From Candidatus Acidulodesulfobacterium acidiphilum (GTDB lineage: Bacteria; SZUA-79; Acidulodesulfobacterales; Acidulodesulfobacteraceae), in NCBI GenBank assembly GCA_008534395.1, contig SHMQ01000002.1:1-64000 (forward strand): a stretch of DNA of 64,000 bases, given 5' to 3'. Positions within the stretch are counted from its first letter, which is position 1; each line of letters starts with the position of its first letter. The notes under the pieces are model-generated. The model saw only the letters and a list, made by a program, of their open reading frames with translations, searched no databases and was not told where the DNA came from. Both the position numbers and the translations under genes were made by a program. Positions 1 through 64,000 of this stretch are shown piece by piece.

Positions 1-653
1 ACAAAAGTCGAGGTTGCTCCCGCATTAGTATTTGCAACGCAAGAACCGCTTGAAAGCGTATATCCCGTAGGACATTTTTCCGTCTGCGTCATAGAAATAG
101 AACCGCTTGAATTACCGCCCGATATATCTATATTAGAACTTGAACCTGACAGGGTAAAAGAACCGCTTACGGTTTCGGAGCAGGTAGAGCCGGATAGCGT
201 ATATCCGCTCTCAGCGCAAGTTAAATAAGCCCCGCCAGAACAAGAACCGCTCGTAGGCGCAGAACCGTTTGAACACGTTGCAGGCTCTGTTAAGGTTTCA
301 GTTAAAGATAAAGGAATAGAACCAGAAAAAGTATTAGTAGAACTGTCGTAGGTTATGCTATTGCCGTTATAGCTAATAGTATCGCCAGAACCTGAAAGAG
401 TAATCGAACCGCTTCCGCTATTTATTGTAATAGAACCGCTAAAACTCCCGCCCGAATACGTAATAGAACCGATTGCCTCGTTAGAACCGGTTATAGTGTC
501 CGTTGAACCCGATAAAGTAAAAAACGATATACCTGACGAATTTGTAGCGGTTAAAGAACCCGACAAAGCGTAAGTCGTAGTGGGGCTTGCGGCGTAGGCT
601 TTGGTCGTAAATAAAAATAAAAATAATATTAAAAACAATATTTTTTTTAGCAT
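1..653 (-). CDS. Partial Cys/Ser-rich secreted protein, possibly TraN-like
   Basis: The gene is cut by the left window edge. From ATG at 653, with AGAGGTAACC just upstream, 217 codons stay open. Residues 1-21 form a signal peptide: MLKKI, a Leu/Phe core, ending TKAYA. The body is Ser/Thr/Gly rich with many GS-(I/F)-(T/S) units, and the second half has spaced Cys including CPTGYTLSSGSC. Cys-rich motifs of this C-x2-G-Y-x-L-x3-G-x-C kind occur in TraN, the outer-membrane mating-pair stabilisation protein of F-type systems. Position at the end of the transfer operon fits, but the Gly/Ser repeats could equally belong to an adhesin. The TraN assignment is inference. Confidence 0.45.
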   Translation of the reverse strand, partial: MLKKILFLILFLFLFTTKAYAASPTTTYALSGSLTATNSSGISFFTLSGSTDTITGSNEAIGSITYSGGSFSGSITINSGSGSITLSGSGDTISYNGNSITYDSSTNTFSGSIPLSLTETLTEPATCSNGSAPTSGSCSGGAYLTCAESGYTLSGSTCSETVSGSFTLSGSSSNIDISGGNSSGSISMTQTEKCPTGYTLSSGSCVANTNAGATSTF

Positions 654-655
654 GG

Positions 656-1036
656 TTACCTCTTTTTCGGGAGCGATTCTAACTTTTTTATTTGCAATAA
701 TTGATACTCGTTATTTGCCTTATTTAGTTTTTTTTCTAATACCGTTATCTCCGCCCATTCTTTAGTTTCTTTTTTAGTTAGTTTAGCAGGGAGTTTTGAG
801 CGGTAGAGTATTACGGCATTAGGCGTTATTAATTTTTGATTAAACGTAAGAATATTATAATGAAAACCAATAATTAAAACTATTCCGAGCATTACAAGTG
901 CGACGGTTATATAAAAAACAATTTTCCAAAATAGCCAGCGGATAATAGAGTAAGGCTTTTCTAATTTTGGCAAAATATAAGACCAAAAATTAATAGCCGA
1001 TTGTCTGAAATTGTCTATTGCTTTATTTTTAAGCAT
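656..1036 (-). CDS. Small single-span membrane protein in transfer operon
   Basis: 126 residues, family not recognised. One strong hydrophobic segment lies at about residues 35-60 and is flanked by Lys/Arg on the N side. The C-terminal 30 residues are Lys/Glu/Leu rich and could form a short coiled coil. RBS-like AGAGGTAAAC precedes the ATG. The stop codon lies 2 bp from the start of the next gene, so the two are almost certainly co-transcribed and probably translationally coupled. The layout (short cytoplasmic N-terminus, one span, charged tail) is that of an accessory T4SS or envelope protein, but no function can be read from it. Confidence 0.6.
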   Translation of the reverse strand: MLKNKAIDNFRQSAINFWSYILPKLEKPYSIIRWLFWKIVFYITVALVMLGIVLIIGFHYNILTFNQKLITPNAVILYRSKLPAKLTKKETKEWAEITVLEKKLNKANNEYQLLQIKKLESLPKKR

Positions 1037-1048
1037 GTTTACCTCTAA

Positions 1049-1474
1049 TTAAAATTTTCTTTCAGACGCCAATACCTTATAAACATAACTTTTATCCGCA
1101 TTGACGTCCGGCGAACCCGAATTATAACAAGCTAAACCTTTTTTAATACCGCCGAATCTCGTTACGCAGCGGTATAATATCCAAGAACCTACCATAACGT
1201 TATAGCAAGGATCGGCTAAATTATTCCAATACGGCTTTAACTGCTTATACCAGATAGTATTTATCTGCATTACGCCGTAATCGTAAGTTCCGTTATTGTC
1301 ATAATCTACCGCCTGAGGATTAAACCCGCTTTCGGTATAGGCTACCGCCTTAATTAACGATACCGGCAAACCGTATTTAAAAGCGGCGCGGTTAAAGCAA
1401 TAGCTTTGGGCGCAGGCGGTAGAAACCGATAAAAATAATACGGATAAAATTAATAAAAATGATAACTTACGCAT
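1049..1474 (-). CDS. Lytic transglycosylase (SLT, VirB1-like)
   Basis: 141 residues with a signal peptide (about residues 1-22), so periplasmic. The mature part is a compact SLT domain: catalytic Glu48 in AYTESGFNP, then GVMQIN near 67-72 and a CYNSG motif near 116, the usual order in goose-lysozyme-like transglycosylases. Such enzymes open the peptidoglycan locally so a T4SS can cross the wall (VirB1, or Orf169 of F). No clear RBS is seen before the ATG. It sits among the small envelope genes at the 3' end of the transfer operon, as expected for a conjugation-associated muramidase. The family call is firm; the role in transfer is inferred from context. Confidence 0.88.
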   Translation of the reverse strand: MRKLSFLLILSVLFLSVSTACAQSYCFNRAAFKYGLPVSLIKAVAYTESGFNPQAVDYDNNGTYDYGVMQINTIWYKQLKPYWNNLADPCYNVMVGSWILYRCVTRFGGIKKGLACYNSGSPDVNADKSYVYKVLASERKF

Positions 1475-1493
1475 ATAAAATCAAATTTTAAAT

Positions 1494-2042
1494 TTATTTA
1501 TTTCCCGCTCCCGCCGCATCTAAATATCCTACCCAGCAGTAAGTATATTCGGCCGGCGTTATAAAATCCAAAAATACTTTATAGTTAGGATTACCGACTT
1601 TAGCCTCCAGCGATTTATTATATGCAACGCTATCATTTTCACAGTCTATATAACTCCGCCTCGTGCTTAAATCCGGATTTTGGTTGTAAAGACGTTTTCC
1701 TAATAAATAGGATATTTCGTCTATTTTAAACAGACTTTTCGTTTTGATATAGCCTGCCCAGCAATATGTAACTTCAGCGGGAGACATATAGTGCAAAAAC
1801 AGTTTATAATTAGGATTGCCGTTTCCTTCCGCAAGTTTTTTATTGTATTTAAGCATAAAAATCTTGCATACTTGATAACTCTGCGTGGTAGTTAAATCAG
1901 TTTTTTTCTTATAAATAGATTTACCGGCTATATAAGCGGCTTCGTCAAGTTTCTGTAAATTAGAATATACGTCGGCATGAGCAAGCGAAATCATCGAAAT
2001 AAAAGAAAGAACTAAAACCGTAAAAAAAAATATTTTTTTCAA
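1494..2042 (-). CDS. Periplasmic protein of two tandem homologous repeats
   Basis: 182 residues starting at TTG (2042), with a strong GGGGGG RBS. Residues 1-23 are a signal peptide ending AHA. The mature protein is two copies of one roughly 70-residue unit. Each contains a DE-(A/I)-(A/S)-Y start, a (D/N)LST-type turn, a Cys, GNPNYK, a (S/T)PAE segment and TYCW-(A/V)-GY at the end, so the Cys are conserved in pairs. The family is not recognised. The paired Cys and export signal suggest disulphide bonding in the periplasm, matching the DsbC-like protein in the same operon. Confidence 0.7.
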   Translation of the reverse strand: MKKIFFFTVLVLSFISMISLAHADVYSNLQKLDEAAYIAGKSIYKKKTDLTTTQSYQVCKIFMLKYNKKLAEGNGNPNYKLFLHYMSPAEVTYCWAGYIKTKSLFKIDEISYLLGKRLYNQNPDLSTRRSYIDCENDSVAYNKSLEAKVGNPNYKVFLDFITPAEYTYCWVGYLDAAGAGNK

Positions 2043-2054
2043 TTTTTGTCCCCC

Positions 2055-2801
2055 CTAAATATTTATATTTAGCAATAAAGCAGCAATAGCATTAATTTCT
2101 TCTACCGAAAATATCTGAGACGTGTTATCGAACATACTTACTGCATTGCTGACAGCATCGTATCTTGACTTTGCGGGTTTATTCAAAGAACTCGTCATAT
2201 GAGCATCATCGATGAACCTGTCGGCTATGCCGATAACATAAGCGCTTCTCGAAACTCCCGTCATCTTTTTGTTGTAGCCTTTTGCTAAAGGCAATTCGTG
2301 GTGGTCTAAAATAGCCAACGTCGAAACGGGAGATATTGGTAATGCCGAATTAGCCGATAACTTAGTATGTTGTTTCATCATATCGTATTCGCCTCCAGTT
2401 AAATCTCCCTTATATAAAATATATTCGGGTATGCCGATAAGACCGCTATTAGCCATATACGAAGCTACCACTAAATCTTCTTTTTCTAATCTGGCTTCTT
2501 CATTATTACCGCTTTTAATCAAGTCGAAATCCATTTTTAGAAGCTCAAATATCGACATCGCCACTGCGCCCGTCTTTACGCATTTGTCGAATATTATAGG
2601 CTTATTGACCGCTACGTACCCTAAAATCGTGTTTAAAGATTTTATTTTTTCGGATACCGGCTGCACCTGATTATTTTCAGGATTTGGATTTTCTTGCGAC
2701 GGTTCTTGAATATCCGCATTGTCTTGATTAACGGTTTCTTCCGTTTGAACGCCTGCCGTCTCAGTGGTTTGTTCTTGTAGTTCTTCTTGATTCTCCAGCA
2801 T
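2055..2801 (-). CDS. Degenerate HD-GYP-like protein
   Basis: 248 residues. Residues 1-50 are a low-complexity Glu/Gln/Asn tail. From about residue 100 the order of an HD-GYP domain can be followed: an IPEYILYKGDLTGGEYDMM segment, His145, then DHHE (166-169), GYN (175-177) and IADRF (192-196). Two catalytic signatures are altered. The position of the HD pair reads AN (117-118, in MANSGL) and GYP reads GYN. HD-GYP enzymes hydrolyse cyclic di-GMP, so this copy is probably not a normal phosphodiesterase and may act as a binder or scaffold. AGGAGG RBS. The same operon encodes a GGDEF protein. Confidence 0.65.
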   Translation of the reverse strand: MLENQEELQEQTTETAGVQTEETVNQDNADIQEPSQENPNPENNQVQPVSEKIKSLNTILGYVAVNKPIIFDKCVKTGAVAMSIFELLKMDFDLIKSGNNEEARLEKEDLVVASYMANSGLIGIPEYILYKGDLTGGEYDMMKQHTKLSANSALPISPVSTLAILDHHELPLAKGYNKKMTGVSRSAYVIGIADRFIDDAHMTSSLNKPAKSRYDAVSNAVSMFDNTSQIFSVEEINAIAALLLNINI

Positions 2802-2814
2802 AATATTAATCCTC

Positions 2815-3567
2815 CTATGATTTTTTTGACTTGCAAGTATATTTTATATACCAAGCTTTACATCCCACGGTAAACAAAGGAATAAATGCGCTTATTCCGT
2901 AAACCAAAGCGCTTTTTACCATAAGGTCGAAAAAAGACGGCCTTATTAATTTATAAAACAACAAAGAGTAATAAACCCTTTTCTGCGGCAAACTTCTGTC
3001 TATGAATTTTGCCCAAGAAAAAAAAGTAACGAAATAATGCCCTATCGAGACAAAGCCGGATAATTTATAAAGCAGATAAAAAACAACTATTGAAAAACCG
3101 CCTATAAGCCCTATCATAACCGTTCTTCCCGTTAGAAGGGATAATATAGCTATTTTGGTTATTCTTCCCGTATAAAGGCTTGCAAGGGTCAGGCAAAGCA
3201 TTAAATAAGCTATAAGCGGAAGAAGCGCAACCGATATTAAAAGAACCTGCTTAAATAACCCTATCGGATGTCCGGTAAAAAAATATACGTAATCAGGTAT
3301 TATAAAGGCAAGCAGAGGAAATAAGAGTAAAGTAAAAAGCAGTTCAAAAGAACCGTGTTTCATTCCTACGTTCATATACTCAAGCCTGTCTTTATAAGTA
3401 AATCTGTCTGTTTGCAATTTAACGCCCTCTAATTCTATAGCTCTCCATTTTTGCACTTGGTCTATAACTTCCATAAATGTTAGAACTTTTTTCTTTTTTT
3501 CGGGCATCATAACGCCCGGAGTGCCTGAGCCTTGATTAAACATACCATCGAAATCATCATTATTCAT
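2815..3567 (-). CDS. Polytopic membrane protein
   Basis: 250 residues from ATG 3567. This start overlaps the TGA of the upstream iscB gene (ATGA) and has GGGGG 11 bp upstream; an ATG 21 bp further up is less likely. A soluble N-terminal part of about 70 residues contains KKKKVLTFMEVIDQVQKW. It is followed by four to five hydrophobic spans, and the protein ends in a basic tail. The family is not recognised. It belongs to the transfer operon, but an IscB element now separates it from upstream genes, so its expression may depend on read-through from that element. Confidence 0.6.
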   Translation of the reverse strand: MNNDDFDGMFNQGSGTPGVMMPEKKKKVLTFMEVIDQVQKWRAIELEGVKLQTDRFTYKDRLEYMNVGMKHGSFELLFTLLLFPLLAFIIPDYVYFFTGHPIGLFKQVLLISVALLPLIAYLMLCLTLASLYTGRITKIAILSLLTGRTVMIGLIGGFSIVVFYLLYKLSGFVSIGHYFVTFFSWAKFIDRSLPQKRVYYSLLFYKLIRPSFFDLMVKSALVYGISAFIPLFTVGCKAWYIKYTCKSKKS

Positions 3568-4805
3568 AGCTCGGATACCCCCATACAAGGGAGGAGAGCT
3601 ATCCTCCTTGTTTTAAAAGTTTCAATCAACCTTAATTTTATATATTTAACCGAAGCGTTGATTTTTTCTCCGGTCAAAAGCCTTAAATCAAAATAGCCTG
3701 AACTTCTTAAGCTGTAAATAAAGCACTCTATCTTGCCGTATAATACCTTATCAAACCTGTGGAAACCAAAAGCCTGTTTAATGGTATTAACCTTTCTTTT
3801 ACCGCCTTTAAGCAGGTTAGCCTTAAATAAAGAGCGGTTACACTTGCGGACGTATTTAATGAAATAGTTATTGTCCGTCCTTTCCTGTCCGCTCCCGCCT
3901 GCTATGCAAAAGGCGTCGTTAGCGTGGCTCTTTTCGAGTTTTAACGCTATCCTTGAGGACTTGGTAAGGTAGCCGTAAGTAATGCTAACGGCGTTGCCTA
4001 ACTCCCGCAGCTTATTAACTATCTTCCAGCGCAGGATAGACATAATAGTTTCAGCTTTAAAGGCTTTATGTTTCTTGACTTTAAGCTCTATCTTGCCTTT
4101 ATGATACGCCTTATGGCAACTTTCGCATAATGTTATAAGGTTATCCGGTCTATCCCCGCCTGTCTGACGGCTTTCGATGTGGTGAACGTTTAATACCTTA
4201 TCCTTGCTCTTGCCGTTACAAGCTTGGCATTTATGACCGTCCCTGTAAAGAACGTATTCCCTTACGTTCCAAAAGTCCTTTTGATCGCCGTTCTGATAGT
4301 CCGTTCCCGTTATATCCGGATTCTTAATTTTCTGGATATCGAAAACAGCGGCTTCGACGGTAATCTCCGATACAGGCAATATAGACTTAACAAAATCTAC
4401 CGCTTTAACATGCTCGTTAAGCCTGTGTTCTACGCTCGGAGCGAGCCAACCGGCTTTAATACCACGGTTTAAGAAACGAGCCTTGCGATACCATAACCTA
4501 TTGCGTCTCGTCCTGCGGTATTGCCTTTTCTCCGATAAGAGCTTTTGTATGTCGGTTCGTAATTCTACTTCGGAGCGAAAAAGCTCTTTATCGCTTGATA
4601 CCGCCGATAATCCGACGTGCTTATAGCCGGTATCGACGCCTAATTTGACGTCTTGAACCTGATTTTCACAATCAAAGTTAAGCTGAATTGTAAAAGGCGT
4701 TCTTTTAACCACTTTAGCCCTGCCTTGCTTTAAAAGTTTTCTTGCTTTAGCCGCTTTGCACGGCATTAACGGTTTACCGTCAATACTTAAAACATAGACT
4801 AACAT
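3564..4805 (-). CDS. iscB: IscB RNA-guided HNH/RuvC nuclease (copy 1)
   Basis: 413 residues. The N-terminal PLMP domain is clear (VLSIDGKPLMP), followed by RuvC-I (LGVDTGYKHVGLSAV), an Arg-rich bridge helix, RuvC-II (EITVEAAVFDI), an HNH domain with two CxxC zinc pairs (CQAC and CESC around NVHHIES), and RuvC-III (HANDAFCIAGG). The C-terminal part (YVRKCNRSLFKANLLKGGKRK, then GFHRFDKVLY) is the common IscB type. IscB is the ancestor-like relative of Cas9 and uses an omegaRNA encoded just upstream. AGGAGG lies 14 bp before ATG 4805. Its TGA overlaps the start of the following membrane-protein gene. The element sits inside the transfer operon. Confidence 0.93.
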   Translation of the reverse strand: MLVYVLSIDGKPLMPCKAAKARKLLKQGRAKVVKRTPFTIQLNFDCENQVQDVKLGVDTGYKHVGLSAVSSDKELFRSEVELRTDIQKLLSEKRQYRRTRRNRLWYRKARFLNRGIKAGWLAPSVEHRLNEHVKAVDFVKSILPVSEITVEAAVFDIQKIKNPDITGTDYQNGDQKDFWNVREYVLYRDGHKCQACNGKSKDKVLNVHHIESRQTGGDRPDNLITLCESCHKAYHKGKIELKVKKHKAFKAETIMSILRWKIVNKLRELGNAVSITYGYLTKSSRIALKLEKSHANDAFCIAGGSGQERTDNNYFIKYVRKCNRSLFKANLLKGGKRKVNTIKQAFGFHRFDKVLYGKIECFIYSLRSSGYFDLRLLTGEKINASVKYIKLRLIETFKTRRIALLPCMGVSEL

Positions 4806-5077
4806 AATCGTTTTTAAAACCTCCTGTTAGTTGAAGTTAGATACGCATCGGGAATGTTATTCAAGGTTTTTAAGTCTGTCACACTATCCATTACCCTCTC
4901 AGGATTGTTTAATAACAGACCACAGTTGCTACGGACTTGCGTTTTACGGGTCAATTCCCGATATCCGTAGGTGTGTGCCTTATAGGTTCTCTTGAATAAC
5001 TGCTGATTAAACATAATTTAATCTCCCTTATCAACCGGCTTTTGCAAGCCTGCGGATTTATCCGCGGGTGGTTGACT
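4806..5077 (-). ncRNA. omegaRNA (HEARO RNA) of IscB copy 1
   Basis: IscB guide RNAs are encoded directly 5' of iscB. Here the stretch shares blocks with the region upstream of IscB copy 2: CCACAGTTGCTACGGACT (about 4919-4936, + strand), ATCCGTAGGTGTGT, and a left end whose outer strand reads GGTTGACT (5070-5077). Near that end are two hairpins, TGCGGATTTATCCGC and GGCTTTTGCAAGCC. The guide should be the bases just outside, from 5078 rightwards (minus strand ending ...AACTAAAAAAC). A 66-codon open frame (4814-5014) runs through this RNA; its similarity to copy 2 is explained equally well by RNA conservation, so it is not annotated as a gene. Confidence 0.7.
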
Positions 5078-5108
5078 GTTTTTTAGTTCCAAAATTGCCT
5101 CCAGAAAA

Positions 5109-5648
5109 CTACAAAAATTTTCGTATAAAATATTGATTGTGAGTTAATGCGTATATATCCGCCTTTGGCACAAAATTTAAAACAAGTACAATTAAAACCG
5201 CAAGCAACGGCAAAGTAACAAGTCCGTATTCCTGAATAGTCCCAACTCTGAATAAATGCAGGCAAAATCCTTTTTTCGTAATAGGATACAAAAACGGAAC
5301 GCCTTCCATAGTGAGGCTATCGAGGAATAGATGAGAAAGAAAGGCAAGCGTAAAAACGGTTATTTCAGGTTTAAGGTTTATATCGTAATGAATATATCTT
5401 CCTTTTAAATAAATAATGCCGAAAATACAAACCGCAAGAAATAATAGCGTATGAGCAATGCCTCTGTGCTTCCATATCGTATTTTTTTTTCTTGAGTCTC
5501 CCAGTATTAAATCTATATCCGGCAAAACACCGCCTACCATTCCCGTTAATAAGAGAGGAACGGTATTTATAGGGGCGTGACTTCCGCTAACGCCGATATA
5601 GGCGGCGGTGACGGTTAAACCGGCTATAATATGAGTTATTCTCGTCAT
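5109..5648 (-). CDS. YdjM/DUF457 membrane-bound metal-dependent hydrolase
   Basis: 179 residues with about four spans. Diagnostic motifs of the YdjM (DUF457) family are present: THIIAG at the N-terminus, LPDIDLILGD near 45-55, HRGIAHT near 66-72, and a SHLFLDSLT motif in the third span. The His/Asp residues are the proposed metal ligands, and the biological substrate is unknown in the family. No Shine-Dalgarno is visible before ATG 5648. An IS605-type right end lies in the 5' leader and may have removed it. The promoter-like sequence at 5727-5755 points at this gene. The family call is good, its place in conjugation is unclear. Confidence 0.75.
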   Translation of the reverse strand: MTRITHIIAGLTVTAAYIGVSGSHAPINTVPLLLTGMVGGVLPDIDLILGDSRKKNTIWKHRGIAHTLLFLAVCIFGIIYLKGRYIHYDINLKPEITVFTLAFLSHLFLDSLTMEGVPFLYPITKKGFCLHLFRVGTIQEYGLVTLPLLAVLIVLVLNFVPKADIYALTHNQYFIRKFL

Positions 5649-5676
5649 GAAAAAAATTAAAAAAATAAAAGTTTAC

Positions 5677-5703
5677 GTGAACTACCCGCCCTTACGGACG
5701 GGG
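5677..5703 (-). repeat. Orphan IS605/TnpB-type right end
   Basis: Plus-strand GTGAACTACC followed by a hairpin (CCCGCCC, TTAC loop, GGACGGG). The same arrangement, hairpin next to TAGTTCAC on the minus strand, terminates the tnpB gene at 55748-55775. No tnpB is attached here, so this is either a solo right end or the footprint of a decayed element. It lies in the leader between promoter and start codon of the YdjM gene. Confidence 0.5.
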
Positions 5704-5726
5704 ACTTAAAGTTATAGATTAGTTAA

Positions 5727-5755
5727 AAAATATCACTTTAATAAATGTTTGTCAA
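5727..5755 (-). promoter_or_regulatory. Sigma70-type promoter, shared family
   Basis: Minus strand TTGACA (5755-5750), 17-bp spacer, TATTTT (5732-5727) preceded by TGA, an extended -10. The block is almost identical, including the spacer, to promoters at 24367-24395 and 25156-25184. It reads towards the YdjM gene, IscB and the distal transfer genes. Confidence 0.7.
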
Positions 5756-5819
5756 TACAAAAATTAAACAAAAAGATATTATACGGAAAAAATTAGTTAG
5801 TGGTATATGCTATATATTG

Positions 5820-8336
5820 TTATATAGTATTATCTTCCTTTAGGAACGAAGACTCGTATTTTTTATTAGTGTAAATTATTACTTTTTCCTTCGCCCTTGT
5901 TAATGCTACATAATAAAGCCTTCTTTCTTCTGCAAAAGGATATTCGTTAACGGTATCGGATACGAGATCAAGAATAGAATCGCTTGCGTTTTCGGAAGGA
6001 ATATTTTTTTTATTCGCATAAATCAAAAAAACAATATCCGCTTCAAGTCCTTTAACCCCGTGAATAGTATCGTTCAATACGGTTATATGCTGTTTTTTAA
6101 ATTCATCTTTAAGCCTGTCGATTTCAAGAGCGTATAGTTCTTTTTTTAAATATGCGCCGTTTTTTCTGTTAAGAATATATACGGTTTTATTTTTTTCGTC
6201 CTTTAAATATTTTTCTATATCGGTAAATATATCCGATTCTTTTTCATAGTTTACTATTACGACGGCATCATCTTCGGAATTTGTATTTGCGATTATGCTC
6301 TTTTTAATCTGGTTCGGATTTTTCTGAATAAACTCGGAAGAATAATCGACTATTCCCTTGTCACATCTGAAAGTTTTCGTTAAAAAATTAGTTTTTGTGC
6401 CGTAACCGCAGCTTTTGAAATATTTATCGAAGTCATAGATATATTTAATATTGGCTCCGGCAAAACCGTTAATAGCCTGATAATCGTCGCCAACCGCAAA
6501 AAGTTTCGCGTCTTTGTTTTTATTTAAAACTGCTTGAACCATATTAAACTTAGAATCCGAAATATCCTGAAATTCATCTATCATGATAAGTTTATAATCT
6601 GGGGTAAAATCGCCGGAATTAATGCTTTCTGCGGCCTTTATTACCATATCGGTATAGTCTATCATGTTTTTGCTTTTAAGTTCGTTTGCGTAGGCGCTAT
6701 AAACTTCTTCGAACATTTTTAAAAACAAAATATTTCTTTTCCTGCCGTATGAAAACTTAATAGATTTGGCTTTTCGTTTTAATTCATCAAGGCTAATTTG
6801 CCTGTCCTTAAAATTATCAAGGAAACAGACGAGCAAGTCGTTCAGTTTATTCTCCCCTATTCTACCTAAATCCCTGTTGATTTCCGATACGGATTTAGGA
6901 ACAAGTTTTAAACCTCTCTTAATGAGTTCTTTTTTAAGATAGCCAAATAGTTTGCCTGAAAAAAACATACCGCTCGTGGTTGCAATAAAATCTATTTTGT
7001 CTTTTTTGTAAAGTTTTATTTTTCTATCCATATTTTCTATATATTCTTCCCCGAAAACCGATTTACCGCAGTTGTCAACGGCAAAATGCTCGTGATATAA
7101 ATCTGCATCAGGGTAATAGAAATCAGGATTAGCGACAATCTGTTTTTTATTCTTTGAAAAATAAGGCTTTTCATATTGATAGTTGACGCCGTTTACGTAT
7201 AGATAGTTTGCTATAACCGCTTCTTGATAAGACTTAACATATTCGCCTTTTATGGTCCTATAACGGATATCTTTGCCGGTTGCAGCTTTTTTATATCTGT
7301 CTCTTTCCAATAAATCATTGTATTCGGCGTAGGGTTCGGCAGTTTCTTTTAAATCAGATAAATAGCGGGTTACAAATTCAACATAATAACCGAAGAATTT
7401 TTTATTGACGGAAGCGTAATTTCTAATAAATCTGTTCGCAAAATTTTCGTCGGCTACCGAAACCGTACCGTCTCCTGATTTATTTATAACCAAAAAACCA
7501 AAAGAATGAAAAGTATGAATATTTCCCCTTCCTAAATCAATGCCGATTAAACCTGCTCTTTTAATTAATTCTTCCCTGACTTTTTTATTAAAAGCCAATA
7601 GAAGTATCTGTTCTGGTTCATATAAACCTTTTTTCAGAATATAATTTAATTTATAAAGCATAGTTTCGGTTTTACCGGAACCTGCCGCTGCAATTAAAAG
7701 GTTTCTGTCTTCAAACGTTATAATTGCGTTTTTCTGCTCCTCGGTAAGCTCATTGCCTTTTGCGCTAAAGAAAAGGTTTTTATATTTATTTTTTTCCGAT
7801 TTTATATATTCGGCGTTTCTTTTTTCTATTTCTTCCGTAAATCTAAATTCTGCTATGTTTTTTATTTTTTGGGATAAATCGGCGTCGTCAAGCAATTTAT
7901 ACATAGAAGATTTTACAAGATAGGAACAGTAGTTTACTAAAGCGCCGTATTTTTCTTTAAGTAAAGATATATCGGAATATGCGACATATTTGTCCTGAGA
8001 CATTAAATCTTTGTAATCGGAACGCAAGATTTCTATTCCTAAATCGTTTAACTTTAAAAGACAAAGAGATTTGAGTTTAGGGGATAATGAATGCAAAAAA
8101 TTATCTATAGTTATATTCAGAACAAAAGACAGTTTAATGCTGGGGCGATTATTCAAAATAACGACTATTGTAGAAAAAATAAAAGAGCTGCCGTATTTTA
8201 TATCGTAAATATCGTCGTATTTAATAGATGTTTTATTTTTGCCGTTTTTAAAAATAAATAAAGCAGGCGGGTCGTCTATTAAACTTAAAGATTTTCTTTC
8301 AAATATGTTTAATAAAGCAAACGGTTTTATCTGCAT
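5820..8336 (-). CDS. UvrD/HelD-like superfamily 1 DNA helicase
   Basis: 838 residues. After an N-terminal domain of about 200 residues, motif Q/I reads LTEEQKNAI then AAAGSGKT (about 215-222). Further SF1 motifs follow: FNKKVREEL (Ia), TFHSFG (Ib), MIDEFQDIS (II, Walker B), VGDDYQAINGFAGA (III), HGVKGLEADIVFL (V) and YVALTRAKEKV (VI). An insertion with PDFYYPDADLYHEHF resembles the one found in helicase IV (HelD). Such 3'-5' helicases act in recombination or in removing blocks on DNA. The gene has only a weak RBS and a TGTCCGCA palindrome just upstream. The helicase class is certain; its specific role is not known. Confidence 0.9.
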   Translation of the reverse strand: MQIKPFALLNIFERKSLSLIDDPPALFIFKNGKNKTSIKYDDIYDIKYGSSFIFSTIVVILNNRPSIKLSFVLNITIDNFLHSLSPKLKSLCLLKLNDLGIEILRSDYKDLMSQDKYVAYSDISLLKEKYGALVNYCSYLVKSSMYKLLDDADLSQKIKNIAEFRFTEEIEKRNAEYIKSEKNKYKNLFFSAKGNELTEEQKNAIITFEDRNLLIAAAGSGKTETMLYKLNYILKKGLYEPEQILLLAFNKKVREELIKRAGLIGIDLGRGNIHTFHSFGFLVINKSGDGTVSVADENFANRFIRNYASVNKKFFGYYVEFVTRYLSDLKETAEPYAEYNDLLERDRYKKAATGKDIRYRTIKGEYVKSYQEAVIANYLYVNGVNYQYEKPYFSKNKKQIVANPDFYYPDADLYHEHFAVDNCGKSVFGEEYIENMDRKIKLYKKDKIDFIATTSGMFFSGKLFGYLKKELIKRGLKLVPKSVSEINRDLGRIGENKLNDLLVCFLDNFKDRQISLDELKRKAKSIKFSYGRKRNILFLKMFEEVYSAYANELKSKNMIDYTDMVIKAAESINSGDFTPDYKLIMIDEFQDISDSKFNMVQAVLNKNKDAKLFAVGDDYQAINGFAGANIKYIYDFDKYFKSCGYGTKTNFLTKTFRCDKGIVDYSSEFIQKNPNQIKKSIIANTNSEDDAVVIVNYEKESDIFTDIEKYLKDEKNKTVYILNRKNGAYLKKELYALEIDRLKDEFKKQHITVLNDTIHGVKGLEADIVFLIYANKKNIPSENASDSILDLVSDTVNEYPFAEERRLYYVALTRAKEKVIIYTNKKYESSFLKEDNTI

Positions 8337-8378
8337 TTTTGCTGTGTCCGCAATGCGGAAATTAGTTTGAAAAAAAAA

Positions 8379-8744
8379 TTAATCTTTATCGTATTTATTA
8401 GCTTCTTTTGAAATATCCGAAACGATTTTTGCTATATGCTGTTTTTCCGTCATCTCAAAGTCCACGCCTAATATAGTTCCTAAAACTAAAGCTAAGATTA
8501 AAACTCCGCCGGCGGCGAAAAACATATCGCCTAAAAGTGGAATAAACCACTTAAATATAATTCCTAAAACAGTAAAAACAACGGCAAATATCGTATAATA
8601 CGCCTTTTTGCTTAATTCAGGCTTATCGCCTGTTTTATGCGATGAATAAGTTTTGTTTGCCGCATTTTTGCTTCTTTTGTAAAGATAAACAAGCAAAACG
8701 ACAATGCCGATAATAATTAATTCAGGATAACCGATTCCATACAT
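8379..8744 (-). CDS. Small membrane protein downstream of traG
   Basis: 121 residues with three hydrophobic spans: about 8-22, 50-66 and 72-92. A Lys/Ser-rich cytoplasmic loop lies after the first, and a charged C-terminal tail (EKQHIAKIVSDISKEANK) may be helical. A good AAAGGGGGC RBS precedes the ATG. It lies between traG and the HelD-like helicase gene in the same direction. The family is not recognised. Small hydrophobic proteins near traG can act in entry exclusion, but nothing in this sequence shows that. Confidence 0.6.
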   Translation of the reverse strand: MYGIGYPELIIIGIVVLLVYLYKRSKNAANKTYSSHKTGDKPELSKKAYYTIFAVVFTVLGIIFKWFIPLLGDMFFAAGGVLILALVLGTILGVDFEMTEKQHIAKIVSDISKEANKYDKD

Positions 8745-8805
8745 AATTAGCCCCCTTTAAAAAAATGTTATTTTAATAAATTATATCATAAAAATATGAA
8801 ATAGA

Positions 8806-11800
8806 TTAATGTTGACCTGGCGCCGTTAATCCAAAAGGATGAACCATTTGTCCTTTCGCAATATTAAATCCGGTATTAATACTATTATTGAAACTATTAA
8901 GATTAATATCACCATAACTCGTTAAGTTAAGTCCTTCGTTAAACGCTCCTGGGTTAGATAAATTTTTTCCGCCTTGTTTAAATTGATTATATAAATAACC
9001 AGCGCCCGACTGAGAAAAAACACCTACGGTTGAAACAGCGACTCCGTCAACTATTCCTAATCCCTGATCAACTCCTGTATTAATAAAATCTTTTTTGCCC
9101 CCGTTAAAACCTGGCGCAAACGGATCATTGTTTTGTAAAAACTGCATTGCCGCCGGATTTGCTTCTTTATTAACCCAATGACTCGTAGCCCCCGTCGGTT
9201 CGCCTACTGAGCCTATACTTGGCAACGGAAGATTATAAGCATTACTCGCCGCATTATTTAAATTAACATAATTGCCGCCGTTATTGTTAAAATTGCCGTT
9301 AATTACGCCTTGAGCATGTTTTACCTGACCAGATATATTTGTAGGAACCGAAGATGTCGCCGAATGAAGAACTTTTCCTCCTGCATTGATGCCAGCATTA
9401 ACTCCAGGAATCATTGCGCTTTTATCTCCAAAATTTGCCATTTGCTGCAATACTGGAGCCATAGTCGATAAATGTTTAGAATCGGTAACAAAATTTGAAA
9501 ACTGTCCGACAAAATTGGAGAGACCGCCTTTACCCGTATGTGTGGCGTTTAAAAATGCCGGCGTTACGCCTCCCGTAACCCCCATCGTTCCAGTTTGCAC
9601 TTCTCCAAGTTCCTGCTTTAAATCCTTAATTTTAGACTCCGTTTGTTCTAATCTATTAACTTGGCTTAACTCATGTCTTGCATCGTTACTAATACCAGCA
9701 ATATGTTTGCTTGCTATAGTCGCTAAATCTTGATGCAGCGTGCCTGTATTCCGAGCAACGCCGGAAGCCGTTGCCGTCGTATGAGCCGAATTAACGGAAT
9801 GGCTGCTTCCAGTAGTTACAGCACCTCCTATGCCATCTATTTCTAATCCTACAGTACCATTTTTTCCAGTAGTAGTATTATGCGCCGTCGTCGTATTTTG
9901 TCCGTTCTTCGTTGAATTAAAAACCTTAACGGTTTGAATATGTCCTGAAGTAGAGGTATTGCCTTGCGAAGCTTCATATTTATTATATCTGTTTATAATG
10001 CTGTCGGAAGCTTTAGTAACAGACTGAGATCTGCTGTTCAATTCTCTTTCTTCATGCGTTAAGTTGGTTTTAATATCTGTTTCTAATGCTTTTCTCTCGT
10101 TAGCGCTCATATTGCTAGAAACGTTTGTAAAGCCCCATCCGTCAGAACCTTTTTCCAATGTAGCAGTAGCACCACTTCCCGCCTGGACGGACGCATATTC
10201 ATGTCCTCCGTTTTCATAGGTATTTACTTTCATACCGTCGATTATCTGCTCTCCTGTATTTGCGCCGTGCTCGTTTGTAAAATTTCTTGCCCTATATCCC
10301 GTATTTTGAACGTTCGTGACATTCGTCCCATTAGCAAGATAGATATTATCTTTAATCTGCCCCGCCGTCATATTGCCTAATCCTGCTTCTGCTCCTTTAA
10401 CCGAAGCGTTTTTAGATATGGCGCTGTCCATTCCGCCGACTACGCTTGCGACGGCGTAACTGGAACCTGAGGCTATCATATAGGCAACCATTGGAACCGA
10501 CCATGAGAAATAACCCATCCAAGACAAGGATGTAGCAAGGAAAGAATTTACCGTTCCACTTCCGGAAACGGAATAGCCTAAACCTGCAATAGGTTGATAC
10601 TGCGCTTGAATTATAAGCTGCGTTATATAATTAAATATTGCGGTCAAAGACGGCCAAATCGTAATCATAATCATAAGCTGAAATAAGAGCTTAAGGTATG
10701 ACACGCCCATATGCGTTAAAATAAGAATAAAAATAATAACGGAAGCGCCGAGTAAAATCGCTTCGAATATGCCGAAAACTATCGGCATATATTTGCCCGC
10801 AAGTATGCCGGACTCCATCATGCCCGTTTTAGTAGATGTTACCCCCGTTCCGGTTGCTACGGCCAAAGAAGAAGCGTTTGAATCGGACGCCTGAGCCATT
10901 TTTAAAATTGCGGGAGCATACATATTGACGCCTATCGCCTGCATAAGCTGAGCCTGACCGCCCTGCTGCATATTAAATATATAAGGATTAACCGCGCCTA
11001 TGGCATTTGACAGGTCGGAAAAGGAAGCCATTTGTAAACCGCCCGCTATAGCCGGACCTGCGTTATTTGTTATATAATCCTGAACGGCAGTTTGAAGCCA
11101 AGTAGTTTCCTGAGAACAAGTGGTTGTCGTTCCGCCGGGATCGCTTTGACCCGAAGCCGTTTCGGTAACGGAAGTTGGGGAACTACCTGAATACCATTCC
11201 GTAAGCAGATTGCCGCCCCCGCCGGTTGCGGTATTAGACGTGTAAGTGCTCATAACCGTCCAAATGCTGTTTGCGGCGTTAGAGTTATAAGTTTGGGACG
11301 CGGTATCGGTTGCGTCTCCGGCTCCCAAAAGTTCGGAAACGTCTAAATATCCGGCGGATATTCCCGGCGCTACGCAGTTTGAAATATACTGGTTATAATC
11401 CTGATAAAGATAGGAATTAGACGTCGAAATAGTGGCGCTGTCCGCCTGCTGAATTATGGAAACGCCTAAACCTTCGGACAGCATATTATCTCCGGCAGGA
11501 ACTGAAAAATCATTAGTAAAATCTTTGGCAAGCCCGTATTGAATAGTCGTAAAATCCGACCATAAAACCGCTATTCCCCAAGGAACGTTACTTATAGGTT
11601 GGGCGTTTGTAGGAGCCGCGGGATTTGAAACATCGTTAATAATTACGGTAGTCTGATTATAAACGAGCCCCGTTAGTATTATACTGAAAACTATAACGTA
11701 TTTAGCCGTAGAAAGTAGCGAATGCTGATGATAGATAGTAACCCTGATAGCATAATAAATCGCCGCTATTAAAGCCAATATAGTAAACAGAACCCCGATA

Positions 11801-11883
11801 TTATTATTTTTAAAAAACAAGGCTATCGCCTGAAACATTCCGTAAAGCAGATAGCCGTTTCCGAAAGCGTAAACCGTATACAT
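8806..11883 (-). CDS. traG: TraG-like F-type T4SS protein
   Basis: 1025 residues, close to the usual length of TraG (about 900-1000). The N-terminus (MYTVYAFGNGYLLYGMF, then a span near 26-46 and another near 62-80) matches TraG. A second membrane block lies near 370-490. The C-terminal half is soluble, Asn/Gly/Thr/Ser rich and low in charge, as in the periplasmic part of TraG. TraG functions in pilus assembly through its N-terminal domain and in mating-pair stabilisation and entry exclusion through its C-terminal domain. GGAG RBS. Placement directly after traH is the conserved traH-traG order. Confidence 0.85.
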   Translation of the reverse strand: MYTVYAFGNGYLLYGMFQAIALFFKNNNIGVLFTILALIAAIYYAIRVTIYHQHSLLSTAKYVIVFSIILTGLVYNQTTVIINDVSNPAAPTNAQPISNVPWGIAVLWSDFTTIQYGLAKDFTNDFSVPAGDNMLSEGLGVSIIQQADSATISTSNSYLYQDYNQYISNCVAPGISAGYLDVSELLGAGDATDTASQTYNSNAANSIWTVMSTYTSNTATGGGGNLLTEWYSGSSPTSVTETASGQSDPGGTTTTCSQETTWLQTAVQDYITNNAGPAIAGGLQMASFSDLSNAIGAVNPYIFNMQQGGQAQLMQAIGVNMYAPAILKMAQASDSNASSLAVATGTGVTSTKTGMMESGILAGKYMPIVFGIFEAILLGASVIIFILILTHMGVSYLKLLFQLMIMITIWPSLTAIFNYITQLIIQAQYQPIAGLGYSVSGSGTVNSFLATSLSWMGYFSWSVPMVAYMIASGSSYAVASVVGGMDSAISKNASVKGAEAGLGNMTAGQIKDNIYLANGTNVTNVQNTGYRARNFTNEHGANTGEQIIDGMKVNTYENGGHEYASVQAGSGATATLEKGSDGWGFTNVSSNMSANERKALETDIKTNLTHEERELNSRSQSVTKASDSIINRYNKYEASQGNTSTSGHIQTVKVFNSTKNGQNTTTAHNTTTGKNGTVGLEIDGIGGAVTTGSSHSVNSAHTTATASGVARNTGTLHQDLATIASKHIAGISNDARHELSQVNRLEQTESKIKDLKQELGEVQTGTMGVTGGVTPAFLNATHTGKGGLSNFVGQFSNFVTDSKHLSTMAPVLQQMANFGDKSAMIPGVNAGINAGGKVLHSATSSVPTNISGQVKHAQGVINGNFNNNGGNYVNLNNAASNAYNLPLPSIGSVGEPTGATSHWVNKEANPAAMQFLQNNDPFAPGFNGGKKDFINTGVDQGLGIVDGVAVSTVGVFSQSGAGYLYNQFKQGGKNLSNPGAFNEGLNLTSYGDINLNSFNNSINTGFNIAKGQMVHPFGLTAPGQH

Positions 11884-11897
11884 AAAAACTCCAAAAA

Positions 11898-13532
11898 TTA
11901 TGGATTATAGTTGTAATTTCCAGCAAGCCCATATTGCGATAGCGAACTTACCCACGCCTTATTTAGATTAGCGTAATATTTTAAATTAGCCTGCTGAATA
12001 TGAAGCGTAGATTCATAGGTATCATACATTTTATCGATAGCGCTCTGCACGTGTTTGACCTGATTTACATAAATATTCCATATGCGCGTTTTTTTCTTTC
12101 TGTCTAAATTTTTTGCCGCCATAACGTTGATCTCTACCGCCTTTAATATATCGCTAAAAAGACTTCTCGCGTAACCCGCAGCCATTAAATCGGCTGCTGT
12201 TTCTACTATGGCAGGATCGTTATTGACATATGCAAGTTTAAGAACTAACAGCACAGGGACGGAAGATTGCGTTATGAGATTATCCATTTGCGATTGAGAC
12301 AATGTTGCCACATAAGTTCCACAAAGTCCGCTGCCGACGTTTAAAAAATTAGACTCGCCGAAGTAACTTTGCATAATTTGATTTAAATAACTCTTATAAT
12401 AAAACGCAAAACCCTGAAAACACATATTAGGCGTTACTTCTTCAAGACTGGATAGACTTGTAGCATTTGTAACGGAACCGGACGGAGGAAAAGGAATTAC
12501 CATAGAAGTTACATTTTTACTTCCGAACATCAACATGCCAAATAAACTCGTTAATTGATTTCCTGTCGGGTTAGTAGTAACGACCTCGGCGGGAGAAAAC
12601 ATTCTAACAACAGGTTCTCCTTTTTTAGCCGCAGACGCATAACCGACGACATCCCCTATAAACTGCCCCCTTAAAACTCCTATCAAATCATTTGCGCCGC
12701 CTGTACCCGGTTTTGTTCCGTCTATTAAACCGATATGCGCCTGCAACAAAGAATTTCTTAAGAGAGACCCCTCTTGAAATTGACTTGCGGCCGCCTTCTG
12801 TCCGCAACTCGAAAATCCTGAGTTTACTAGCGCCTGCGCTCCTGCTTCAGTCGAAGCGCAGTTCATAGCGCCGTTGACGGTATTTACAAAGTTTCCAACA
12901 GCGTTAGAAACATTGCCTAAAGTATTACTAACTTGGTCGGCGAAAGCGTTTGTAGCACCCGCTACGCCTGTTTTACCTATCATATTTCCTAATTCCGCTC
13001 CGGCAAGGTTGCCCATCGCTTCGGCCGTTTGACAGGAATTAAAATTTAGCCCGTTAAGCTTATTGGCAATAGCTTCTATCTGATTCATAATGGTCTGGCA
13101 CTGCTTGCATAGGACGCCTAAAACCATATTGAAAGCAAATACCAATACTTCACCCGATTGGATGATAGACTGTAGGACTTGCATTAAATGAGAACCGAGC
13201 ATTGCAAACGCTCCCCATTCGGCGCTTATACCTGAACATCCTATCGAGAAATTAGGCGGGGTTATGGTAAATAACTGCAAGCTCTGACCCGCAGTATTAA
13301 ATCTTACGTTACTATAACCTAAAGCATAGATATTTTCGCCTTGCGTATGAAATACCCCTGCTCCACCGCTATTAGATACGGAATTGGCACCGTTAAGACC
13401 TGCGGAAACGAATGAATTTATCCCTGCATATGCCGGCTGAACATAATAACTAACGGTCGCAAGCGTAGGCGTCGCAATCAAGAAAAAAGATAAGAGCAAA
13501 GACGCTATCTTAAATTTTAAATTTTTATACAT
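11898..13532 (-). CDS. traH: TraH-like F-type T4SS protein
   Basis: 544 residues from ATG 13532, which has AGGAGGG 5 bp upstream; an ATG 18 bp earlier has none. Signal peptide residues 1-36 (ending AYA after a Leu/Ser core). The TraH core is evident: TPPNFSIGCSGISAEWGAF, then FAFNMVLGVLCKQCQTIM with paired Cys, then a NSCQ motif. TraH is a periplasmic protein needed for pilus assembly with TraF and TraU. The coiled-coil-like helices near the C-terminus also match. It precedes traG with 14 bp between them. Confidence 0.9.
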   Translation of the reverse strand: MYKNLKFKIASLLLSFFLIATPTLATVSYYVQPAYAGINSFVSAGLNGANSVSNSGGAGVFHTQGENIYALGYSNVRFNTAGQSLQLFTITPPNFSIGCSGISAEWGAFAMLGSHLMQVLQSIIQSGEVLVFAFNMVLGVLCKQCQTIMNQIEAIANKLNGLNFNSCQTAEAMGNLAGAELGNMIGKTGVAGATNAFADQVSNTLGNVSNAVGNFVNTVNGAMNCASTEAGAQALVNSGFSSCGQKAAASQFQEGSLLRNSLLQAHIGLIDGTKPGTGGANDLIGVLRGQFIGDVVGYASAAKKGEPVVRMFSPAEVVTTNPTGNQLTSLFGMLMFGSKNVTSMVIPFPPSGSVTNATSLSSLEEVTPNMCFQGFAFYYKSYLNQIMQSYFGESNFLNVGSGLCGTYVATLSQSQMDNLITQSSVPVLLVLKLAYVNNDPAIVETAADLMAAGYARSLFSDILKAVEINVMAAKNLDRKKKTRIWNIYVNQVKHVQSAIDKMYDTYESTLHIQQANLKYYANLNKAWVSSLSQYGLAGNYNYNP

Positions 13533-13546
13533 AAACCCTCCTAAAA

Positions 13547-14197
13547 TCAAACAACTGCTATATCTTTCGTAATGTATATCCTATTCCTTCCATTTTCTTT
13601 TGCTAAATAGACGTTATTATCCGCTTCTTTTAGTATTTCCTCTTTTGATTTACCGCTGTCAAAAAAACCCACGCCCATTGAGCAGGTTATTTTCGGTAAA
13701 TCCGGTATTCTTATCTTTTCTACGGCGTCTTTTAATTTCTTTGTTAAAAACCTTGCCTCCTGTAATGAGTTCCTTATATGATTAGACGACACCAAAACAA
13801 ATTCTTCGCCACCATATCTGAAAAATACATCGCTGTTTTTCCTTATATTTTTATTTATAGTCTGCGCAAATATTTTAAGCACTTTATCTCCCGCCTCATG
13901 TCCATATGTATCGTTAAATTTCTTGAAATGATCTATATCGAAAAAAACTACAAAAAAAGGCTCGTTGCTAACTTGAGATTCTTTATAAACTTCTTCTAAA
14001 TATTTATCGAATGTTCTTCTGTTATTCGCTCCGGTCAAGTGGTCTTTTTCCGCCGTATCTTTTAATCTTGCAATTTTTTTCTCAGTCTTACTGAATTCTT
14101 TTTTTATATTTATAGCGAAGTTATAAACATCATACGAGATAAAAAAATTAAAACCCGACAATAATACAAAAATTAAAGAATATACGCCGAAATCCAT
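13547..14197 (-). CDS. Membrane-anchored GGDEF diguanylate cyclase
   Basis: 216 residues: one membrane span (about 5-25), a short helical linker, and a full GGDEF domain. Seen: DHLTGANNRR at the domain start, FFDIDHFKKFNDTYGHEAGD (metal and substrate Asp), RYGGEEFV active-site loop, and an ENGRNRIY end. The domain should make cyclic di-GMP. The inhibitory I-site RxxD before the loop reads KNSD, so product inhibition may be lost. No clear RBS. It is inserted between the signal peptidase gene and traH; diguanylate cyclases are also known on SXT/R391-type conjugative elements. Activity looks intact; the regulatory role is inferred. Confidence 0.88.
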   Translation of the reverse strand: MDFGVYSLIFVLLSGFNFFISYDVYNFAINIKKEFSKTEKKIARLKDTAEKDHLTGANNRRTFDKYLEEVYKESQVSNEPFFVVFFDIDHFKKFNDTYGHEAGDKVLKIFAQTINKNIRKNSDVFFRYGGEEFVLVSSNHIRNSLQEARFLTKKLKDAVEKIRIPDLPKITCSMGVGFFDSGKSKEEILKEADNNVYLAKENGRNRIYITKDIAVV

Positions 14198-14249
14198 GAA
14201 TAAAAAAAAAATGAAAAAGCCAAAAGCAAAATACTTGAAAGTAACAGCA

Positions 14250-14837
14250 TCAGCGTATCACCGACTTAGGAAAAAGCGGTATAGTATTATATTTAACAAC
14301 GCTATCTTTAACTAATCCGAAGTATCTCGAATCTAATCCGTATTTATCCGGGGAAGCGGCAAAAAAATAACCGGCGGGTATTTTATAATTATGCCAGACC
14401 GGAAAACCTTTTATTTTCATATGAGGCATAGGTATTAAAACCGCATACTTTGGTATCTCGGCTATAAATCTTCCGTTACAATAGTCTTTTCTGCCTACGG
14501 TATTTAATATCTGTCCATGCGTGCAAGCTACGTATTTAACCAGCAAATCCTTTTTAGGATAATGAAGTCCGTTGGCTTCATAATATTTTTTCCATAAAAA
14601 AAATCTTTTAGGCGCAGGAAAAACTACCGCCTTGCCGTCCTTTATTGCAGGACGCAAGGCGGTATATTTTTCGTTAATAAAAAAATAGGTATCCATGGAC
14701 GGAGTGTTGGATATTCCGAAGGCGTAAAACTGGCTTATGATAAGATAGAAGAAAGCAAAAAATAGTATAAGCGCAGAAATACTATAAAACCTTTTGCTCT
14801 TTAAGCCTGCTTTCAATTTTTCCCGTAATGTCTTCAT
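14250..14837 (-). CDS. S26 signal peptidase, TraF/TrhF type
   Basis: 195 residues. One N-terminal span (about 18-40) then the S26 core: SNTPSMDTYFF contains the catalytic Ser, and LLVKYVACTHGQ the general-base Lys region. The C-terminal motif PAGYFFAASPDKYGLDSRYFG is the box E of type I signal peptidases. The group that sits in conjugation operons (RP4 TraF, TrhF of IncH/SXT elements) trims or cyclises propilin. Start ATG 14837 has AAGGGAT upstream and overlaps the end of the preceding trbI-like gene by 56 bp. It likely processes the TraA-like pilin encoded at 22.7 kb. Confidence 0.85.
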   Translation of the reverse strand: MKTLREKLKAGLKSKRFYSISALILFFAFFYLIISQFYAFGISNTPSMDTYFFINEKYTALRPAIKDGKAVVFPAPKRFFLWKKYYEANGLHYPKKDLLVKYVACTHGQILNTVGRKDYCNGRFIAEIPKYAVLIPMPHMKIKGFPVWHNYKIPAGYFFAASPDKYGLDSRYFGLVKDSVVKYNTIPLFPKSVIR

Positions 14838-15192
14838 ATCCCTTGCCGCCTATTACCGCTTGTTTTACTATTATGACGCCGTTAGACTCGTAAACTTTAG
14901 TATCCAAATCGATGTCCTTTACGAAATCAGTTATCTCTCCTTTTATCATTTTAGGAGTGGTAGATGTAGGATGTCTTAATATTTCTTTATGAATTTCCTG
15001 CCTTTTTAAATCCGTCAGTTTTTTTAAATTCAAGGCGTAAATTTTAGTTCCGCCCGCTCCCATATGTTTAATATATACAATATTAACAAATAATGTCAAT
15101 ACTAAAATTGCAAAAAAAGATATTGCATAAATCAAAACGCTTATCTTGCTAAAAGTTTTTTGTTTTTTTACCGATTTTTCCTGCTGTTCCAC
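14782..15192 (-). CDS. trbI: TrbI-type F-T4SS protein
   Basis: 136 residues: a basic cytoplasmic N-terminus, one span (about 19-43), and a periplasmic domain. The C-terminal signature VIIVKQAVIGGKGYEDITGK corresponds to the conserved pattern of F TrbI (hydrophobic strand, AV-x-G, DIT). TrbI is an inner-membrane protein that modulates pilus extension and retraction. The gene follows traC directly, the same order as in F (traC-trbI). In F the next genes are traW and traU, but here an S26 peptidase follows. Confidence rests on order plus the C-terminal motif. Confidence 0.72.
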   Translation of the reverse strand: MEQQEKSVKKQKTFSKISVLIYAISFFAILVLTLFVNIVYIKHMGAGGTKIYALNLKKLTDLKRQEIHKEILRHPTSTTPKMIKGEITDFVKDIDLDTKVYESNGVIIVKQAVIGGKGYEDITGKIESRLKEQKVL

Positions 15193-15208
15193 AAATACCT
15201 CCTAAAAA

Positions 15209-17659
15209 TTAATTTTTATTTTTTTCTTTTGCATTGTCTTCGGCTATAACCGACTCTATCGCCTGAACCATGCTTAGCCCCTTATCGGTATATTTCTTAA
15301 GTCTTAACTTGTCTTCCATGAACGTAGTAAACAGATAATACATAAACCTATCAACCATTATCCTTGCCACTACTTTTACGCCGAAAGGCGTATTAATAAA
15401 AACTTCGGAATGATAAGGCTTAAAATTAGAAACCGACCTTAAAACGTGATAATCCATTTCGGAAAAACTTATTAATTGAGAAAGTTTTAAAGCGTTAATA
15501 GATTCTTCCGTCTGTTTTAAAAAGAATTTCCAAGAGCTTGAGTTTATAATAACCCTGCCGGCTCTTGATATAGATTTTTCGTTTACCGAATAAATATCGT
15601 CAAAGCCCTGAGTAGCTATAACTATAGAAGCTCCGTGCTTTCTGAAACGCCTGTACGCCTGTTCTATAAAAATATCAATCTTATGAGACGTGCCTAAAAA
15701 TTTATGCGCTTCGTCGATAAAGCATATTACTCTTGATTTAGAAATACCGCCGTGATAAGTTTTATTCGTTAAATGAAATATCATAATCATAATAACGGCG
15801 TCTCTTAATTCCTGCATATTTTCGATAGTATCAAGTTCCATAACGACGTAAGGCTTAGTAAAATCTATAGAAGATTTTCCGGTAAAAAACTTGCCGTAAA
15901 TTCCGGTAGCGGTATAAGGTTTAAGCTGCTGCCCAAAGTTCTTTAACTCCCTGTCTTCGCTGCCAAAAAACCATTCAGATATATGCGTTATTTCGAGTTT
16001 TTCTTTATACTCGTTCCAAAGCTCCGTCAATGCGCCGTCGATATATGACTTTATTAATTTTTCCACTTGGTCGGAATAGTCTTTTGAGAGCGAAGCGCCT
16101 ATAAAATAAATAAAATCCCTCAGATATTCCCAGTTCTCCTCAAAATCTTTCTGCGTTTTTATTTCGGAAAAGGGGTTTATCGATATAGGATTATTAAGGT
16201 TAAATTCTATCCACTGTCCGCCTATTGATTCGCAAAGCTTTTCGTAAGAACGCCCTATATCGAACGTAAAAACCGTATCGCCCCTTGAAAGATACATAAG
16301 CGTTAAATAGTTTATAAATACGGATTTACCGGCGCCGGACGTAGCGACTATATATCCGTTGTAATTGTCAGGAGAATCGAATAAATCAAACTCCATTAAC
16401 TGTCCCCTTCTCGATATTAAAGGGATCGTCGGCGTCTTAGTCCCCGCCCAGTCGGCTTCTGAAGGTATAAACTGCGCCGCTTCGTCGGTGAAAAGCGTTA
16501 TGTAATTTTCCGTAATAGTATAATATTCGCTGTTCATTGCCATAGGCAATGACGAAAAGAAATTGACGGGGACTATTCTTGCGACGTGTCCGAGCTTAAT
16601 TCTTTGCTGCGGCGCCCCGGAGTCCCAATAGGACTTTACCGTATCTACGCTTCTTTTTACCTCTTTTTCGTTTTTTCCCGAAACAAGCACGTTCAGTGAA
16701 AACTGAACGAGTTTTTGTTTCTCTTCTATTTTCTTTACAGTATGTAAAGCATCCGCTTTCTTCTTATTATGTCTTGGAAATAAATTTGCAGGCATATCCT
16801 GAGCCATTGTAGCAGACTGCCTGCCTTTAATACCCGCCGCTTTTTTATTTGAAATCATGGCAAAAGAAGCAGTTATTATAAAAGGCGTATAAAATTGCTG
16901 CTTATCGACGTTCGGAGTCAAATAATCGCCCAACCTCGAAGAAAACATCCAGATGTTTGTTTCGTTAGGCAGATGCACCGGTTCTAAAGAAGCCCAGTAA
17001 ACGCCGTCCGATATAACGTATTTTTTATTTCTCGTATCTATTAAAGTATCGGGGGCAAGCATTTGCCTTGCAAGAGGCACTCTGTCGTCGTATTCCGGTA
17101 TATCCCTGAAGTCGTGGTTCATGTTCAAAATTTCATAAACTAAAGCTTGAAATTCGGAAGGTTTTACGTTTCTCGGATAATAGCCTTTAGTACTTAAAAT
17201 ATTTTCTATGGATTCGGTAATCATACTAAGCCTGTCGAGGCTTTTTTCCATAGTAATAGAAATAAAAAGCCTGTGGTTTTTAAGCTTCGTTTCCATAAGA
17301 TTGTTGATTTTATCCTTCGTCTTATTATCCAAAAAATCGACGTAGTTTTTTATAAGAGCGCCGTATAAAGGTTCTTCTTTTGCCCTTTCTTTTTGCGAGG
17401 CGAATATATCAAGTTCGTTTGTAATATTAGGGGAGCCGTATAACATAAACTGTATTATGGCACCGGGGACGAGCATATCTAAAATGGATTCAAAAGCGGT
17501 AGTATCCGCCGCTACTATAGAGGGGGATAATTCAAGTATGCTTCCCGCTATTCCGTCATTATGAATATAAATACGCTCGTCTTCTTTATACCATGAATAC
17601 GGCAATACTTCGGAAATATGCGTATATTTTGAAGCTGTATCTTTTAGCAACGGCTGCAT
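15209..17659 (-). CDS. traC: TraC, T4SS assembly ATPase (VirB4 family)
   Basis: 816 residues, typical for TraC. N-terminal TraC domain (SEVLPYSWYKEDERIYI), then a P-loop NTPase: Walker A ATSGAGKSVF near residue 445, Walker B VICFIDEAHKF near 645, followed by RFRKHGASIVIATQGFDD. TraC is the cytoplasmic ATPase that energises pilus assembly. AGGAGA RBS before ATG 17659. The C-terminal helix of about 30 charged residues is soluble. Located between traV and trbI, the canonical order. Confidence 0.95.
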   Translation of the reverse strand: MQPLLKDTASKYTHISEVLPYSWYKEDERIYIHNDGIAGSILELSPSIVAADTTAFESILDMLVPGAIIQFMLYGSPNITNELDIFASQKERAKEEPLYGALIKNYVDFLDNKTKDKINNLMETKLKNHRLFISITMEKSLDRLSMITESIENILSTKGYYPRNVKPSEFQALVYEILNMNHDFRDIPEYDDRVPLARQMLAPDTLIDTRNKKYVISDGVYWASLEPVHLPNETNIWMFSSRLGDYLTPNVDKQQFYTPFIITASFAMISNKKAAGIKGRQSATMAQDMPANLFPRHNKKKADALHTVKKIEEKQKLVQFSLNVLVSGKNEKEVKRSVDTVKSYWDSGAPQQRIKLGHVARIVPVNFFSSLPMAMNSEYYTITENYITLFTDEAAQFIPSEADWAGTKTPTIPLISRRGQLMEFDLFDSPDNYNGYIVATSGAGKSVFINYLTLMYLSRGDTVFTFDIGRSYEKLCESIGGQWIEFNLNNPISINPFSEIKTQKDFEENWEYLRDFIYFIGASLSKDYSDQVEKLIKSYIDGALTELWNEYKEKLEITHISEWFFGSEDRELKNFGQQLKPYTATGIYGKFFTGKSSIDFTKPYVVMELDTIENMQELRDAVIMIMIFHLTNKTYHGGISKSRVICFIDEAHKFLGTSHKIDIFIEQAYRRFRKHGASIVIATQGFDDIYSVNEKSISRAGRVIINSSSWKFFLKQTEESINALKLSQLISFSEMDYHVLRSVSNFKPYHSEVFINTPFGVKVVARIMVDRFMYYLFTTFMEDKLRLKKYTDKGLSMVQAIESVIAEDNAKEKNKN

Positions 17660-17673
17660 TGTTTTTTCTCCTG

Positions 17674-18225
17674 TTAGCGTCTGATTCTGAACATATTTAA
17701 CTTGTCGTTTTTATATTTTTTAAACAAATAATTTCCGTAAAGCCATCTGCCCGAACGAACGACTACGAATATATCCTGTCCGCTATGAAACGTTTTTTTA
17801 GAGGAATACGGAAGTATCCATATCTTTTTAATTACCGCAGGAATATATAAAGGCGGAGTGCTTGTTTTAAGCATATATTTTAGAAGATACTGCGATACTG
17901 ATATAGATTTCTTAAAATTATATTTACCCGCCTTAACGGTTTTAACGCCGCTATTTCCCATTTCTTCGCAGGCTTTCGTATGTCTTAAGGATACGGGGCA
18001 ATTAACTTTTGCCTTTTTTTGTTTTTCTAATTTAGCGTATAGAGCGGGATGTAGAGACGCCTTGTAATTAGTTACCAAAGACGAACAGTTGCCCATATCG
18101 GATTTTGCCTCAGGACAAGAATAATTACTTGAATACGGAAGCATAGCGCAACCGGAAAAAGCAAGCATCACAAAACCTACGCCTGCTAATATTCCTGCTA
18201 TTTTAAATTTTTTATTTTTAAGCAT
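17674..18225 (-). CDS. traV: TraV lipoprotein
   Basis: 183 residues. Lipobox near 23-26 (AFSGC), so an outer-membrane lipoprotein. Paired Cys follow (YSCPEAKSDMGNC and NCPVSLRHTKAC). The C-terminal module TPPLYIPAVIKKIWILPYSS, then FHSGQDIFVVVRSGRW matches TraV. TraV forms the outer-membrane core complex with TraK and TraB. It lies between the DsbC-like gene and traC. The F protein is slightly shorter at about 171 residues. The call rests on lipobox, Cys pattern and C-terminal motif together. Confidence 0.85.
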   Translation of the reverse strand: MLKNKKFKIAGILAGVGFVMLAFSGCAMLPYSSNYSCPEAKSDMGNCSSLVTNYKASLHPALYAKLEKQKKAKVNCPVSLRHTKACEEMGNSGVKTVKAGKYNFKKSISVSQYLLKYMLKTSTPPLYIPAVIKKIWILPYSSKKTFHSGQDIFVVVRSGRWLYGNYLFKKYKNDKLNMFRIRR

Positions 18226-18226
18226 T

Positions 18227-18304
18227 TTATTGACACCCCGCTTTAATTAATTTTTTCTTTTTAATTTTAACCGTCTTGATTTGTTTTTCTTTTTCTTTAT
18301 CCAT
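18227..18304 (-). CDS. Possible 25-residue Lys-rich small protein
   Basis: Short frame starting ATG 18304, 1 bp downstream of the preceding gene's stop codon, and ending 1 bp before the traV start. The product (MDKEKEKQIK...AGCQ) has about 12 Lys. No RBS is visible, but stop-start proximity on both sides would allow coupled translation. It may merely be an operon spacer. Confidence 0.25.
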   Translation of the reverse strand: MDKEKEKQIKTVKIKKKKLIKAGCQ

Positions 18305-18305
18305 A

Positions 18306-19112
18306 TTATTTAAAATTTTTAAAGATATTGCTCTGAATTTTCTTGACGTTTACGGTTTTAATACCTAAAAGGCTGTAAATTTTACCTATATTAAGCCCTA
18401 AAACCGCCTGATTTTTTATTATGAAATACGGCACTCCGAAAATAGAGAATTTTTGCGCCAAAGCGGTATCATATTCAAGCCTTTTCATCGCATAGGTAGA
18501 CTGCTTGAATTTAGGCGGTATATTGCCAGACTTGGTTAAATAAACTTGTTTTACCATTATCTTGTTTAATAAGGCCACTCTTTGTTTATTATTTAAATGC
18601 TGCATTTTAGTAAAATAATAGAGTTCCATTTCTGTAGAATGCGGATGTATGGACGGCTGCGGTATTAAAAATAAATATCTCGTCATTTTATTTCTTAATC
18701 TTTTCGACTCTGTGGTAAGTCTTTCAAACGCCCTGCAATAAGGACAGTCTATATTTGCAAATTCTATTACTTTAACCGGACCGTGTCCTATCTTAATGGC
18801 TTTTGCCAAATCAACGTATTTTGCAATCTTTTCCGCTTTAGACGCCTGAATGCCCGCCATAGATTCGTTAGTTAAATTCTTGCCGGTATTAGTCCAAATC
18901 TGACCGAATACTAAGAGTTTTTTAGACGGATAGACGTAAACTATCTGTCCGTTAGGCATTAAAGCCCCGTAAAGTCCTTGAATAGGCGTAGTTAAAACTT
19001 TAGAAATTTTGGTATGCGGTAGTATTGCTTGAATAGTATTTAAAGATATAGCATAAACATTAACCGTTAAAGAAAATACCGCCATTAAGGTTAAAATAAA
19101 TAATTTTTTCAT
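18306..19112 (-). CDS. DsbC-like periplasmic thiol:disulfide isomerase
   Basis: 268 residues with a signal peptide (1-21). An N-terminal DsbC-type dimerisation region (SKVLTTPIQGLYGALMPNGQ, then VYVYPSKKLLVFGQI) is followed by a thioredoxin fold with CPYC in ANIDCPYCRAFE and cis-Pro in FGVPYFIIKN. F-type T4SS carry a DsbC-like protein (TrbB, or a DsbC homolog in SXT-type elements) that shuffles disulphides in Cys-rich components such as TraH, TraV and TraN. Its ATG overlaps the traB TGA by 4 bp and GGGGGC is the RBS. Confidence 0.88.
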   Translation of the reverse strand: MKKLFILTLMAVFSLTVNVYAISLNTIQAILPHTKISKVLTTPIQGLYGALMPNGQIVYVYPSKKLLVFGQIWTNTGKNLTNESMAGIQASKAEKIAKYVDLAKAIKIGHGPVKVIEFANIDCPYCRAFERLTTESKRLRNKMTRYLFLIPQPSIHPHSTEMELYYFTKMQHLNNKQRVALLNKIMVKQVYLTKSGNIPPKFKQSTYAMKRLEYDTALAQKFSIFGVPYFIIKNQAVLGLNIGKIYSLLGIKTVNVKKIQSNIFKNFK

Positions 19113-20395
19113 TTTTTAGCCCCCTTTTTATTAGGTTTATTATTAGATTTATTGCTTTCGATATTATTTTTATAAGTCGCATAAAATCCATGCGTTAATA
19201 CCAGCGTTAATTTTCTCCCTGCGCCTACGACTACCACAGGCATCATAGAATTCGCCATTTTAGAATAAAATTTAGAGAGTTCTCCCGCAGCAGTACTTAA
19301 ACCTTGACCTAATCCCGCTTCGCCTACGTTAGACGGATTAATAGTAGAAGTAGAACCTAATGCCGAATAGCTCATAGTTTCCGACTGCATACTCACGACA
19401 TTGGCAAACCCTTGCATAATTCCCGCCATAAACTCTCTTGCGAGTATTGCTCCCTGTTTCGTTACGACCTTGCCTCTTAATCCGACTTTGCCGTGTTCGC
19501 CTACGATATAGCCTTTAATAGGAGCGGATATATGTTTATTCCCGCCCTTGACTATACAGGACAAATCGGTAGTCCTTAAATATACCCTTTCGCTTGAGAG
19601 CGACCCGTAACCCTCGGCTATAACGAAACACCCTTTCATAGATAAGCGGTATTGGTTAGGCAAAAACGATAAATTAGTAAGCCTTATAATCGTAGGATAA
19701 GGATTAGACTTGCCTTTCATACTCGCTGGGGCGTCTAAACCGTTAAGAAGGATCCCTTGAGTAAATGTTCCCGCCGGAACGTAAAAACCCCCGATACTTT
19801 TTTTTTTATTTTTTTTGGTATTCTTGGGCGAAGAATTTAAAATAGTATTAATAGGGTTTGTTATCGGCACTATTTGAACCTGCGGCTTTTTGCCGGGGAC
19901 GGGCGGAGACGCAAATTTAGAATTATTATTGTTGTTGTTAAACGGAAGCGGCGGCGTAAAGACCCCTCTTGGCGGCTGATTAGGCGTTTTACTTACGCCT
20001 TTTGCGCCGTTCGTAGAATGAATTACCGCAACGTCATGAAGTTCTTTTTGATATACTTTATTCTGTTTTTCTAAATTTTTTATTTCGGCGTTATTTTCCT
20101 GAAGCTGGTTTTCGCCTTTTGCCACCCAGCTTTGCTTAGATAATTTATTGACGTTTATTATACTTGCTACCGGAGATTTTTTTGTCTTAAGCATAACAGG
20201 CCTGTTTCTCATAAATAAAAGAGCTATTACTATAACAACAACGGCTACGCCGCTAAACATCGCTATTTTTACGAATAACTGCCACGACTTTTCGGTTTTA
20301 AACTTAGAGCGTAAATTAGCTATAAAAGCATTGCCTTTCTTTTCGCCGTCTTCGTCGTCGTTTAAGTCGTTATTTAAATTCAAATCGTCAGACAT
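19109..20395 (-). CDS. traB: TraB, T4SS core scaffold (VirB10 family)
   Basis: 428 residues. Acidic cytoplasmic N-terminus, one span (about 42-62), coiled-coil segment (NQLQENNAEIKNLEKQNKVYQ), Pro-rich linker near 140-170 (TPPLPF, SPPVPGKKPQVQIVP), then the conserved beta domain: FYVPAGTFTQGILLNGLDAP, CFVIAEGYGSLSSERVYLR, and SAPIKGYIVGEHGKVGLRGK. TraB spans the envelope, linking inner membrane to the TraK/TraV outer-membrane complex. GGGGG RBS. Order traK-traB is canonical. The Asn/Lys-rich C-terminus is unremarkable. Confidence 0.93.
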   Translation of the reverse strand: MSDDLNLNNDLNDDEDGEKKGNAFIANLRSKFKTEKSWQLFVKIAMFSGVAVVVIVIALLFMRNRPVMLKTKKSPVASIINVNKLSKQSWVAKGENQLQENNAEIKNLEKQNKVYQKELHDVAVIHSTNGAKGVSKTPNQPPRGVFTPPLPFNNNNNNSKFASPPVPGKKPQVQIVPITNPINTILNSSPKNTKKNKKKSIGGFYVPAGTFTQGILLNGLDAPASMKGKSNPYPTIIRLTNLSFLPNQYRLSMKGCFVIAEGYGSLSSERVYLRTTDLSCIVKGGNKHISAPIKGYIVGEHGKVGLRGKVVTKQGAILAREFMAGIMQGFANVVSMQSETMSYSALGSTSTINPSNVGEAGLGQGLSTAAGELSKFYSKMANSMMPVVVVGAGRKLTLVLTHGFYATYKNNIESNKSNNKPNKKGAKK

Positions 20396-20398
20396 ATT

Positions 20399-21322
20399 TT
20401 ATTCCCCCATGATTAAAAGTCTTGTGAATGTATTTTTAAACAGATGTTCGTTGGATAAAGAAATAGCAAGGATATTGCTCTTTAGATAAAGAAACTCTTT
20501 ATTGGATAAAGAAATTTCGTTATTAGAGAGATTTTTAATTAAATATTCGTAAACGCTAAATTTACCTTTATATTTCTTTATAAGTTTTATCGCTATTTGC
20601 GGATAATTGGATTTATAAACTATATCCGTTTTTTTAGGCATATACCCTTTAGGAATCCGTTTTGCGTAAATATCCCTGAATACTTTTGCCACGTATTTAG
20701 AAAAACCGCCGCTTGAATGAAAAGAGCGACTTTTTTGCCCTAAAACGCTGTTTACGTAAATAGTCTGGGGCGGAATATTCTTAGGAATAAGGAGCAGCGA
20801 TACTACGGAATTTCCCGATTTAAATAAAACCGAACTCGGTATTTTAGGATATACGACTTTTTTAACCGCTCCGGATTCTATCATATAGGGAGAAAAAACG
20901 ACTACGGCGTCTTTGCCGTTTAACGTTATGGAAACGTCGCCGGTCTTTGACGTTCTGGCATAATCTATATAATGATTAAAGCTGATTCTGTTAATAAAAG
21001 CCCTCGACAGATAAATCGTCTTGGTCTGACCGGATTTTACGCTGATATGGACCGCATTTACCGTAGCCGGTAGATTTAATAACTTTTTATTTTCGACAGG
21101 CAACGGCGGAAGCGCAACATTAGTTTTCTTTTGAACGGCATTGTCCGTTTTTTTAGGACGGCTACGCCTGCCCTTTATGCCTCCGCTTTTTACTTTGGGG
21201 GGCGCGGGATACAAAGGACGAGCGTAACCGCTCGGAGGTGCTGCGAGAAAAAAAACGGCTAAAGAAAATAAAAATAAATAATGCTTAATATGCTTTCTTT
21301 TGATATGAAATAGACTGGACAT
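20399..21322 (-). CDS. traK: TraK, T4SS secretin-like protein
   Basis: 307 residues with a signal peptide (about 1-34). The mature protein shows the TraK/VirB9-like layout: a Pro/Lys-rich stretch, then beta-rich segments (TVNAVHISVKSGQTKTIYLS, INRISF, VVFSPYMIESG) and a C-terminal domain. TraK joins TraV and TraB in the outer-membrane ring. Start ATG 21322 lies inside the 3' end of traE and has GGAGAG upstream. At about 300 residues it is longer than F TraK (about 240). Confidence 0.8.
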   Translation of the reverse strand: MSSLFHIKRKHIKHYLFLFSLAVFFLAAPPSGYARPLYPAPPKVKSGGIKGRRSRPKKTDNAVQKKTNVALPPLPVENKKLLNLPATVNAVHISVKSGQTKTIYLSRAFINRISFNHYIDYARTSKTGDVSITLNGKDAVVVFSPYMIESGAVKKVVYPKIPSSVLFKSGNSVVSLLLIPKNIPPQTIYVNSVLGQKSRSFHSSGGFSKYVAKVFRDIYAKRIPKGYMPKKTDIVYKSNYPQIAIKLIKKYKGKFSVYEYLIKNLSNNEISLSNKEFLYLKSNILAISLSNEHLFKNTFTRLLIMGE

Positions 21323-21839
21323 AAAACTCTCCGTTTTTAATTAAATATTTTATTTTTAAGGTTTTTTGATAGCTTTTGCTCTTATCCGTTATTACCCTTA
21401 TAAGAGTTCCTCCGACGTAAATAATATGATGTTTAACCTTTATAGTCTGAGGAAAGAACGCCTGAGAAACTGAAAGCGTAGCAAGCGCTTTCATCTGCAC
21501 TAAAAGTTCCGTTTTTAAAGCATTATAGTTAGGCGGATAGGCAAATTGCAAAAAAAGGTTGAGTTGCGTTTTATAATTGTGAGGCGTTAAATCTAAAAGC
21601 GTCTGGGACAAATACTGCCCCATATCTATAGCGTACCCTTTAGAAACGTGAGAACCGCTCACGTAAAAAGCTTTTTTCACTTTAGGCGGCAATATTATAG
21701 TCTTTGAGTTGCTCGTCAAGCGGAATATCATAAACATCTGAACGATTATAACCAAAGACATAGCGATAACCGCTATCCTCATAGTCCAAGTCTGCAAAAT
21801 CGCTCTGTCTAATTCACGTTTAAAATTTTTCCATTCCAT
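21285..21839 (-). CDS. traE: TraE, T4SS inner-membrane protein (VirB5/8-like)
   Basis: 184 residues. Start ATG 21839 is chosen because AAGGG precedes it; an ATG 9 bp upstream has no RBS. One N-terminal span (about 22-42, ending FRLTSNSKTIILPP), then a periplasmic domain with SGSHVSKGYAIDMGQYLSQT and LTPHNY, the characteristic TraE pattern. TraE is an inner-membrane component needed for pilus assembly. It overlaps both the OmpA-domain gene upstream and traK downstream. Confidence 0.88.
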   Translation of the reverse strand: MEWKNFKRELDRAILQTWTMRIAVIAMSLVIIVQMFMIFRLTSNSKTIILPPKVKKAFYVSGSHVSKGYAIDMGQYLSQTLLDLTPHNYKTQLNLFLQFAYPPNYNALKTELLVQMKALATLSVSQAFFPQTIKVKHHIIYVGGTLIRVITDKSKSYQKTLKIKYLIKNGEFYVQSISYQKKAY

Positions 21840-22395
21840 AAATAACAACCCTTCTGTCTTTGAGATTGATTTTAGAGATATAGCAACATTTGCCGTATCC
21901 GAATATTTTTATATTTTTAAGACCCAAAAATCGTTCTGCGGTTTCGGCTCTTTCCAATGCCAATTTATTGTTGTACGCTTTTGTTCCGAAGTGATCCGTA
22001 TAGCCGGTTATAGATTTCACTTTTATTTTTTTTCCGGCTATAAGCTTTTTAATTTTATTAAGTTTTTTTGAAAGCATTTTATTTATTACAAATGAATTAA
22101 ATTTAAATCCGTAAACCGTTAATTTGACGGGTTTAAACTTAACAACATGTATGGCGCTTGCGTTTCCTTTAAGCAAATACGCCATCTTTTTTAAAGCTCC
22201 CGCTACCGAACCGTCCGCCGTCTTGCTAACCGGCTTTTGAAACTTCGTTAAGCTTTTATTTCTTTGAAATACGTAAGTTAATGACGGCACGTATGTTGCG
22301 CCGTAGTTATAAGCCCGCTGTCTTGTCTTCGCAAAAGCGTTTCCCGCAAAGACAAGACAGACCGTTAAAGCTATTAATAAGATTTTTTTCTGCAT
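21820..22395 (-). CDS. OmpA C-terminal-like domain protein inserted in tra core
   Basis: 191 residues: signal peptide (1-22, ending NAFA), a linker, then an OmpA/MotB-type peptidoglycan-binding domain: SITGYTDHFGTKAYNNKLALERAETAERFL is recognisable through GYTD-x5-YN-x2-LA-x2-RA. The usual F order is traA-traL-traE. Here this gene sits between traL and traE, overlapping traE by 20 bp. A peptidoglycan anchor for the transfer channel is plausible. AGGTAAAA precedes the ATG. The domain call is firm; the role is inferred. Confidence 0.82.
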   Translation of the reverse strand: MQKKILLIALTVCLVFAGNAFAKTRQRAYNYGATYVPSLTYVFQRNKSLTKFQKPVSKTADGSVAGALKKMAYLLKGNASAIHVVKFKPVKLTVYGFKFNSFVINKMLSKKLNKIKKLIAGKKIKVKSITGYTDHFGTKAYNNKLALERAETAERFLGLKNIKIFGYGKCCYISKINLKDRRVVIYGMEKF

Positions 22396-22401
22396 TCTTT
22401 T

Positions 22402-22680
22402 TTACCTGATGATAAATTTTTGATACGCTTTTATATTTTTTTTTACGTTTAAATAGCCGAACCAGTACGAAAAATGGGTAAAATACCCTTTGATATTTTC
22501 CTCTTTAAATTTTGCGTATTTAGCCGCTATTACGACTCCTATGAGAGCCCCGAAAATAGCCTGATGAAAAATAATAATACTGCCGAAAGTAAGCAAAAGT
22601 ATTATTATTCCTTCCTGCATTTCCCACCAGAGAAATTGGATAGGGGCGTCTATGTATTTAGGTATTCTTTTAAATTCCAC
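22402..22680 (-). CDS. traL: TraL, T4SS inner-membrane protein
   Basis: 92 residues, starting at GTG 22680, with GGAGG at 22690-22686. A longer in-frame ATG at 22731 would overlap the pilin gene and lacks an RBS. RIPKYIDAP near the N-terminus is the TraL signature. One strong hydrophobic block (about 20-48) follows and KYAKFKEENIKGYF begins the C-terminal part. TraL is a small inner-membrane component that works with TraE and TraA. Located directly after the pilin gene, as in F. Confidence 0.9.
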   Translation of the reverse strand: MEFKRIPKYIDAPIQFLWWEMQEGIIILLLTFGSIIIFHQAIFGALIGVVIAAKYAKFKEENIKGYFTHFSYWFGYLNVKKNIKAYQKFIIR

Positions 22681-22690
22681 GCTTACCTCC

Positions 22691-23077
22691 TTAGATAACA
22701 GCTCCCGCCAAACTGGCGCCCATCGAAGCAAGACTCAATACGATTTCCGGTATAAGAAAGAAAACTATGATAGCAATGATAACGACTACGAAAACCGTCC
22801 AGTGCTTGGATATCATCATTACGACACCAAAAAGCCCCATTAATATCGCTACTATAATACCAGGTCCGCCGTATATGAAACCCATTATCGTATTATAAAG
22901 GTCAGAAAAGCTGCCGCTTGTTACGTTTACGGTCGCAGCGGTAACATTTTTACCTATTAAAGCAAACGCAAATAAAGCTAATACGGTAAACATCAATAAA
23001 ATTCTTGCCTTTGTGTTTTGTTTTAAATTCAATTCAAAGTTTGAAATTGAATCGTTGATTTTTTTAACTGTCTGCAT
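22691..23077 (-). CDS. traA: TraA-like propilin
   Basis: 128 residues with the propilin layout of F TraA/VirB2. A long leader (about 1-48) has a basic stretch, a hydrophobic segment and likely cleavage after VTAA. The mature part of about 80 residues has two hydrophobic helices (GPGIIVAILMGLFGVVMMI and FVVVIIAIIVFFLIPEIVL) joined by a short polar loop, ending SMGASLAGAVI. It is followed by traL. The S26 peptidase at 14.3 kb is a likely processing enzyme. Sequence identity to F TraA is not evident, so the call rests on topology, size and order. Confidence 0.78.
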   Translation of the reverse strand: MQTVKKINDSISNFELNLKQNTKARILLMFTVLALFAFALIGKNVTAATVNVTSGSFSDLYNTIMGFIYGGPGIIVAILMGLFGVVMMISKHWTVFVVVIIAIIVFFLIPEIVLSLASMGASLAGAVI

Positions 23078-23116
23078 TTTTTTAACTCCTTCAAAAAAGA
23101 ATATTAATTAAAATAA

Positions 23117-23151
23117 AGCGGCTTTTCTATTTACGAAAAAGAAAAGCCGCT
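23117..23151 (-). terminator. Hairpin between beta-barrel gene and pilin gene
   Basis: Perfect 12-bp inverted repeat AGCGGCTTTTCT / AGAAAAGCCGCT with an 11-nt loop. On the minus strand it is followed by TTTATTTTAATT, so it can act as a factor-independent terminator or attenuator. It sits between the beta-barrel gene (stop 23158) and the traA start (23077), and may set pilin transcript levels or stabilise the mRNA 5' end. Confidence 0.65.
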
Positions 23152-23157
23152 GAAAGT

Positions 23158-23991
23158 TTAAAAATCGTAGTGAACGCCTATCTGAACGCCGTACTGATGA
23201 GTCATGGAAGACGGCTCGTAAAATACGTTGCTCGTGTTTGAATGTTTAAAAAACAAAGCTGAATAATAGATGTCTCCGACTAAAGAAAGATTATCGGTAA
23301 GTCTGTATCTTGCGCCTTCGGCTACCGTATAACCGTTCTCTCCGGATAAGTTAAACTCAAGATTATTACCGATAAAATAATCGCCTATAAACCCATGCAA
23401 TCCTTTAGTAGTGGCCGTTCCGTTAAAACCGTCAAGATATTCAAGTTTAAATACGTTAGAAACCTTAGGCGTAAAAGCGTAAATGTTTTTATACGTAAGA
23501 CTTAAATATTTGACCTGATAGCTTTCGTCATAACCGGTTGCTCCTCCTGAAAAAGACGAATTAGCCGCCATAAAGTCGTGATTCATATCGCCCAAAGACA
23601 AATATAATTCATTCTGCATAAGCCCATTCATAAGACGCGGATCAATACCTGCGCCAACTGAAAAATTATTTAAAGCATAGTGAACATTACCCGTCGTGGC
23701 CGTTCCGCCCTGCGTGGCGCCAGTATAAGTTGCGGGAACATAACCAAACGAACCCCTTAAAGATAAGAGAAATAAATTATTGTGGTAGTTAAACCTCTGG
23801 ACCAAAGAATAGTTAGTCCCCGAATCTGAATCTCCCGCCGTCTCGCCGTAAGCGAAATGTCCTACGCCTACTTTAGTGTTAGACGTCCAATAGGTATAAC
23901 CGTGGGCGTAGCTTGTAGCCGCAAAGGTTAAACTTAAAACCAAAGCCAAAGCGACCGATAAAAACTTTTTCTTAAACAATTTTTTTCTCAT
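23158..23991 (-). CDS. Outer-membrane beta-barrel protein
   Basis: 277 residues with a signal peptide (about 1-29, ending YAHG region). The rest is alternating polar/aromatic beta strands rich in Tyr, Asn and Gly, ending in the classic C-terminal YGVQIGVHYDF with terminal Phe, the signal for outer-membrane insertion. GGAGG RBS. It directly precedes the pilin gene. It may be a receptor, adhesin or porin used in mating. No specific family is recognised. The barrel fold and location are well supported by the terminal Phe and periodicity. Confidence 0.75.
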   Translation of the reverse strand: MRKKLFKKKFLSVALALVLSLTFAATSYAHGYTYWTSNTKVGVGHFAYGETAGDSDSGTNYSLVQRFNYHNNLFLLSLRGSFGYVPATYTGATQGGTATTGNVHYALNNFSVGAGIDPRLMNGLMQNELYLSLGDMNHDFMAANSSFSGGATGYDESYQVKYLSLTYKNIYAFTPKVSNVFKLEYLDGFNGTATTKGLHGFIGDYFIGNNLEFNLSGENGYTVAEGARYRLTDNLSLVGDIYYSALFFKHSNTSNVFYEPSSMTHQYGVQIGVHYDF

Positions 23992-24022
23992 AATACCTCC
24001 GTTTAAAATTAATTTTTATTTT

Positions 24023-24337
24023 TTATACAACAACTGCCGTTCCGTAAACCGTGACCGCCGTTATGTAATCGTTACTGTTTGAAACGATATTCTGCACGTC
24101 GATTCTTATGCCTTCTACAGCGTTTGCCCCATTATCGCTGGCATTTGCCGTCATTTTTTCTATCGCTTCTTTGATAGTCTCATCCGTCGAATTTGCAAAC
24201 ACATCAAGAAACCCGCCTTTTTTGACTTCGTAGGAACTTTTAAATGAGTCAATAAACTTTTCCGAATAAATTGCCGTTCCTCTGACAATGCCTTTTACTT
24301 CTTTTACGTTTTCTAATTTTGTGCTCGATAATTGCAT
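24023..24337 (-). CDS. YbjQ/UPF0145 family protein
   Basis: 104 residues, the normal size of the YbjQ family. Motifs seen: VKGIVRGTAIYSEKF near the N-terminus, a central helix with ANSTDETIKEAIEKMTANA, then GANAVEGIRIDVQNI and TVYGTAVVV at the end. Members form pentameric rings and have been annotated as heavy-metal-binding; the physiological role is unknown. AAAGGAGG RBS and a sigma70-type promoter 30 bp upstream (24367-24395). It is the first gene of the transcript that leads into the beta-barrel and tra genes. Confidence 0.85.
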   Translation of the reverse strand: MQLSSTKLENVKEVKGIVRGTAIYSEKFIDSFKSSYEVKKGGFLDVFANSTDETIKEAIEKMTANASDNGANAVEGIRIDVQNIVSNSNDYITAVTVYGTAVVV

Positions 24338-24366
24338 AAAGCCTCCTTTAAATTTAAATTAATTAA

Positions 24367-24395
24367 AAAATATCATTTTAATAAATCTATGTCAA
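24367..24395 (-). promoter_or_regulatory. Sigma70-type promoter for ybjQ-tra genes
   Basis: Minus-strand TTGACA (24395-24390), 17-bp spacer, TATTTT (24372-24367) with TGA before the -10. The predicted start is about 23 bp from ATG 24337. Near identity to the 25156-25184 and 5727-5755 promoters extends across the whole spacer, so a shared regulator is possible. Confidence 0.75.
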
Positions 24396-24415
24396 TACAT
24401 AAATTAATAAAAAAG

Positions 24416-25126
24416 TTATTTTGCTTCAAAACGCAATATTTTCTGCACTACGGCGTTAAGCAAACCGCTTGTAAGCTGTCCCGTCCAATGAAAAACTATT
24501 TTATGGTGCATTATAAAAAACGATTGAGGAACTTCGTTTATTCCGCCGTAGTCTTGCAATTCCAAAATATTTGCGTGGACTATAGGATAAGTTAAGCCGT
24601 CGTCAAACTGTTCGACGAAGTTTTTGACTCCGTTTTTAAGGACGTTTACGTTTATGCCTATTATCAATACGTTCTTTTTATTTCTTTTATAAAATCTATT
24701 AAGCATAGGCAATTCCGCCCGGCAAGGCGGACACCAAGTAGCCCAAAAATTTAATATAATTACTTTTTTATGGATTTTGTTTAAATCGATATATTTATAT
24801 CCGGAAAGTTTAGGGTTAAACACGTTGCCTCTTATATTTGGAGCCTTTGGCGTATAAGCGTAGGATTTTTGAGATAAAGCAAAAAAGGCGAGAAATAAAA
24901 CAATTAACGAAAGAGCAGTCTTAAAATAACTTCTTTGTATAGTATTTTTTTTACGGACCAAATAAAAATTTTTATAATGTTGATATATATAATGTTCTTT
25001 CGTTAAGGAATCTACAATATCCGATAAAACCTCTTTAGAAAATTTTGACTTCGACTGTAATGCCGTAAAAGTAATACCCGGATTTTCCGATATAATCTTG
25101 CAAACTAATTTTTGATAACTATCCAC
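24416..25126 (-). CDS. wHTH - transmembrane - TlpA-type thioredoxin fusion
   Basis: 236 residues, starting at GTG 25126 with GGAGG upstream. Residues 1-60 look like a winged helix: two helices, ITFTALQSKSKFSKEVLSDI as a putative recognition region, and a wing near YIYQHYKNFYLV. Residues about 67-87 are one membrane span. Residues 95-236 are a TlpA/ResA-like thioredoxin with FWATWCPPCRAELP (Cys132 and Cys135) and cis-Pro in EVPQSFFI. The topology places DNA binding in the cytoplasm and the thiol pair in the periplasm, like ToxR-type one-component regulators. This combination is unusual. It is the first gene upstream of the tra operon and has its own promoter. Confidence 0.8.
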   Translation of the reverse strand: MDSYQKLVCKIISENPGITFTALQSKSKFSKEVLSDIVDSLTKEHYIYQHYKNFYLVRKKNTIQRSYFKTALSLIVLFLAFFALSQKSYAYTPKAPNIRGNVFNPKLSGYKYIDLNKIHKKVIILNFWATWCPPCRAELPMLNRFYKRNKKNVLIIGINVNVLKNGVKNFVEQFDDGLTYPIVHANILELQDYGGINEVPQSFFIMHHKIVFHWTGQLTSGLLNAVVQKILRFEAK

Positions 25127-25155
25127 GTGAGCCTCCTTTTATTAAGGTTATAAAA

Positions 25156-25184
25156 AAAATATCATTTTAATAAATGTTTGTCAA
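25156..25184 (-). promoter_or_regulatory. Sigma70-type promoter for the wHTH-thioredoxin gene
   Basis: Minus-strand TTGACA (25184-25179), 17-bp spacer, TATTTT (25161-25156), extended -10 TGA. The leader is about 23 nt to the GTG start. The whole block matches the promoter at 24367-24395. Confidence 0.75.
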
Positions 25185-25203
25185 TACAAAAAAATAATAT
25201 AAA

Positions 25204-25890
25204 TTAAATAACATTAGAAATTTGTCCAAATCCAAGTCCCATTTTATATCCTAAAAATTCAGGCAAGCGATAATTTGATATAAAAGATAAATACATAACA
25301 GGCAAAATTTTGTCTTTATATTTAATATTTTTAAAAACGAATTGATTATTTTGATTTTGAAAATAAATTTCTATTTTATCTAACAAATCAAATGGCAATT
25401 CGCTATTTAAATATTCTTTTGCTTGAAAAATAACGCTGTCTATTATTCTGCGCTTAAGATATTTTATAAAATCGGTTTTATCGCTTTTTTGGGAAACGTT
25501 AAACAATATCTTATATTCGGTATTATTAACTCCCAGAACGAATGGCGTTCTGCTCTTATAAAATACCATTTCCTTTTTATCTGCAAACGATAGGTAATTG
25601 TCGTAACTTACATCTACCTTATTGATTTTTTCGCCGTAACAAACAAAATTTCCTGAATTTAATTTATTGGCTAAATCGCCTATAACATCTATAGACTCTT
25701 TATCTGATTTTGCAAATGTGATTTCAAAAATATTTCGATAAGGTTTAGAATAAATAACAGGCGATAGACCCTTACCATGATACATAACAAAATCTTTATC
25801 TTTTTCATCTGCGATAGAACCAATAAAATTTCTGATATCTCTTGAATCAAAACCGGATAAATTATTTGATAACGTAACTTTAATTTTCAT
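25204..25890 (-). CDS. Cas6-like CRISPR RNA endonuclease (Csf5-like)
   Basis: 228 residues. Cas6-type features: beta-rich N-terminal half, a C-terminal half with FLGYKMGLGFGQISN as the Gly-rich loop close to the C-terminus, and length in the Cas6/Csf5 range. It would cut the pre-crRNA within repeats. It is the last gene of the type IV operon, and the CRISPR array lies directly upstream, with the nearest repeat ending 22 bp before ATG 25890 and AGGAGG in between. A catalytic His is not certain by eye. Called from the glycine loop plus locus context. Confidence 0.78.
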   Translation of the reverse strand: MKIKVTLSNNLSGFDSRDIRNFIGSIADEKDKDFVMYHGKGLSPVIYSKPYRNIFEITFAKSDKESIDVIGDLANKLNSGNFVCYGEKINKVDVSYDNYLSFADKKEMVFYKSRTPFVLGVNNTEYKILFNVSQKSDKTDFIKYLKRRIIDSVIFQAKEYLNSELPFDLLDKIEIYFQNQNNQFVFKNIKYKDKILPVMYLSFISNYRLPEFLGYKMGLGFGQISNVI

Positions 25891-25912
25891 AAAACCTCCT
25901 AAAATTAATTTT

Positions 25913-26803
25913 ATTTTAACCTCACATATGTTAAACTCATACTACGATACAAAATGGTATTCTAATCCAACCTATTACTTTTAACCCCACATATGTTAAA
26001 CTTATACGCGCAAGGCACGCAGGGAACGCAGCTTGTAAATTCCCTCTTTTAACCTCACATATATTAAACTCATACCTATTTAAATAATCCCTTATAGAAC
26101 GTCTGATAGACTTTTAACCTCACATATATTAAACTCATACAGAGATGCATCCTTGTCTCATATAGTTGATGGAGAATTCTTTTAACCTCACATATGTTAA
26201 ACTCATACGAGAATTTTCGTCTCAAATTATTCCTGAAGAACCCGACTTTTAACCTCACATATATTAAACTCATACTCTCGAAAATCGACACGCTCTTTTA
26301 GTCGGTGTCAGCTTTTAACCCCACATATGTTAAACTTATACCGGTTCTTCTAATGTATGAAACCGGCGCCCGTATCGCTTTTAACCCCACATATATTAAA
26401 CTCATACTCCGCCCAAACCGATGCCGAAAAATTTTTTATGACCTTTTAACCTCACATATATTAAACTCATACACAAGTCATCTTATAAATTGTAATTTCA
26501 GCTAATCCCTTTTAACCCCACATATGTTAAACTCATACGTTACAAGGACGATATTAAATTTCCGGCGATAACTACTTTTAACCTCACATATGTTAAACTT
26601 ATAGTAAACGCTATCCGTTTCCATTATCAAGCCCTTACAAACCTTTTAACCCCACATATGTTAAACTTATACCAAGATTTTTTATCGACTTTACTTTGAA
26701 TATCTTAACTTTTAACCCCACATATGTTAAACTTATACTTGTAGTACCTGTAGCAAGTTCGGCGTTCGACATTCTTTTAACCCCACATATGTTAAACTTA
26801 TAC
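25913..26803 (-). CRISPR. Type IV-associated CRISPR array, 14 repeats, 13 spacers
   Basis: Fourteen 30-nt repeats; on the + strand they begin CTTTTAACC(T/C)CACATAT and end TTAAACT(C/T)ATAC. Spacers are 35-38 nt. First bases of repeats: 25913, 25978, 26046, 26111, 26179, 26246, 26312, 26378, 26443, 26509, 26575, 26643, 26709, 26774. Polymorphic sites are CCTC/CCCC, ATATG/ATATA and CTC/CTT. The three rightmost repeats are identical, and the leftmost has its outer base changed (A for C), so transcription from the right on the minus strand fits. The repeat can fold by TTTAAC pairing with GTTAAA. It lies inside the cas operon. Confidence 0.97.
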
Positions 26804-26855
26804 CCAAATTTTACCAAATGAAATCAAATAACTGCCGACCAAATCATCTTTTTTC

Positions 26856-26901
26856 GTCTGTCGCACTTGAGTAATGCAAAAATATCAGAAGAGCGACAGA
26901 C
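26856..26901 (-). promoter_or_regulatory. Inverted repeat in the putative CRISPR leader
   Basis: GTCTGTCGC (26856-26864) and its exact complement GCGACAGAC (26893-26901) enclose 28 nt; the stem extends to 12 bp with one mismatch. It occupies the 105-bp gap between csf2 and the first repeat, which would be the leader if transcription runs on the minus strand. No U-run follows, so it may be a regulatory or protein-binding hairpin rather than a terminator. Confidence 0.5.
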
Positions 26902-26908
26902 AATCAAA

Positions 26909-27967
26909 TTATTCCTGAGCATCATCATCGGCAGATGTTTTAAAATATTTTTCTATATTTATGTTTTCTGCGGATATATTATCAAGCCATTTGTCCGCCT
27001 CCGTAATAGCCTTCCGTTGTTCGCTTGTATATTGCGGTTTCACGTTTACGTTAAACGTATATTCATCGTCAGACCGGGACTGAAGAAAAGGATTGCCGTA
27101 ATCTCCGTCTATGAACATATCGTAATTGATTACTCCCCAGCTTTTTTGGGTAGAACCTACCCTCGCCGCAGCAAAAATCTCAAGCGTTTTTAGAAGTAAA
27201 CCATATTCATATTCTTCAATTAGGTATCTGTCAGGCAATTGCATAATCGAGCTATGCAAAGTTATGCCCGGGACGATGTACTCTTTGCTTATCAACATTT
27301 GTATGGAAGTCTTGTCATCTTCTTTATCTACTTTTATCTGTTCCTGATAGGCTTGTAATTCCTCTAATGTAAATACTTTCGTTGCAGTTACGGAAACATT
27401 TCTTAAATCGTCCATATGCGCTATGTTCATTTCTTGTATATACGACGGTTTTTTAATATCAAAATTTATCGTCCTATGATCAACTTGTTTTTCAATTATA
27501 TCAGTAGTAGGTATAAAGTTATTAATGGCTATTTTGCCAGAAATGATAAGTCCTGTTCCAAATACAGATATTACGGGATTCAACTTTCTTATTTCATTTA
27601 AATCTTTTGCATTTCTTTTCGTTTGCTTTTTATCTTTATTCTTATCGGCGTCGACGTCGTTGTCACTCTCGCTTTTATTGTCTTTATTTTTTTTCTTGTT
27701 TTTTTTCTGGTTTACGCCGCCTCCATTAGACATCAAAGAAAAATCGGCGGGCGTAAGCTTTATGCCCTTGGATAGGGCTTTCTCCAACAAAAGCTCAGTC
27801 ATAATCCTGCGCAATTTTCCGTTTACTCCGTTTGCAGGCAGATAACCTACCTCGTAAAGAGTGTTCCCAATACACACAACTAATTTTTTGATGTAAATGT
27901 TGCCTTTGTCGGCACTATCGATAATGCCTACCGGTGTTTTAGTGACTGCCCTAATGTCAATTCTCAT
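26909..27967 (-). CDS. csf2: Csf2 (Cas7-like backbone), type IV CRISPR
   Basis: 352 residues. Core features of Csf2: GVNGKLRRIMTELLL near 46-60, NPVISVFGTGLIISGKIAI after the insert, then EEYEYGLLLKTLEIFAAARVG, which carries the usual Gly/Ala-rich turn. A hydrophilic Lys/Asp insert lies at about 87-122. Csf2 polymerises along the crRNA in the type IV effector. GGAGG RBS. The order on the minus strand is csf3-csf1 fusion, dinG, csf2, array, cas6. The family call combines motifs with location. Confidence 0.85.
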   Translation of the reverse strand: MRIDIRAVTKTPVGIIDSADKGNIYIKKLVVCIGNTLYEVGYLPANGVNGKLRRIMTELLLEKALSKGIKLTPADFSLMSNGGGVNQKKNKKKNKDNKSESDNDVDADKNKDKKQTKRNAKDLNEIRKLNPVISVFGTGLIISGKIAINNFIPTTDIIEKQVDHRTINFDIKKPSYIQEMNIAHMDDLRNVSVTATKVFTLEELQAYQEQIKVDKEDDKTSIQMLISKEYIVPGITLHSSIMQLPDRYLIEEYEYGLLLKTLEIFAAARVGSTQKSWGVINYDMFIDGDYGNPFLQSRSDDEYTFNVNVKPQYTSEQRKAITEADKWLDNISAENINIEKYFKTSADDDAQE

Positions 27968-27998
27968 AATTTGATACCTCCATAAATTAAATTTAAAA

Positions 27999-29771
27999 TT
28001 AGATTAATTTGCCTATGTTTTTAAAAATTCTATTTAATCTGGCTTTGATTCTTTCGTCGTTTATTCTTGCGTCAAGTATGTATATATCGCCTTTATCGTC
28101 AGGTCTTCTCTGAAGCCTTCCGAGACTTTGGCGGGTTATAAACAGCATGTCGTTATAAACGGTATTCCAGTAATATCCGTCATTGAAAGCTTTCTTGTCT
28201 TGCATGTCTTTGTCGTTGATCGGGGGAAATAAAAGTTTTGTTATATATAACTTTTCAAGTTCGTCTCCGGGCAAATCGATGCCCGTTGCATAAGTTCTCG
28301 TTCCTATCAATATTCCGCCCTCAAGTTTAAATTTATTAATAGTTTGGGCTTGCGTCATCGTATAGTCAGCTTTAATGATGTTTGTATTTGGCAAAAGTTT
28401 TATTAATGCAGAATGTAGCGCCTTAACTTCCGCATAACTTCCGGCTATTACCAACGAATTTTTGTTTTCAAACGTTTTATTTATGTAACTGGCTATGCCG
28501 TCAACCCATTCCGCATCCGGCGTCCCGTCGTCAGACATATTTTTATTTTTCTTTACAAGATAATCAGTGTGTATCTTGATATTATCCGTAGGAAATAGTC
28601 TTGGTTCGCTTTTAATTATTACTTTATCTTTTAGTCCGCTAAGACCAAGTTTTTTAATTATATAATCGCCGTTATCCATTTCTATGCTTTGAGAAAATTC
28701 TTTTTTATCGGCAGGCGGCGGGACAGTAAAAAGAGTTCCCGATACGCCGACAAATCCAGATAAACTTTTAAAAAAATTATATAAACCCGATTGAACGCTT
28801 TGCGACTGAAAATGGACAGTCGGATAACCCTTAGCAGGCGAATAATACAAAGAAATATTTTCTTCGCTATTAACTATGGTGTTAAGTTCTGTATACTCCT
28901 GTAAAAAAATCTTTGCGTATCTGTCGGTTTTTAGTTCTTTAATTAATTTCGTTAATTTTTTTCGAGACGACGCAAATTTAGTTAAATCGTCCAGATAATC
29001 TTTAAATAAGCGCTTGTCCGTTACATACGAGTCGATTTTATTTTCGTCCTTATATTTTTTAAGTAATACAGACGATTCTTTATAGATTTTACCGAGATAT
29101 GTTTTTGCCGTTCTGTCAATTTTGCTTTTTCCTATTATTCTTTTTAGCGAAGTTGTAAATCGTGAAACAGAAAAACTCGAAGTAGAAATTAATTTCTGAG
29201 CTTCGTACATTTTATCCACTTCGTCGGACAATATGTAATATTCCGATAAATCGACGTTTTTATTGTATCTAAGCATTATAAGAAAAACATGATTGGTGAT
29301 TGATACATCATATTCAGATACGCTGTCCAAATCTTGCCTGTTGTCTGCATGATAGATATTTGATACTACTAATTTGTCGTCGTCGTTTAAAAGGCAATTC
29401 CTGTACAACTCTTCAAACGTTATATTTTTATTTAAAGTTTTAGCGTATTCAATTACTTTATCCGGATACGTAAAATAAGAATAAAACTCGTCGTCTATTT
29501 TGTTTAAATCTAAATAATTTTCCGCTCCGATTACTATGCCTACTTTCAAATTAGGGAATCTTTCCTTGAAATCTAAAAATAGCTTGTCGGCTAAAGAATT
29601 GGTAAAAGTAGATATTATAACCTTCCTGTCTTTAAGAAGCTCCACTGCGATATGAGGCAATAAATAACTTGATTTGCCGAATCCGGTTGATAATTCATGC
29701 AAATGAATAAATTTTCTCCTTGCATTTTCTACTGCTATTTTTAAAATTTCCGTCTGCTTTTTGCTTAACAT
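27999..29771 (-). CDS. csf4: DinG/CasDinG-like helicase (Csf4), type IV-A signature
   Basis: 590 residues, an XPD/DinG-type superfamily 2 helicase. Walker A is ELSTGFGKSS (Lys33), motif II reads LSDEVDK, and motif VI is TRQSLGRLQRRPDDKGD. The region where DinG binds an iron-sulphur cluster has only one Cys, so the cluster is absent, as described for CasDinG with its vestigial domain. DinG is the accessory helicase that defines type IV-A and is needed for its interference. It is located between the csf3-csf1 fusion and csf2. No nuclease domain is seen. Confidence 0.9.
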   Translation of the reverse strand: MLSKKQTEILKIAVENARRKFIHLHELSTGFGKSSYLLPHIAVELLKDRKVIISTFTNSLADKLFLDFKERFPNLKVGIVIGAENYLDLNKIDDEFYSYFTYPDKVIEYAKTLNKNITFEELYRNCLLNDDDKLVVSNIYHADNRQDLDSVSEYDVSITNHVFLIMLRYNKNVDLSEYYILSDEVDKMYEAQKLISTSSFSVSRFTTSLKRIIGKSKIDRTAKTYLGKIYKESSVLLKKYKDENKIDSYVTDKRLFKDYLDDLTKFASSRKKLTKLIKELKTDRYAKIFLQEYTELNTIVNSEENISLYYSPAKGYPTVHFQSQSVQSGLYNFFKSLSGFVGVSGTLFTVPPPADKKEFSQSIEMDNGDYIIKKLGLSGLKDKVIIKSEPRLFPTDNIKIHTDYLVKKNKNMSDDGTPDAEWVDGIASYINKTFENKNSLVIAGSYAEVKALHSALIKLLPNTNIIKADYTMTQAQTINKFKLEGGILIGTRTYATGIDLPGDELEKLYITKLLFPPINDKDMQDKKAFNDGYYWNTVYNDMLFITRQSLGRLQRRPDDKGDIYILDARINDERIKARLNRIFKNIGKLI

Positions 29772-29781
29772 TTCATCCCCC

Positions 29782-31224
29782 TTAATTGAATGGATAAATA
29801 ATTTTTAGTAAATTAAGAATATCGTGCGTGTATTTAGCCTTAAAACCGATATATTTGTTTTTGGAATATAAATAATCCGTTTTGTCTTCAGAATTATCCA
29901 GTTCCTCTACCGCTTTTAGAAACATTTCGGTATCTATCGTCATAACGCCGTATTGCTTGTTTGCTATTTGAAACATTGCATTACTGACATTGACGCTTGA
30001 CTTGAAAACAAGATGTGCGCCGTTGGAATCATTTTTTATAGTTATAAGAAACGGCGGCGTTTTATCTTTAATATTTTTGTAAAATTGAAGTTTTGTTTCC
30101 CTAATTTTATTTTTGATTAAGTTGTCGAATTTTTCTTTTGTCATACCTGCCGGACGCTGAGTATTTTCTTTCACCGCTTTATCTAAATTTCCGCCGCCTA
30201 TATAGATTTTTTCATTGTTAGAAATAAACAAATTTGCCGTTTTATTATAATTTTCGCTGTGTTCGATTGCCTTGCAATAATCGCAGACATAATCTCCCGC
30301 TTCTACGAATCCAAAATCCGTAAAAGTCTTCGGAAATATTTTTTCTTTTTCTTTTGTATCTCTTTTAATTCCGTCACTCCCGCCGCACATTATACAAATA
30401 TGTTTTTTTTCAGATGTTTCAGGAACAAACGGCTTTTTTTCGTACGTGAAAGAAAACATATCCTTTGTGTTTTTGTACATAAATTCCGTTGAACTCATAA
30501 AATCCATTGTGGTAATACTTTTAAATCCTTTATCCCAAGAAACGTCTTTTTCTTCCGTGTAATACATAGGCGGCATATAACAAGCAACCTTATTTTCTTT
30601 TAGCCAATAAGGCGGATAAAATCTATAAAACATAACTCTATGGGTATTTACCGAAAATTTAGAACATGGAAGAGGTTTAGAAACAGTAGTTGCATTTAAT
30701 AAAATACCTTTGTTTTCATCGATTACTTCTACTTCAGGATCATCGTCCGCAAATCCAAAACCTATTTTTGCTTTTTTTCCAAGATATTTAACTTCTTTTA
30801 ATAAATCCAATATTTTGTCTTTATGTCCCGTTACATAAAAATAAATTTTCGGCAAAACCAATATTGGAAAAATTAAATTATAGGCCTTATACTGACCTTT
30901 ATCGGTAATAAATTTTTTATCGGTAAAAAACCCATGCTTTTTATATTCTTCGTGTTTCATAGACTTAAACATCCTGTATTCACTTTTGTAGATAGGGCTA
31001 TCTTTGTCTGCGTACCATATAGAACCTGATATAATTCCGTTTTTTATTTCGAGAAACTTGCCTATCTCGTCCAAAAAATCTTCCGTTTTAATAAAATCCG
31101 TAATATTCTTTTCCTCTTTGTATTTTTTAAAAAAGACAGAAAGCAAAATAGAATCTATCGTCGTAAATCTATTTTGAAATATTGCAGGACTTTCAAGATT
31201 AAAAGTTATTTTTAAATTTTCCAC
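29782..31224 (-). CDS. Putative Csf3-Csf1 (Cas5-Cas8-like) fusion
   Basis: 480 residues, starting at GTG 31224 (GGAG upstream). Residues 1 to about 225 resemble Csf3/Cas5: FNLESPAIF, TTIDSILLSVFF near 21-32 and a KAKIGFGFA glycine turn near 151-159. From about 270 the protein carries a four-Cys zinc-finger pattern, CIMC (277-280) and CDYC (314-317), then an alpha/beta part to 480, as in Csf1, the small Cas8-like subunit. In the type IV-A operons I know these are two genes of about 220-250 residues each. Here one frame contains both and no other csf1 or csf3 is present, so a fusion is the simplest reading. It is the first gene of the cas operon. Confidence 0.68.
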   Translation of the reverse strand: MENLKITFNLESPAIFQNRFTTIDSILLSVFFKKYKEEKNITDFIKTEDFLDEIGKFLEIKNGIISGSIWYADKDSPIYKSEYRMFKSMKHEEYKKHGFFTDKKFITDKGQYKAYNLIFPILVLPKIYFYVTGHKDKILDLLKEVKYLGKKAKIGFGFADDDPEVEVIDENKGILLNATTVSKPLPCSKFSVNTHRVMFYRFYPPYWLKENKVACYMPPMYYTEEKDVSWDKGFKSITTMDFMSSTEFMYKNTKDMFSFTYEKKPFVPETSEKKHICIMCGGSDGIKRDTKEKEKIFPKTFTDFGFVEAGDYVCDYCKAIEHSENYNKTANLFISNNEKIYIGGGNLDKAVKENTQRPAGMTKEKFDNLIKNKIRETKLQFYKNIKDKTPPFLITIKNDSNGAHLVFKSSVNVSNAMFQIANKQYGVMTIDTEMFLKAVEELDNSEDKTDYLYSKNKYIGFKAKYTHDILNLLKIIYPFN

Positions 31225-31282
31225 TTCTTATTCTCCTTATTTTTATTTATATTGAACTAGCGAAAGCCGGAATATCAAAAAT

Positions 31283-31453
31283 CTACGCCGCTTCCTTTTT
31301 CTTTCCATAAAATTCAATTCCTTTGTTAGTTAATTCGTGAATTAAGGTCTCAAAACTTATTTCAATTCCTGAATTTTTTTTATAAAAGCTTTGAATTTTC
31401 TTTAATCTCTTGACGTCTTCTTTGCTTAAATCGATTTTTTCTTTTTTTATCAT
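31283..31453 (-). CDS. Small RHH-like DNA-binding protein
   Basis: 56 residues from ATG 31453 (GGGGGC RBS). A charged N-terminal strand, IDLSKEDVKRLKKIQSFY, and a helix pair, FETLIHELTNKGIEFYGKK, suggest a ribbon-helix-helix-like fold. It lies just upstream of the type IV operon and could be its regulator or belong to the replication module. An AACTTCGCTATA motif sits 17 bp before the start codon. Fold assignment is tentative. Confidence 0.5.
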   Translation of the reverse strand: MIKKEKIDLSKEDVKRLKKIQSFYKKNSGIEISFETLIHELTNKGIEFYGKKKEAA

Positions 31454-31487
31454 TTTGCCCCCTAAAATATATAGCGAAGTTATTTTT

Positions 31488-32174
31488 TTATTTTTTAAAA
31501 AAACCAAAGAATCTGCAAAATTTTGACATATTGATATTTTCGAGAAATTCTTTGGCTTCGGTATTGTTATTTAAAAAAAAGTCCTTATTTTTCTTATAGT
31601 CCATAACTTTTAACTTATGATTATATTTTTCTAACATCCAGCCGCCGGAATCGTCCCTTGATGCCGTTTCGGAAACTATGTCTATATCTACGGATAGCCC
31701 TTTTTTTCTTATGGTCTTTTTAATATCGTCGAATATGCCTTTTAATTCGTTATTCATGCGATAATCGGTTACCGTTACGCCGTGGAGCGTAGTTTCGCCG
31801 GTTAAATAGAAAAAAGCCTTGCATATAGCCGTCCGGTGATTGCCGTCTCCGCCTATATAAAGTTCTCCGCCGTCGATACTCTGATAATACATAGATGGGA
31901 TTTTCTTTTTGGTCTGCCTGTAATAATCGGGATTAGTTTTAAAAAAATTAAGATTAAGCGCCATTCTTTTGCCTGTTTCCAGAAATTCCAACCATGTTAA
32001 ACCCGCATAATCCGGATGTTGAGTTCCTTTAACCCTAAATATGTTAACCGAAGCACTATCCTGCCAGAATGATTCCTTTACGAAACGCATATCTGGAGCA
32101 GTCCACTTGTCTATCTGGCGGTTTAGTATTTCAGGATTAACATCTTTAATTTCTTTTAATAAATCATTGACCAT
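31488..32174 (-). CDS. ParB-like nuclease-fold protein
   Basis: 228 residues. IDGGELYIGGDGNHRTAICKAFFY (around 120-143) is the GxxR-type motif (GNHRT) of ParB/Srx-like folds found in phage and plasmid proteins. WLEFLETGKRMA and a WTAPDMRF segment flank it. No partition HTH is seen, so it is not a canonical ParB. GAGG RBS. It is part of the replication/modification block, between an RHH-like gene and rusA. Function unknown; the motif suggests nucleotide or DNA processing. Confidence 0.5.
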   Translation of the reverse strand: MVNDLLKEIKDVNPEILNRQIDKWTAPDMRFVKESFWQDSASVNIFRVKGTQHPDYAGLTWLEFLETGKRMALNLNFFKTNPDYYRQTKKKIPSMYYQSIDGGELYIGGDGNHRTAICKAFFYLTGETTLHGVTVTDYRMNNELKGIFDDIKKTIRKKGLSVDIDIVSETASRDDSGGWMLEKYNHKLKVMDYKKNKDFFLNNNTEAKEFLENINMSKFCRFFGFFKK

Positions 32175-32189
32175 TTTTTTCTCCTCAAA

Positions 32190-32579
32190 TTAGGTTCTGC
32201 TTATTTGCAAAACCGTCTTTTTCTCCCCGCAACCGAGCTTTATTTGCACGGAACAAGAATTAATATACCTTTCATCATCGTCGATGATTAAAAATCCTTT
32301 TAGAGCGTCTATAATAGGTTTAGGAAAATAATTATCGACATCTCTATGTTTTTTATCCGCAAAGCAAACCGTGACAAAAATATCTACTTTGCTTCTGCCG
32401 AACGGAAAGCATTTTTGCTTAAAGCCTTTCGATAATAGAAACCACTGGACATCGTTTTTTAGACGCTTAACAATGGAACTCCTAAAATACGGATTCGAAT
32501 TTGCGTAGAACTCGTTTAGAGATGGCGCCACGAAAGGCAAATCAATGACTATTTGATTTTTTTGATTTTCGCTATACAT
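32190..32579 (-). CDS. rusA: RusA-type Holliday junction resolvase
   Basis: 129 residues. RusA hallmarks: an N-terminal PFVAPSLNEFYANSN segment, KKHRDVDNYFPKPIIDALKGFLIIDDDERY with the catalytic Asp residues (RDVDN and IDDD), and a final beta strand. RusA cuts four-way junctions in phage and plasmid replication. The start overlaps the 3' end of the preceding replication gene by 8 bp, so the genes are coupled. A family member of normal length. Confidence 0.9.
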   Translation of the reverse strand: MYSENQKNQIVIDLPFVAPSLNEFYANSNPYFRSSIVKRLKNDVQWFLLSKGFKQKCFPFGRSKVDIFVTVCFADKKHRDVDNYFPKPIIDALKGFLIIDDDERYINSCSVQIKLGCGEKKTVLQISRT

Positions 32580-33216
32580 TAATTTTTACCCCCACTATTT
32601 TATTTTTTGATTTTTTATCGACAAGCGACAGTTTCGGTTTGTACCCGTCGATTATTTTTATGATATCTTCCTGTTCTACAAACTGCTTTAGTTCGGCAAC
32701 GTATATTTTTCCCTTGAAATCTTCCCATCTTTCGTTATTGATTTCTATTATTCCTGAAAAATAATTTGGAGCGTCGTAATTACCGTTAGATTCCGCAAAC
32801 ACCTTATAGCTTTCGATAAAATCCCTTTTTTTCCAGTGGGTTTCCGTTCTGTTACACCCACACAATTCTACGTCATAATCTATAAGCGAAATCGCCTTTC
32901 TAATAGCCTTATCCTTGAAAGTAAAGCTTTCATATATGCCGCATACGTCTATTACGTTTAAAACGTAACTCCAAGCTAATTCCGCCATAACATGAATATC
33001 AGTCTTGTTTTTAACTTTTTTCAATATATCGGCGATAGTAGGCATATATGATATTTCCTGCGTGCAGGATTTTAAAGCGTGAAGGACATTATCGATAGGA
33101 TATTCTTTAAGGGAACTGATATAAATCTCAAGAACGCCTTCGGATAAATTCCTGTTAAAGAGTTCGGCGCACACCATTAATGCGTTTTTAATCCTTAATT
33201 TTTCATCATTATTCAT
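32572..33216 (-). CDS. Replication-associated protein, possible helicase loader
   Basis: 214 residues, mostly helical. The first part (ALMVCAELFNRNLSEGVLEIYISSL, KEYPIDNVLHALKSC, YMPTIADILKKVKN) resembles the phage replication proteins found next to replisome organizers, which bind the helicase or its loader. GCGGGG RBS; its ATG overlaps the replisome organizer stop (ATGA-type overlap with 33213). RusA follows. This trio is typical of phage replication modules. No P-loop is present, so it is not a DnaC-like ATPase. Identity is inferred from order and helix pattern. Confidence 0.55.
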   Translation of the reverse strand: MNNDEKLRIKNALMVCAELFNRNLSEGVLEIYISSLKEYPIDNVLHALKSCTQEISYMPTIADILKKVKNKTDIHVMAELAWSYVLNVIDVCGIYESFTFKDKAIRKAISLIDYDVELCGCNRTETHWKKRDFIESYKVFAESNGNYDAPNYFSGIIEINNERWEDFKGKIYVAELKQFVEQEDIIKIIDGYKPKLSLVDKKSKNKIVGVKINV

Positions 33217-34757
33217 AATAACCCCGCTTTAATCTTTTCTTCGAGCCTTTTTGAAATTTCGTTATTTTTTTCGGTTCTTATTTCATCCCAAGTTCTTTTC
33301 GAATAATTAATAGACGATTTTAAGGATTTATTATCCTGCGCCCTTGTAAGCCAGTTATTTATAAAACGCATATAATCGCTCGCCGGTCGTTTTGAAGGAT
33401 TGTTTAATAACCAAGACTCCATTTTTTTAATTTCTAAATAAATATCAAGATATGGAAATTTCGATTTTAAAATATTTAGGTAGTCCTCAGTTAAACCGGT
33501 AAAGCTTGCTATTTCAGAATCAAAAGAAATATTGTATTTTGTTGCTTTTTTAGTTTTAGCATTAGCTTTGGTTTTAGTTTTTTCGTTAAAAAGCCATTTC
33601 ACGGCAAATCTCATAAAATTGCCTGCATTGTTTTTTTGTATATCCAATACTGTTTCCGGATTGCTCATAAGCCATAAAGACATTTCTTTAAACTTTAATT
33701 CTAAATCAACATCCGGATATGCTGATTGTAAAATTTTTATGAGTGCTTCGGGGATTTCCATTTTATTATTTTCAGGATTGAAAGATATTATATTTTCCGG
33801 TATTACAACGCAACGGCGTTTTTCGTCGTTGCGTAAATCTTCTTCTTCTGTATTTTCTTTTTCTAAATCTATATCTTTATTCTTATTCTTATTCTTATAG
33901 GCGTTACGTAACGTTACAGAGACATTACTTGTAACGTTACAGCAATTATCCTTACTCTCACTTGCATTTGCATTGTCCCTTGGGACAAAATTTGGGACAG
34001 TTTTTGGGGTAATTTTTGTCCCGTCGTGGGACAACATAGGGACAACATAGGGACAATCTTGGGACAGATATGGGACAGTTGTGGGACAGATATGGGACAG
34101 TTGCGTCTCGCCGGTTTTATTATCAGAATCATATTCGCTATCTTCTTGCTTGTCGATATTAGAATTATTTTGGAATATTTCATTATCGTATTGATCAGGC
34201 ATATTATTATTTTCTTTTAATAAATTTTCAATTTTCTTAATAATTCTCGACACTGTATTTTTTGACATATTAAATTTTTTTCCAATATCCCTAAGTGTAT
34301 ATCCCTTTTTATATAATTCATAAATTTCGGATTCTGCATGTTTTGAACTTAACGATAAAAGTTTTTGTTTTTCTCTATAATTTTCAACTCTTTGCCTATT
34401 AAGTTCTTTCACTCTTTCCATACCGTCAATATTTTGATATTTACTCCAGTTTTTCAAACAATAAATTTTCTGCTCATCCTTATTTAATAATTCTATTATT
34501 TCGTATTGAACAAGCACCGATAAGGCTAATCTTACTGAATTTAGCGGTCTGTCAAATATAGTGGACAACATTTCATCTGTATAGGGAATTTTATTTGAAA
34601 AAAGCAATTCGCCTGAATTATTGCTTTTTCCGGCGAGAACAAATATTTTAAATAATACAACTAAAATAGTATCTCGCTCCGGCATTCCATCTATTAATTT
34701 TATTTTTTCGTCGTCAAAAATATTAGTAGATATTTTTATCCATTTAATCATAGACAT
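33213..34757 (-). CDS. Phage-type replisome organizer (origin-binding) protein
   Basis: 514 residues. The N-terminus (IKWIKISTNIFDDEKIKLID, LVVLFKIFVLAGKSNNSGEL, RPLNSVRLALSVL) is the phage replisome-organizer winged-helix domain. A second helix-turn-helix (YTLRDIGKKFNMSKNTVSRI) follows at about 150-170. The middle is a low-complexity linker in which the 11-bp GGGACA repeats are encoded. Two repeated modules with WLxxNPxxxxxxxMRFxxxWL near 365-385 and 455-475 form the C-terminal part. Such proteins bind their own origin, which often lies inside the gene, as with lambda O. GAGGAG RBS. Likely the replication initiator of the element. Confidence 0.75.
   Translation of the reverse strand: MSMIKWIKISTNIFDDEKIKLIDGMPERDTILVVLFKIFVLAGKSNNSGELLFSNKIPYTDEMLSTIFDRPLNSVRLALSVLVQYEIIELLNKDEQKIYCLKNWSKYQNIDGMERVKELNRQRVENYREKQKLLSLSSKHAESEIYELYKKGYTLRDIGKKFNMSKNTVSRIIKKIENLLKENNNMPDQYDNEIFQNNSNIDKQEDSEYDSDNKTGETQLSHICPTTVPYLSQDCPYVVPMLSHDGTKITPKTVPNFVPRDNANASESKDNCCNVTSNVSVTLRNAYKNKNKNKDIDLEKENTEEEDLRNDEKRRCVVIPENIISFNPENNKMEIPEALIKILQSAYPDVDLELKFKEMSLWLMSNPETVLDIQKNNAGNFMRFAVKWLFNEKTKTKANAKTKKATKYNISFDSEIASFTGLTEDYLNILKSKFPYLDIYLEIKKMESWLLNNPSKRPASDYMRFINNWLTRAQDNKSLKSSINYSKRTWDEIRTEKNNEISKRLEEKIKAGLL
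33974..34099 (+). repeat. Iteron cluster, candidate replication origin inside initiator gene
   Basis: Seven direct copies of GGGACA start at 34028, 34039, 34050, 34061, 34072, 34083 and 34094, exactly 11 bp apart. More copies lie at 33982 and 33994, and inverted TGTCCC at 33974 and 34017. Beside them are GTAACGTTAC-type palindromes (33902-33940) and AT-rich DNA at about 33835-33900. Helically phased iterons within an initiator gene are the lambda oriO pattern. Confidence 0.7.
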
Positions 34758-34771
34758 ATTAATACTCCTCG

Positions 34772-34852
34772 ATTTTATCTAAAACCAGCAAGAAGACCCC
34801 GTCTTTACAAGGCGAGGATAAATTGCAATCCCTTGCCGTATTTAATTAAAAT
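34772..34852 (-). pseudogene. Remnant of an iscB 3' end (copy-2 type)
   Basis: Minus-strand reading encodes LIKYGKGLQFILAL then stop, almost the same as the last residues of IscB copy 2 (LIKYGKGLQFIPAL). Downstream bases also match copy 2: GACGGGGTCTT(C/A)TTGCTG, then TTTTAGATAAAA. Nothing else of the gene is left; the preceding DNA belongs to another gene. It marks a former IscB element just upstream of the replisome organizer. Confidence 0.8.
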
Positions 34853-34854
34853 TA

Positions 34855-35271
34855 TTATTCAAAAACTTTTTCGGCAAATCCCGCCTTGATATATTCTTCC
34901 TGAAAGGTGAACGTTTGTTTCCTGTATCGGTTATCCCATTCCTTAAGACGTTCTACTATTTCAATTTCTTGATAATTGTCGTTTCTTTCGTCTATCAAAG
35001 CGTCTATAATTTCTTGATTGAATTGAATACCGCAACCAAACAATTTTTCTATCAATGCCGTTAAAACGTACGGCGATTTAATTTCTAACCACTTAATGCC
35101 ATACCAAACAGTCGGATAATCTTCGTCTTTATCCAATTGCATAAAATAAGTTTCAAGCGGGTCATCATAGCCAATCCAGCCGTATTTTTGCCAATCCAAT
35201 AAGGTATTGCCGAAAATATCTTTTTCGGCTTTAATTTCTTTTGCAAAATCTGAAAATCGATACCTGCTCAT
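34855..35271 (-). CDS. Hypothetical protein in replication/modification block
   Basis: 138 residues, soluble, acidic, with no recognised family. Features: DWQKYGWIGYDDPLETYFMQ and WYGIKWLEIKSPYVLTALIE, aromatic-rich, and a long charged helix near the C-terminus (RNDNYQEIEIVERLKEWDNRY). The gene precedes the IscB remnant, and its stop is only 3 bp from it, so the C-terminus may have been altered by that insertion. Probably phage-derived, from context. Confidence 0.55.
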   Translation of the reverse strand: MSRYRFSDFAKEIKAEKDIFGNTLLDWQKYGWIGYDDPLETYFMQLDKDEDYPTVWYGIKWLEIKSPYVLTALIEKLFGCGIQFNQEIIDALIDERNDNYQEIEIVERLKEWDNRYRKQTFTFQEEYIKAGFAEKVFE

Positions 35272-35279
35272 AAAAACTC

Positions 35280-35600
35280 CTATTTATATTTATTGATTTG
35301 TTCTAATATTTTTTCTTTAGAATATCTTTTTAGCACTGCCTTTGCGTGATTGACGGCTTCCTGCTTAGTTTGACCGCTTCCTATTAGCATCCCCGTCGTT
35401 TCCTCGGCAACCCGCCAACTGTTCCCCAAAATACAGGTTTTTCCGCCAACGGAAATAAACGGAAGTCTATATATAAAAAGTTTTACAAAATTATTGCTTC
35501 CTAAAATTAGTGATTCTCCTTTGACTTCTACGATAACTTTTTGGAAACCCGCCAAAACTATTTTTGCTTTGTATTTTTTGCTATTTTCTATAGTATCCAT
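35280..35600 (-). CDS. Small protein, paralog of the gene at 37751-38116
   Basis: 106 residues. Shared with the 121-residue protein at 37751-38116: (L/F)F-x-CR-type (R)-(L/M)-P-x-IS, WRV-x-EE-x-TG, an IGSGQTKQEA-like segment and a final YSKEKILEQINK helix. The WRV to GHGKS part looks like a compact beta-alpha module. GGAG RBS; it overlaps the XF1762-like gene by 13 bp. Family not recognised. Both copies sit beside DNA methyltransferase genes, which may be relevant. Confidence 0.55.
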   Translation of the reverse strand: MDTIENSKKYKAKIVLAGFQKVIVEVKGESLILGSNNFVKLFIYRLPFISVGGKTCILGNSWRVAEETTGMLIGSGQTKQEAVNHAKAVLKRYSKEKILEQINKYK

Positions 35601-36022
35601 CTGATTTTCTCCTTTTTATAAATATTTTGCGTCTCTCTTTTTCTTTTTTCTCTCGACCACTCTTGAGGCTTAACTAAACCGTCTTTTTGAGCTCCTACCG
35701 CCCTTAAAGACGAGCCGCTTTCTTCCGCAAGCGTGTAAGTGAGAACCTTTTTATAACCCATTACTTGCGCAATTTTCTTAACTCTACCGTAAAGCATAGA
35801 ATTTGCGTTTCTCGTCCCGTCCGTGCAGACCCTTAAAATTTCCAAAGTTAATCCATCGTCCGCCATACGCGCTACCGGACGTCCGCAAATTGCGACGCCG
35901 ATTAGCCTTTCGTCGTCAAACAAGCCTATCGAAAATTTATGACCGGCGACGGGCTTGTTATGGCGGTGATTAGCCAAAACAAATTCGTTAGCGAGTTTTA
36001 GGCTTATAGGTTGAAAATTCAT
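35588..36022 (-). CDS. XF1762-like phage protein (GNAT-like)
   Basis: 144 residues. ANHRHNKPVAGHKFSIGLFD near 16-36 and LIGVAICGRPVARMADDG, LEILRVCTDGTRNANSMLYG are the hallmarks of the XF1762 family seen in many prophages. The fold appears GNAT-like (beta strands around a conserved Gly-Arg turn), but the substrate is unknown. It sits directly after the C5 methyltransferase gene with 7 bp between. Confident on family resemblance, not on activity. Confidence 0.65.
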   Translation of the reverse strand: MNFQPISLKLANEFVLANHRHNKPVAGHKFSIGLFDDERLIGVAICGRPVARMADDGLTLEILRVCTDGTRNANSMLYGRVKKIAQVMGYKKVLTYTLAEESGSSLRAVGAQKDGLVKPQEWSREKRKRETQNIYKKEKIRWIL

Positions 36023-36029
36023 AATTTTT

Positions 36030-36860
36030 TTAAAACAAATTTAACTGTTCTCCTTTATTTTTTATTCTTCTTTTAACTGTTTTTTGCTTATTTTTCTTAA
36101 AATTACAGTTACTTGCACTTCTTAAAGCGCCGCCGACGCCCGCGGTTAAAGCAAGCGATTTCTTAAGTGCATCCGTAACGCCAAATCCGCCGTCTTCTAA
36201 AATTCTGCAAAACTCGTCCATTATAGGAATTCCGTCAGGGGTAACCATATTTACGATATTAGGAACGTTTTCCATAGCCAAAGCTTTAGGCTTCATCTCG
36301 GATATAAACCTTGCATATTCAAAAACCAAACTATTTCTGGGATCCAATACGTTGCGTTTTCCAAGAGTCGAAAATCCTTGACACGGTGGAGAGCCGACCA
36401 TTAAATCCAACTCGCCGGGTTTAATTCCTAATTCGCTCATAATCCTATCCGACGACAATTTCCTTACGTCTCCGACGAATATATATTTAACCCCTTCAAA
36501 CCACGCGGGGCATACTTTATGACGATTATTGCCGGAAACTTCCATATGAACGATGCCGTCTTCCGTTTTAGTCATCATTTTTTGAAAATACTTTTCGGCG
36601 CGTTCCCTGTCGGATTCTTCGACAAATATCATTTTAAGCGGATACGCCCCTAAATTTATAGAATATGTATGAACGGCCGCTATGTCCCATTCTGCCGCCG
36701 CTATTACGTTAATACCCGCATTGATTAAACCTAAGCTAAATCCGCCAATGCCCGAAAAGAAATCCATCGCTATCAAACGTTTTTCGGGTAAACAAGTTTT
36801 TGGAATAATTAAACCTGACGAATTTCTATAAAAATTATCTTCGTTAAAAAGTAAATTCAT
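36030..36860 (-). CDS. C5-cytosine DNA methyltransferase, C-terminally short
   Basis: 276 residues. Motif I MDFFSGIGGFSLGLINAG, motif IV GSPPCQGFSTLG with the catalytic Cys, motif VI ALAMENVPN. The usual order continues with motif VIII (QxRxR), the target-recognition domain and motifs IX-X. Here the protein turns into a basic tail (SNCNFKKNKQKTVKRR) after about residue 240 and these motifs are not seen. The N-terminal half would bind SAM and carry the nucleophile but lacks the recognition part. It may be inactive, or complemented by another chain. It neighbours a Dam-type enzyme. Confidence 0.82.
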   Translation of the reverse strand: MNLLFNEDNFYRNSSGLIIPKTCLPEKRLIAMDFFSGIGGFSLGLINAGINVIAAAEWDIAAVHTYSINLGAYPLKMIFVEESDRERAEKYFQKMMTKTEDGIVHMEVSGNNRHKVCPAWFEGVKYIFVGDVRKLSSDRIMSELGIKPGELDLMVGSPPCQGFSTLGKRNVLDPRNSLVFEYARFISEMKPKALAMENVPNIVNMVTPDGIPIMDEFCRILEDGGFGVTDALKKSLALTAGVGGALRSASNCNFKKNKQKTVKRRIKNKGEQLNLF

Positions 36861-36899
36861 ATTAATTTACGCCTCCGCAAAGAGCGGTATCTGCCCCTG

Positions 36900-37715
36900 C
36901 TAGTTTAAATCGTAATTAGCCCAGACGGTTTCCGTCCGTTCAGGACAGTTATTTTTATTCCTATACCTCAAGCTATTAGCAAGACAATTAAAATCCTGCC
37001 TGTAAAAGCCTGAAAGCCTTTTGTTATAAATATCGTTATCGTAGCCGCTTAAAAGCCATTTACCTTTAATACTTAAAAGAATATCGATAAGGTCGTTGTG
37101 GTCTTTATCCGTCATCTCGAACATATAACCGCCGCTCTTGCGGGAACTTGCCACGTAAGGCGGGTCGAGATAGAAAAACGTATCGGGGCGGTCCCAGTTA
37201 GCGATTAATTTTCTGAAATCCAAATTATCAATATAAACATCCGAAAGTCTTTTGTGTATTAAATTTAATTTATCAATGCTATTTCTAATGTATTTTGGTA
37301 TATTCACGTCTATCGAAAACCGCCAACCGGCTCCTTTCTTGGCGTTAGGATGTTCGCCGTTTATCGTTGATTTAATCAGATAATAAAACCTTACCGCCCG
37401 CTCTGCTTTGTTAAGCTTATCCGTCCGCATATCACGATATTCGTAATAGCATTCGCGGGAATACGGCAATAAACTTATTTTCTCTTGAAATTTCTTAAAC
37501 AGCTTTCCGTCCGCTATAACCTTAAAAAAATTATAAAGTTCGCCGTCTATATCGTTATAAACTTCGATTTCGGACGGCTCTTTATTTATCAGTATCGCGC
37601 CGGACCCGCCGAAAACTTCGACGTAAGTTTTATGTTTCGGAAATAAAGGCATTAACTTATCCGCCATAAAAAATTTGCCGCCGAAGTAGCCGAATGGAGT
37701 TAATTTTGTTTTCAT
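36900..37715 (-). CDS. D12-class N6-adenine DNA methyltransferase (Dam-like)
   Basis: 271 residues. PFGYFGGKFFMADKLMPLFP at the N-terminus and YVEVFGGSGAILINKEP are motifs X/I of alpha-class adenine methyltransferases. DPPYVASSRKSGG is motif IV (DPPY). Length is typical of Dam/MboIIA-type enzymes. The target is most often GATC in this group, but that cannot be read here. It lies upstream of the C5 enzyme in a module of phage-like genes, a usual anti-restriction arrangement. Confidence 0.92.
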   Translation of the reverse strand: MKTKLTPFGYFGGKFFMADKLMPLFPKHKTYVEVFGGSGAILINKEPSEIEVYNDIDGELYNFFKVIADGKLFKKFQEKISLLPYSRECYYEYRDMRTDKLNKAERAVRFYYLIKSTINGEHPNAKKGAGWRFSIDVNIPKYIRNSIDKLNLIHKRLSDVYIDNLDFRKLIANWDRPDTFFYLDPPYVASSRKSGGYMFEMTDKDHNDLIDILLSIKGKWLLSGYDNDIYNKRLSGFYRQDFNCLANSLRYRNKNNCPERTETVWANYDLN

Positions 37716-37750
37716 AATTTATTTAAATCTCCATTCGATAACCTGTAAAT

Positions 37751-38116
37751 TTAGATATCTGTCATCGGCTCTGATAAACATTTTCTGTTCTCATTTTTTT
37801 TTATAAATTCTTCTAACTGTTCTTTTGAGTAATTCTGTAATGTTTTATAAGCGTGTCTTATTGCACCGGACCTGCTTTTCCCGTGTCCGACCGTTAGTCC
37901 TGTCTTTTCTTCTACAACGCGCCAACCTGTAAATATATTGTTATGAACTTTAATTTGACCGGCGGAAGAAAAACTTATTTCCGGCATTCTGCAAACAAAT
38001 AAACTTAAATATTCTCTTTCCGGTAATTTTACAGGTTCGCCTTCGACTTTAATTTTCGTCAATGGAATGCCAATTCCTATTACGCCTATTCCCATTACTT
38101 TAATAAAATATTCCAT
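37751..38116 (-). CDS. Small protein, paralog of the gene at 35280-35600
   Basis: 121 residues from ATG 38116, which has GGGGC before it and does not overlap the previous gene; a longer start at 38164 would. N-terminal hydrophobic strand MEYFIKVMGIGVIG, then the module shared with the 35280 gene: LFVCRMPEIS, WRVVEEKTGL, GHGKSRSGA and YSKEQLEEFIKK. Function unknown. Duplicated small modules beside methyltransferases suggest accessory roles in the same block. Confidence 0.55.
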   Translation of the reverse strand: MEYFIKVMGIGVIGIGIPLTKIKVEGEPVKLPEREYLSLFVCRMPEISFSSAGQIKVHNNIFTGWRVVEEKTGLTVGHGKSRSGAIRHAYKTLQNYSKEQLEEFIKKNENRKCLSEPMTDI

Positions 38117-38132
38117 AATGCCCCTTTTTTTT

Positions 38133-38393
38133 CTAAAAATAAATGTGGTGTTCCTCAAAAACATTGTCCTTAATGTAAGTATTTTTCTTGAAACTTTCTT
38201 TAATAGGAATTTTTTTATAGACTATGAAATAAAACCCTTCGATTTTTTGCGGATAAACATTAACTACTTTATATCTTTTTCCTTTCTCAATTATGCACTC
38301 CGCCTGAAATTCCCTCATTGCGAATGCATAATCATTTTTGGAATAATGTTCTCTAAACCATCTTACGAATTCTAAAACGCCCCCCGTTTTCAT
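38133..38393 (-). CDS. Hypothetical small protein
   Basis: 86 residues, basic and aromatic. MKTGGVLEFVRWFREHYSK at the start, a central beta part (RYKVVNVYPQKIEGFYFIVY) and a polar tail. A GGGGGC RBS lies 3-5 bp before the ATG. No family recognised. It belongs to the early-gene operon that starts with the HTH gene at 39166 and continues to the methyltransferases. Confidence 0.5.
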   Translation of the reverse strand: MKTGGVLEFVRWFREHYSKNDYAFAMREFQAECIIEKGKRYKVVNVYPQKIEGFYFIVYKKIPIKESFKKNTYIKDNVFEEHHIYF

Positions 38394-38402
38394 AATGCCC
38401 CC

Positions 38403-38789
38403 TTATTTTTTATTTTTTATATATTTTTTTCCTCTTAATTCCCCCACGTTTATTTGAAACGAAAACTTTTCTTTTTTCTTTTCCTGAATGAATTTTTCAA
38501 TATCTTCTCTGTCGAATTTTATAGAACCGTCAATTCTTACGCTTGGTATTTCCTGTTTGGCTACCATGTCATATAATTTAGACCGTCCGATACCCAATAT
38601 GAGCATTACCTCTTTGAAAGGTATTAGTCTTTTCTTTTCTTCCTCTACTTTTTGATTTTTAAGTTCGTTAATTTCAGAAATAATAACTTTAAACATCTGG
38701 CGAAGTTCTTCGACTTCAGGATTAAAGTTTTCCTTATTTAAATTATTTAAATCTAAAGACTGCGGTTGTATATTAGTTTCCATTTTCAA
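38403..38789 (-). CDS. AlpA/excisionase-like HTH protein
   Basis: 128 residues. N-terminal polar region with a coiled coil (about 25-50), then a MerR/excisionase-type helix-turn-helix: IPFKEVMLILGIGRSKLYDM then IPSVRIDGSIKFDREDIEKF. Such proteins serve as excisionase, transcription regulator or DNA-binding accessory. Basic C-terminal tail. It lies in the early operon near the repressor. The start overlaps the previous gene's end. No integrase is visible in the window, so an excisionase role cannot be supported by context. Confidence 0.78.
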   Translation of the reverse strand: MKMETNIQPQSLDLNNLNKENFNPEVEELRQMFKVIISEINELKNQKVEEEKKRLIPFKEVMLILGIGRSKLYDMVAKQEIPSVRIDGSIKFDREDIEKFIQEKKKEKFSFQINVGELRGKKYIKNKK

Positions 38790-38949
38790 TAAAATCCTTT
38801 AAAATTAAAGACTTAATAATATATTTCAAAAAACTAACTTGAATTTGTGAAATCTTGTCATCTGGATTGTTTTTGGATATTTTTACTGCTTCTATATATT
38901 TAAAAAGCGTCGCATTAATTTCTGGATTAATTATTTTTTTGGCTTGCAT
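38773..38949 (-). CDS. Hypothetical small helical protein
   Basis: 58 residues from ATG 38949; GAGGTTG is the RBS, which makes it preferable to the ATG at 38964. It is helical, with NATLFKYIEAVKISKNN and VSFLKYIIKSLILKDFIE. It overlaps the HTH gene upstream by 23 bp and the AlpA-like gene by 17 bp, so translation is tightly coupled. No family recognised. Confidence 0.45.
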   Translation of the reverse strand: MQAKKIINPEINATLFKYIEAVKISKNNPDDKISQIQVSFLKYIIKSLILKDFIENGN

Positions 38950-39166
38950 TTTCAACCTCATCATTTTTAATATTTTCAGGGTATAGCAAATCTATTACTG
39001 TTATTTTGTTGTTAGTTATAATTTCAATTTTTTTTGCAAGCGTTCTTCGGGGATAAAATTTGTAGTTAATAATGTTATGCAAACTTTGCCTTGAAATACC
39101 TAATAACTTACAGAAATTTCCAATATTAATACGATTTTCTTTGATATATATTTTTAATGGATGCAT
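38927..39166 (-). CDS. Cro/XRE-like HTH protein
   Basis: 79 residues. A helix-turn-helix is clear: IKENRINIGNFCKLLGISRQ then SLHNIINYKFYPRRTLAKKI. Short and divergent from the CI-type gene at 39417, as Cro is from CI in lambdoid phages. It heads the minus-strand operon of replication and modification genes. Upstream lie four AACTTAA-type repeats. Acting as Cro-like switch partner is inferred from size and location. Confidence 0.68.
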   Translation of the reverse strand: MHPLKIYIKENRINIGNFCKLLGISRQSLHNIINYKFYPRRTLAKKIEIITNNKITVIDLLYPENIKNDEVENASQKNN

Positions 39167-39200
39167 AATTTTAATTTTGACCTCTTAGTATGAATGAACA

Positions 39201-39276
39201 CAACTTAAAGTTTAATTTAACAACTTAATATTTAAAATAATACAACTTAATATTTAATATGTCAAGCTTAAATTTA
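39201..39276 (+). promoter_or_regulatory. Operator-like direct repeats between the divergent regulators
   Basis: Three near-identical blocks CAACTTAA(A/T)(G/A)TTTAA begin at 39201, 39221 and 39243; a fourth, diverged copy (CAAGCTTAAATTTAA) begins at 39263. Spacing is 20, 22, 20 bp, close to two helical turns, so a repressor could bind one face of the DNA. It covers the upstream region of the Cro-like gene. Confidence 0.6.
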
Positions 39277-39303
39277 AAAAAAAATACAATATCAATATAA
39301 TTT

Positions 39304-39351
39304 AAACCCTATATGTAATATAGCGAAGTTGATAAACTAAATATAGGGTTT
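39304..39351 (+). promoter_or_regulatory. Long inverted repeat around a promoter-like motif
   Basis: AAACCCTATAT (39304-39314) and its exact complement ATATAGGGTTT (39341-39351) enclose 26 bp containing TATAGCGAAGTT. That motif on the minus strand (AACTTCGCTATA) recurs upstream of three other minus-strand genes. The arms may bind a dimer controlling the minus-strand promoter. Confidence 0.5.
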
Positions 39352-39416
39352 ATTTACTATGCAATATTTTTATGATATATATTTAAAATCACAAAATATA
39401 AAAGGTTAATTGTTCT

Positions 39417-40112
39417 ATGAAATCAATTAATACGGAATTGTATAAACAAATAGCAGAAAAAATTAAATCTGCTATTAAAGAAAAGAATGTAACGCAAGAA
39501 CAAATCGCAAGTAAGTTAAATATATCGGCTCAACAATTTCAAGCTTATATTAATAAATTTGATAAAAATAAAATTCCACTTGATTATTTGATAGAAATAG
39601 CTAATTTTTTAAATATTAGCCCTGAATATTTTTACAAAAAAAATCAAAATATAATTCCTTCCGCTTCCTGTATTTCAGAATCTCAAGCCGACGACTTAAG
39701 TCTCGACAAATCCAAATATCAAACCATTCCCGTTTATTCTTTTGCCGGCGCCGGAAAATTTGTAAATTTAACCGAAATCGAGCCTATTGATACGCTTTTA
39801 GTCCCGAAAGAATTTATTAAGAAAAAATTAGCCGTAGTAAAAGTAATCGGTCCAAGCATGGAGCCTTATATAAAAGACGGCTCTTATGTAGGAATTGACT
39901 TAAATTACAAAGAACTCGTATCGGGATATATTTATTGCGTTAATTTAGACTATGAAGGCGCTCTTATCAAATACGTCATTAAAGACAGGAACGGCATAAC
40001 TCTTAAATCGGAAAATCCTAAATTTCACGATATATTTATTAAAAAAGAAGAGATTGCCGACGGGGATCACTTTGTAATAGGACGAGTTGTCTGGGTGTGG
40101 CAGAACATATGA
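39417..40112 (+). CDS. CI/LexA-type repressor with S24 peptidase domain
   Basis: 231 residues. HTH_3 domain at 1-70 (KEKNVTQEQIASKLNISAQQ then FQAYINK). The C-terminal part is the S24 self-cleaving domain: cleavage region YSFAGAGKF (108-115), catalytic Ser147 in GPSMEPYI and Lys185 in ALIKYV. RecA-stimulated cleavage would link induction to DNA damage. It is the first plus-strand gene after the divergent early operon. It is the probable master repressor of the replication module. Confidence 0.92.
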   Translation: MKSINTELYKQIAEKIKSAIKEKNVTQEQIASKLNISAQQFQAYINKFDKNKIPLDYLIEIANFLNISPEYFYKKNQNIIPSASCISESQADDLSLDKSKYQTIPVYSFAGAGKFVNLTEIEPIDTLLVPKEFIKKKLAVVKVIGPSMEPYIKDGSYVGIDLNYKELVSGYIYCVNLDYEGALIKYVIKDRNGITLKSENPKFHDIFIKKEEIADGDHFVIGRVVWVWQNI

Positions 40113-40225
40113 AAATTAATCTTTTATATTTTTATATTATTTTTTGCAAGATAATCTTTATTTTTGCATAATTATTTCCGATTATTAAATAGAGAGATTT
40201 TATATCGCTTTCCTTTGATTTTTGC

Positions 40226-40254
40226 TTGACAATAAAGGCTATAAAAAATACAAT
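40226..40254 (+). promoter_or_regulatory. Sigma70-type promoter for the methyltransferase operon
   Basis: TTGACA (40226-40231), 17-bp spacer, TACAAT (40249-40254). The expected start is near 40261, leaving a leader of about 25 nt with GGGGG before ATG 40286. This placement rules out the longer TTG-started reading, since its start lies within the -35 box. Confidence 0.8.
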
Positions 40255-40285
40255 AAATATCAATGATTTCACGGGGGAAATAAAT

Positions 40286-41191
40286 ATGGAAGAAGTCGGT
40301 TTAATAGAACCGGTCGTATCGGTATCGTCGGTATCTGGTCCTTATTCTTTTAATATATTACCCGAATCAATTTCCGAACAGCCATGCGAAATTATTCCTT
40401 ATAAGCGCAAACCTAATCTAAACGAGCTATTAAATAAAATTATTAACGAAGATGCGTTAATCGGATTAAAAAATATTCCGGACGAATCAGTCGATGTCGT
40501 TATTACCGATCCGCCTTACGGCATTGCCAAAAAAAATTCGTTTAAAGATAAAAGCCACGGGACATTCAAGGCTTTAGATTCCGAATGGGATATTTTTCCT
40601 TCGAAAAATCATTATATCAAGTTTACCGAAAACTGGATTAAAGAATGTTGTAGAATATTAAAGCCGACAGGCTCTATCGCGGTTTGGGGAAGCAGGATAA
40701 GCATTTTCGACGTTCAACCCGTTCTCTCGCAATTTTTCCCGAAATTTCTGGATATGCTTACGTGGATAAAAAGGGATTCTCCGCCGAATATGACCCGAAG
40801 AGGAATGGCTCCGTCCACGGAATTTTGCCTTATATTTACCAAAGCAGAAAAAGGCTGGACTTTTAATCACGACGATATTAAAAGGTATAACGACGGCAAA
40901 CAAATGAGAAATTACGTAGATATTCAAAGGACGATGCCTGCCGAGGAAAGAACCGGACACCCTACTCAAAAGAAAATCGAAACGCAACTTCTTTTAGTAG
41001 AAATGTTAAGCAATAAAAACGAGATAGTATTAGATCCATTTACGGGAAGCGGAACGTTGCCTGTTGCCTGTCTTAAAACCGACAGAAATTTTATCGGATT
41101 TGAATTAAACAAGGAATATTATGCCGTCGCTAAAAATAGAATAAAAAAACTTATAAATGTTAACGATAAACACAAAAGAAACCGATATTGA
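40286..41191 (+). CDS. Beta-class DNA methyltransferase (N4-cytosine or N6-adenine)
   Basis: 301 residues from ATG 40286. The order is motif IV first (VVITDPPYGIAKK) and motif I later (VLDPFTGSGTLPVAC), which defines beta-class enzymes. HPTQKKIETQLLLVEML (motif X-like) lies between, and the N-terminal 45 residues are variable. DPPY favours adenine, but the N4-cytosine group cannot be excluded. Its 3' end overlaps the next plus-strand gene by 35 bp, so the two are co-transcribed and may form a restriction-modification pair. Confidence 0.9.
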   Translation: MEEVGLIEPVVSVSSVSGPYSFNILPESISEQPCEIIPYKRKPNLNELLNKIINEDALIGLKNIPDESVDVVITDPPYGIAKKNSFKDKSHGTFKALDSEWDIFPSKNHYIKFTENWIKECCRILKPTGSIAVWGSRISIFDVQPVLSQFFPKFLDMLTWIKRDSPPNMTRRGMAPSTEFCLIFTKAEKGWTFNHDDIKRYNDGKQMRNYVDIQRTMPAEERTGHPTQKKIETQLLLVEMLSNKNEIVLDPFTGSGTLPVACLKTDRNFIGFELNKEYYAVAKNRIKKLINVNDKHKRNRY

Positions 41192-41876
41192 TTGTCAATC
41201 TCCTAATGAGAAAAGGAATATCGGCAGAAAATTTAGGGTTGTGGAATGTCTTTTCGATAATACGGGACAAAATAAATCCGCCCTTTACGACGCATCTTCA
41301 CAACTTGCAAATAAAGTTAATCCGGGACAGGCAAATAAATCTTCGAATATACGAGATTCAAACACATTAATTAGGGATGCCGGAGGCGGCATTTTGGCGG
41401 AGTCAGGTTGTCTGACGTTTATAAATAAAACCTTTGGAAATATAGCCCATCCTACGAAATTTACTTCGTCTATCGGACAAATAGATATAGAACTTAACAA
41501 AGAACACACGATAGAGGTCAGGTCTTCTTTCCCCCGCAATGGCGTAAAATTTGCCATTTGTAACGATAAATATAATTTTAAAAATATCGGAAGGTATTCA
41601 AATCTCTATAAACCGGACGAGAAAGCAAAGGACTTCTTTGCCATGATCCTGTTTGAAACGCGAAAAGACGTTTTGTTCGAAAGCGACACGATAAAATTTT
41701 ATCTTATAGGCGGTTCTACGAAAGAGATGCTTAAAGACGACAAAATAACCTATACCGGCGATTTAATAGCGGAAGGCGATTCGACCCAAACCAAGACTAA
41801 ATATCGGATTATAAAATTAAAAGACGCGCTTGATATAGACGGGTTTAAAAATTATATGCATATCATAGGCTATTAG
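41157..41876 (+). CDS. Possible restriction endonuclease partner of the methyltransferase
   Basis: 239 residues, not a recognised family by eye. It overlaps the methyltransferase gene, the usual arrangement of type II pairs. The core segment IDIELNKEHTIEVRSSF followed by FAICNDKYNF, then a dense KDFFAMILFETRK block, could hold a variant PD-(D/E)xK site (Glu...Glu-x-Arg). The start is uncertain: ATG 41157 has no RBS, and translation may depend on coupling. The endonuclease idea is inference from position. Confidence 0.45.
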   Translation: MLTINTKETDIDCQSPNEKRNIGRKFRVVECLFDNTGQNKSALYDASSQLANKVNPGQANKSSNIRDSNTLIRDAGGGILAESGCLTFINKTFGNIAHPTKFTSSIGQIDIELNKEHTIEVRSSFPRNGVKFAICNDKYNFKNIGRYSNLYKPDEKAKDFFAMILFETRKDVLFESDTIKFYLIGGSTKEMLKDDKITYTGDLIAEGDSTQTKTKYRIIKLKDALDIDGFKNYMHIIGY

Positions 41877-41932
41877 CTAATGTTTATAGAATAAACGCAT
41901 TGCGGACAATAAAAATTAAAGGGGGCAAAAAA

Positions 41933-42166
41933 ATGAAAAGTATTATTAAAACAATCAGAGAAATAGACTTAAAACTTTGCGAGAAGTATCTTTTCTACGA
42001 AAGAATAGTTAATTTGTGTGGGCTTGAACAGAAATTCGACGTTGCGTTAATTAAAAAATTTCCGTCGCTTTCAAGGCATTTTACGGACGAGATAACTATC
42101 AAAAGGTTTTCTGATTTGCAAAGAGCGGAGATTGAAAAATTAAATTTAAAAAATTTAAAAAGTTGA
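41933..42166 (+). CDS. Hypothetical small helical protein
   Basis: 77 residues from ATG 41933 (GGGGGC RBS). Mostly helical and basic: IKTIREIDLKLCEKYLFYER, then LIKKFPSLSRHFTDEI. No family recognised. A TGTCCG/CGGACA-type half palindrome (GCATTGCGGACAA) precedes it at 41897-41909. It overlaps no gene and is followed by the secreted protein at 42175. Confidence 0.5.
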   Translation: MKSIIKTIREIDLKLCEKYLFYERIVNLCGLEQKFDVALIKKFPSLSRHFTDEITIKRFSDLQRAEIEKLNLKNLKS

Positions 42167-42174
42167 GGCTGCTT

Positions 42175-42519
42175 ATGAACAAAATTATTACAGGATTATT
42201 TATTTTTATTATTTGTTTTTCTTTTGTGCATCCATCTTTTGCCATGAGTCACAAAAAAATTAATCAAAATCATAGCAATTTAATAGAATTGGGCGCAAAA
42301 GCCTACGTAATCGGATACAAAATTGAACAAAAAGTTTTAATCCAAAAAGCTGAAGGAGAAATTTCGAGTAATACTATGACAAACAGATGCAGCATAGCTG
42401 TAAAAAAAATCGGCAATCATTCTTCTATGTTGTTTTTGGAAGCAAAATGTTTGCAAGGAGCAGAAGCTCAAGCTATGATATCAATGGCGACTCAAGAAGC
42501 ATTAAAATTAGCTTCTTAA
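42175..42519 (+). CDS. Small secreted protein
   Basis: 114 residues from ATG 42175 with GAGG upstream. Residues 1-24 are a signal peptide (ending PSFA). The mature part is helical with a pair of Cys (SNTMTNRCSIAV and EAKCLQGAEAQAM). No family recognised. It is the last plus-strand gene of this group and ends just before a bidirectional hairpin terminator. Confidence 0.6.
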   Translation: MNKIITGLFIFIICFSFVHPSFAMSHKKINQNHSNLIELGAKAYVIGYKIEQKVLIQKAEGEISSNTMTNRCSIAVKKIGNHSSMLFLEAKCLQGAEAQAMISMATQEALKLAS

Positions 42520-42535
42520 ATATTCGCTATCAAAT

Positions 42536-42742
42536 TTACCCCGCCCTTACGGACGGGGTATCTTTTTTTCTGTATATTATTTTCCCCGCATTAGTATCTA
42601 TTATTTCTTTTATATCTTCTTTAAAAACTCTATACACCGCCCTTGCTATTTCGAGCCTTTCCTCTTCTGACAACTCTATCCTGTCCGCAAAGCGATTTTC
42701 TTCTTTTTCTTCTTCTATTTCCCCGAACAGATTGTATTGCAT
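42536..42742 (-). CDS. Small acidic protein downstream of primase
   Basis: 68 residues, acidic, helical: MQYNLFGEIEEEKEENRFAD then LSEEERLEIARAVYRVFKED. The RBS AGGAAAA lies just before ATG 42742. The last residues (DTPSVRAG) are encoded by the terminator hairpin, so the gene end may have been displaced by that element. It contains an in-frame RFAD segment from the dispersed TGTCCGCA motif. Function unknown. Confidence 0.5.
   Translation of the reverse strand: MQYNLFGEIEEEKEENRFADRIELSEEERLEIARAVYRVFKEDIKEIIDTNAGKIIYRKKDTPSVRAG
42538..42569 (+). terminator. Bidirectional hairpin terminator
   Basis: ACCCCGCCC, TTAC loop, GGACGGGGT (42538-42559) followed by TCTTTTTTTC on the plus strand. It ends the 42175 gene and, read the other way, the primase operon. 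The same CCCCG-type hairpin with TTAC loop recurs at 5685-5703 and 62863-62882. Confidence 0.75.
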
Positions 42743-42744
42743 AA

Positions 42745-44352
42745 CTATTTTCCTGCTTTAGAAAATATAGAACTTATCAAAGACTTGCCCTCTTTGCTTT
42801 CCGTCTTCGTTATCCTTATCTCTTCAGTTCCCCTTAAATTTTCTACCTTAAAAACTTTTTTCCAAAACTTATCGTAAACTTCCCCGTTTTTAAAATAATA
42901 ATCCGGAAGCCATCGTTCGCTTTGCGGACAAACTATAGTAAAACCCTTTTTTTCAATAAAAACGGTCGAGATTATTATATCAGCTTCGTTAATTTCCGCC
43001 GCAGCATTCCCTACGGATATATCTTTAATATTAACCCTGTCGTTTTTTGCCATTCTTTTGGCGACGTTTGCAAAATACGGGAATAAAGACTCAGTTTGAT
43101 AATTTGACAAAAAAACCATATTAAATTTTTTCGATAATAATAAAGTTAAATAAATCAAAAATTCAAGCGTAGCGCCGGAAACGGTATTAATATCCTCTTT
43201 TTTCAGCGGCATAAAATCGGAAAGCATATATTGCGTTTTATCGACGAACATCTTCATTTCAAAAGCGTTAAATACCGTTAATTCCGTTTTGTCCGCCGTG
43301 CGATTTTCTTCCTCTATTTTTTCTAATAGTTCCTCTAATCTGAATTTTTCAAGATAATCGCTTACGTCTCCGTGTTCTTCTAACTCCTCGAATTTAACTA
43401 CTTTAAAGCTTTTTGCGATTTTGCTTAACGCCGCCGTAAGCTTTTCCGTCCGTTTTCTTCCCGCCTCGTCGTTATCTTCGAATACCACGACGTTTTTACC
43501 TTTTAAATACATATTATAGGATTCTTCCCAGCTCTCGGCGCCGGTAGCGTTAGTCGTGAAAGCGGCGTTTTTATCCGGCCATACAGTTTTTAAATTATTG
43601 CAATCTTTTTCCCCTTCGCATATAAAAATGTTTTCCGCCAAAAGCACGTCTTTTAAGTTGTAAAGTATAAGTTTTGCGTTTCCTTTGCCGGTTAACCTTT
43701 TAGCGCCTTCGTAGTGGTAAAACAAGAACTTCTTAGATATCCTTTCTTCGCCTTTAAAACGCTCCCAGCGTTCTTTTTCGTATAATATTTTGCCGCTTTC
43801 GTCGTCGTAGATGTACGTGGCCGTTTTTTTATCTACCTCTTTATCTTTTACCTGCACAGGTTTTTTAACCGGCTGCTTAACCGGTTTGTCCGCATTGCGA
43901 ACGGGGACAGGGGGCGGCGGTTCTTCGATATTATTTATTTCGGGATTATAGTCTTCCGCTTCAGGATTTTTGAACTCCGGTTCTTTTTCGTTTTCGTTTT
44001 CCATAACATTTACCTCGTTATCCGCATTAAAAGCGGTTTTATTTTCTTTGTCCGCAAAACGGACTTGTCCGTCTTTGTTTTTAAAAGCGGATTTTTCCTT
44101 AAAATTATCGGGCGGATCTATTCCGTATCCTCTGGCTATTTCTACCGCTTCCGGAAACTTAACCGACTCCATTCTTTCGATTAAGTGATAAATGTTGCCT
44201 TTTTCTCCGCAACCCCAGCAAAACCAGACTCCGTTATCCGGATTTACAGAAAAAGAAGGCGTTTTTTCCTCGTGAAACGGACATAAACCGAAATAATTGC
44301 GCCCCTGTTTCTTTAATTTTATATATCTTTCCGCAACGTCTATGTAGGACAT
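42745..44352 (-). CDS. DnaG-like primase (CHC2 zinc finger plus TOPRIM)
   Basis: 535 residues. CHC2 zinc finger: Cys24, His27, Cys45 and Cys48 in LCPFHEEKTPSFSVNPDNGV and FCWGCGEKGN. A Lys/Pro-rich linker (about 90-180) contains the NADKPVK insert. TOPRIM follows: FICEGEKDCNNL near 245 and VFEDNDEAGR near 291. Unlike chromosomal DnaG, the catalytic core between zinc finger and TOPRIM is short, as in phage/plasmid primase-like proteins. It starts 3 bp after the helicase gene stop, so both are translated from one mRNA. Likely primes element replication. Confidence 0.88.
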   Translation of the reverse strand: MSYIDVAERYIKLKKQGRNYFGLCPFHEEKTPSFSVNPDNGVWFCWGCGEKGNIYHLIERMESVKFPEAVEIARGYGIDPPDNFKEKSAFKNKDGQVRFADKENKTAFNADNEVNVMENENEKEPEFKNPEAEDYNPEINNIEEPPPPVPVRNADKPVKQPVKKPVQVKDKEVDKKTATYIYDDESGKILYEKERWERFKGEERISKKFLFYHYEGAKRLTGKGNAKLILYNLKDVLLAENIFICEGEKDCNNLKTVWPDKNAAFTTNATGAESWEESYNMYLKGKNVVVFEDNDEAGRKRTEKLTAALSKIAKSFKVVKFEELEEHGDVSDYLEKFRLEELLEKIEEENRTADKTELTVFNAFEMKMFVDKTQYMLSDFMPLKKEDINTVSGATLEFLIYLTLLLSKKFNMVFLSNYQTESLFPYFANVAKRMAKNDRVNIKDISVGNAAAEINEADIIISTVFIEKKGFTIVCPQSERWLPDYYFKNGEVYDKFWKKVFKVENLRGTEEIRITKTESKEGKSLISSIFSKAGK

Positions 44353-44355
44353 AAC

Positions 44356-45996
44356 TTAGTATATTCCTTCGAGTTTTTTTCTTTTGTTTTTCTCTTTAAT
44401 GCTTTTTAAAATAATAGAACTCATATCCTTTTTATGCCTTAACCCCCAATACATCGAATATTCTATCGTATCTTTTGCGTGCATAAAAACTTCAAGGGAC
44501 TTATGCTTTAATCCTATCCTCTGCACCCTTTTTCTCGCCTGGTCAAAAATTTCGTAATCCCAAACGGGCGAAAACCAGATAATACCTTTAGAGACAGAAA
44601 GATTTAACCCCGTTCCCACGCTGACGGGATTAGCCAAAAGGATCTGAACGGCGCCCGACTTAAAATCGGCGATAGATTTGCCTGAATTCTGTCCTCCGTA
44701 AGCGGCCGCTATTGAAAAATGCCCCTTAAGAGCTTTAATTATTTCATCTATATGGCTTTTGAAGTAAGCAAAAACAATAACCCGCTCTCTGCCGAATTCC
44801 TCTTCGATGATTTCTCTTAATGCTTCTATCTTTTTATTGTTTTTAGTCAACGAGACAGAGCGCCCTATATCGTCATAAACGTAACCGCTCGCCGCCTGCC
44901 AGAGTTTTGAAGCCTTAGCGGACGATTCTGTATTAATGTTGCTATTTTCTATTAAAGCCGAAGCTTCATTTTCGATTTTGTCGTAGTTTCTTAAATGTTC
45001 CGAGTCTAATTCAACCTCTCTCCATAGCGTTATGTTTTCCGGCAAATCTACGCAGTCTTCTAACTCAAACCTTATGGATTTAGCTACTACTTTTTCTTTA
45101 ATGGCGGCTGCGCCGTCTTTGGTAATAAACCAGTCGAACTTAGTTTTATAGGCATGCTTACTTAAGAATTGCCAATAGTTTACGCCTAAAGTTTTTCCGC
45201 CGTCCATTAAATAAAACTGGCTCCAGTATTCAAGCGGGGTATTAGGCGCCGGAAGCCCGGACAAAATAAAAGTGTATTCTACGGGCAAATAACGCTTCAG
45301 TATTTCAAATCTTTTGGTCCGGACGTTTCTTGCTTTTGCCGATTCGTCCAATAATACGCAATCGAAATCAAAATTAAAAGTTTTAGTTATTCTTTTTATC
45401 TTTTTGCCGGTTTTTTCGTCTTCTTCTATAACGTAATCAAAAAGGATTTTAATCATATCCCAGTTAATTATCCAAATGCCTTCTCCCGCCTCGTTTTGAT
45501 TTTTGCTTAACTTTTGAATATTTAAATGCGGGAAATAAGTATTGCAGTCCGAAATCCAAGCGTCGTTCATAACTAAAAGAGGGGTTATAATCAAAGCTTT
45601 TTTGATTAGCCCGTTCTGAAAAAGGTAATCTAAAGCCATTAAAGACGTTATAGTTTTACCCGTTCCCATGGTATTGAAAACCGCCGCCTGTTTTTGTTGA
45701 AGCATAAATTTTAAGGTTTCTATCTGATGTTTATACGGGGTAAGACCGGAAGGCGGAACATAGTTTAAAAGAGGGTTGTTTTGTCTGTTAAAATCGAAAT
45801 TCCTGACGGATTTGTCTATTTCGGCGTTAGGAAAAGCTTTTCTGAATACGTAAAAACTTTCCAAATTCAAAGGTAATATCCAGTTTTTAGTCTGTGGATC
45901 GAAAGACCTGTTAGGCAAGGTTTTGACTTTTTCTACCAAAGCAGGGTCGTAATAAAAACTGATAATCAATTTTTTGCCGTCGGTATATAGTTCCAT
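44356..45996 (-). CDS. SNF2-type helicase/ATPase
   Basis: 546 residues from ATG 45996; the longer start at 46056 lies upstream of the predicted promoter. N-terminal HARP-like piece (ISFYYDPALVEKVKTLPNRSF-like), then SF2 motifs: Walker A NTMGTGKTITSLMAL, LITPLLVMNDAW, LLDESAKARN as motif II, and C-terminal VFAYFKSHIDEI, LLANPVSVGTGLNL and ARKRVQRIGLKHKS (motif VI). Such SMARCAL1/phage-type helicases act in annealing or remodelling at forks. The first codon sits right at the expected transcription start, so the mRNA may be leaderless. Confidence 0.9.
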   Translation of the reverse strand: MELYTDGKKLIISFYYDPALVEKVKTLPNRSFDPQTKNWILPLNLESFYVFRKAFPNAEIDKSVRNFDFNRQNNPLLNYVPPSGLTPYKHQIETLKFMLQQKQAAVFNTMGTGKTITSLMALDYLFQNGLIKKALIITPLLVMNDAWISDCNTYFPHLNIQKLSKNQNEAGEGIWIINWDMIKILFDYVIEEDEKTGKKIKRITKTFNFDFDCVLLDESAKARNVRTKRFEILKRYLPVEYTFILSGLPAPNTPLEYWSQFYLMDGGKTLGVNYWQFLSKHAYKTKFDWFITKDGAAAIKEKVVAKSIRFELEDCVDLPENITLWREVELDSEHLRNYDKIENEASALIENSNINTESSAKASKLWQAASGYVYDDIGRSVSLTKNNKKIEALREIIEEEFGRERVIVFAYFKSHIDEIIKALKGHFSIAAAYGGQNSGKSIADFKSGAVQILLANPVSVGTGLNLSVSKGIIWFSPVWDYEIFDQARKRVQRIGLKHKSLEVFMHAKDTIEYSMYWGLRHKKDMSSIILKSIKEKNKRKKLEGIY

Positions 45997-46003
45997 GCTA
46001 TAT

Positions 46004-46115
46004 TTTATATTAATAAATAGAATTTTTGTCAATACAAAATTTAATAAAAACGTCATTTTAAATCAAAAATATATAAATTCTGTATTGACAAAAATTAACG
46101 AAATATGATTATAAT
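46004..46115. promoter_or_regulatory. Divergent promoter pair with leaderless starts
   Basis: Minus: TTGACA (46032-46027), 17 bp, TATAAA (46009-46004), ATG 7 bp later at 45996. Plus: TTGACA (46085-46090), 19 bp, TATAAT (46110-46115), ATG 8 bp later at 46124. With start sites about 7 nt after the -10, both messages would begin at or near the ATG. The plus spacing of 19 is long. Confidence 0.7.
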
Positions 46116-46123
46116 ATAACGTC

Positions 46124-46447
46124 ATGCCGATATTAAAAGAGAAAAAAGAAAGAATGGTGAGGGCTTACATCGATAAGTCCTTATATAAAAAAATAGAAGA
46201 GGTCATAAAAGAAGCCGAAAAAAACGGCATAACTTTAATGGCAAGGGATATTATACTTAAAGGATTAGAATTAAAAGAAGAAGAAATAGCAAAAGTTAAA
46301 ATATCGGTCGCCTTAAAAAAAGAAAATTACGAAAAATTTTTAAAGTTAAAGGAAAAACGCAAAGAGACGCTAATTGAAGATCTCGTGCGGGCTGGAATAA
46401 ACGAGACTATCGATGAATATAAAAAAACAATAAAAAACTTTGTATAG
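46124..46447 (+). CDS. RHH-like regulator, first of three tandem paralogs
   Basis: 107 residues. The N-terminal strand MVRAYIDKSLYKKIEEVIKE and helices with LMARDIILKGLELKEEEI are of ribbon-helix-helix type; a second similar unit follows (VKISVALKKENYEKFLKL then LIEDLVRAGINETID), so the protein may contain two. The promoter lies so near that the mRNA is probably leaderless. A related pair follows immediately. Likely an autoregulated DNA-binding protein, by position next to a divergent promoter. Confidence 0.6.
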   Translation: MPILKEKKERMVRAYIDKSLYKKIEEVIKEAEKNGITLMARDIILKGLELKEEEIAKVKISVALKKENYEKFLKLKEKRKETLIEDLVRAGINETIDEYKKTIKNFV

Positions 46448-46448
46448 C

Positions 46449-46691
46449 ATGCCTCCAAAAAAAGAAGACAAAAAAGAAAATAAAGATAAAAACACCGTTT
46501 ATGCGTCTATAAAACTCACGAAAGACGAGTACGGCAAACTGGAAGAGATGCGGAAAGAAGCTGAAAAAAAAGGCATACGGCTTACGTTTAAAGATATTAT
46601 AAACAAAGCCTTTCAGAAAGGAATTGATTTAGCGGAGAAAGAAATTGAAGAAATTAAAAAAGAGCGAAAAAAGTCCGGCAAAAAAAACTAA
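46449..46691 (+). CDS. RHH-like protein, second of tandem set
   Basis: 80 residues from ATG 46449, 2 bp after the previous stop. After a Lys/Glu-rich tail, YASIKLTKDEYGKLEEMRKE and FKDIINKAFQKGIDLAEKEI give a strand-helix-helix pattern like the neighbours. No RBS is seen, so translation may be coupled to the first gene. Similar in layout to 46124 and 46645. Confidence 0.5.
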   Translation: MPPKKEDKKENKDKNTVYASIKLTKDEYGKLEEMRKEAEKKGIRLTFKDIINKAFQKGIDLAEKEIEEIKKERKKSGKKN

Positions 46692-46857
46692 AAACGTATC
46701 GGTTAGGATTCCGATAGATTTATACGAAAAATATCAAGAAGCTAAAGAAAAAGCTAAAGAGTTTAATTTAAACGTTTCTTTAAGCGCTATAATAAGAAAC
46801 AGCGTTCAGGAATATATAGAAAAAATTAAAAACTTTAAAAACCGCGGGAAAAAGTAA
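46645..46857 (+). CDS. RHH-like protein, third of tandem set
   Basis: 70 residues. Possible start TTG 46645, inside the previous gene; no ATG is available, so the start is uncertain. NVSVRIPIDLYEKYQEAKEK then FNLNVSLSAIIRNSVQEYIEK is the clearest ribbon-helix-helix pattern of the three. Its 3' end overlaps the end of the convergent peptidase gene by 23 bp. Confidence 0.45.
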   Translation: MKKLKKSEKSPAKKTKNVSVRIPIDLYEKYQEAKEKAKEFNLNVSLSAIIRNSVQEYIEKIKNFKNRGKK

Positions 46858-47443
46858 ATAATAAGCAAGATACCAAAAACAAAACCGGCACGAAAGCGAA
46901 ATGAAACGCTTTTACCCTGCTCTTATCGAACAAGCCGTCTAGTCTTGCGCTGAAATAAGTTATCACCTTTCCTAATATTATAGCGCAAATCGAAATAATA
47001 ATTATATTGTCTATCCCGACGAACGCCCCTATAGCTCCCGCCGTCAATATATCTCCAAAAGCGTAAGAACCGAGCCTTGTTATATCGATTAGGATAAATA
47101 TGCCTAAACCTATGCCTAACGCCTCAAAAGCGTCAATAAGGGGCTTATTTGCCATATAAGCGAATAACACGCCCGCAAGCATTAAAAATATGGGAATAAA
47201 CCTGTGTATTCTTTCAAAAAGCATATCGGTCAAAGACATAAAAATTAATCCGGAGAAAAGAACGAGATATTTTAAATTAAAACTGACAGGGATAATTAAT
47301 TTATGAGTTGAAAAAGCGGTTTTAATTGCAAAATAAATATCGGCAAAATTGCTGGAGAAAAAGGGATATAGAATTAGTATCCCTAAAAGGACGGCAAGGA
47401 CGGGGAGAATAAATATGCGCTTAGATACGGCGAAATTAAACAT
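46835..47443 (-). CDS. A24 prepilin-peptidase-like membrane protein
   Basis: 202 residues with about six spans. The two Asp of A24 aspartyl peptidases seem present: SLTDMLFERIHRFIP and SYAFGDILTAGAIGAF (GD motif). Similar short enzymes (TadV/CpaA type) cleave type IV prepilin leaders. No type IV pilin is seen in the window, so its substrate is elsewhere or it serves another role. The first 30 or so codons are repeated in diverged form at 50257-50365. Confidence 0.6.
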   Translation of the reverse strand: MFNFAVSKRIFILPVLAVLLGILILYPFFSSNFADIYFAIKTAFSTHKLIIPVSFNLKYLVLFSGLIFMSLTDMLFERIHRFIPIFLMLAGVLFAYMANKPLIDAFEALGIGLGIFILIDITRLGSYAFGDILTAGAIGAFVGIDNIIIISICAIILGKVITYFSARLDGLFDKSRVKAFHFAFVPVLFLVSCLLFTFSRGF

Positions 47444-47504
47444 TAAATTATCTTTTTAATTTCATTAATTTTTGTAGAGTATCAATAACTTTTTGAAACT
47501 TGCA

Positions 47505-47570
47505 ATAATTTAATCTCCGCTTATCAACCTGCTTTTACAAGCCTGCTCCTTTAAGCGTAGGTGGTTGACT
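47505..47570 (-). repeat. Orphan omegaRNA (HEARO) left-end remnant
   Basis: The minus strand reads AGTCAACCACC, then a hairpin region, then GGTTGATAAG and GGAGATTAAATTAT, nearly the same as the outer end of the omegaRNA of IscB copy 1 (5012-5077). No iscB follows. It lies beside the single-chain restriction-modification gene, between two copies of a diverged duplication. Confidence 0.75.
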
Positions 47571-47611
47571 ATCAAAATAGAATTTCAAGAACAAAATATT
47601 ATTCTTTCTTT

Positions 47612-50170
47612 TTATGAAAATTCAACAAAGGTATCTATAACTTTATCTAAATCTTTTTTAAGTTCATTTTTAATCTGTTCAATTAAATTATATTTTTTTG
47701 CCAACTCTCTTTGCCTACTTAAATCAAATTCCCCTTTCTTATCAACTGGTATTTTAATACTTATTTTTTCAATATGGGTTTTTTTAAGTCTCTTATTTCC
47801 TTCTCCGACAGAATAATTAGGGAGTTCATTATCTAATAAATATTTTAGGAATTCATAATCTAATTTATCTTTAAACTGTTCTTTAATGGTTAATAATCCA
47901 CAATGGGTAGTTAAACTAAATTTTCCATTTCTATAAAATACTCTACCTGCATATCCGTCAATAGTCCAAGTTAAACCTTCTTTATCGTAATCATAACTGT
48001 CTATTTTTGCTATTTCTCCATTATTTTTAGTCTGACCTGAATAAACCGGATATTTTCCTTGATGTGTTGAAAAGTATTTATGGTTATATTTTGAAATACC
48101 AAGATTTATATTAAATACATCTGTTATAGCTACTTTTTTTAATTTAGTTTCTTTTCTTTCTTCAAGTAAGTTTATTTCTTGTTTGAATTCTTTTAAATTA
48201 TCTGAGGTTTCATCAAGCATAGAAGAAAAATCAAGGATATTTACTTTATTTTCTTTTTCAACAATACCTAATTTTATCTTTTCTTTTTTAGACCAAAATC
48301 TATCAATTACCCAATTATCTTCGGGTTTGAAATTTTTAATTGGTAGTGTTTTACATCTTAAAGAATTTGTTTTAAAGGCATTTTTAGCTCCTTTAAATTG
48401 ATTAAATAAATCAACTGCTTCGTTCAAATCATTTTTCTCTGGATTTTCAAATCTGTAAATATCTAAACTTTCTCCAATATTACTCACTAAATATAAAAAC
48501 ACAGGAGTGTCTTGAATATCTGAAGAACTATTTTTTTTTGTAATTGCTAATATATAAGTTTTTTTAATGTTTGTAAAAAAAGTTTTTGTCGGCAAAGAGA
48601 TAATGGCATCAATAACACATTCATCGGTAATAAATTTTCTTAAATTCTTATCGTTTATTCTATTTAAAATCCCATCAGGGATAATAACAAATGCTTTTCC
48701 ATTTTTTTTTAATGCCCTTATTATCCACTCTATAAATAGTCCTTCTACACCCATAGCATTTATTTTATAATAGCTCTCTAATTTGCTTTTTACTATTTCT
48801 TCTTTTAGGTTGCTACTACCAGTAGTTACATATGGAGGATTTGTTAAAATCCAATCATATTTTTCTTTAACATCATCAGCTAATGTTCCAAGTATAGAAT
48901 TAGTCTTCAAAATAAAACTTTTATTGAATAAATCTGAAAATTCTTTAGTTAAATTAGGATGTTTTTTAATTAAATCGGAAAAATAAATAAGCATATTTGC
49001 TTTTGCCAAGATAATTGTTTTTTGTTCTTCTGTGTCAAACCCCTTGTCGAAGCCATAAATTTCTATTTTTGCTTCTATTTTATTATTTATAACTTTATAA
49101 AATCTATCAATATTATTAGCAATGATTTCCAATGGAAATTTTCCAACGCCGCAAGCAGGATCGCATATTTTATCACCTTCTTTTACATCTGTCATTCTAA
49201 CTATTGCCTTAACAACTTTAAGAGGTGTAAAAAATTGCCCCCAATTTTTTTTACTTATGCTCTGCTTCATAAAACTTTCAAATAATCTGCTTTTAAATTC
49301 ATAATCAATATTCTCTAATTTCTTATAATCCCTAAATCTATATAGAACTTTTTTAAAAACAGTGCTATATCCTTCGACTGCTTTTTGGTCTTTACTTACA
49401 AATATTGTTCCGTTAATTATTGTCGTATGATCTATAGGATTTTCCTTAAATAATTCTTTTATTTTTGGTCTTATTATCTTCGCATATTGCTCTAAAACTT
49501 CTTCATCTGTATTTTTTTTGTACATATCAATTAAATCATAAAAACCAAACATGCCCTGTAACACACCTAAATCACTTAAATATTTAAAAATAAATAATTC
49601 AATAAAGGTATATAAACAGTTTTCAGGAGTAGCACCACTAACCATCCAAATATCTTGCCAGATTTGTTTTGCTAATTCAGTAGGATTAATAAGCTCAATT
49701 GATTTTAGAGTAGAATTGGTTTCGCTTATAGAGTTATTTATTTTATTAATTAACTCTATAATATCTTTATCTTTAGGGTTAAAAATATAATTTAAATCGT
49801 TATGATTTTCATCTTTAATAATCTCGCCATTTAAAGCATTAACCCATATAGTTTCTGTTGTATCTGTAATAATTAGAATTTTTGTTAATTTTTGTGCTAC
49901 TTCTATTTCTTGTTTTAGTGCTTTTTGTTTTTGATTAATTGTTTTAAATTTAGAAGGTCTTTTGTTTTCAATTATTGCTATAACATTATCTCCTTCTGTA
50001 ATAAGTCCATCAACTTTTTTCTTTTCAATTTTTTCCCCATAATCAATATTTTTGATTATGCCGTTTTCTTTAAGCGATTTTATTGTGGTCGAACCGATAT
50101 TATAAAAATTCCACCCCCCAATTTTTTCAGGGTTTTTAATTAGATCTCTTTGTAATAATTCTTCGCTCAT
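47612..50170 (-). CDS. Single-chain restriction-modification enzyme (nuclease-methyltransferase-specificity)
   Basis: 852 residues in three parts. (1) N-terminal nuclease-like domain: VDGLITEGDNVIAIIENKRPS gives D...ExK of the PD-(D/E)xK fold. (2) N6-adenine methyltransferase of HsdM type from about 270: GQFFTPLKVVKAIVRM, then CDPACGVGKFPLEI (motif I) and LTNPPYVTTG (motif IV, NPPY). (3) HsdS-like target domain from about 650 with YNHKYFSTHQGKYPVYSGQT and a C-terminal helix. This is a type IIG/BcgI-like arrangement in one chain. The base composition is even more AT-rich than its neighbours, suggesting recent arrival. Confidence 0.85.
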   Translation of the reverse strand: MSEELLQRDLIKNPEKIGGWNFYNIGSTTIKSLKENGIIKNIDYGEKIEKKKVDGLITEGDNVIAIIENKRPSKFKTINQKQKALKQEIEVAQKLTKILIITDTTETIWVNALNGEIIKDENHNDLNYIFNPKDKDIIELINKINNSISETNSTLKSIELINPTELAKQIWQDIWMVSGATPENCLYTFIELFIFKYLSDLGVLQGMFGFYDLIDMYKKNTDEEVLEQYAKIIRPKIKELFKENPIDHTTIINGTIFVSKDQKAVEGYSTVFKKVLYRFRDYKKLENIDYEFKSRLFESFMKQSISKKNWGQFFTPLKVVKAIVRMTDVKEGDKICDPACGVGKFPLEIIANNIDRFYKVINNKIEAKIEIYGFDKGFDTEEQKTIILAKANMLIYFSDLIKKHPNLTKEFSDLFNKSFILKTNSILGTLADDVKEKYDWILTNPPYVTTGSSNLKEEIVKSKLESYYKINAMGVEGLFIEWIIRALKKNGKAFVIIPDGILNRINDKNLRKFITDECVIDAIISLPTKTFFTNIKKTYILAITKKNSSSDIQDTPVFLYLVSNIGESLDIYRFENPEKNDLNEAVDLFNQFKGAKNAFKTNSLRCKTLPIKNFKPEDNWVIDRFWSKKEKIKLGIVEKENKVNILDFSSMLDETSDNLKEFKQEINLLEERKETKLKKVAITDVFNINLGISKYNHKYFSTHQGKYPVYSGQTKNNGEIAKIDSYDYDKEGLTWTIDGYAGRVFYRNGKFSLTTHCGLLTIKEQFKDKLDYEFLKYLLDNELPNYSVGEGNKRLKKTHIEKISIKIPVDKKGEFDLSRQRELAKKYNLIEQIKNELKKDLDKVIDTFVEFS

Positions 50171-50256
50171 AATTTATATTGTTAAAATATATATAGTTAA
50201 TGAAATTTAAAAATATTTGTTATTTATATCGTATTATATTTTTACACCTTTAAAAC

Positions 50257-50365
50257 ACACTAAAAAGAAGGCAAGAATAGGAAAAATAAAAATGCGCTTA
50301 GACACGGCGAGAATTATCTTTTTAGTTTCATTATCTTTTGTAGAGATCAATAACTTTTAAAACTT
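50257..50365 (+). repeat. Diverged duplicate of the peptidase gene 5' region
   Basis: About 110 bp matches 47377-47490 with small indels (for example ATGCGCTTAGA(T/C)ACGGCGA and TTGTAGAG-(T)ATCAATAACTTTT). One frame gives VSKRIFIFPILAFFL, as at the N-terminus of the peptidase (SKRIFILPVLAVL). The two copies flank the restriction-modification gene. The rest of the 322-bp gap holds only AT-rich DNA with no gene that I can support. Confidence 0.7.
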
Positions 50366-50492
50366 ACACCAAAATCAAGATTTTCCTTTCTTTTTTTAAA
50401 TCTAAATTTGCCATTGTTAGTAGTCAGAAACTTTAATAAAATCAACCGTTTTTCATAATTTATACCATAAAAAAAATATTAACTTTTTATAA

Positions 50493-51041
50493 TTAATCGT
50501 TTAATTTACTTCTATGCTGCTCTGTCTCGCTGTTAGATTTCATTAAAGCATTTCCAATAAATTCTGATAATTTGCTTATCAACTCATTAATGGTAATGTT
50601 ATTCAATTTATAACTCTCTATTACCTCTGGAGGTATATAAGACGTGTTTTTAATATCATCTTCATTAAATTCATAATTTAAGTCCTTTGCCATTTTCTTT
50701 AATAAATTATAAAAATGCTCCTTCTTTTCAGTGTTCCATTTTAAGTCTTCGTTATTAGAAATTATTTTATCCTTTTCAGGATTGCTGGCTATATAATTTC
50801 TAAATTCTTTCCAAGCATGAATTACGTCTTTATTATTATAGAATGCCACATTAATACTATTTAAAGCTATATAAAATTGTGAAGAAAAAGGGAATTCCCT
50901 ATTTTGCATAAGGGTATAAAAAATATTTATTTTTATTTGTTGGTCAGAATTTTTTTTTAAATAATATTGATTTAATTTTATAGAAATTATTACAGCAATA
51001 AGAGGACCTAAAAAAATGGCAATTATAGAAATAATTTGCAT
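50493..51041 (-). CDS. Membrane-anchored protein, DUF6680-like
   Basis: 182 residues. One N-terminal span (about 3-22), then a helical cytoplasmic part: FYTLMQNREFPFSSQFYIAL, INVAFYNNKDVIHAWKEFRN. ALN-x-I-x-V-x-F followed by a W-K-x-(F/Y) helix resembles the DUF6680 family. Function unknown. It stands alone between the duplication remnant and a signal-peptide gene. Family resemblance is from memory of the motif, so moderate. Confidence 0.5.
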   Translation of the reverse strand: MQIISIIAIFLGPLIAVIISIKLNQYYLKKNSDQQIKINIFYTLMQNREFPFSSQFYIALNSINVAFYNNKDVIHAWKEFRNYIASNPEKDKIISNNEDLKWNTEKKEHFYNLLKKMAKDLNYEFNEDDIKNTSYIPPEVIESYKLNNITINELISKLSEFIGNALMKSNSETEQHRSKLND

Positions 51042-51103
51042 ATAATTGTTGTAAATTAATATTAATATGGCTTTTTATTTATCGTATCATATTTTTTAAA
51101 TTT

Positions 51104-51628
51104 TTAAAACCTCATCATCGCTTCCAACTTTATCCCGTTCATCACATAAACGAATACCGTCCCAACGTAAACTCCGGTCTTTGCTATTATCCTGTATCCG
51201 TAATAATTAGCCGTCGCTTTGCCGTATTGCCTTGCTTCTTGAATAGTATTATTTATAACGGGTTTTATTCCTTTTGGCAAATTATCCCACCCCGCCATAT
51301 TGGTATTTTTAACCTCTGCAATATTTCCGTTGCATATCTTATAATTTTCTATTGCCCAGTATGCCGGTTTCGGAAAGCCCTGCGTGCGCCTTATAATGCT
51401 TATCAGTTTGCACCCTGACATAGTTGTTGTTATAGGAATAGCGTTATAGGTATAAGCTCCGTATGCGTAAGCATAAGGACTGCCGGAATTATAAACTCTC
51501 ATTGCAAGTTTATTAAAGTTAGTGTCAGACTGGTTGTAAGGAATATTGAAAATGCCGAAAGCAAAAACTTTATTTGCAGAAAATAAAATAAATGCAAATA
51601 TAAATATTTTAAAAATTATTTTAATCAT
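51104..51628 (-). CDS. Secreted protein of unknown family
   Basis: 174 residues with a signal peptide (about 1-23, ending KVFA). The mature part is beta-rich and Tyr/Ala/Gly rich (GSPYAYAYGAYTYNAIPITT). It has two Cys (SGCKLIS and YKICNG). It ends YVMNGIKLEAMMRF. No family recognised. It lies 1 bp upstream of the 51630 gene's end, so expression is likely joint. Probably periplasmic. Confidence 0.6.
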   Translation of the reverse strand: MIKIIFKIFIFAFILFSANKVFAFGIFNIPYNQSDTNFNKLAMRVYNSGSPYAYAYGAYTYNAIPITTTMSGCKLISIIRRTQGFPKPAYWAIENYKICNGNIAEVKNTNMAGWDNLPKGIKPVINNTIQEARQYGKATANYYGYRIIAKTGVYVGTVFVYVMNGIKLEAMMRF

Positions 51629-51629
51629 T

Positions 51630-51953
51630 TTAAAATTTTTTATAAGATTTTGATTTACCGTTTCCCCAATCTGTATCTCTGATATATAAAGTTCCGTTTT
51701 CTATTTTTATAAAATAATTAAATAATTTAGTATGCGCTTTCCCTTGTTGTTGATATTTTTTGATTAATGACACTAAAGCATTTTTAACGGAGTTATCTAT
51801 ACTTTTAATATCTCCGAGATAATTATCAATTCTTGTTAATAACGGATTATCATTAAAAAAATCGTTAATAACCAAGCATTGAATATTATTTATTATATAT
51901 CTAAAATAATTATTTTGAACCGATTTAATCTTATTAATATTTTTATTTTTCAT
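51630..51953 (-). CDS. Hypothetical protein
   Basis: 107 residues, basic, soluble: YIINNIQCLVINDFFNDNPL, NALVSLIKKYQQQGKAHTKL, and a C-terminal beta part with RDTDWGNGKSKSYKK. No family recognised and no membrane segment. Located between the HAD gene and a secreted protein gene, same strand, tight spacing. Confidence 0.5.
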   Translation of the reverse strand: MKNKNINKIKSVQNNYFRYIINNIQCLVINDFFNDNPLLTRIDNYLGDIKSIDNSVKNALVSLIKKYQQQGKAHTKLFNYFIKIENGTLYIRDTDWGNGKSKSYKKF

Positions 51954-51964
51954 AACAAAATAAA

Positions 51965-52504
51965 TTAATAATTTTTTTTAAAGAACTCCGTCAAACTATT
52001 TATCTTATTCTCCGGTTCCGTCAGGCTAAAATCTCCATAACCTCTATTGAGCCAATAAGCGTTGCACTCAGGACAGTTTAATTCTATATGGTGAATTGCC
52101 AAATTATAATCGTCTATGAAATATTTTATTCCAAGTTCGGAAATAATTCTATGCTTTTCTTTCGTGTCGGCGTGATATACGGGAATGTCTTTGCCTAATA
52201 CTTTAGATACGTTTAATTTCCTTAAATGCAAAGCTTCTTTCGGGCTTGCCGTTATAAAGCATTTGATATCCTTAATATGATGTTTTAGATTTATAACCTC
52301 GTCAAAAACTTCCATATCGGAAAAGTCAATTTTTGAATTGATTAAGGATACCTGCTCCGCGGTAATCTCGTATCTATCCGCCATATTGTATATTTCGGGA
52401 CGTTTGATTGAAATATTTAGACCAAGTTCGGCGGCTTTCTTCCGGAAAGTTTTCTCGTAGTCGAATATAACGCCGTCTAAGTCTAATGCGATTTTATTGA
52501 GCAT
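51965..52504 (-). CDS. 5'-nucleotidase-like HAD phosphatase
   Basis: 179 residues. HAD motif 1 is LDLDGVIFDYE (nucleophile Asp and Asp+2), motif 2 is CFITASPKEAL, motif 3 Lys is in DTKEKHRII, and motif 4 is IKYFIDDYNLAI. The combination resembles the NT5C/NagD-like deoxyribonucleotidases found in phages and plasmids, which hydrolyse nucleotide monophosphates. A C-terminal CPEC-type pair (LNCPECNAY) is extra. It could adjust nucleotide pools for replication of the element. Confidence 0.82.
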   Translation of the reverse strand: MLNKIALDLDGVIFDYEKTFRKKAAELGLNISIKRPEIYNMADRYEITAEQVSLINSKIDFSDMEVFDEVINLKHHIKDIKCFITASPKEALHLRKLNVSKVLGKDIPVYHADTKEKHRIISELGIKYFIDDYNLAIHHIELNCPECNAYWLNRGYGDFSLTEPENKINSLTEFFKKNY

Positions 52505-52535
52505 TAAATTTCTCCGTTAGCTCTGTCTATCGTAT

Positions 52536-52943
52536 TTAATTTATACTGTCATATATTACATAAGCCAATATGCCTGCAAATAGAACTGCGAAAAAACAAC
52601 ATCCGCCATACATAATTAATGACTGCCATGTCGATAAATGAGCTGTGTCGGTAAATTGAACTCCTAAGGAACTTGTAACCGCAATAAAAATTAAATATGC
52701 AAACCCTAAAATAAGTAAGGTTTCAATTATTGCAACGGTTAATTTATACGCTACAGACTTTTTTTCTCGTTCTATTAATCCAGCTTTTTCTTTTAAGTTT
52801 TCTATTTCAATATTGCGCTCCCACAGAGGCATTCTATCCCAGCGTTCTTTTTCTTTTTGTGCCTCAATTTCATTGAGTTATTTATTTATAGATTCAAGTT
52901 CAAGTTTAGCCTTTGCTTTTTTGAGTTTATAAGATTCAAACAT
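52536..52943 (-). pseudogene. Two-span membrane protein gene interrupted by an in-frame stop
   Basis: From ATG 52943 (AGGAGGAG upstream), codons give MFESYKLKKAKAKLELESIN and Lys, then TAA (52880-52878), then continue in the same frame as LNEIEAQKEKERWDR and the 98-residue part from ATG 52832, which has two hydrophobic spans (about 33-55 and 72-95). The start resembles the 131-residue protein at 53405 (MFENFKLK). So one gene seems broken by a nonsense codon. The downstream piece could still be translated from ATG 52832 with a weak GGGA. Confidence 0.6.
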
Positions 52944-52963
52944 TTTGAGACTCCTCCTGCTGT

Positions 52964-53012
52964 CCTCGAATTTTTTGTTTTTTCTAAATTCTAAGCGTGC
53001 CTTTATCGCTTC
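52964..53012 (-). repeat. 49-bp direct repeat copy A
   Basis: A perfect 49-bp match to 54198-54246 (begins CCTCGAATTTTTTG, ends TTTATCGCTTC on the + strand). In minus reading it encodes AIKARLEFRKNKKFE, as in the 70-residue protein at 54124, and runs in frame into the MFESYK start of the broken gene. It is therefore a fragment of a duplicated gene. Confidence 0.85.
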
Positions 53013-53200
53013 TAACTTTTAACGGAGTACCTTTCTTGTAACTGCTTATCTAAATTTGGCATTAATTTATCAAATAGTCTTTGATCTTCGATATTCGACA
53101 AAATTGCGATCTCTGCGCTGTCGGGATTTCTATTTTCTCTTTTACAACTTTTAAAAATTTCTTCCTCCAATCTCTTTCTTGTTTCTTCTTTTTGGTTCAT
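53012..53200 (-). CDS. Hypothetical small helical protein
   Basis: 62 residues, charged: MNQKEETRKRLEEEIFKSCK, then IAILSNIEDQRLFDKLMPNL. No family recognised. The stop codon falls at the very end of the 49-bp repeat (53012), which may therefore have truncated it. GGAGG-like RBS (TGGAGGACT). Confidence 0.4.
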   Translation of the reverse strand: MNQKEETRKRLEEEIFKSCKRENRNPDSAEIAILSNIEDQRLFDKLMPNLDKQLQERYSVKS

Positions 53201-53230
53201 TTTAGTCCTCCAATAATTATTATTTTTGAA

Positions 53231-53329
53231 TTAGTAGTGCGTATATATTTCTAATATAATCATCGTCGCCGAAAATATTATAAACGACAAATAAATATAG
53301 AAATATAAATTTTTAAAATTATCCTTCAT
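53231..53329 (-). CDS. Possible 32-residue membrane peptide
   Basis: ATG 53329 with GAGGAAG upstream. MKDNFKNLYFYIYLSFIIFS then ATMIILEIYTHY: one hydrophobic span after a short basic start. It occupies most of an otherwise empty stretch (53201-53404). Confidence 0.4.
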   Translation of the reverse strand: MKDNFKNLYFYIYLSFIIFSATMIILEIYTHY

Positions 53330-53404
53330 TAGAGTCTTCCTCTTGTATTTTCCATTCATTTTCGGCTATTCTATCCTCCTTTTCTTTAATATTTTATATA
53401 TATT

Positions 53405-53800
53405 TTATACGGAGATTTGCTTTCCTTCCGTTAAAGAATAAACCTTTTCTTTTAACTTTTCTTTTTTGTATTCTTTTTCCAAATCAAATAACTCTGCTTT
53501 CAAACTTTTAATTATTTCAGGTATTCTTTTCAAATCTTCTTCTAAATAGTAAATCTTTGCGCTTCTGTTTAAAGAAGCGTCTATTATTTTATTGCTGAAA
53601 TCATCATGACCGTTATCGTTAATATATTCCTGCGTTCTTTCGTCCGTTATCTTAAGTATTTTTTTTAAGGATTCTATATTTTCAGGTATTTCCGATAACT
53701 TTTTTTCCATTCTAATTATCTCTTTTTGATTAGATACAATTTGTGCTTCAATTTCAGTAATCTTTTTATTTACAGATTTTAATTTAAAATTTTCAAACAT
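53405..53800 (-). CDS. Coiled-coil protein
   Basis: 131 residues, nearly all helical with heptad-like spacing: VNKKITEIEAQIVSNQKEII, EKKLSEIPENIESLKKILKI, LKRIPEIIKSLKAELFDLEK. No membrane segment. The N-terminus (MFENFKLK) matches the broken gene at 52943. Cytosolic scaffold or structural protein; role unknown. Confidence 0.55.
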   Translation of the reverse strand: MFENFKLKSVNKKITEIEAQIVSNQKEIIRMEKKLSEIPENIESLKKILKITDERTQEYINDNGHDDFSNKIIDASLNRSAKIYYLEEDLKRIPEIIKSLKAELFDLEKEYKKEKLKEKVYSLTEGKQISV

Positions 53801-53814
53801 TTCAACACCTCTTT

Positions 53815-54087
53815 CTAATAGTTTTTATTTGCCCTTAAACTAACAAACAAAGCTCTATTTTTAGCAATATTTTCTTTTTTCATAACGTTGCACCAATCTA
53901 CCAGTTCATCAATGTTTACAATTACTTTTTTAACATTATACCCTTCTTTCCTTAAATTTTGCATTGTAGCAGTCGCAATTTCAAGCCAAACTTCATAAAC
54001 ACTAGGCATAGAATCCTTATCATCAATGACTCTTAATAATTTGTCGTATTCGTCTTTTTTATACCAAGCAATAACAATATCGTCCAT
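53815..54087 (-). CDS. Hypothetical protein
   Basis: 90 residues, soluble. MDDIVIAWYKKDEYDKLLRV, then VWLEIATATMQNLRKEGYNV and KVIVNIDELVDWCNVMKKEN. The layout beta-alpha-beta-alpha suggests a small compact fold; no family recognised. Same strand as neighbours with short gaps. Confidence 0.5.
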   Translation of the reverse strand: MDDIVIAWYKKDEYDKLLRVIDDKDSMPSVYEVWLEIATATMQNLRKEGYNVKKVIVNIDELVDWCNVMKKENIAKNRALFVSLRANKNY

Positions 54088-54123
54088 AAAACACCGTTTT
54101 TATATATGAATTTAAAAATTAGA

Positions 54124-54336
54124 TTATGAAGTTCTTTTTTTAGCCCGGGGAATATATTCTTGTATGTGAACATTCCATCCCCTTTTACTTTTGCTGGCCT
54201 CGAATTTTTTGTTTTTTCTAAATTCTAAGCGTGCCTTTATCGCTTCATCTCTTGTCGCAAAACCTTTCGCAACTATAAAAAGGTTATACCCGCATGGTTT
54301 AAGCATGTTCGGATTTGTTTTGATTAGTCTAAACAT
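54124..54336 (-). CDS. Small protein carrying the 49-bp repeat copy B
   Basis: 70 residues, basic: NLFIVAKGFATRDEAIKARL then the repeat-encoded EFRKNKKFE, and WNVHIQEYIPRAKKRTS. Resembles small SPOR-like or nucleic-acid-binding peptides, but no family is recognised. Bases 54198-54246 are duplicated exactly at 52964-53012. An AACTTCGCTATA motif lies 36 bp before the ATG. Confidence 0.5.
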   Translation of the reverse strand: MFRLIKTNPNMLKPCGYNLFIVAKGFATRDEAIKARLEFRKNKKFEASKSKRGWNVHIQEYIPRAKKRTS

Positions 54337-54362
54337 TTTTAGCCTCCTATATAAATATTTTA

Positions 54363-55151
54363 CTATATTTTTATAGCGAAGTTCTCCGGAAAAAGAACTT
54401 CCAATATAGACCTATCAACGCTTTTCCTGAAATATATCGACCTTATAAAAATTTTAACCTTGTCCCTGCCGAATTTTTCCAGTAAAACATTTAAAGCGTT
54501 TCTTAATTCCTCTATGTCATCTTTTCCGTATTTTTCTTTTTTACCTTTCAATTCTTCAAAATCTTCGTAAATCGCCTGCGCTATCAAATCTTCCTGAATT
54601 TCTGTTTCTTCGGCTTCCCGCTTCGACAATTCTCTTTTTTCTTCTATCCTGTCCGCACTGCGTTCGTATTTAAGAATAGTTTCTCTAAACGGCGCCGGCT
54701 TTACGATTTTTTCTATAATATTTTCGCTCGTAAGTCCTTCCTCTTTTAATCTATCGTAAACCGCCTGCCTTAAACACGTAAAATCGTAGTCGTCGAGATT
54801 TAAGCCCGCTATATCTAAATTAACGATACTACTTATATCGTTATCGATTTTGAATTTAAGGGATTCGTTTAAGTTTTCTACCTCGTCTATATTTGATAAA
54901 CCCGCGTAGCCCGGATAGTCGTTTATAAAATCTTCTACGGTTTCGTAATCGTCTATATTATATCCGTTTTCTATAACTTCCGTAAGTTCCCTGAAAGCTC
55001 CGTTCTGTTTAGAAAAATAAGTCTTATATCTTATGCCGTTATAGAATTTGTCCGCAATGAAAACGAAAATTTTGTTATATAAAAGCCCGTTTTCTGATAG
55101 CTGGGATTTAATAGAATATGTTATTTTATCGATTAAGGAATTTTTATCCAT
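54363..55151 (-). CDS. Hypothetical acidic cytosolic protein
   Basis: 262 residues. N-terminal segment YNKIFVFIADKFYNGIRYKT, an acidic middle (DYETVEDFINDYPGYAGLSN), and a charged helix with SADRIEEKRELSKREAEE, which includes an in-frame SADR from the dispersed TGTCCGCA motif (54650-54662). Two further copies lie near (55048 and upstream at 55171). No catalytic motif or family is recognised. The last codons ENFAIKI stop are encoded by the TATAGCGAAGTT motif. Conserved replication or maintenance role cannot be read. Confidence 0.5.
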   Translation of the reverse strand: MDKNSLIDKITYSIKSQLSENGLLYNKIFVFIADKFYNGIRYKTYFSKQNGAFRELTEVIENGYNIDDYETVEDFINDYPGYAGLSNIDEVENLNESLKFKIDNDISSIVNLDIAGLNLDDYDFTCLRQAVYDRLKEEGLTSENIIEKIVKPAPFRETILKYERSADRIEEKRELSKREAEETEIQEDLIAQAIYEDFEELKGKKEKYGKDDIEELRNALNVLLEKFGRDKVKIFIRSIYFRKSVDRSILEVLFPENFAIKI

Positions 55152-55193
55152 AAGATTTATAGTTTTATCATGTCCGGTTGTCGGACAAAATTA

Positions 55194-55724
55194 TTAATTT
55201 ATACAATTTTTATTTATCCCGACAATCTTACTGTTCACCTTGAAATAATCCATATAATTGCCTTTATAAATTAAGAACGCTTTATCGGGCAAATTAATTC
55301 CGCTGCAATCCTTTTTAATTCTATACGAAACCGTTTTTCCGCCTTTATTATACAGATTTAATATGTATCTTTGCGGCGAATAGCGCCATTTCGCAAAGAG
55401 ACCTAAAAGCATAATAATTACGGTTATTCCGGCTATCAAACTTAAAATAAATTTGAATAAATTTTCCGGACCGACGGAAAACATAACGCCTATGCCGAAT
55501 AGTATCAAAAACAATTTAGCAAAATCGGTTAATAGATTGTTGTCCACCGGAAATGGCGCTCCGTATTCCGTCGCGTAAAGAAAAAGCAAAATGAATCCGA
55601 CGAGGTATGACAAAAATATAGCTATAACCAACAGCTTTACATATTCTAATAACGATACAAAACCTATTTTCATATCATTCCTTAACGATGCTAAAAAACT
55701 GTTTTCGATTGTTTTGTTCTGCAT
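55194..55724 (-). CDS. Membrane protein downstream of TnpB
   Basis: 176 residues from ATG 55724, chosen because GAGGGG precedes it; the longer reading from 55763 would run into tnpB. Four hydrophobic spans (about 30-50, 65-80, 85-100, 105-120), then a C-terminal beta domain with GGKTVSYRIKKDCSGINLPD and LIYKGNYMDYFKV. No family recognised. The TnpB element has been inserted directly upstream of its RBS. Confidence 0.55.
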   Translation of the reverse strand: MQNKTIENSFLASLRNDMKIGFVSLLEYVKLLVIAIFLSYLVGFILLFLYATEYGAPFPVDNNLLTDFAKLFLILFGIGVMFSVGPENLFKFILSLIAGITVIIMLLGLFAKWRYSPQRYILNLYNKGGKTVSYRIKKDCSGINLPDKAFLIYKGNYMDYFKVNSKIVGINKNCIN

Positions 55725-55747
55725 ATTATTTATCCCCTCTAAGAATT

Positions 55748-55775
55748 GTGAACTACCTATCAATAAATTGATAGG
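55748..55775 (-). repeat. TnpB element right end with hairpin
   Basis: On the minus strand tnpB ends in a perfect hairpin CCTATCAA-TTTA-TTGATAGG (55775-55756, within the last codons) followed by TAGTTCAC. The same TAGTTCAC after a hairpin stands alone at 5677-5703. TnpB guide RNAs end here, so the guide would begin with the next bases (minus, AATTCTTAGAGGGG). Confidence 0.65.
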
Positions 55776-57036
55776 CTTCCTGCCTCATCGTATGGTTACT
55801 ATATCCGATACTCTGAATACCCGTAAGAGCATACTCCAGAGGCGTTAATTCCGCCGTTCCCGGCGTATTTTTTAAGATTGTTAATCCTTCAAGGAAAAGG
55901 TTAATACTTGCATTTACATCTCTGTCGTGGACGGCTCCGCATTGCGGGCATATCCAGAACCTTTCGGATAACTTAAGGTCTTTATGGATATATCCGCAGT
56001 CCGGAGTAGAACAAGTTTTAGACGACGGATAAAACCTGTTAACCTTAAATACCTGTCTGCCGTACCAAGACGCTTTATATTCAAGCATATCGTTAAATTT
56101 ACTCCACGATACGTCGGATATAGGCTTCGATAAATTACCGTTCTTAACCATTCCTTTGATATTTAAGTCCTCGAGAACGATAACTTGGCTATCGTTTACC
56201 GTTCTTGAAGACAATTTATGCAAAAAATCGTTGCGCTGATTAAATATATGTTCGTGCAATTTTGAAAGTTTATTTTTAAATTTAATATAATTCTTTGACG
56301 GAGTAGTCTTATCCTGTTTACTGCGTTTATGAACCTTTCTATCAAGTTGTCTTGAAAGCTTAATAAGGCGTTTTTGGGACTTAAGCAAATATTTCGGGTT
56401 AGGTATCTTAAAACTCTCTTTATTATCAAAGCTTGTGCCTGTAGTTATAATGGCAAAATCTTTTAAGCCTAAGTCTATGCCTGTTGATATACCTACCACT
56501 TTTTTAGGTATATACGGAGTAAAAGCAAACTTTTCTACCAGCATATTGACGTAATACTTGCCGGACGTAGTTTTAGAAATACTAATAGACTTTACCGCTT
56601 CGTAAACTTTCCTATGAAATTTAACCTTTATAGCGGTTTTGAGTTTCGGTATATTGATAAAACTGTCCTTTATCTCAAAGCTTTGCGGTATTACGATACT
56701 GCTATATACGCCTTTCTTTTTGAAATTGGGATAACCTGCCTGTTTCTTAAAGAATTTCTGAAAGGCATCGTCCAAATCCTTAAGGCTTGCTTGCAAGGAT
56801 TGGGAGTTAGCTTCTTTAAGAAAAGAAAAGCCTTTTTTAAGCAAAGGCAATATTTTTTTAAATTCATAGTAGTTAAATTTAATATTATGAGTTTTATATA
56901 AATGCGTAGCTCTTTCAAGAAAGAAATTATATACGAACCGGTTATAGCTCATCTGCTCGTCGAGATAAGCTACCTGCTCGGCGTTAGGATATAACCGAAA
57001 TCTATATACGTAAAATTTATTGTCTCTATCTTTCAT
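55753..57036 (-). CDS. tnpB: TnpB (IS200/IS605 family RNA-guided nuclease)
   Basis: 427 residues. OrfB_IS605 order: N-terminal FRLYPNAEQVAYLDEQ and RATHLYKTHN, TGIDLGLKDFAIIT (RuvC-I Asp), VIVLEDLNIKGMV (RuvC-II Glu), then the zinc finger SSKTCSTPDCGYIHKDL and FWICPQCGAVHDRDVNASIN (RuvC-III Asp). All three catalytic acids seem intact. TnpB is an RNA-guided nuclease that helps keep IS605 elements at their site. No TnpA is present, so the element is non-autonomous here. It interrupts the leader of the 55194 gene. Confidence 0.93.
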   Translation of the reverse strand: MKDRDNKFYVYRFRLYPNAEQVAYLDEQMSYNRFVYNFFLERATHLYKTHNIKFNYYEFKKILPLLKKGFSFLKEANSQSLQASLKDLDDAFQKFFKKQAGYPNFKKKGVYSSIVIPQSFEIKDSFINIPKLKTAIKVKFHRKVYEAVKSISISKTTSGKYYVNMLVEKFAFTPYIPKKVVGISTGIDLGLKDFAIITTGTSFDNKESFKIPNPKYLLKSQKRLIKLSRQLDRKVHKRSKQDKTTPSKNYIKFKNKLSKLHEHIFNQRNDFLHKLSSRTVNDSQVIVLEDLNIKGMVKNGNLSKPISDVSWSKFNDMLEYKASWYGRQVFKVNRFYPSSKTCSTPDCGYIHKDLKLSERFWICPQCGAVHDRDVNASINLFLEGLTILKNTPGTAELTPLEYALTGIQSIGYSNHTMRQEAYQFIDR

Positions 57037-57074
57037 ATTATTATAGCTAACTTGCTTTTTGAGATACCGAAAAA

Positions 57075-57569
57075 TTAATTTAAATTTTTTATATTTTTAT
57101 CCAACTGTTTTAATTTTAAAATTTTTTCTTTTTCTTTTCTATCTTTTTCTTTTAATTCTCTTTCTTTTTCTAACTGCTCATTAATAACATCTTTATGTTG
57201 CCATACGAATGCTCTTGTGGGAATATTTATTCTATTGTGCATATTAAACCAATAATTGTCTCCTATATACGTTTTATATACCCCTGTGATTATATCTATT
57301 ATTTTATAACCATATCTATCACTAACATCGTATATTTTAGTATATGTTTTAGTATTTACTATCACGTATTTATATATATTGCCATCGTTATCTTTATCCT
57401 GAAAGGATATAATGTCTTCATTAATTATAAAATCGTTTACGTCTTTAAACGTTTCGATTTTACCTGAAAACGAATTTCTCTTTTTATTTATATGACGATA
57501 TATTTTTGGAATATATTCTATTAATAGAACTCCAAATATTAGAATTGCTACGCCGTATATTGGTGCCAT
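57075..57569 (-). CDS. Membrane-anchored protein, paralog of 61920-62318
   Basis: 164 residues. One span at about 4-22, a central domain with KIETFKDVNDFIINED, KIYDVSDRYGYKIIDIITGV, IPTRAFVWQHKDVINEQLEK, and a charged coiled-coil tail. The 132-residue protein at 61920 shows the same blocks (IKTYEDVNLFLDG, NIRAYIWVNRDDINKALLLQ). The N-terminal anchor is missing there. Function unknown; a duplicated accessory family of this element. Confidence 0.55.
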   Translation of the reverse strand: MAPIYGVAILIFGVLLIEYIPKIYRHINKKRNSFSGKIETFKDVNDFIINEDIISFQDKDNDGNIYKYVIVNTKTYTKIYDVSDRYGYKIIDIITGVYKTYIGDNYWFNMHNRINIPTRAFVWQHKDVINEQLEKERELKEKDRKEKEKILKLKQLDKNIKNLN

Positions 57570-57622
57570 TTATACCTCCAGCTTTTTTGTAAAATTAATT
57601 TTAGGCATGTTTCAGTCTGTCC

Positions 57623-58708
57623 TCATCCTTTGATGTTAATTATGGGTATAAATTTATCTACTACTTCTATATTTTTGCCATTCTGCGCATTTATAACATC
57701 TTCCAAATTTTTATAAGCGAATGGCGATTCGTCAAGCGTTTCTCTATCTACTTTAGCAAAAATTCCGCTCATTACGGATTTAAAATCATTTATATCTATC
57801 GTCTTTTTAGCCTTACCTCTGCTCATAACCCTGCCTGCTCCGTGAGATGCGGAATTAAGATAGTCGTTATTGCCGAGTCCTTTGACTATATAAACCCCGT
57901 CTCTCATATTTCCGGGGATTATCCCCATTTCGTCTTTTTCGGCGGATATCGCTCCTTTGCGATGCAATATGCCGTCCTGCGTAATAACAGCATGATTATG
58001 ATTTTTATTAATAAAATCATACATAAAAACGCTGATATCGAGTTTTAATATATTTAATACTATCTGCATTATTTTCTTTCTATTCTCCAAGGCAAACTCA
58101 AGGCAGTAGTTCATATCCTCTAAGTATGCCTGTCCTAATTCTGAATTTATATCGAACATCCGCCCTTTTTTCATATAAAATTCGGCGACGGTATGCCCTG
58201 CGTTTCTGGACCCGGAGTGGACGGTTATTCCTATTTCGTTTTTATCATTAATGCCTATTTCGATAAAATGGTTACCTCCGCCCAATGTCGCATATTGCAT
58301 GTTTATCTTATTCCTTACCGTTTTAGTTAATTGCTTATCGCCGGATACGGACGTAAACTCCTGTTTAATATAGCATGCCGGCTTGGACAGAGAATTAAAT
58401 CCTACGGGAATTTGTTTATATATTTCGTTAAATACGTAATCCCTAAACTCATCATAATCTTTATCTGTCTTATCTAATAAGACCTTAGTATTTATATTAG
58501 ATACGCCGCAGCCTATATCGTAACCGACGAATGACGGCGATATTTGATTATCCAGCAAAGCAACCCCGCCGATAGGCATATCGTAACCGGCATGAACGTC
58601 TGGCATTATAGCAAACGATTTTAAACAGTCTAAACTTTCGATATTTTTTATTTGATTATGCGCTTCCGACTCGATACTTTCTTTTGGAATACCGTAAAAT
58701 GTCTGCAT
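57623..58708 (-). CDS. rtcB: RtcB RNA-splicing/repair ligase
   Basis: 361 residues. RtcB hallmarks: AIMPDVHAGYDMPIGGVALL, SFVGYDIGCGVSN, ATLGGGNHFIEIG, TVHSGSRNAG, and SASHGAGRVMSRGKAK with the His that carries GMP. RtcB joins 2',3'-cyclic phosphate and 5'-OH RNA ends using GTP and manganese. Shorter than the usual 400-480 residues, but all active-site segments are present. On mobile elements it is suited to mend tRNAs cut by host toxins. An AACTTCGCTATA motif lies 45-56 bp upstream. Confidence 0.93.
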   Translation of the reverse strand: MQTFYGIPKESIESEAHNQIKNIESLDCLKSFAIMPDVHAGYDMPIGGVALLDNQISPSFVGYDIGCGVSNINTKVLLDKTDKDYDEFRDYVFNEIYKQIPVGFNSLSKPACYIKQEFTSVSGDKQLTKTVRNKINMQYATLGGGNHFIEIGINDKNEIGITVHSGSRNAGHTVAEFYMKKGRMFDINSELGQAYLEDMNYCLEFALENRKKIMQIVLNILKLDISVFMYDFINKNHNHAVITQDGILHRKGAISAEKDEMGIIPGNMRDGVYIVKGLGNNDYLNSASHGAGRVMSRGKAKKTIDINDFKSVMSGIFAKVDRETLDESPFAYKNLEDVINAQNGKNIEVVDKFIPIINIKG

Positions 58709-58771
58709 TTTTTATTCTCCATATTTAGTTATATAAAAATCTTTACTACATATATAGCGAAGTTAATCTTT

Positions 58772-59266
58772 CTACAACCTAACCAACGACTCTTTAGCTT
58801 TATTTATTAATCGAAAAAGTTTCGTAAAATTTTCTACAATAAAATCGTATATATTATTAATTAACTTTCGTTCTTCTATCAAACACAAGATATTTTCAAT
58901 TCCTGACGGATTTTCACAGTTAAGAACTATATATTCTCTGTCATCGAGAAAGTATAGCAACTCTGACAATAGATATTCTATTGCAAACAATATAAGCGAT
59001 AATAAAGCGATAAGTATAGGCAATATCACAAACTCTGCTATTGCTCCGACAAATATCATAATGATTATTTCTGACATTAATAAAATTCCATTGTTTACAT
59101 AATGCAAATGCACAACATGAGGAGCAATATATCTAAGAAAAAAGAAAAAAATCTTGCCAATCGCAAAAGTAATCAATAAATACGGCGTTAATAAAATGGC
59201 AAAAATAATAGTTTTTAAAAAAAATTTTAAACTATCTTTCAAAATTTTAGAATAATTAATAATCAT
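58772..59266 (-). CDS. Polytopic membrane protein
   Basis: 164 residues from ATG 59266, which has GGGGG upstream; a longer start at 59329 would overlap the next gene. Spans at about 12-35, 38-58, 65-90 and 95-115. The cytoplasmic C-terminal part contains YFLDDREYIVLNCENPSGIE and a helix pair. No family recognised. Same strand cluster of small membrane proteins as 61111-61883. Confidence 0.5.
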   Translation of the reverse strand: MIINYSKILKDSLKFFLKTIIFAILLTPYLLITFAIGKIFFFFLRYIAPHVVHLHYVNNGILLMSEIIIMIFVGAIAEFVILPILIALLSLILFAIEYLLSELLYFLDDREYIVLNCENPSGIENILCLIEERKLINNIYDFIVENFTKLFRLINKAKESLVRL

Positions 59267-59279
59267 AAATCCCCCGCTA

Positions 59280-59591
59280 TTATCCTGCATATCTATCATA
59301 ATATCCATTAAAACATTTCCCAAATACACGATTCATGCGCTTAAAAATTTTTTCGTCGTAAAACATCGAATAACCTTTTAAGTTAGCGACAGCACAATCT
59401 TCGGCATCCTCGCGAGACGGTATTTTATATTTCGACATCATCCAATCGACATAATCATTGAAATATCTCTCGGCATCCGCCTTATTGTCTATTTCCATTG
59501 CAGGACCTAATACGGAACGGTTTGTCATATCTCCGGGATTAAAAACTATCTTTCTCTTCTTACTCCAGAATCTGTCAAAATTTTTAAACAT
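59280..59591 (-). CDS. Hypothetical small protein
   Basis: 103 residues. MFKNFDRFWSKKRKIVFNPG, AMEIDNKADAERYFNDYVDW, and a C-terminal basic part with KIFKRMNRVFGKCFNGYYDR. It resembles phage-style small cytosolic proteins, with no family recognised. It is followed by the IscB copy 2 element (59644), 50 bp away. Confidence 0.5.
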   Translation of the reverse strand: MFKNFDRFWSKKRKIVFNPGDMTNRSVLGPAMEIDNKADAERYFNDYVDWMMSKYKIPSREDAEDCAVANLKGYSMFYDEKIFKRMNRVFGKCFNGYYDRYAG

Positions 59592-59643
59592 CTAAAACCT
59601 CCATTATTTAGTTTTATCTAAAATCAGCAATAAGACCCCGTCT

Positions 59644-61026
59644 TTACAAGGCGGGAATAAATTGCAACCCCTTGCCGTATTTAATTAAATTGACTAATTC
59701 TGTTTTAACGGGCTTTTTTAAACCCGCAAGTTTGATATACTTACCTAAATTCTGCATACCTTTAACGAGAAAGGCTTTACCGTTAAATCTTACCAAGTCG
59801 TTCGGTTGCAGTTTATACCTTACTTTCCTGATAGACGGTTTAAAGCCCTTGCGGTTAAGCTGCGTGCATCTATTCTGCCTGCGGGTAAAAGAACCGTTAA
59901 TAACGTCCGTCCTTTCTTGCCCGCTCCCGCCGGCTATGCAAAAGGCGTCGTTAGCGTGGCTCTTTTCGAGTTTCAGGGCTATCCTTGCGGACTTGGTAAG
60001 GTAGCCGTAAGTAATACTGACGGTATAGCCAAGTTCTTTTAACTTATTAACTATTTTCCACCGCAGGATAGACATAATAGTTTCCGCCTTAAAGGTCTTA
60101 TGCTTCTTGATTTTAAGTTCGAGCTTGCCCTTGTGATAAGCCTTATGACAACTTTCGCATAATGTTATCAGGTTATCCGGTCTATCCGTCCCGCCGTCAG
60201 CTCTCGGAGTAACGTGGTGAACGTTAAGTATTTTATCTTTACTCTTGCCGTTGCAAGCTTGGCATATATGGTTATCACGGTATAAGACGTATTCCCTGAC
60301 ATTCCAAAATCCCGCTTGTTCTCCATTCTGATATTCAACGCCGGATATATCCGGATCCTTAATTTTTTGAATATCGAAAGCGGCGGCTTCGACGGTAATC
60401 TCCATAACCGGTAAAATAGACTTAATAAATTCTACCGCTTTGATATGCTCGTTAAGCCTGTGTTCTACCGACGGAGCGAGCCAGCCGGCTTTCTTGCTCT
60501 TAACTCTGTTTAAGAAACGAGCCTTACGATACCAGAGGCGGTTTCTCCGAGTCCTGCGGTATTGCCTTTTTTCGGATAACAGCTTCGGTATATCCGTTCT
60601 TAACTCTACTTCGGAGCGAAAAAGTTCTTTAGCACTTGATACCGCCGATAATCCGATGTGCTTGTATCCGGTATCGACGCCTAAGGATACAGGTTGCTTT
60701 GTTTCTCCCGTCGCATAAGTAAGCTGAATCGTAAAGGGAGTTCTCATAATTACTTTGGCTAATCCTTTTCTTAAAAGTTTTCTTGCTTTGCCTGCCGTTG
60801 TCGGCATTAAAGGCTTACCGCGCATGTTTAAGACGAATACCCGCGGGTTTCGTCCTCTCCTGCCGGAGAGTAGGTTCTCTTCGGGATTGTTATTAACCGT
60901 TTTTAAGCCTGCCGCACTAAGAGTTTCCTCTTTGTTTAACGACAAACCACAGTTGCTACGGACTAAAGAAGTATCCGTAGGTGTGTCGGTTATCCGTCTT
61001 GTTAATAACTTCTGCATTTTTTTCAT
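59644..61026 (-). CDS. iscB: IscB RNA-guided nuclease (copy 2)
   Basis: 460 residues as an open frame. The IscB core begins at about residue 62 (FVLNMRGKPLMP): RuvC-I SLGVDTGYKHIGLSAV, Arg-rich bridge, RuvC-II EITVEAAAFDI, HNH with CQAC and CESC around NVHHVTP, RuvC-III HANDAFCIAGG. Up to the SGQERTD segment it is highly similar to copy 1; after that (RRQNRCTQLNRKGFKPSIRK, then VRYKLQPNDLVRFNG) the sequence differs from copy 1. The first 61 residues run through the omegaRNA region, so the real translation start may be further in. It lies directly after the stop of the 61111 gene's neighbour. Confidence 0.9.
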   Translation of the reverse strand: MKKMQKLLTRRITDTPTDTSLVRSNCGLSLNKEETLSAAGLKTVNNNPEENLLSGRRGRNPRVFVLNMRGKPLMPTTAGKARKLLRKGLAKVIMRTPFTIQLTYATGETKQPVSLGVDTGYKHIGLSAVSSAKELFRSEVELRTDIPKLLSEKRQYRRTRRNRLWYRKARFLNRVKSKKAGWLAPSVEHRLNEHIKAVEFIKSILPVMEITVEAAAFDIQKIKDPDISGVEYQNGEQAGFWNVREYVLYRDNHICQACNGKSKDKILNVHHVTPRADGGTDRPDNLITLCESCHKAYHKGKLELKIKKHKTFKAETIMSILRWKIVNKLKELGYTVSITYGYLTKSARIALKLEKSHANDAFCIAGGSGQERTDVINGSFTRRQNRCTQLNRKGFKPSIRKVRYKLQPNDLVRFNGKAFLVKGMQNLGKYIKLAGLKKPVKTELVNLIKYGKGLQFIPAL

Positions 61027-61104
61027 AATTAATGCCCCCTAATCAACCAGTTGCCCTTGTGCCTCACGACTCAAGCCCCGTCCGAAAGGGCGGGGTGATT
61101 GACT
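60841..61104 (-). ncRNA. omegaRNA of IscB copy 2
   Basis: Shares with the copy 1 omegaRNA region CCACAGTTGCTACGGACT and ATCCGTAGGTGTGT on the + strand, and an outer end GGTGATTGACT (61094-61104). Hairpin CCCCGTCCGAAAGGGCGGGG lies near that end. The guide should start with minus-strand bases just outside (TTTTGATTAGAATACG). The 5' part of the 460-codon frame overlaps this RNA. Confidence 0.65.
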
Positions 61105-61110
61105 CGTATT

Positions 61111-61470
61111 CTAATCAAAAGGACGCCAAGCATACCTTAATATTTTTTCAAAAAAACCATATTTTTTATTATTATCTGTAAATTCTATAATATTTCTTTT
61201 CCATAAAAAGTTTACTATTAAAGATAAAATAATCATGGCAATTATATATGATAGGAGTCCAAATATAAGTAATGCTATAAGTAATGTAGCCCCTAATAAC
61301 GGTGTATTGAAATATGAATGTAGCGAAGCATGAAAATGGCTAAAAACATGAATATTTCTAACTGTATATCCTATTCCAAATAAGATAAGATAAATTAATA
61401 TAGAACGTAAAGTAAATATAAATAATTTATTAATTAACTTACGCAAATTTTCAATATTTAAAGAAACCAT
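61111..61470 (-). CDS. Two- or three-span membrane protein
   Basis: 119 residues. Spans at about 15-35 and 58-92. N-terminal SLNIENLRKLINKLFIFTLR and C-terminal EFTDNNKKYGFFEKILRYAW. The layout, NIENLRKL or NAKNFFTAIL start followed by spans and a FTE-x-G type tail, is shared with the next gene (61515-61883), so the pair is paralogous. The IscB copy 2 element begins just past its stop codon. Confidence 0.5.
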   Translation of the reverse strand: MVSLNIENLRKLINKLFIFTLRSILIYLILFGIGYTVRNIHVFSHFHASLHSYFNTPLLGATLLIALLIFGLLSYIIAMIILSLIVNFLWKRNIIEFTDNNKKYGFFEKILRYAWRPFD

Positions 61471-61514
61471 AAAACCTCCAATAAATAAAATTATATAACT
61501 ATAGAAATTTAGTT

Positions 61515-61883
61515 TTATTTATCTTTCTTCCAATCTATAGAACCTTTTAACTTTTTTTCGATAAAAGACTCCTTGCCTTTTTCCGTAAAACTAAAAGCTC
61601 CTTTGTTATATAAATATTGCAATAAAGCATAAAACGTTGCAAGTATTAACACTACCAACATTATTACATCAAAAATAATCAATACACCAATAACAATATA
61701 GGCAAAATCCATGCCGATATTACTTGACAAACGCAATAAGTTATTTATATTGCGATATAAAAACAACACAAAAACCAACCTGCCCGCCAAATAAAAAAGA
61801 ATGATGGCAGAAAAGTATAATGCTATCTTAAAAACTAAACGCAATATCGCGGTAAAAAAGTTTTTAGCGTTAAAAACTACCAT
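61515..61883 (-). CDS. Membrane protein, paralog of 61111-61470
   Basis: 122 residues. FNAKNFFTAILRLVFKIALY start, spans at about 15-40 and 55-90, and a basic C-terminus SFTEKGKESFIEKKLKGSID. Same layout as the neighbouring 119-residue protein. Family unknown. A 35-bp gap separates it from the 61920 gene. Confidence 0.5.
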   Translation of the reverse strand: MVVFNAKNFFTAILRLVFKIALYFSAIILFYLAGRLVFVLFLYRNINNLLRLSSNIGMDFAYIVIGVLIIFDVIMLVVLILATFYALLQYLYNKGAFSFTEKGKESFIEKKLKGSIDWKKDK

Positions 61884-61919
61884 AAAACCTCCTAATAACT
61901 GCTTTTTTTGGTAAAAAAA

Positions 61920-62318
61920 CTATAAGCCGTTTTTTTTAATTTGATTTTCAAGCTCTCTTTGCCTCTGCAATTTTCTTTCTTCGTACTCGTTTCTTTCCTT
62001 TTGGAGCAAAAGCGCTTTGTTAATATCGTCTCTATTAACCCAAATATAAGCCCTAATATTCGGCTCAACTTTTTCGTCTATTAAACCTGTTGCTATTTCC
62101 TCTATAACAATATATTTATGCCATACTTTTCTTATTTTTCTTTCTCGTGACCTGTCATTACAAAAAGTAAAAAACCAATATGCGCCATTCCCAAACGAAG
62201 TTTTTGAGAAATAATGTTTATATCCATCTAAAAATAAATTGACGTCTTCATATGTCTTAATGACTTCTATTTTTGGCACATCTTTAATATTTAAAAGCTT
62301 TTTAATTTTTTTTAACAT
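61920..62318 (-). CDS. Cytosolic paralog of the 57075 protein
   Basis: 132 residues. Shared blocks with 57075-57569: VIKTYEDVNLFLDGYKHYFS and NIRAYIWVNRDDINKALLLQ, ending in a charged coiled-coil tail (EERKLQRQRELENQ). The N-terminal membrane anchor of the other copy is replaced by a short Lys-rich helix (MLKKIKKLLNIKDVPK). Function unknown. Confidence 0.55.
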   Translation of the reverse strand: MLKKIKKLLNIKDVPKIEVIKTYEDVNLFLDGYKHYFSKTSFGNGAYWFFTFCNDRSRERKIRKVWHKYIVIEEIATGLIDEKVEPNIRAYIWVNRDDINKALLLQKERNEYEERKLQRQRELENQIKKNGL

Positions 62319-62337
62319 TTTACATCCTATGTTAAGG

Positions 62338-62511
62338 TTACATTAATTTTATTTGATAAGCCACAAATCCAAGAAAAATAATAGTAAAACCAATCACAAA
62401 TATAAGGAAAACTATGGTAAATGTTTCTCCACTGAAATAATCGAGAAAATATATGAAAAACTCCGCAAAATTTGAATTTTTAAATATTTTCTGATTATCG
62501 AATACTATCAT
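62338..62511 (-). CDS. 57-residue single-span membrane protein
   Basis: ATG 62511 with GGAGG at -10 gives 57 codons: a short polar start (MIVFDNQKIFKNSNFAEF), one long hydrophobic span (about 31-52) and a QIKLM end. The frame fills the gap between the 61920 and 62555 genes and has a good RBS, so it is probably real. Same small-membrane-protein cluster. Confidence 0.6.
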   Translation of the reverse strand: MIVFDNQKIFKNSNFAEFFIYFLDYFSGETFTIVFLIFVIGFTIIFLGFVAYQIKLM

Positions 62512-62554
62512 TTTATTTGCCTCCTATTATAGCCGTTTTTTTTATTTACCATAA

Positions 62555-62800
62555 CTAACGCTTTATATTAAAAAGAACATTAAATAATGTCGGATCGGCT
62601 AAGAAAATTGCAGCGAAAACGCTAAACAAAATAACCACCATTCCAGCCCACATAACCATTCCAAACATTTTGCCGGCTTCATATTTAACGCCGTCATCAC
62701 CTTTTAAATGAGCAATTATAAAAAGTATAGTACCTACAATTATTGCAACTGCAAGACCATCTACTATAGATCTAATCATTTCAGAACCGCCGAAATTCAT
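62555..62800 (-). CDS. Two-span small membrane protein
   Basis: 81 residues from ATG 62800; AGGAGG sits just before it, while an earlier ATG lies in the hairpin. Two spans (about 12-32 and 48-70) joined by KGDDGVKYEAGKMFG. The topology is like small pilin-like or holin-like proteins, but no family is recognised. A TTGTCCG-x5-CGGACAA hairpin (62818-62836) is immediately upstream of its RBS. Confidence 0.55.
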   Translation of the reverse strand: MNFGGSEMIRSIVDGLAVAIIVGTILFIIAHLKGDDGVKYEAGKMFGMVMWAGMVVILFSVFAAIFLADPTLFNVLFNIKR

Positions 62801-62817
62801 AATAACCTCCTTTAGAC

Positions 62818-62836
62818 TTGTCCGACAACCGGACAA
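62818..62836 (-). repeat. TGTCCG palindrome before the 62800 gene
   Basis: TTGTCCG-ACAAC-CGGACAA, a perfect stem of 7 bp next to the AGGAGG of the following gene. Like copies at 55171-55187 and 63460-63478, it may act on mRNA. Related TGTCCGCA forms occur at 8345, 42682, 43290, 43887, 44048, 54650 and 55048. Confidence 0.6.
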
Positions 62837-62862
62837 AATTATTTTTTTTTATTACTAACAAT

Positions 62863-62911
62863 CCCCGTCCTTACGGACGGGGTAGCCCTGCTTTTTCTTT
62901 AAACAGGGCTA
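62863..62911 (-). terminator. Tandem hairpins after ssb
   Basis: Minus strand: TAGCCCTG...CAGGGCTA (62911-62883, overlapping the ssb stop), then CCCCGTCC-GTAA-GGACGGGG (62882-62863). No clean U-run follows, but two stable stems after a stop codon suit a terminator or RNA-stabilising element. Confidence 0.5.
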
Positions 62912-63402
62912 TTATCAAAAGGGATGTCGTCCTCATCGCCAGTGCTTGGCGGCGGCGCTTGATATTTTTGTCCGCCTTGCGTCCTCTGTGCTGTTCCTGA
63001 CATTTGTCTTTGTGTTTGCGCCTGAGGCGGTTTTTCATCATAATAATCGTCTTGTCCGCCCTGCGAATCTTCTTTTCTGCCTATCAAAACAATATTATTT
63101 GCTATTATTTCAGAGATGTATTTCTTATTGCCCTCAGCGTCGTCATAAGAGCGGTTGTTAATCCTGCCTTCTACAAAAACCTGCTTGCCCTTACTAAGAT
63201 AATTTGCCATAGTGCTTGCTAACTTATCAAAAAGCACTATATTATGCCAAATCGCCTTTTCCGTTTTATTGCCTGATTTATCATTAAAATACTCAGTCGT
63301 GGCCATCGAAAATTTTAAAATTGCCAGACCATCCGGCGTGTATCTTAATTCCGGATCTTTCCCTAAATTACCTATAAGCATTACTTTGTTTAAACTTCCC
63401 AT
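62899..63402 (-). CDS. ssb: Single-stranded DNA-binding protein
   Basis: 167 residues. OB-fold with LNKVMLIGNLGKDPELRYTP, WHNIVLFDKLASTMANYLSK and GKQVFVEGRINNRSYDD. Then a Gln/Gly/Pro-rich linker, and the acidic tip DEDDIPFDNSPV, which docks partner proteins; the usual DDIPF motif is not quite terminal. AAGGAGG RBS. As in many plasmids an own SSB supports single-stranded transfer and replication. Length and motif are normal. Confidence 0.95.
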   Translation of the reverse strand: MGSLNKVMLIGNLGKDPELRYTPDGLAILKFSMATTEYFNDKSGNKTEKAIWHNIVLFDKLASTMANYLSKGKQVFVEGRINNRSYDDAEGNKKYISEIIANNIVLIGRKEDSQGGQDDYYDEKPPQAQTQRQMSGTAQRTQGGQKYQAPPPSTGDEDDIPFDNSPV

Positions 63403-63478
63403 GATTTCCTCCTTAAATTAAATATTATTATATTTTTAAATTTTTAAAAATAACTAAGTTTGTCCGTTTTGCGGACAA

Positions 63479-63991
63479 TTAGCTTAACGCTTTAAAACCC
63501 TCACTTTTCAATCTAATAAATTTATTTTTTTTGACTACAACGCCGGGGATATCCAATAAGTCCCCCATTGCTTTAATCTGTTTTTTAAGTTCAGCCTCAT
63601 TTACAGCAATAAGGCTTTCCGGCGTGTTGCCGTTCTTTATACCCTCAATAAAATCCGCCATATCTATCTGAAAATCTACGCCCTCCGTGCGAACGAAATC
63701 TCCGTCTTTCAAATCGTTTTCGTCGAGATATTCGATTATGTTTTGCTTCAAAACGGATTCTTTCTCCTCAATACTTGCTACAATTACATTGCGTCGATCA
63801 CGAATACTTTTGTAAGACTCATAGGCTTTTTTAACAGGTTCGTCGAACAAATTTTGAAATATCTTTTTGAACGCCCCTGTTTTTTTTAAATTTTGTTTTG
63901 CTAATTGCAGATCACTCTGGTTTTTAACTTCGAATTTCATTTTAGATAAAACAGCATCTTTAGTAACTATTAGCTTATCTTCTTTGAACAT
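63479..63991 (-). CDS. Phage-like protein next to ssb, possibly recombination-associated
   Basis: 170 residues. Helical N-terminal two-thirds (AKQNLKKTGAFKKIFQNLFD, EPVKKAYESYKSIRDRRNVI, VASIEEKESVLKQNIIEYLD) resembles proteins preceding ssb/recT in phages, then FVRTEGVDFQIDMADFIEGI. No enzyme motif seen. ATG 63991 follows AGGAGG at the window edge. The stop is followed by a TTGTCCG-x5-CGGACAA hairpin (63460-63478). Recombination role is inference from the ssb neighbour. Confidence 0.5.
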   Translation of the reverse strand: MFKEDKLIVTKDAVLSKMKFEVKNQSDLQLAKQNLKKTGAFKKIFQNLFDEPVKKAYESYKSIRDRRNVIVASIEEKESVLKQNIIEYLDENDLKDGDFVRTEGVDFQIDMADFIEGIKNGNTPESLIAVNEAELKKQIKAMGDLLDIPGVVVKKNKFIRLKSEGFKALS

Positions 63992-64000
63992 AAAACCTCC

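Follow-up and report, generated by a model that had tools for sequence, protein, structure and literature searches.

The window, by which we mean the whole 64,000-nucleotide stretch of Candidatus Acidulodesulfobacterium acidiphilum DNA analysed here, encodes on its minus strand a co-directional set of CRISPR components in the order fusion-dinG-csf2-array-cas6. The set begins with a single gene for a 480-residue Csf3-Csf1 (Cas5-Cas8) fusion (29782..31224), which starts with GTG, has AAGGAG upstream, and matches the PADLOC model Csf3-Csf1_0_IVE (PDLC01726) over residues 1-446 at 5e-62. Next on the same strand are dinG (csf4; 590 aa; 27999..29771), for which the best model is Csf4_3_IVE (PDLC01732), and csf2 (Cas7; 352 aa; 26909..27967), which is matched by PDLC01724 (2e-27) and TIGR03115 (4.1e-10). 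The DinG protein has intact Walker A, DEVD and QxxGRxxR motifs and a single cysteine, and therefore cannot hold a four-Cys iron-sulfur cluster. A probable leader, assigned from its position between csf2 and the first repeat (26804..26908, minus strand), is followed by a CRISPR array of 14 repeats of 30 nt and 13 spacers of 35-38 nt (25913..26803, minus strand, with the first repeat at 26803), and finally by cas6 (228 aa; 25204..25890, minus strand), which matches Cas6_1_IVE (PDLC01712) at 2.7e-33. The RNA hairpin of this repeat was no better than those of its shuffles.

No cas1 was seen among the ORFs surrounding these genes. A chromosomal Cas1 is present in the same genome and was considered as a source of adaptation, but the 36-nt repeat of its array is unrelated, and the proposal is unsupported. 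That chromosomal CRISPR locus (contig C10, L061:6491-12990) encodes a Cas_NE0113 protein and Cas1, which is adjoined by a 1018-aa protein in which reverse transcriptase, TPR and TOTE-type primase domains are fused; the array nearby holds at least 46 copies of the 36-nt repeat. Within the window, a repeat-like stretch at 32015-32047, inside the ORF at 31488-32174, has more than 3 mismatches over 23 nt; as a candidate stray CRISPR repeat it was absent from a pattern search allowing 3 mismatches, and the resemblance is probably due to chance.

The initial annotation had read the first gene of the set as carrying Csf3-like and Csf1-like parts, making its product a type IV effector subunit in which Cas5 and Cas8 are fused, and had named beforehand a separate profile search of the two halves as one of the tests that could refute this. 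Both halves, searched alone, matched their own Csf families and the reading proved right: residues 1-240 matched cas5_csf3 (TIGR03116) at 1.7e-11 and residues 260-480 matched cas8u_csf1 (TIGR03114) at 5.3e-9, with no other NCBIfam match for either. Neither score reaches the NCBI equivalog cut-off (140 bits), which is unsurprising in a divergent subtype. Together with PDLC01727 (over residues 1-219) and PDLC01721 (over residues 268-443), these matches place the Csf3 (Cas5) half at residues 1-220 (30565..31224) and the Csf1 (Cas8) half at residues 268-480 (29785..30423), with the gap that separates the two profile matches marking a linker at about residues 221-267 (30424..30564), all on the minus strand. 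In addition, a profile built from seven fusions reached the solved IV-A Csf3 (7xfz) at 1.7e-5 and the solved IV-A Csf1 (8rc3) at 2.2e-4, each with the expected half. The four-Cys finger (CIMC...CDYC) that had been noted in the Csf1 part was indeed found, in an alignment of the fusions, at residues 277-317 (30274..30396, minus strand; C277/C280 and C314/C317). It is kept in relatives from the host's own family and incomplete in that of the Campylobacter concisus plasmid pICON (NZ_CP021643.1), and thus cannot be essential in every IV-E system. An AlphaFold2 model of the fusion, made with four close homologues, had a mean pLDDT of 34.9 and was unusable, so the two-domain assignment rests on sequence profiles rather than on structure; at that level, the gene is confirmed as joining Csf3 (Cas5) and Csf1 (Cas8) in one protein. 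Searches of the 2.09-Mb genome with Csf1 and Csf3 models recovered no second csf1 or csf3, the fusion being the sole match, and the annotation's statement that no other copy lies beside dinG, csf2 and cas6 is thereby borne out; separate csf1 or csf3 genes elsewhere on the element, which would have refuted the reading, were likewise not found.

Subtype IV-E was reportedly defined in one earlier paper. A csf1-csf3 fusion is among the type IV variants known by 2021 (review, PMC8175902), a 2020 paper cites the proposal of IV-E (PMC7434947), and CasDinG is described as a signature of both IV-A and IV-E (2024 review, PMC11127173). The features of IV-E are found together in the window: a fusion in the order Csf3-Csf1, Csf2, a DinG and a Cas6 of IV-E type, and an array, to which the genome-wide lack of separate csf1 and csf3 genes can be added. 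For example, DinG matches its IV-E model at 4.8e-59 as compared to 1.2e-43 for the PADLOC model associated with IV-A, and the IV-E model is the sole type IV Cas6 model among the matches listed for Cas6. Features of IV-A, namely separate csf1 and csf3 genes and a 5′-AAN PAM, are lacking, with 11 of 12 protospacers carrying 5′-CCN. The pICON fusion matches Csf3-Csf1_0_IVE over its whole length at 2.5e-253, suggesting that the pICON locus, or one near it, is probably the source of the PADLOC model. Judged from these pairwise and profile scores, the fusion corresponds to a hallmark that had already been named for CRISPR subtype IV-E, and the locus is a further IV-E member. The possibility, left open in the initial annotation, that the system falls outside the existing type IV subtypes is therefore unsupported, given that PADLOC has a fused Csf3-Csf1 model for IV-E and the window matches it.

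Of 30 host-family genomes 8 carry the fusion, among them the window's own, and a single full-length relative, that of pICON, was found among 72,556 plasmid records. Identity to the window's protein ranges from 73% down to 28%. Neither a protein query nor an alignment query detected relatives in IMG/VR, and DinG had no match when searched against phages. Gene order varies: the window's lineage has fusion-dinG-csf2-array-cas6, a second has dinG-csf2-cas6-fusion and a third has fusion-dinG-csf2-cas6. One gene encodes both halves through all of these arrangements and that of pICON, an argument for selection on the linkage. Near-identical IV-E loci also occur in different genomes, in one pair belonging to different genera, as would be expected of mobile elements.

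The window is part of a 138-kb contig. TraG (TraG_N), TraC and a TrbI-like protein are encoded within the window, and a relaxase of TrwC type and a coupling protein of TraD type beyond it. An integrase-like gene lies at about 123.6 kb (a weak Pfam match, obtained from a search with the N-terminal part only), and after it come tRNA-Thr, tRNA-Glu, tmRNA and housekeeping genes. No terminal repeat is present on the contig, which reads as a conjugative element integrated next to chromosome. The element also carries methyltransferase genes at 36030-37715 and 40226-41191, one cytosine-5-like by eye, one of the D12 class and one of the N6_N4 class by Pfam, which possibly serve an anti-restriction role.

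Protospacers for five of the 13 window spacers were identified in related genomes, and all of them are in genes of conjugative or mobile elements. Spacer 1 (26739..26773) matches a parA-like gene in three related genomes (5′-CCA), spacer 7 (26342..26377) matches a tyrosine recombinase gene exactly in one genome (5′-CCT), spacer 9 (26209..26245) a gene for a TraD/TrwB coupling protein (5′-CCT), spacer 10 (26141..26178) traG (5′-CCC), and spacer 11 (26076..26110) a small gene downstream of a TraG-like ORF (5′-CCG), all five spacers being on the minus strand. Mismatches number 2-6 in most protospacers. When searched against collections of phages and plasmids, the window array gave chance-level matches or none, and the C. 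concisus spacers, searched against plasmids and phages, found the array itself or nothing. The window is in turn matched at four sites, with 3-6 mismatches, by spacers of other IV-E arrays from the host family. Two of these sites lie next to each other in a thioredoxin-like gene (24633..24706), are targeted by spacers from two other IV-E arrays and are both flanked by 5′-CCN; the remaining sites are at 32709-32738 and 39532-39562. One more IV-E spacer has an exact match in the gene next to the fusion at a third IV-E locus. Thus, IV-E carriers seem to target each other as well as other conjugative elements. In near-identical arrays the distal spacers are shared and the leader-side spacers differ, which points to recent acquisition. 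Separately, the first spacer of a related IV-E array (L023; ATCTATTTTAATGAATTAAG...) hits a small haem-binding-like gene, present in multiple copies, at its 3′ end. Such sites were found in several genomes, among them the window's own (on two contigs), and their flanks vary.

To describe the sequence next to the targets we pooled the four arrays of the window's lineage, in which 12 spacers had a retained match. C occupies both -3 and -2 in 11 of the 12, against a background C frequency of 0.17, and the one protospacer lacking CC has 6 mismatches; a further spacer, whose target is a multicopy chromosomal gene with flanks that differ, was excluded after inspection of the data, and keeping it would make the count 11 of 13. 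At the same threshold, 106 shuffled spacers gave 0 matches. The window's lineage therefore appears to need 5′-CCN beside its targets, a motif that the array itself lacks because the repeat ends in AAG. No PAM for IV-E was found in the literature searched. For the IV-E lineage with 36-nt repeats the counts are 6 of 6 for T at -3 and 5 of 6 for T at -2; as the DNA is AT-rich, this is only suggestive of a 5′-TTN PAM. An IV-E lineage other than the window's (L021:1-11548 and L022:1-15917) has two arrays at one locus, with repeats of about 35 and 36 nt that are similar but not identical, spacers mostly of 29-32 nt, and a possible 5′-TTN PAM. Evenly poised, in our judgement, is the proposition that the IV-E conjugative elements of the family exclude one another through arrays aimed at each other's backbones, and that the PAM has shifted between lineages in step with the fused Cas5-Cas8 reader.

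Taken together, we assign a probability of roughly 90% to the reading that the window holds a complete IV-E system on an integrative conjugative element of an uncultured bacterium, with a fused PAM reader, DinG-based silencing, and spacers aimed at rivals. The gene content, the halves of the fusion and its conservation, the spacer targets and the 5′-CCN motif are demonstrated here at the level of sequence, and the operation of the system can be proposed by analogy with IV-A. PAM reading in IV-A1 and IV-A3 is shared by a thumb loop of Cas5 and a zinc-finger domain at the start of Cas8, DinG is afterwards recruited to the displaced strand, and a 1:1 ratio of Cas5 to Cas8 is used for the complexes (PMC11519345). 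About 55 residues separate the Cas5 half of the fusion from the start of its Cas8 finger, such that the covalent link would join the two parts of the PAM reader; by this analogy, doing so seems a stronger rationale for the fusion than the fixed 1:1 stoichiometry offered in the initial annotation, which nevertheless fits the IV-A ratio. Cas6 would cut the array transcript into crRNAs built from the 30-nt repeats and 35-38-nt spacers, on which Csf2 (Cas7) would form the backbone while the fused Csf3-Csf1 caps the 5′ handle. The Cas5 thumb loop and Cas8 zinc finger of the fusion would then recognise 5′-CCN and open the DNA, and DinG would be loaded on the displaced strand to block transcription or replication. 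The spacers are directed against rival conjugative elements, other IV-E carriers among them, in genes for partition, recombinase and transfer functions, and the outcome, as in IV-A, would be silencing or loss of these elements with no cleavage by the complex itself.

Other explanations were weighed against this one. Internal starts occur in other class 1 systems, and the single ORF could give rise to two separate polypeptides, through such a start or through proteolysis, making the complex functionally an ordinary IV-A-like one. Several in-frame ATG codons do lie between the halves, at residues 217-279; however, none of them is preceded within 20 bases by a clear ribosome-binding site, whereas the GTG start has AAGGAG, and the fused frame is kept in every fusion locus, even at the lowest identity. 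We therefore regard two separate products as unlikely. Less likely still is a type IV-A system whose csf3 and csf1 fused independently, outside the IV-E lineage. It would account for the DinG, array and cas6, which are common to IV-A, for the matches of the fusion, DinG and Csf2 to general type IV models of NCBIfam, and for the match of DinG to a model associated with IV-A, but that match is weaker than the one to the IV-E model, Cas6 matches the IV-E model only, among the type IV Cas6 models listed, and the fusion, DinG, Csf2 and Cas6 are all homologous to the pICON set of C. concisus.

The least probable alternative, and in our view a very improbable one, is that the system mainly regulates genes of its own host or element instead of excluding rivals. 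There is some precedent, in that an IV-A1 crRNA of Pseudomonas oleovorans is reported to control a chromosomal target (PMC11551745), and a spacer from one relative has its match in a chromosomal gene of multiple copies. In the window's own 138-kb contig, however, each of the 13 spacers has at least 11 mismatches to any site outside the array, the other matches found in this genome are short and no better than chance, and the five matched spacers fall in genes of mobile elements. An IV-E system directed at rival elements is thus our preferred reading.

Because the fusion was already named, the locus is not the first of its kind. The new elements are an IV-E copy on a conjugative element, guides against rival conjugative elements, and an apparent need for 5′-CCN. 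IV-E is little described in the literature searched, and it gains a testable candidate PAM (5′-CCN), natural targets together with the spacers that match them, and a number of related loci that differ in gene order and repeat, and is thereby open to direct test. The fused Cas5-Cas8 may offer a simple system for studying PAM reading, a task that is split between two proteins in IV-A.

Among known systems, that of pICON is carried by a plasmid and resembles the window in encoding a fused Csf3-Csf1 (28-29% identity to the window's), an IV-E type Cas6, Csf2, DinG and a CRISPR array. Its arrangement is different, with a divergent dinG and then fusion-cas6-csf2-array, whereas the window has dinG and csf2 directly after the fusion and cas6 last. 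The second Cys pair of the finger is missing in pICON and the repeat is another one, with a hairpin that scores above shuffles in pICON only. The IV-A1 and IV-A3 systems (7xfz, 8rc3) share with the window Csf1, Csf2, Csf3, Cas6/Csf5, DinG, anti-plasmid spacers and a locus without adaptation genes, but their Csf1 and Csf3 are separate proteins, and the IV-A PAM is reported as 3′-TTN-5′ on the target strand, equivalent to 5′-AAN on the other (PMC11519345), in contrast to the 5′-CCN that we infer for the window's lineage. Similarly, the unfused type IV system of the Sulfuricystis multivorans plasmid pSTJ2 (NZ_AP018720.1) has homologous Csf3, Csf2 and DinG, although its Csf3 is a separate 222-aa protein and its Cas6 is of the Cas6e type.
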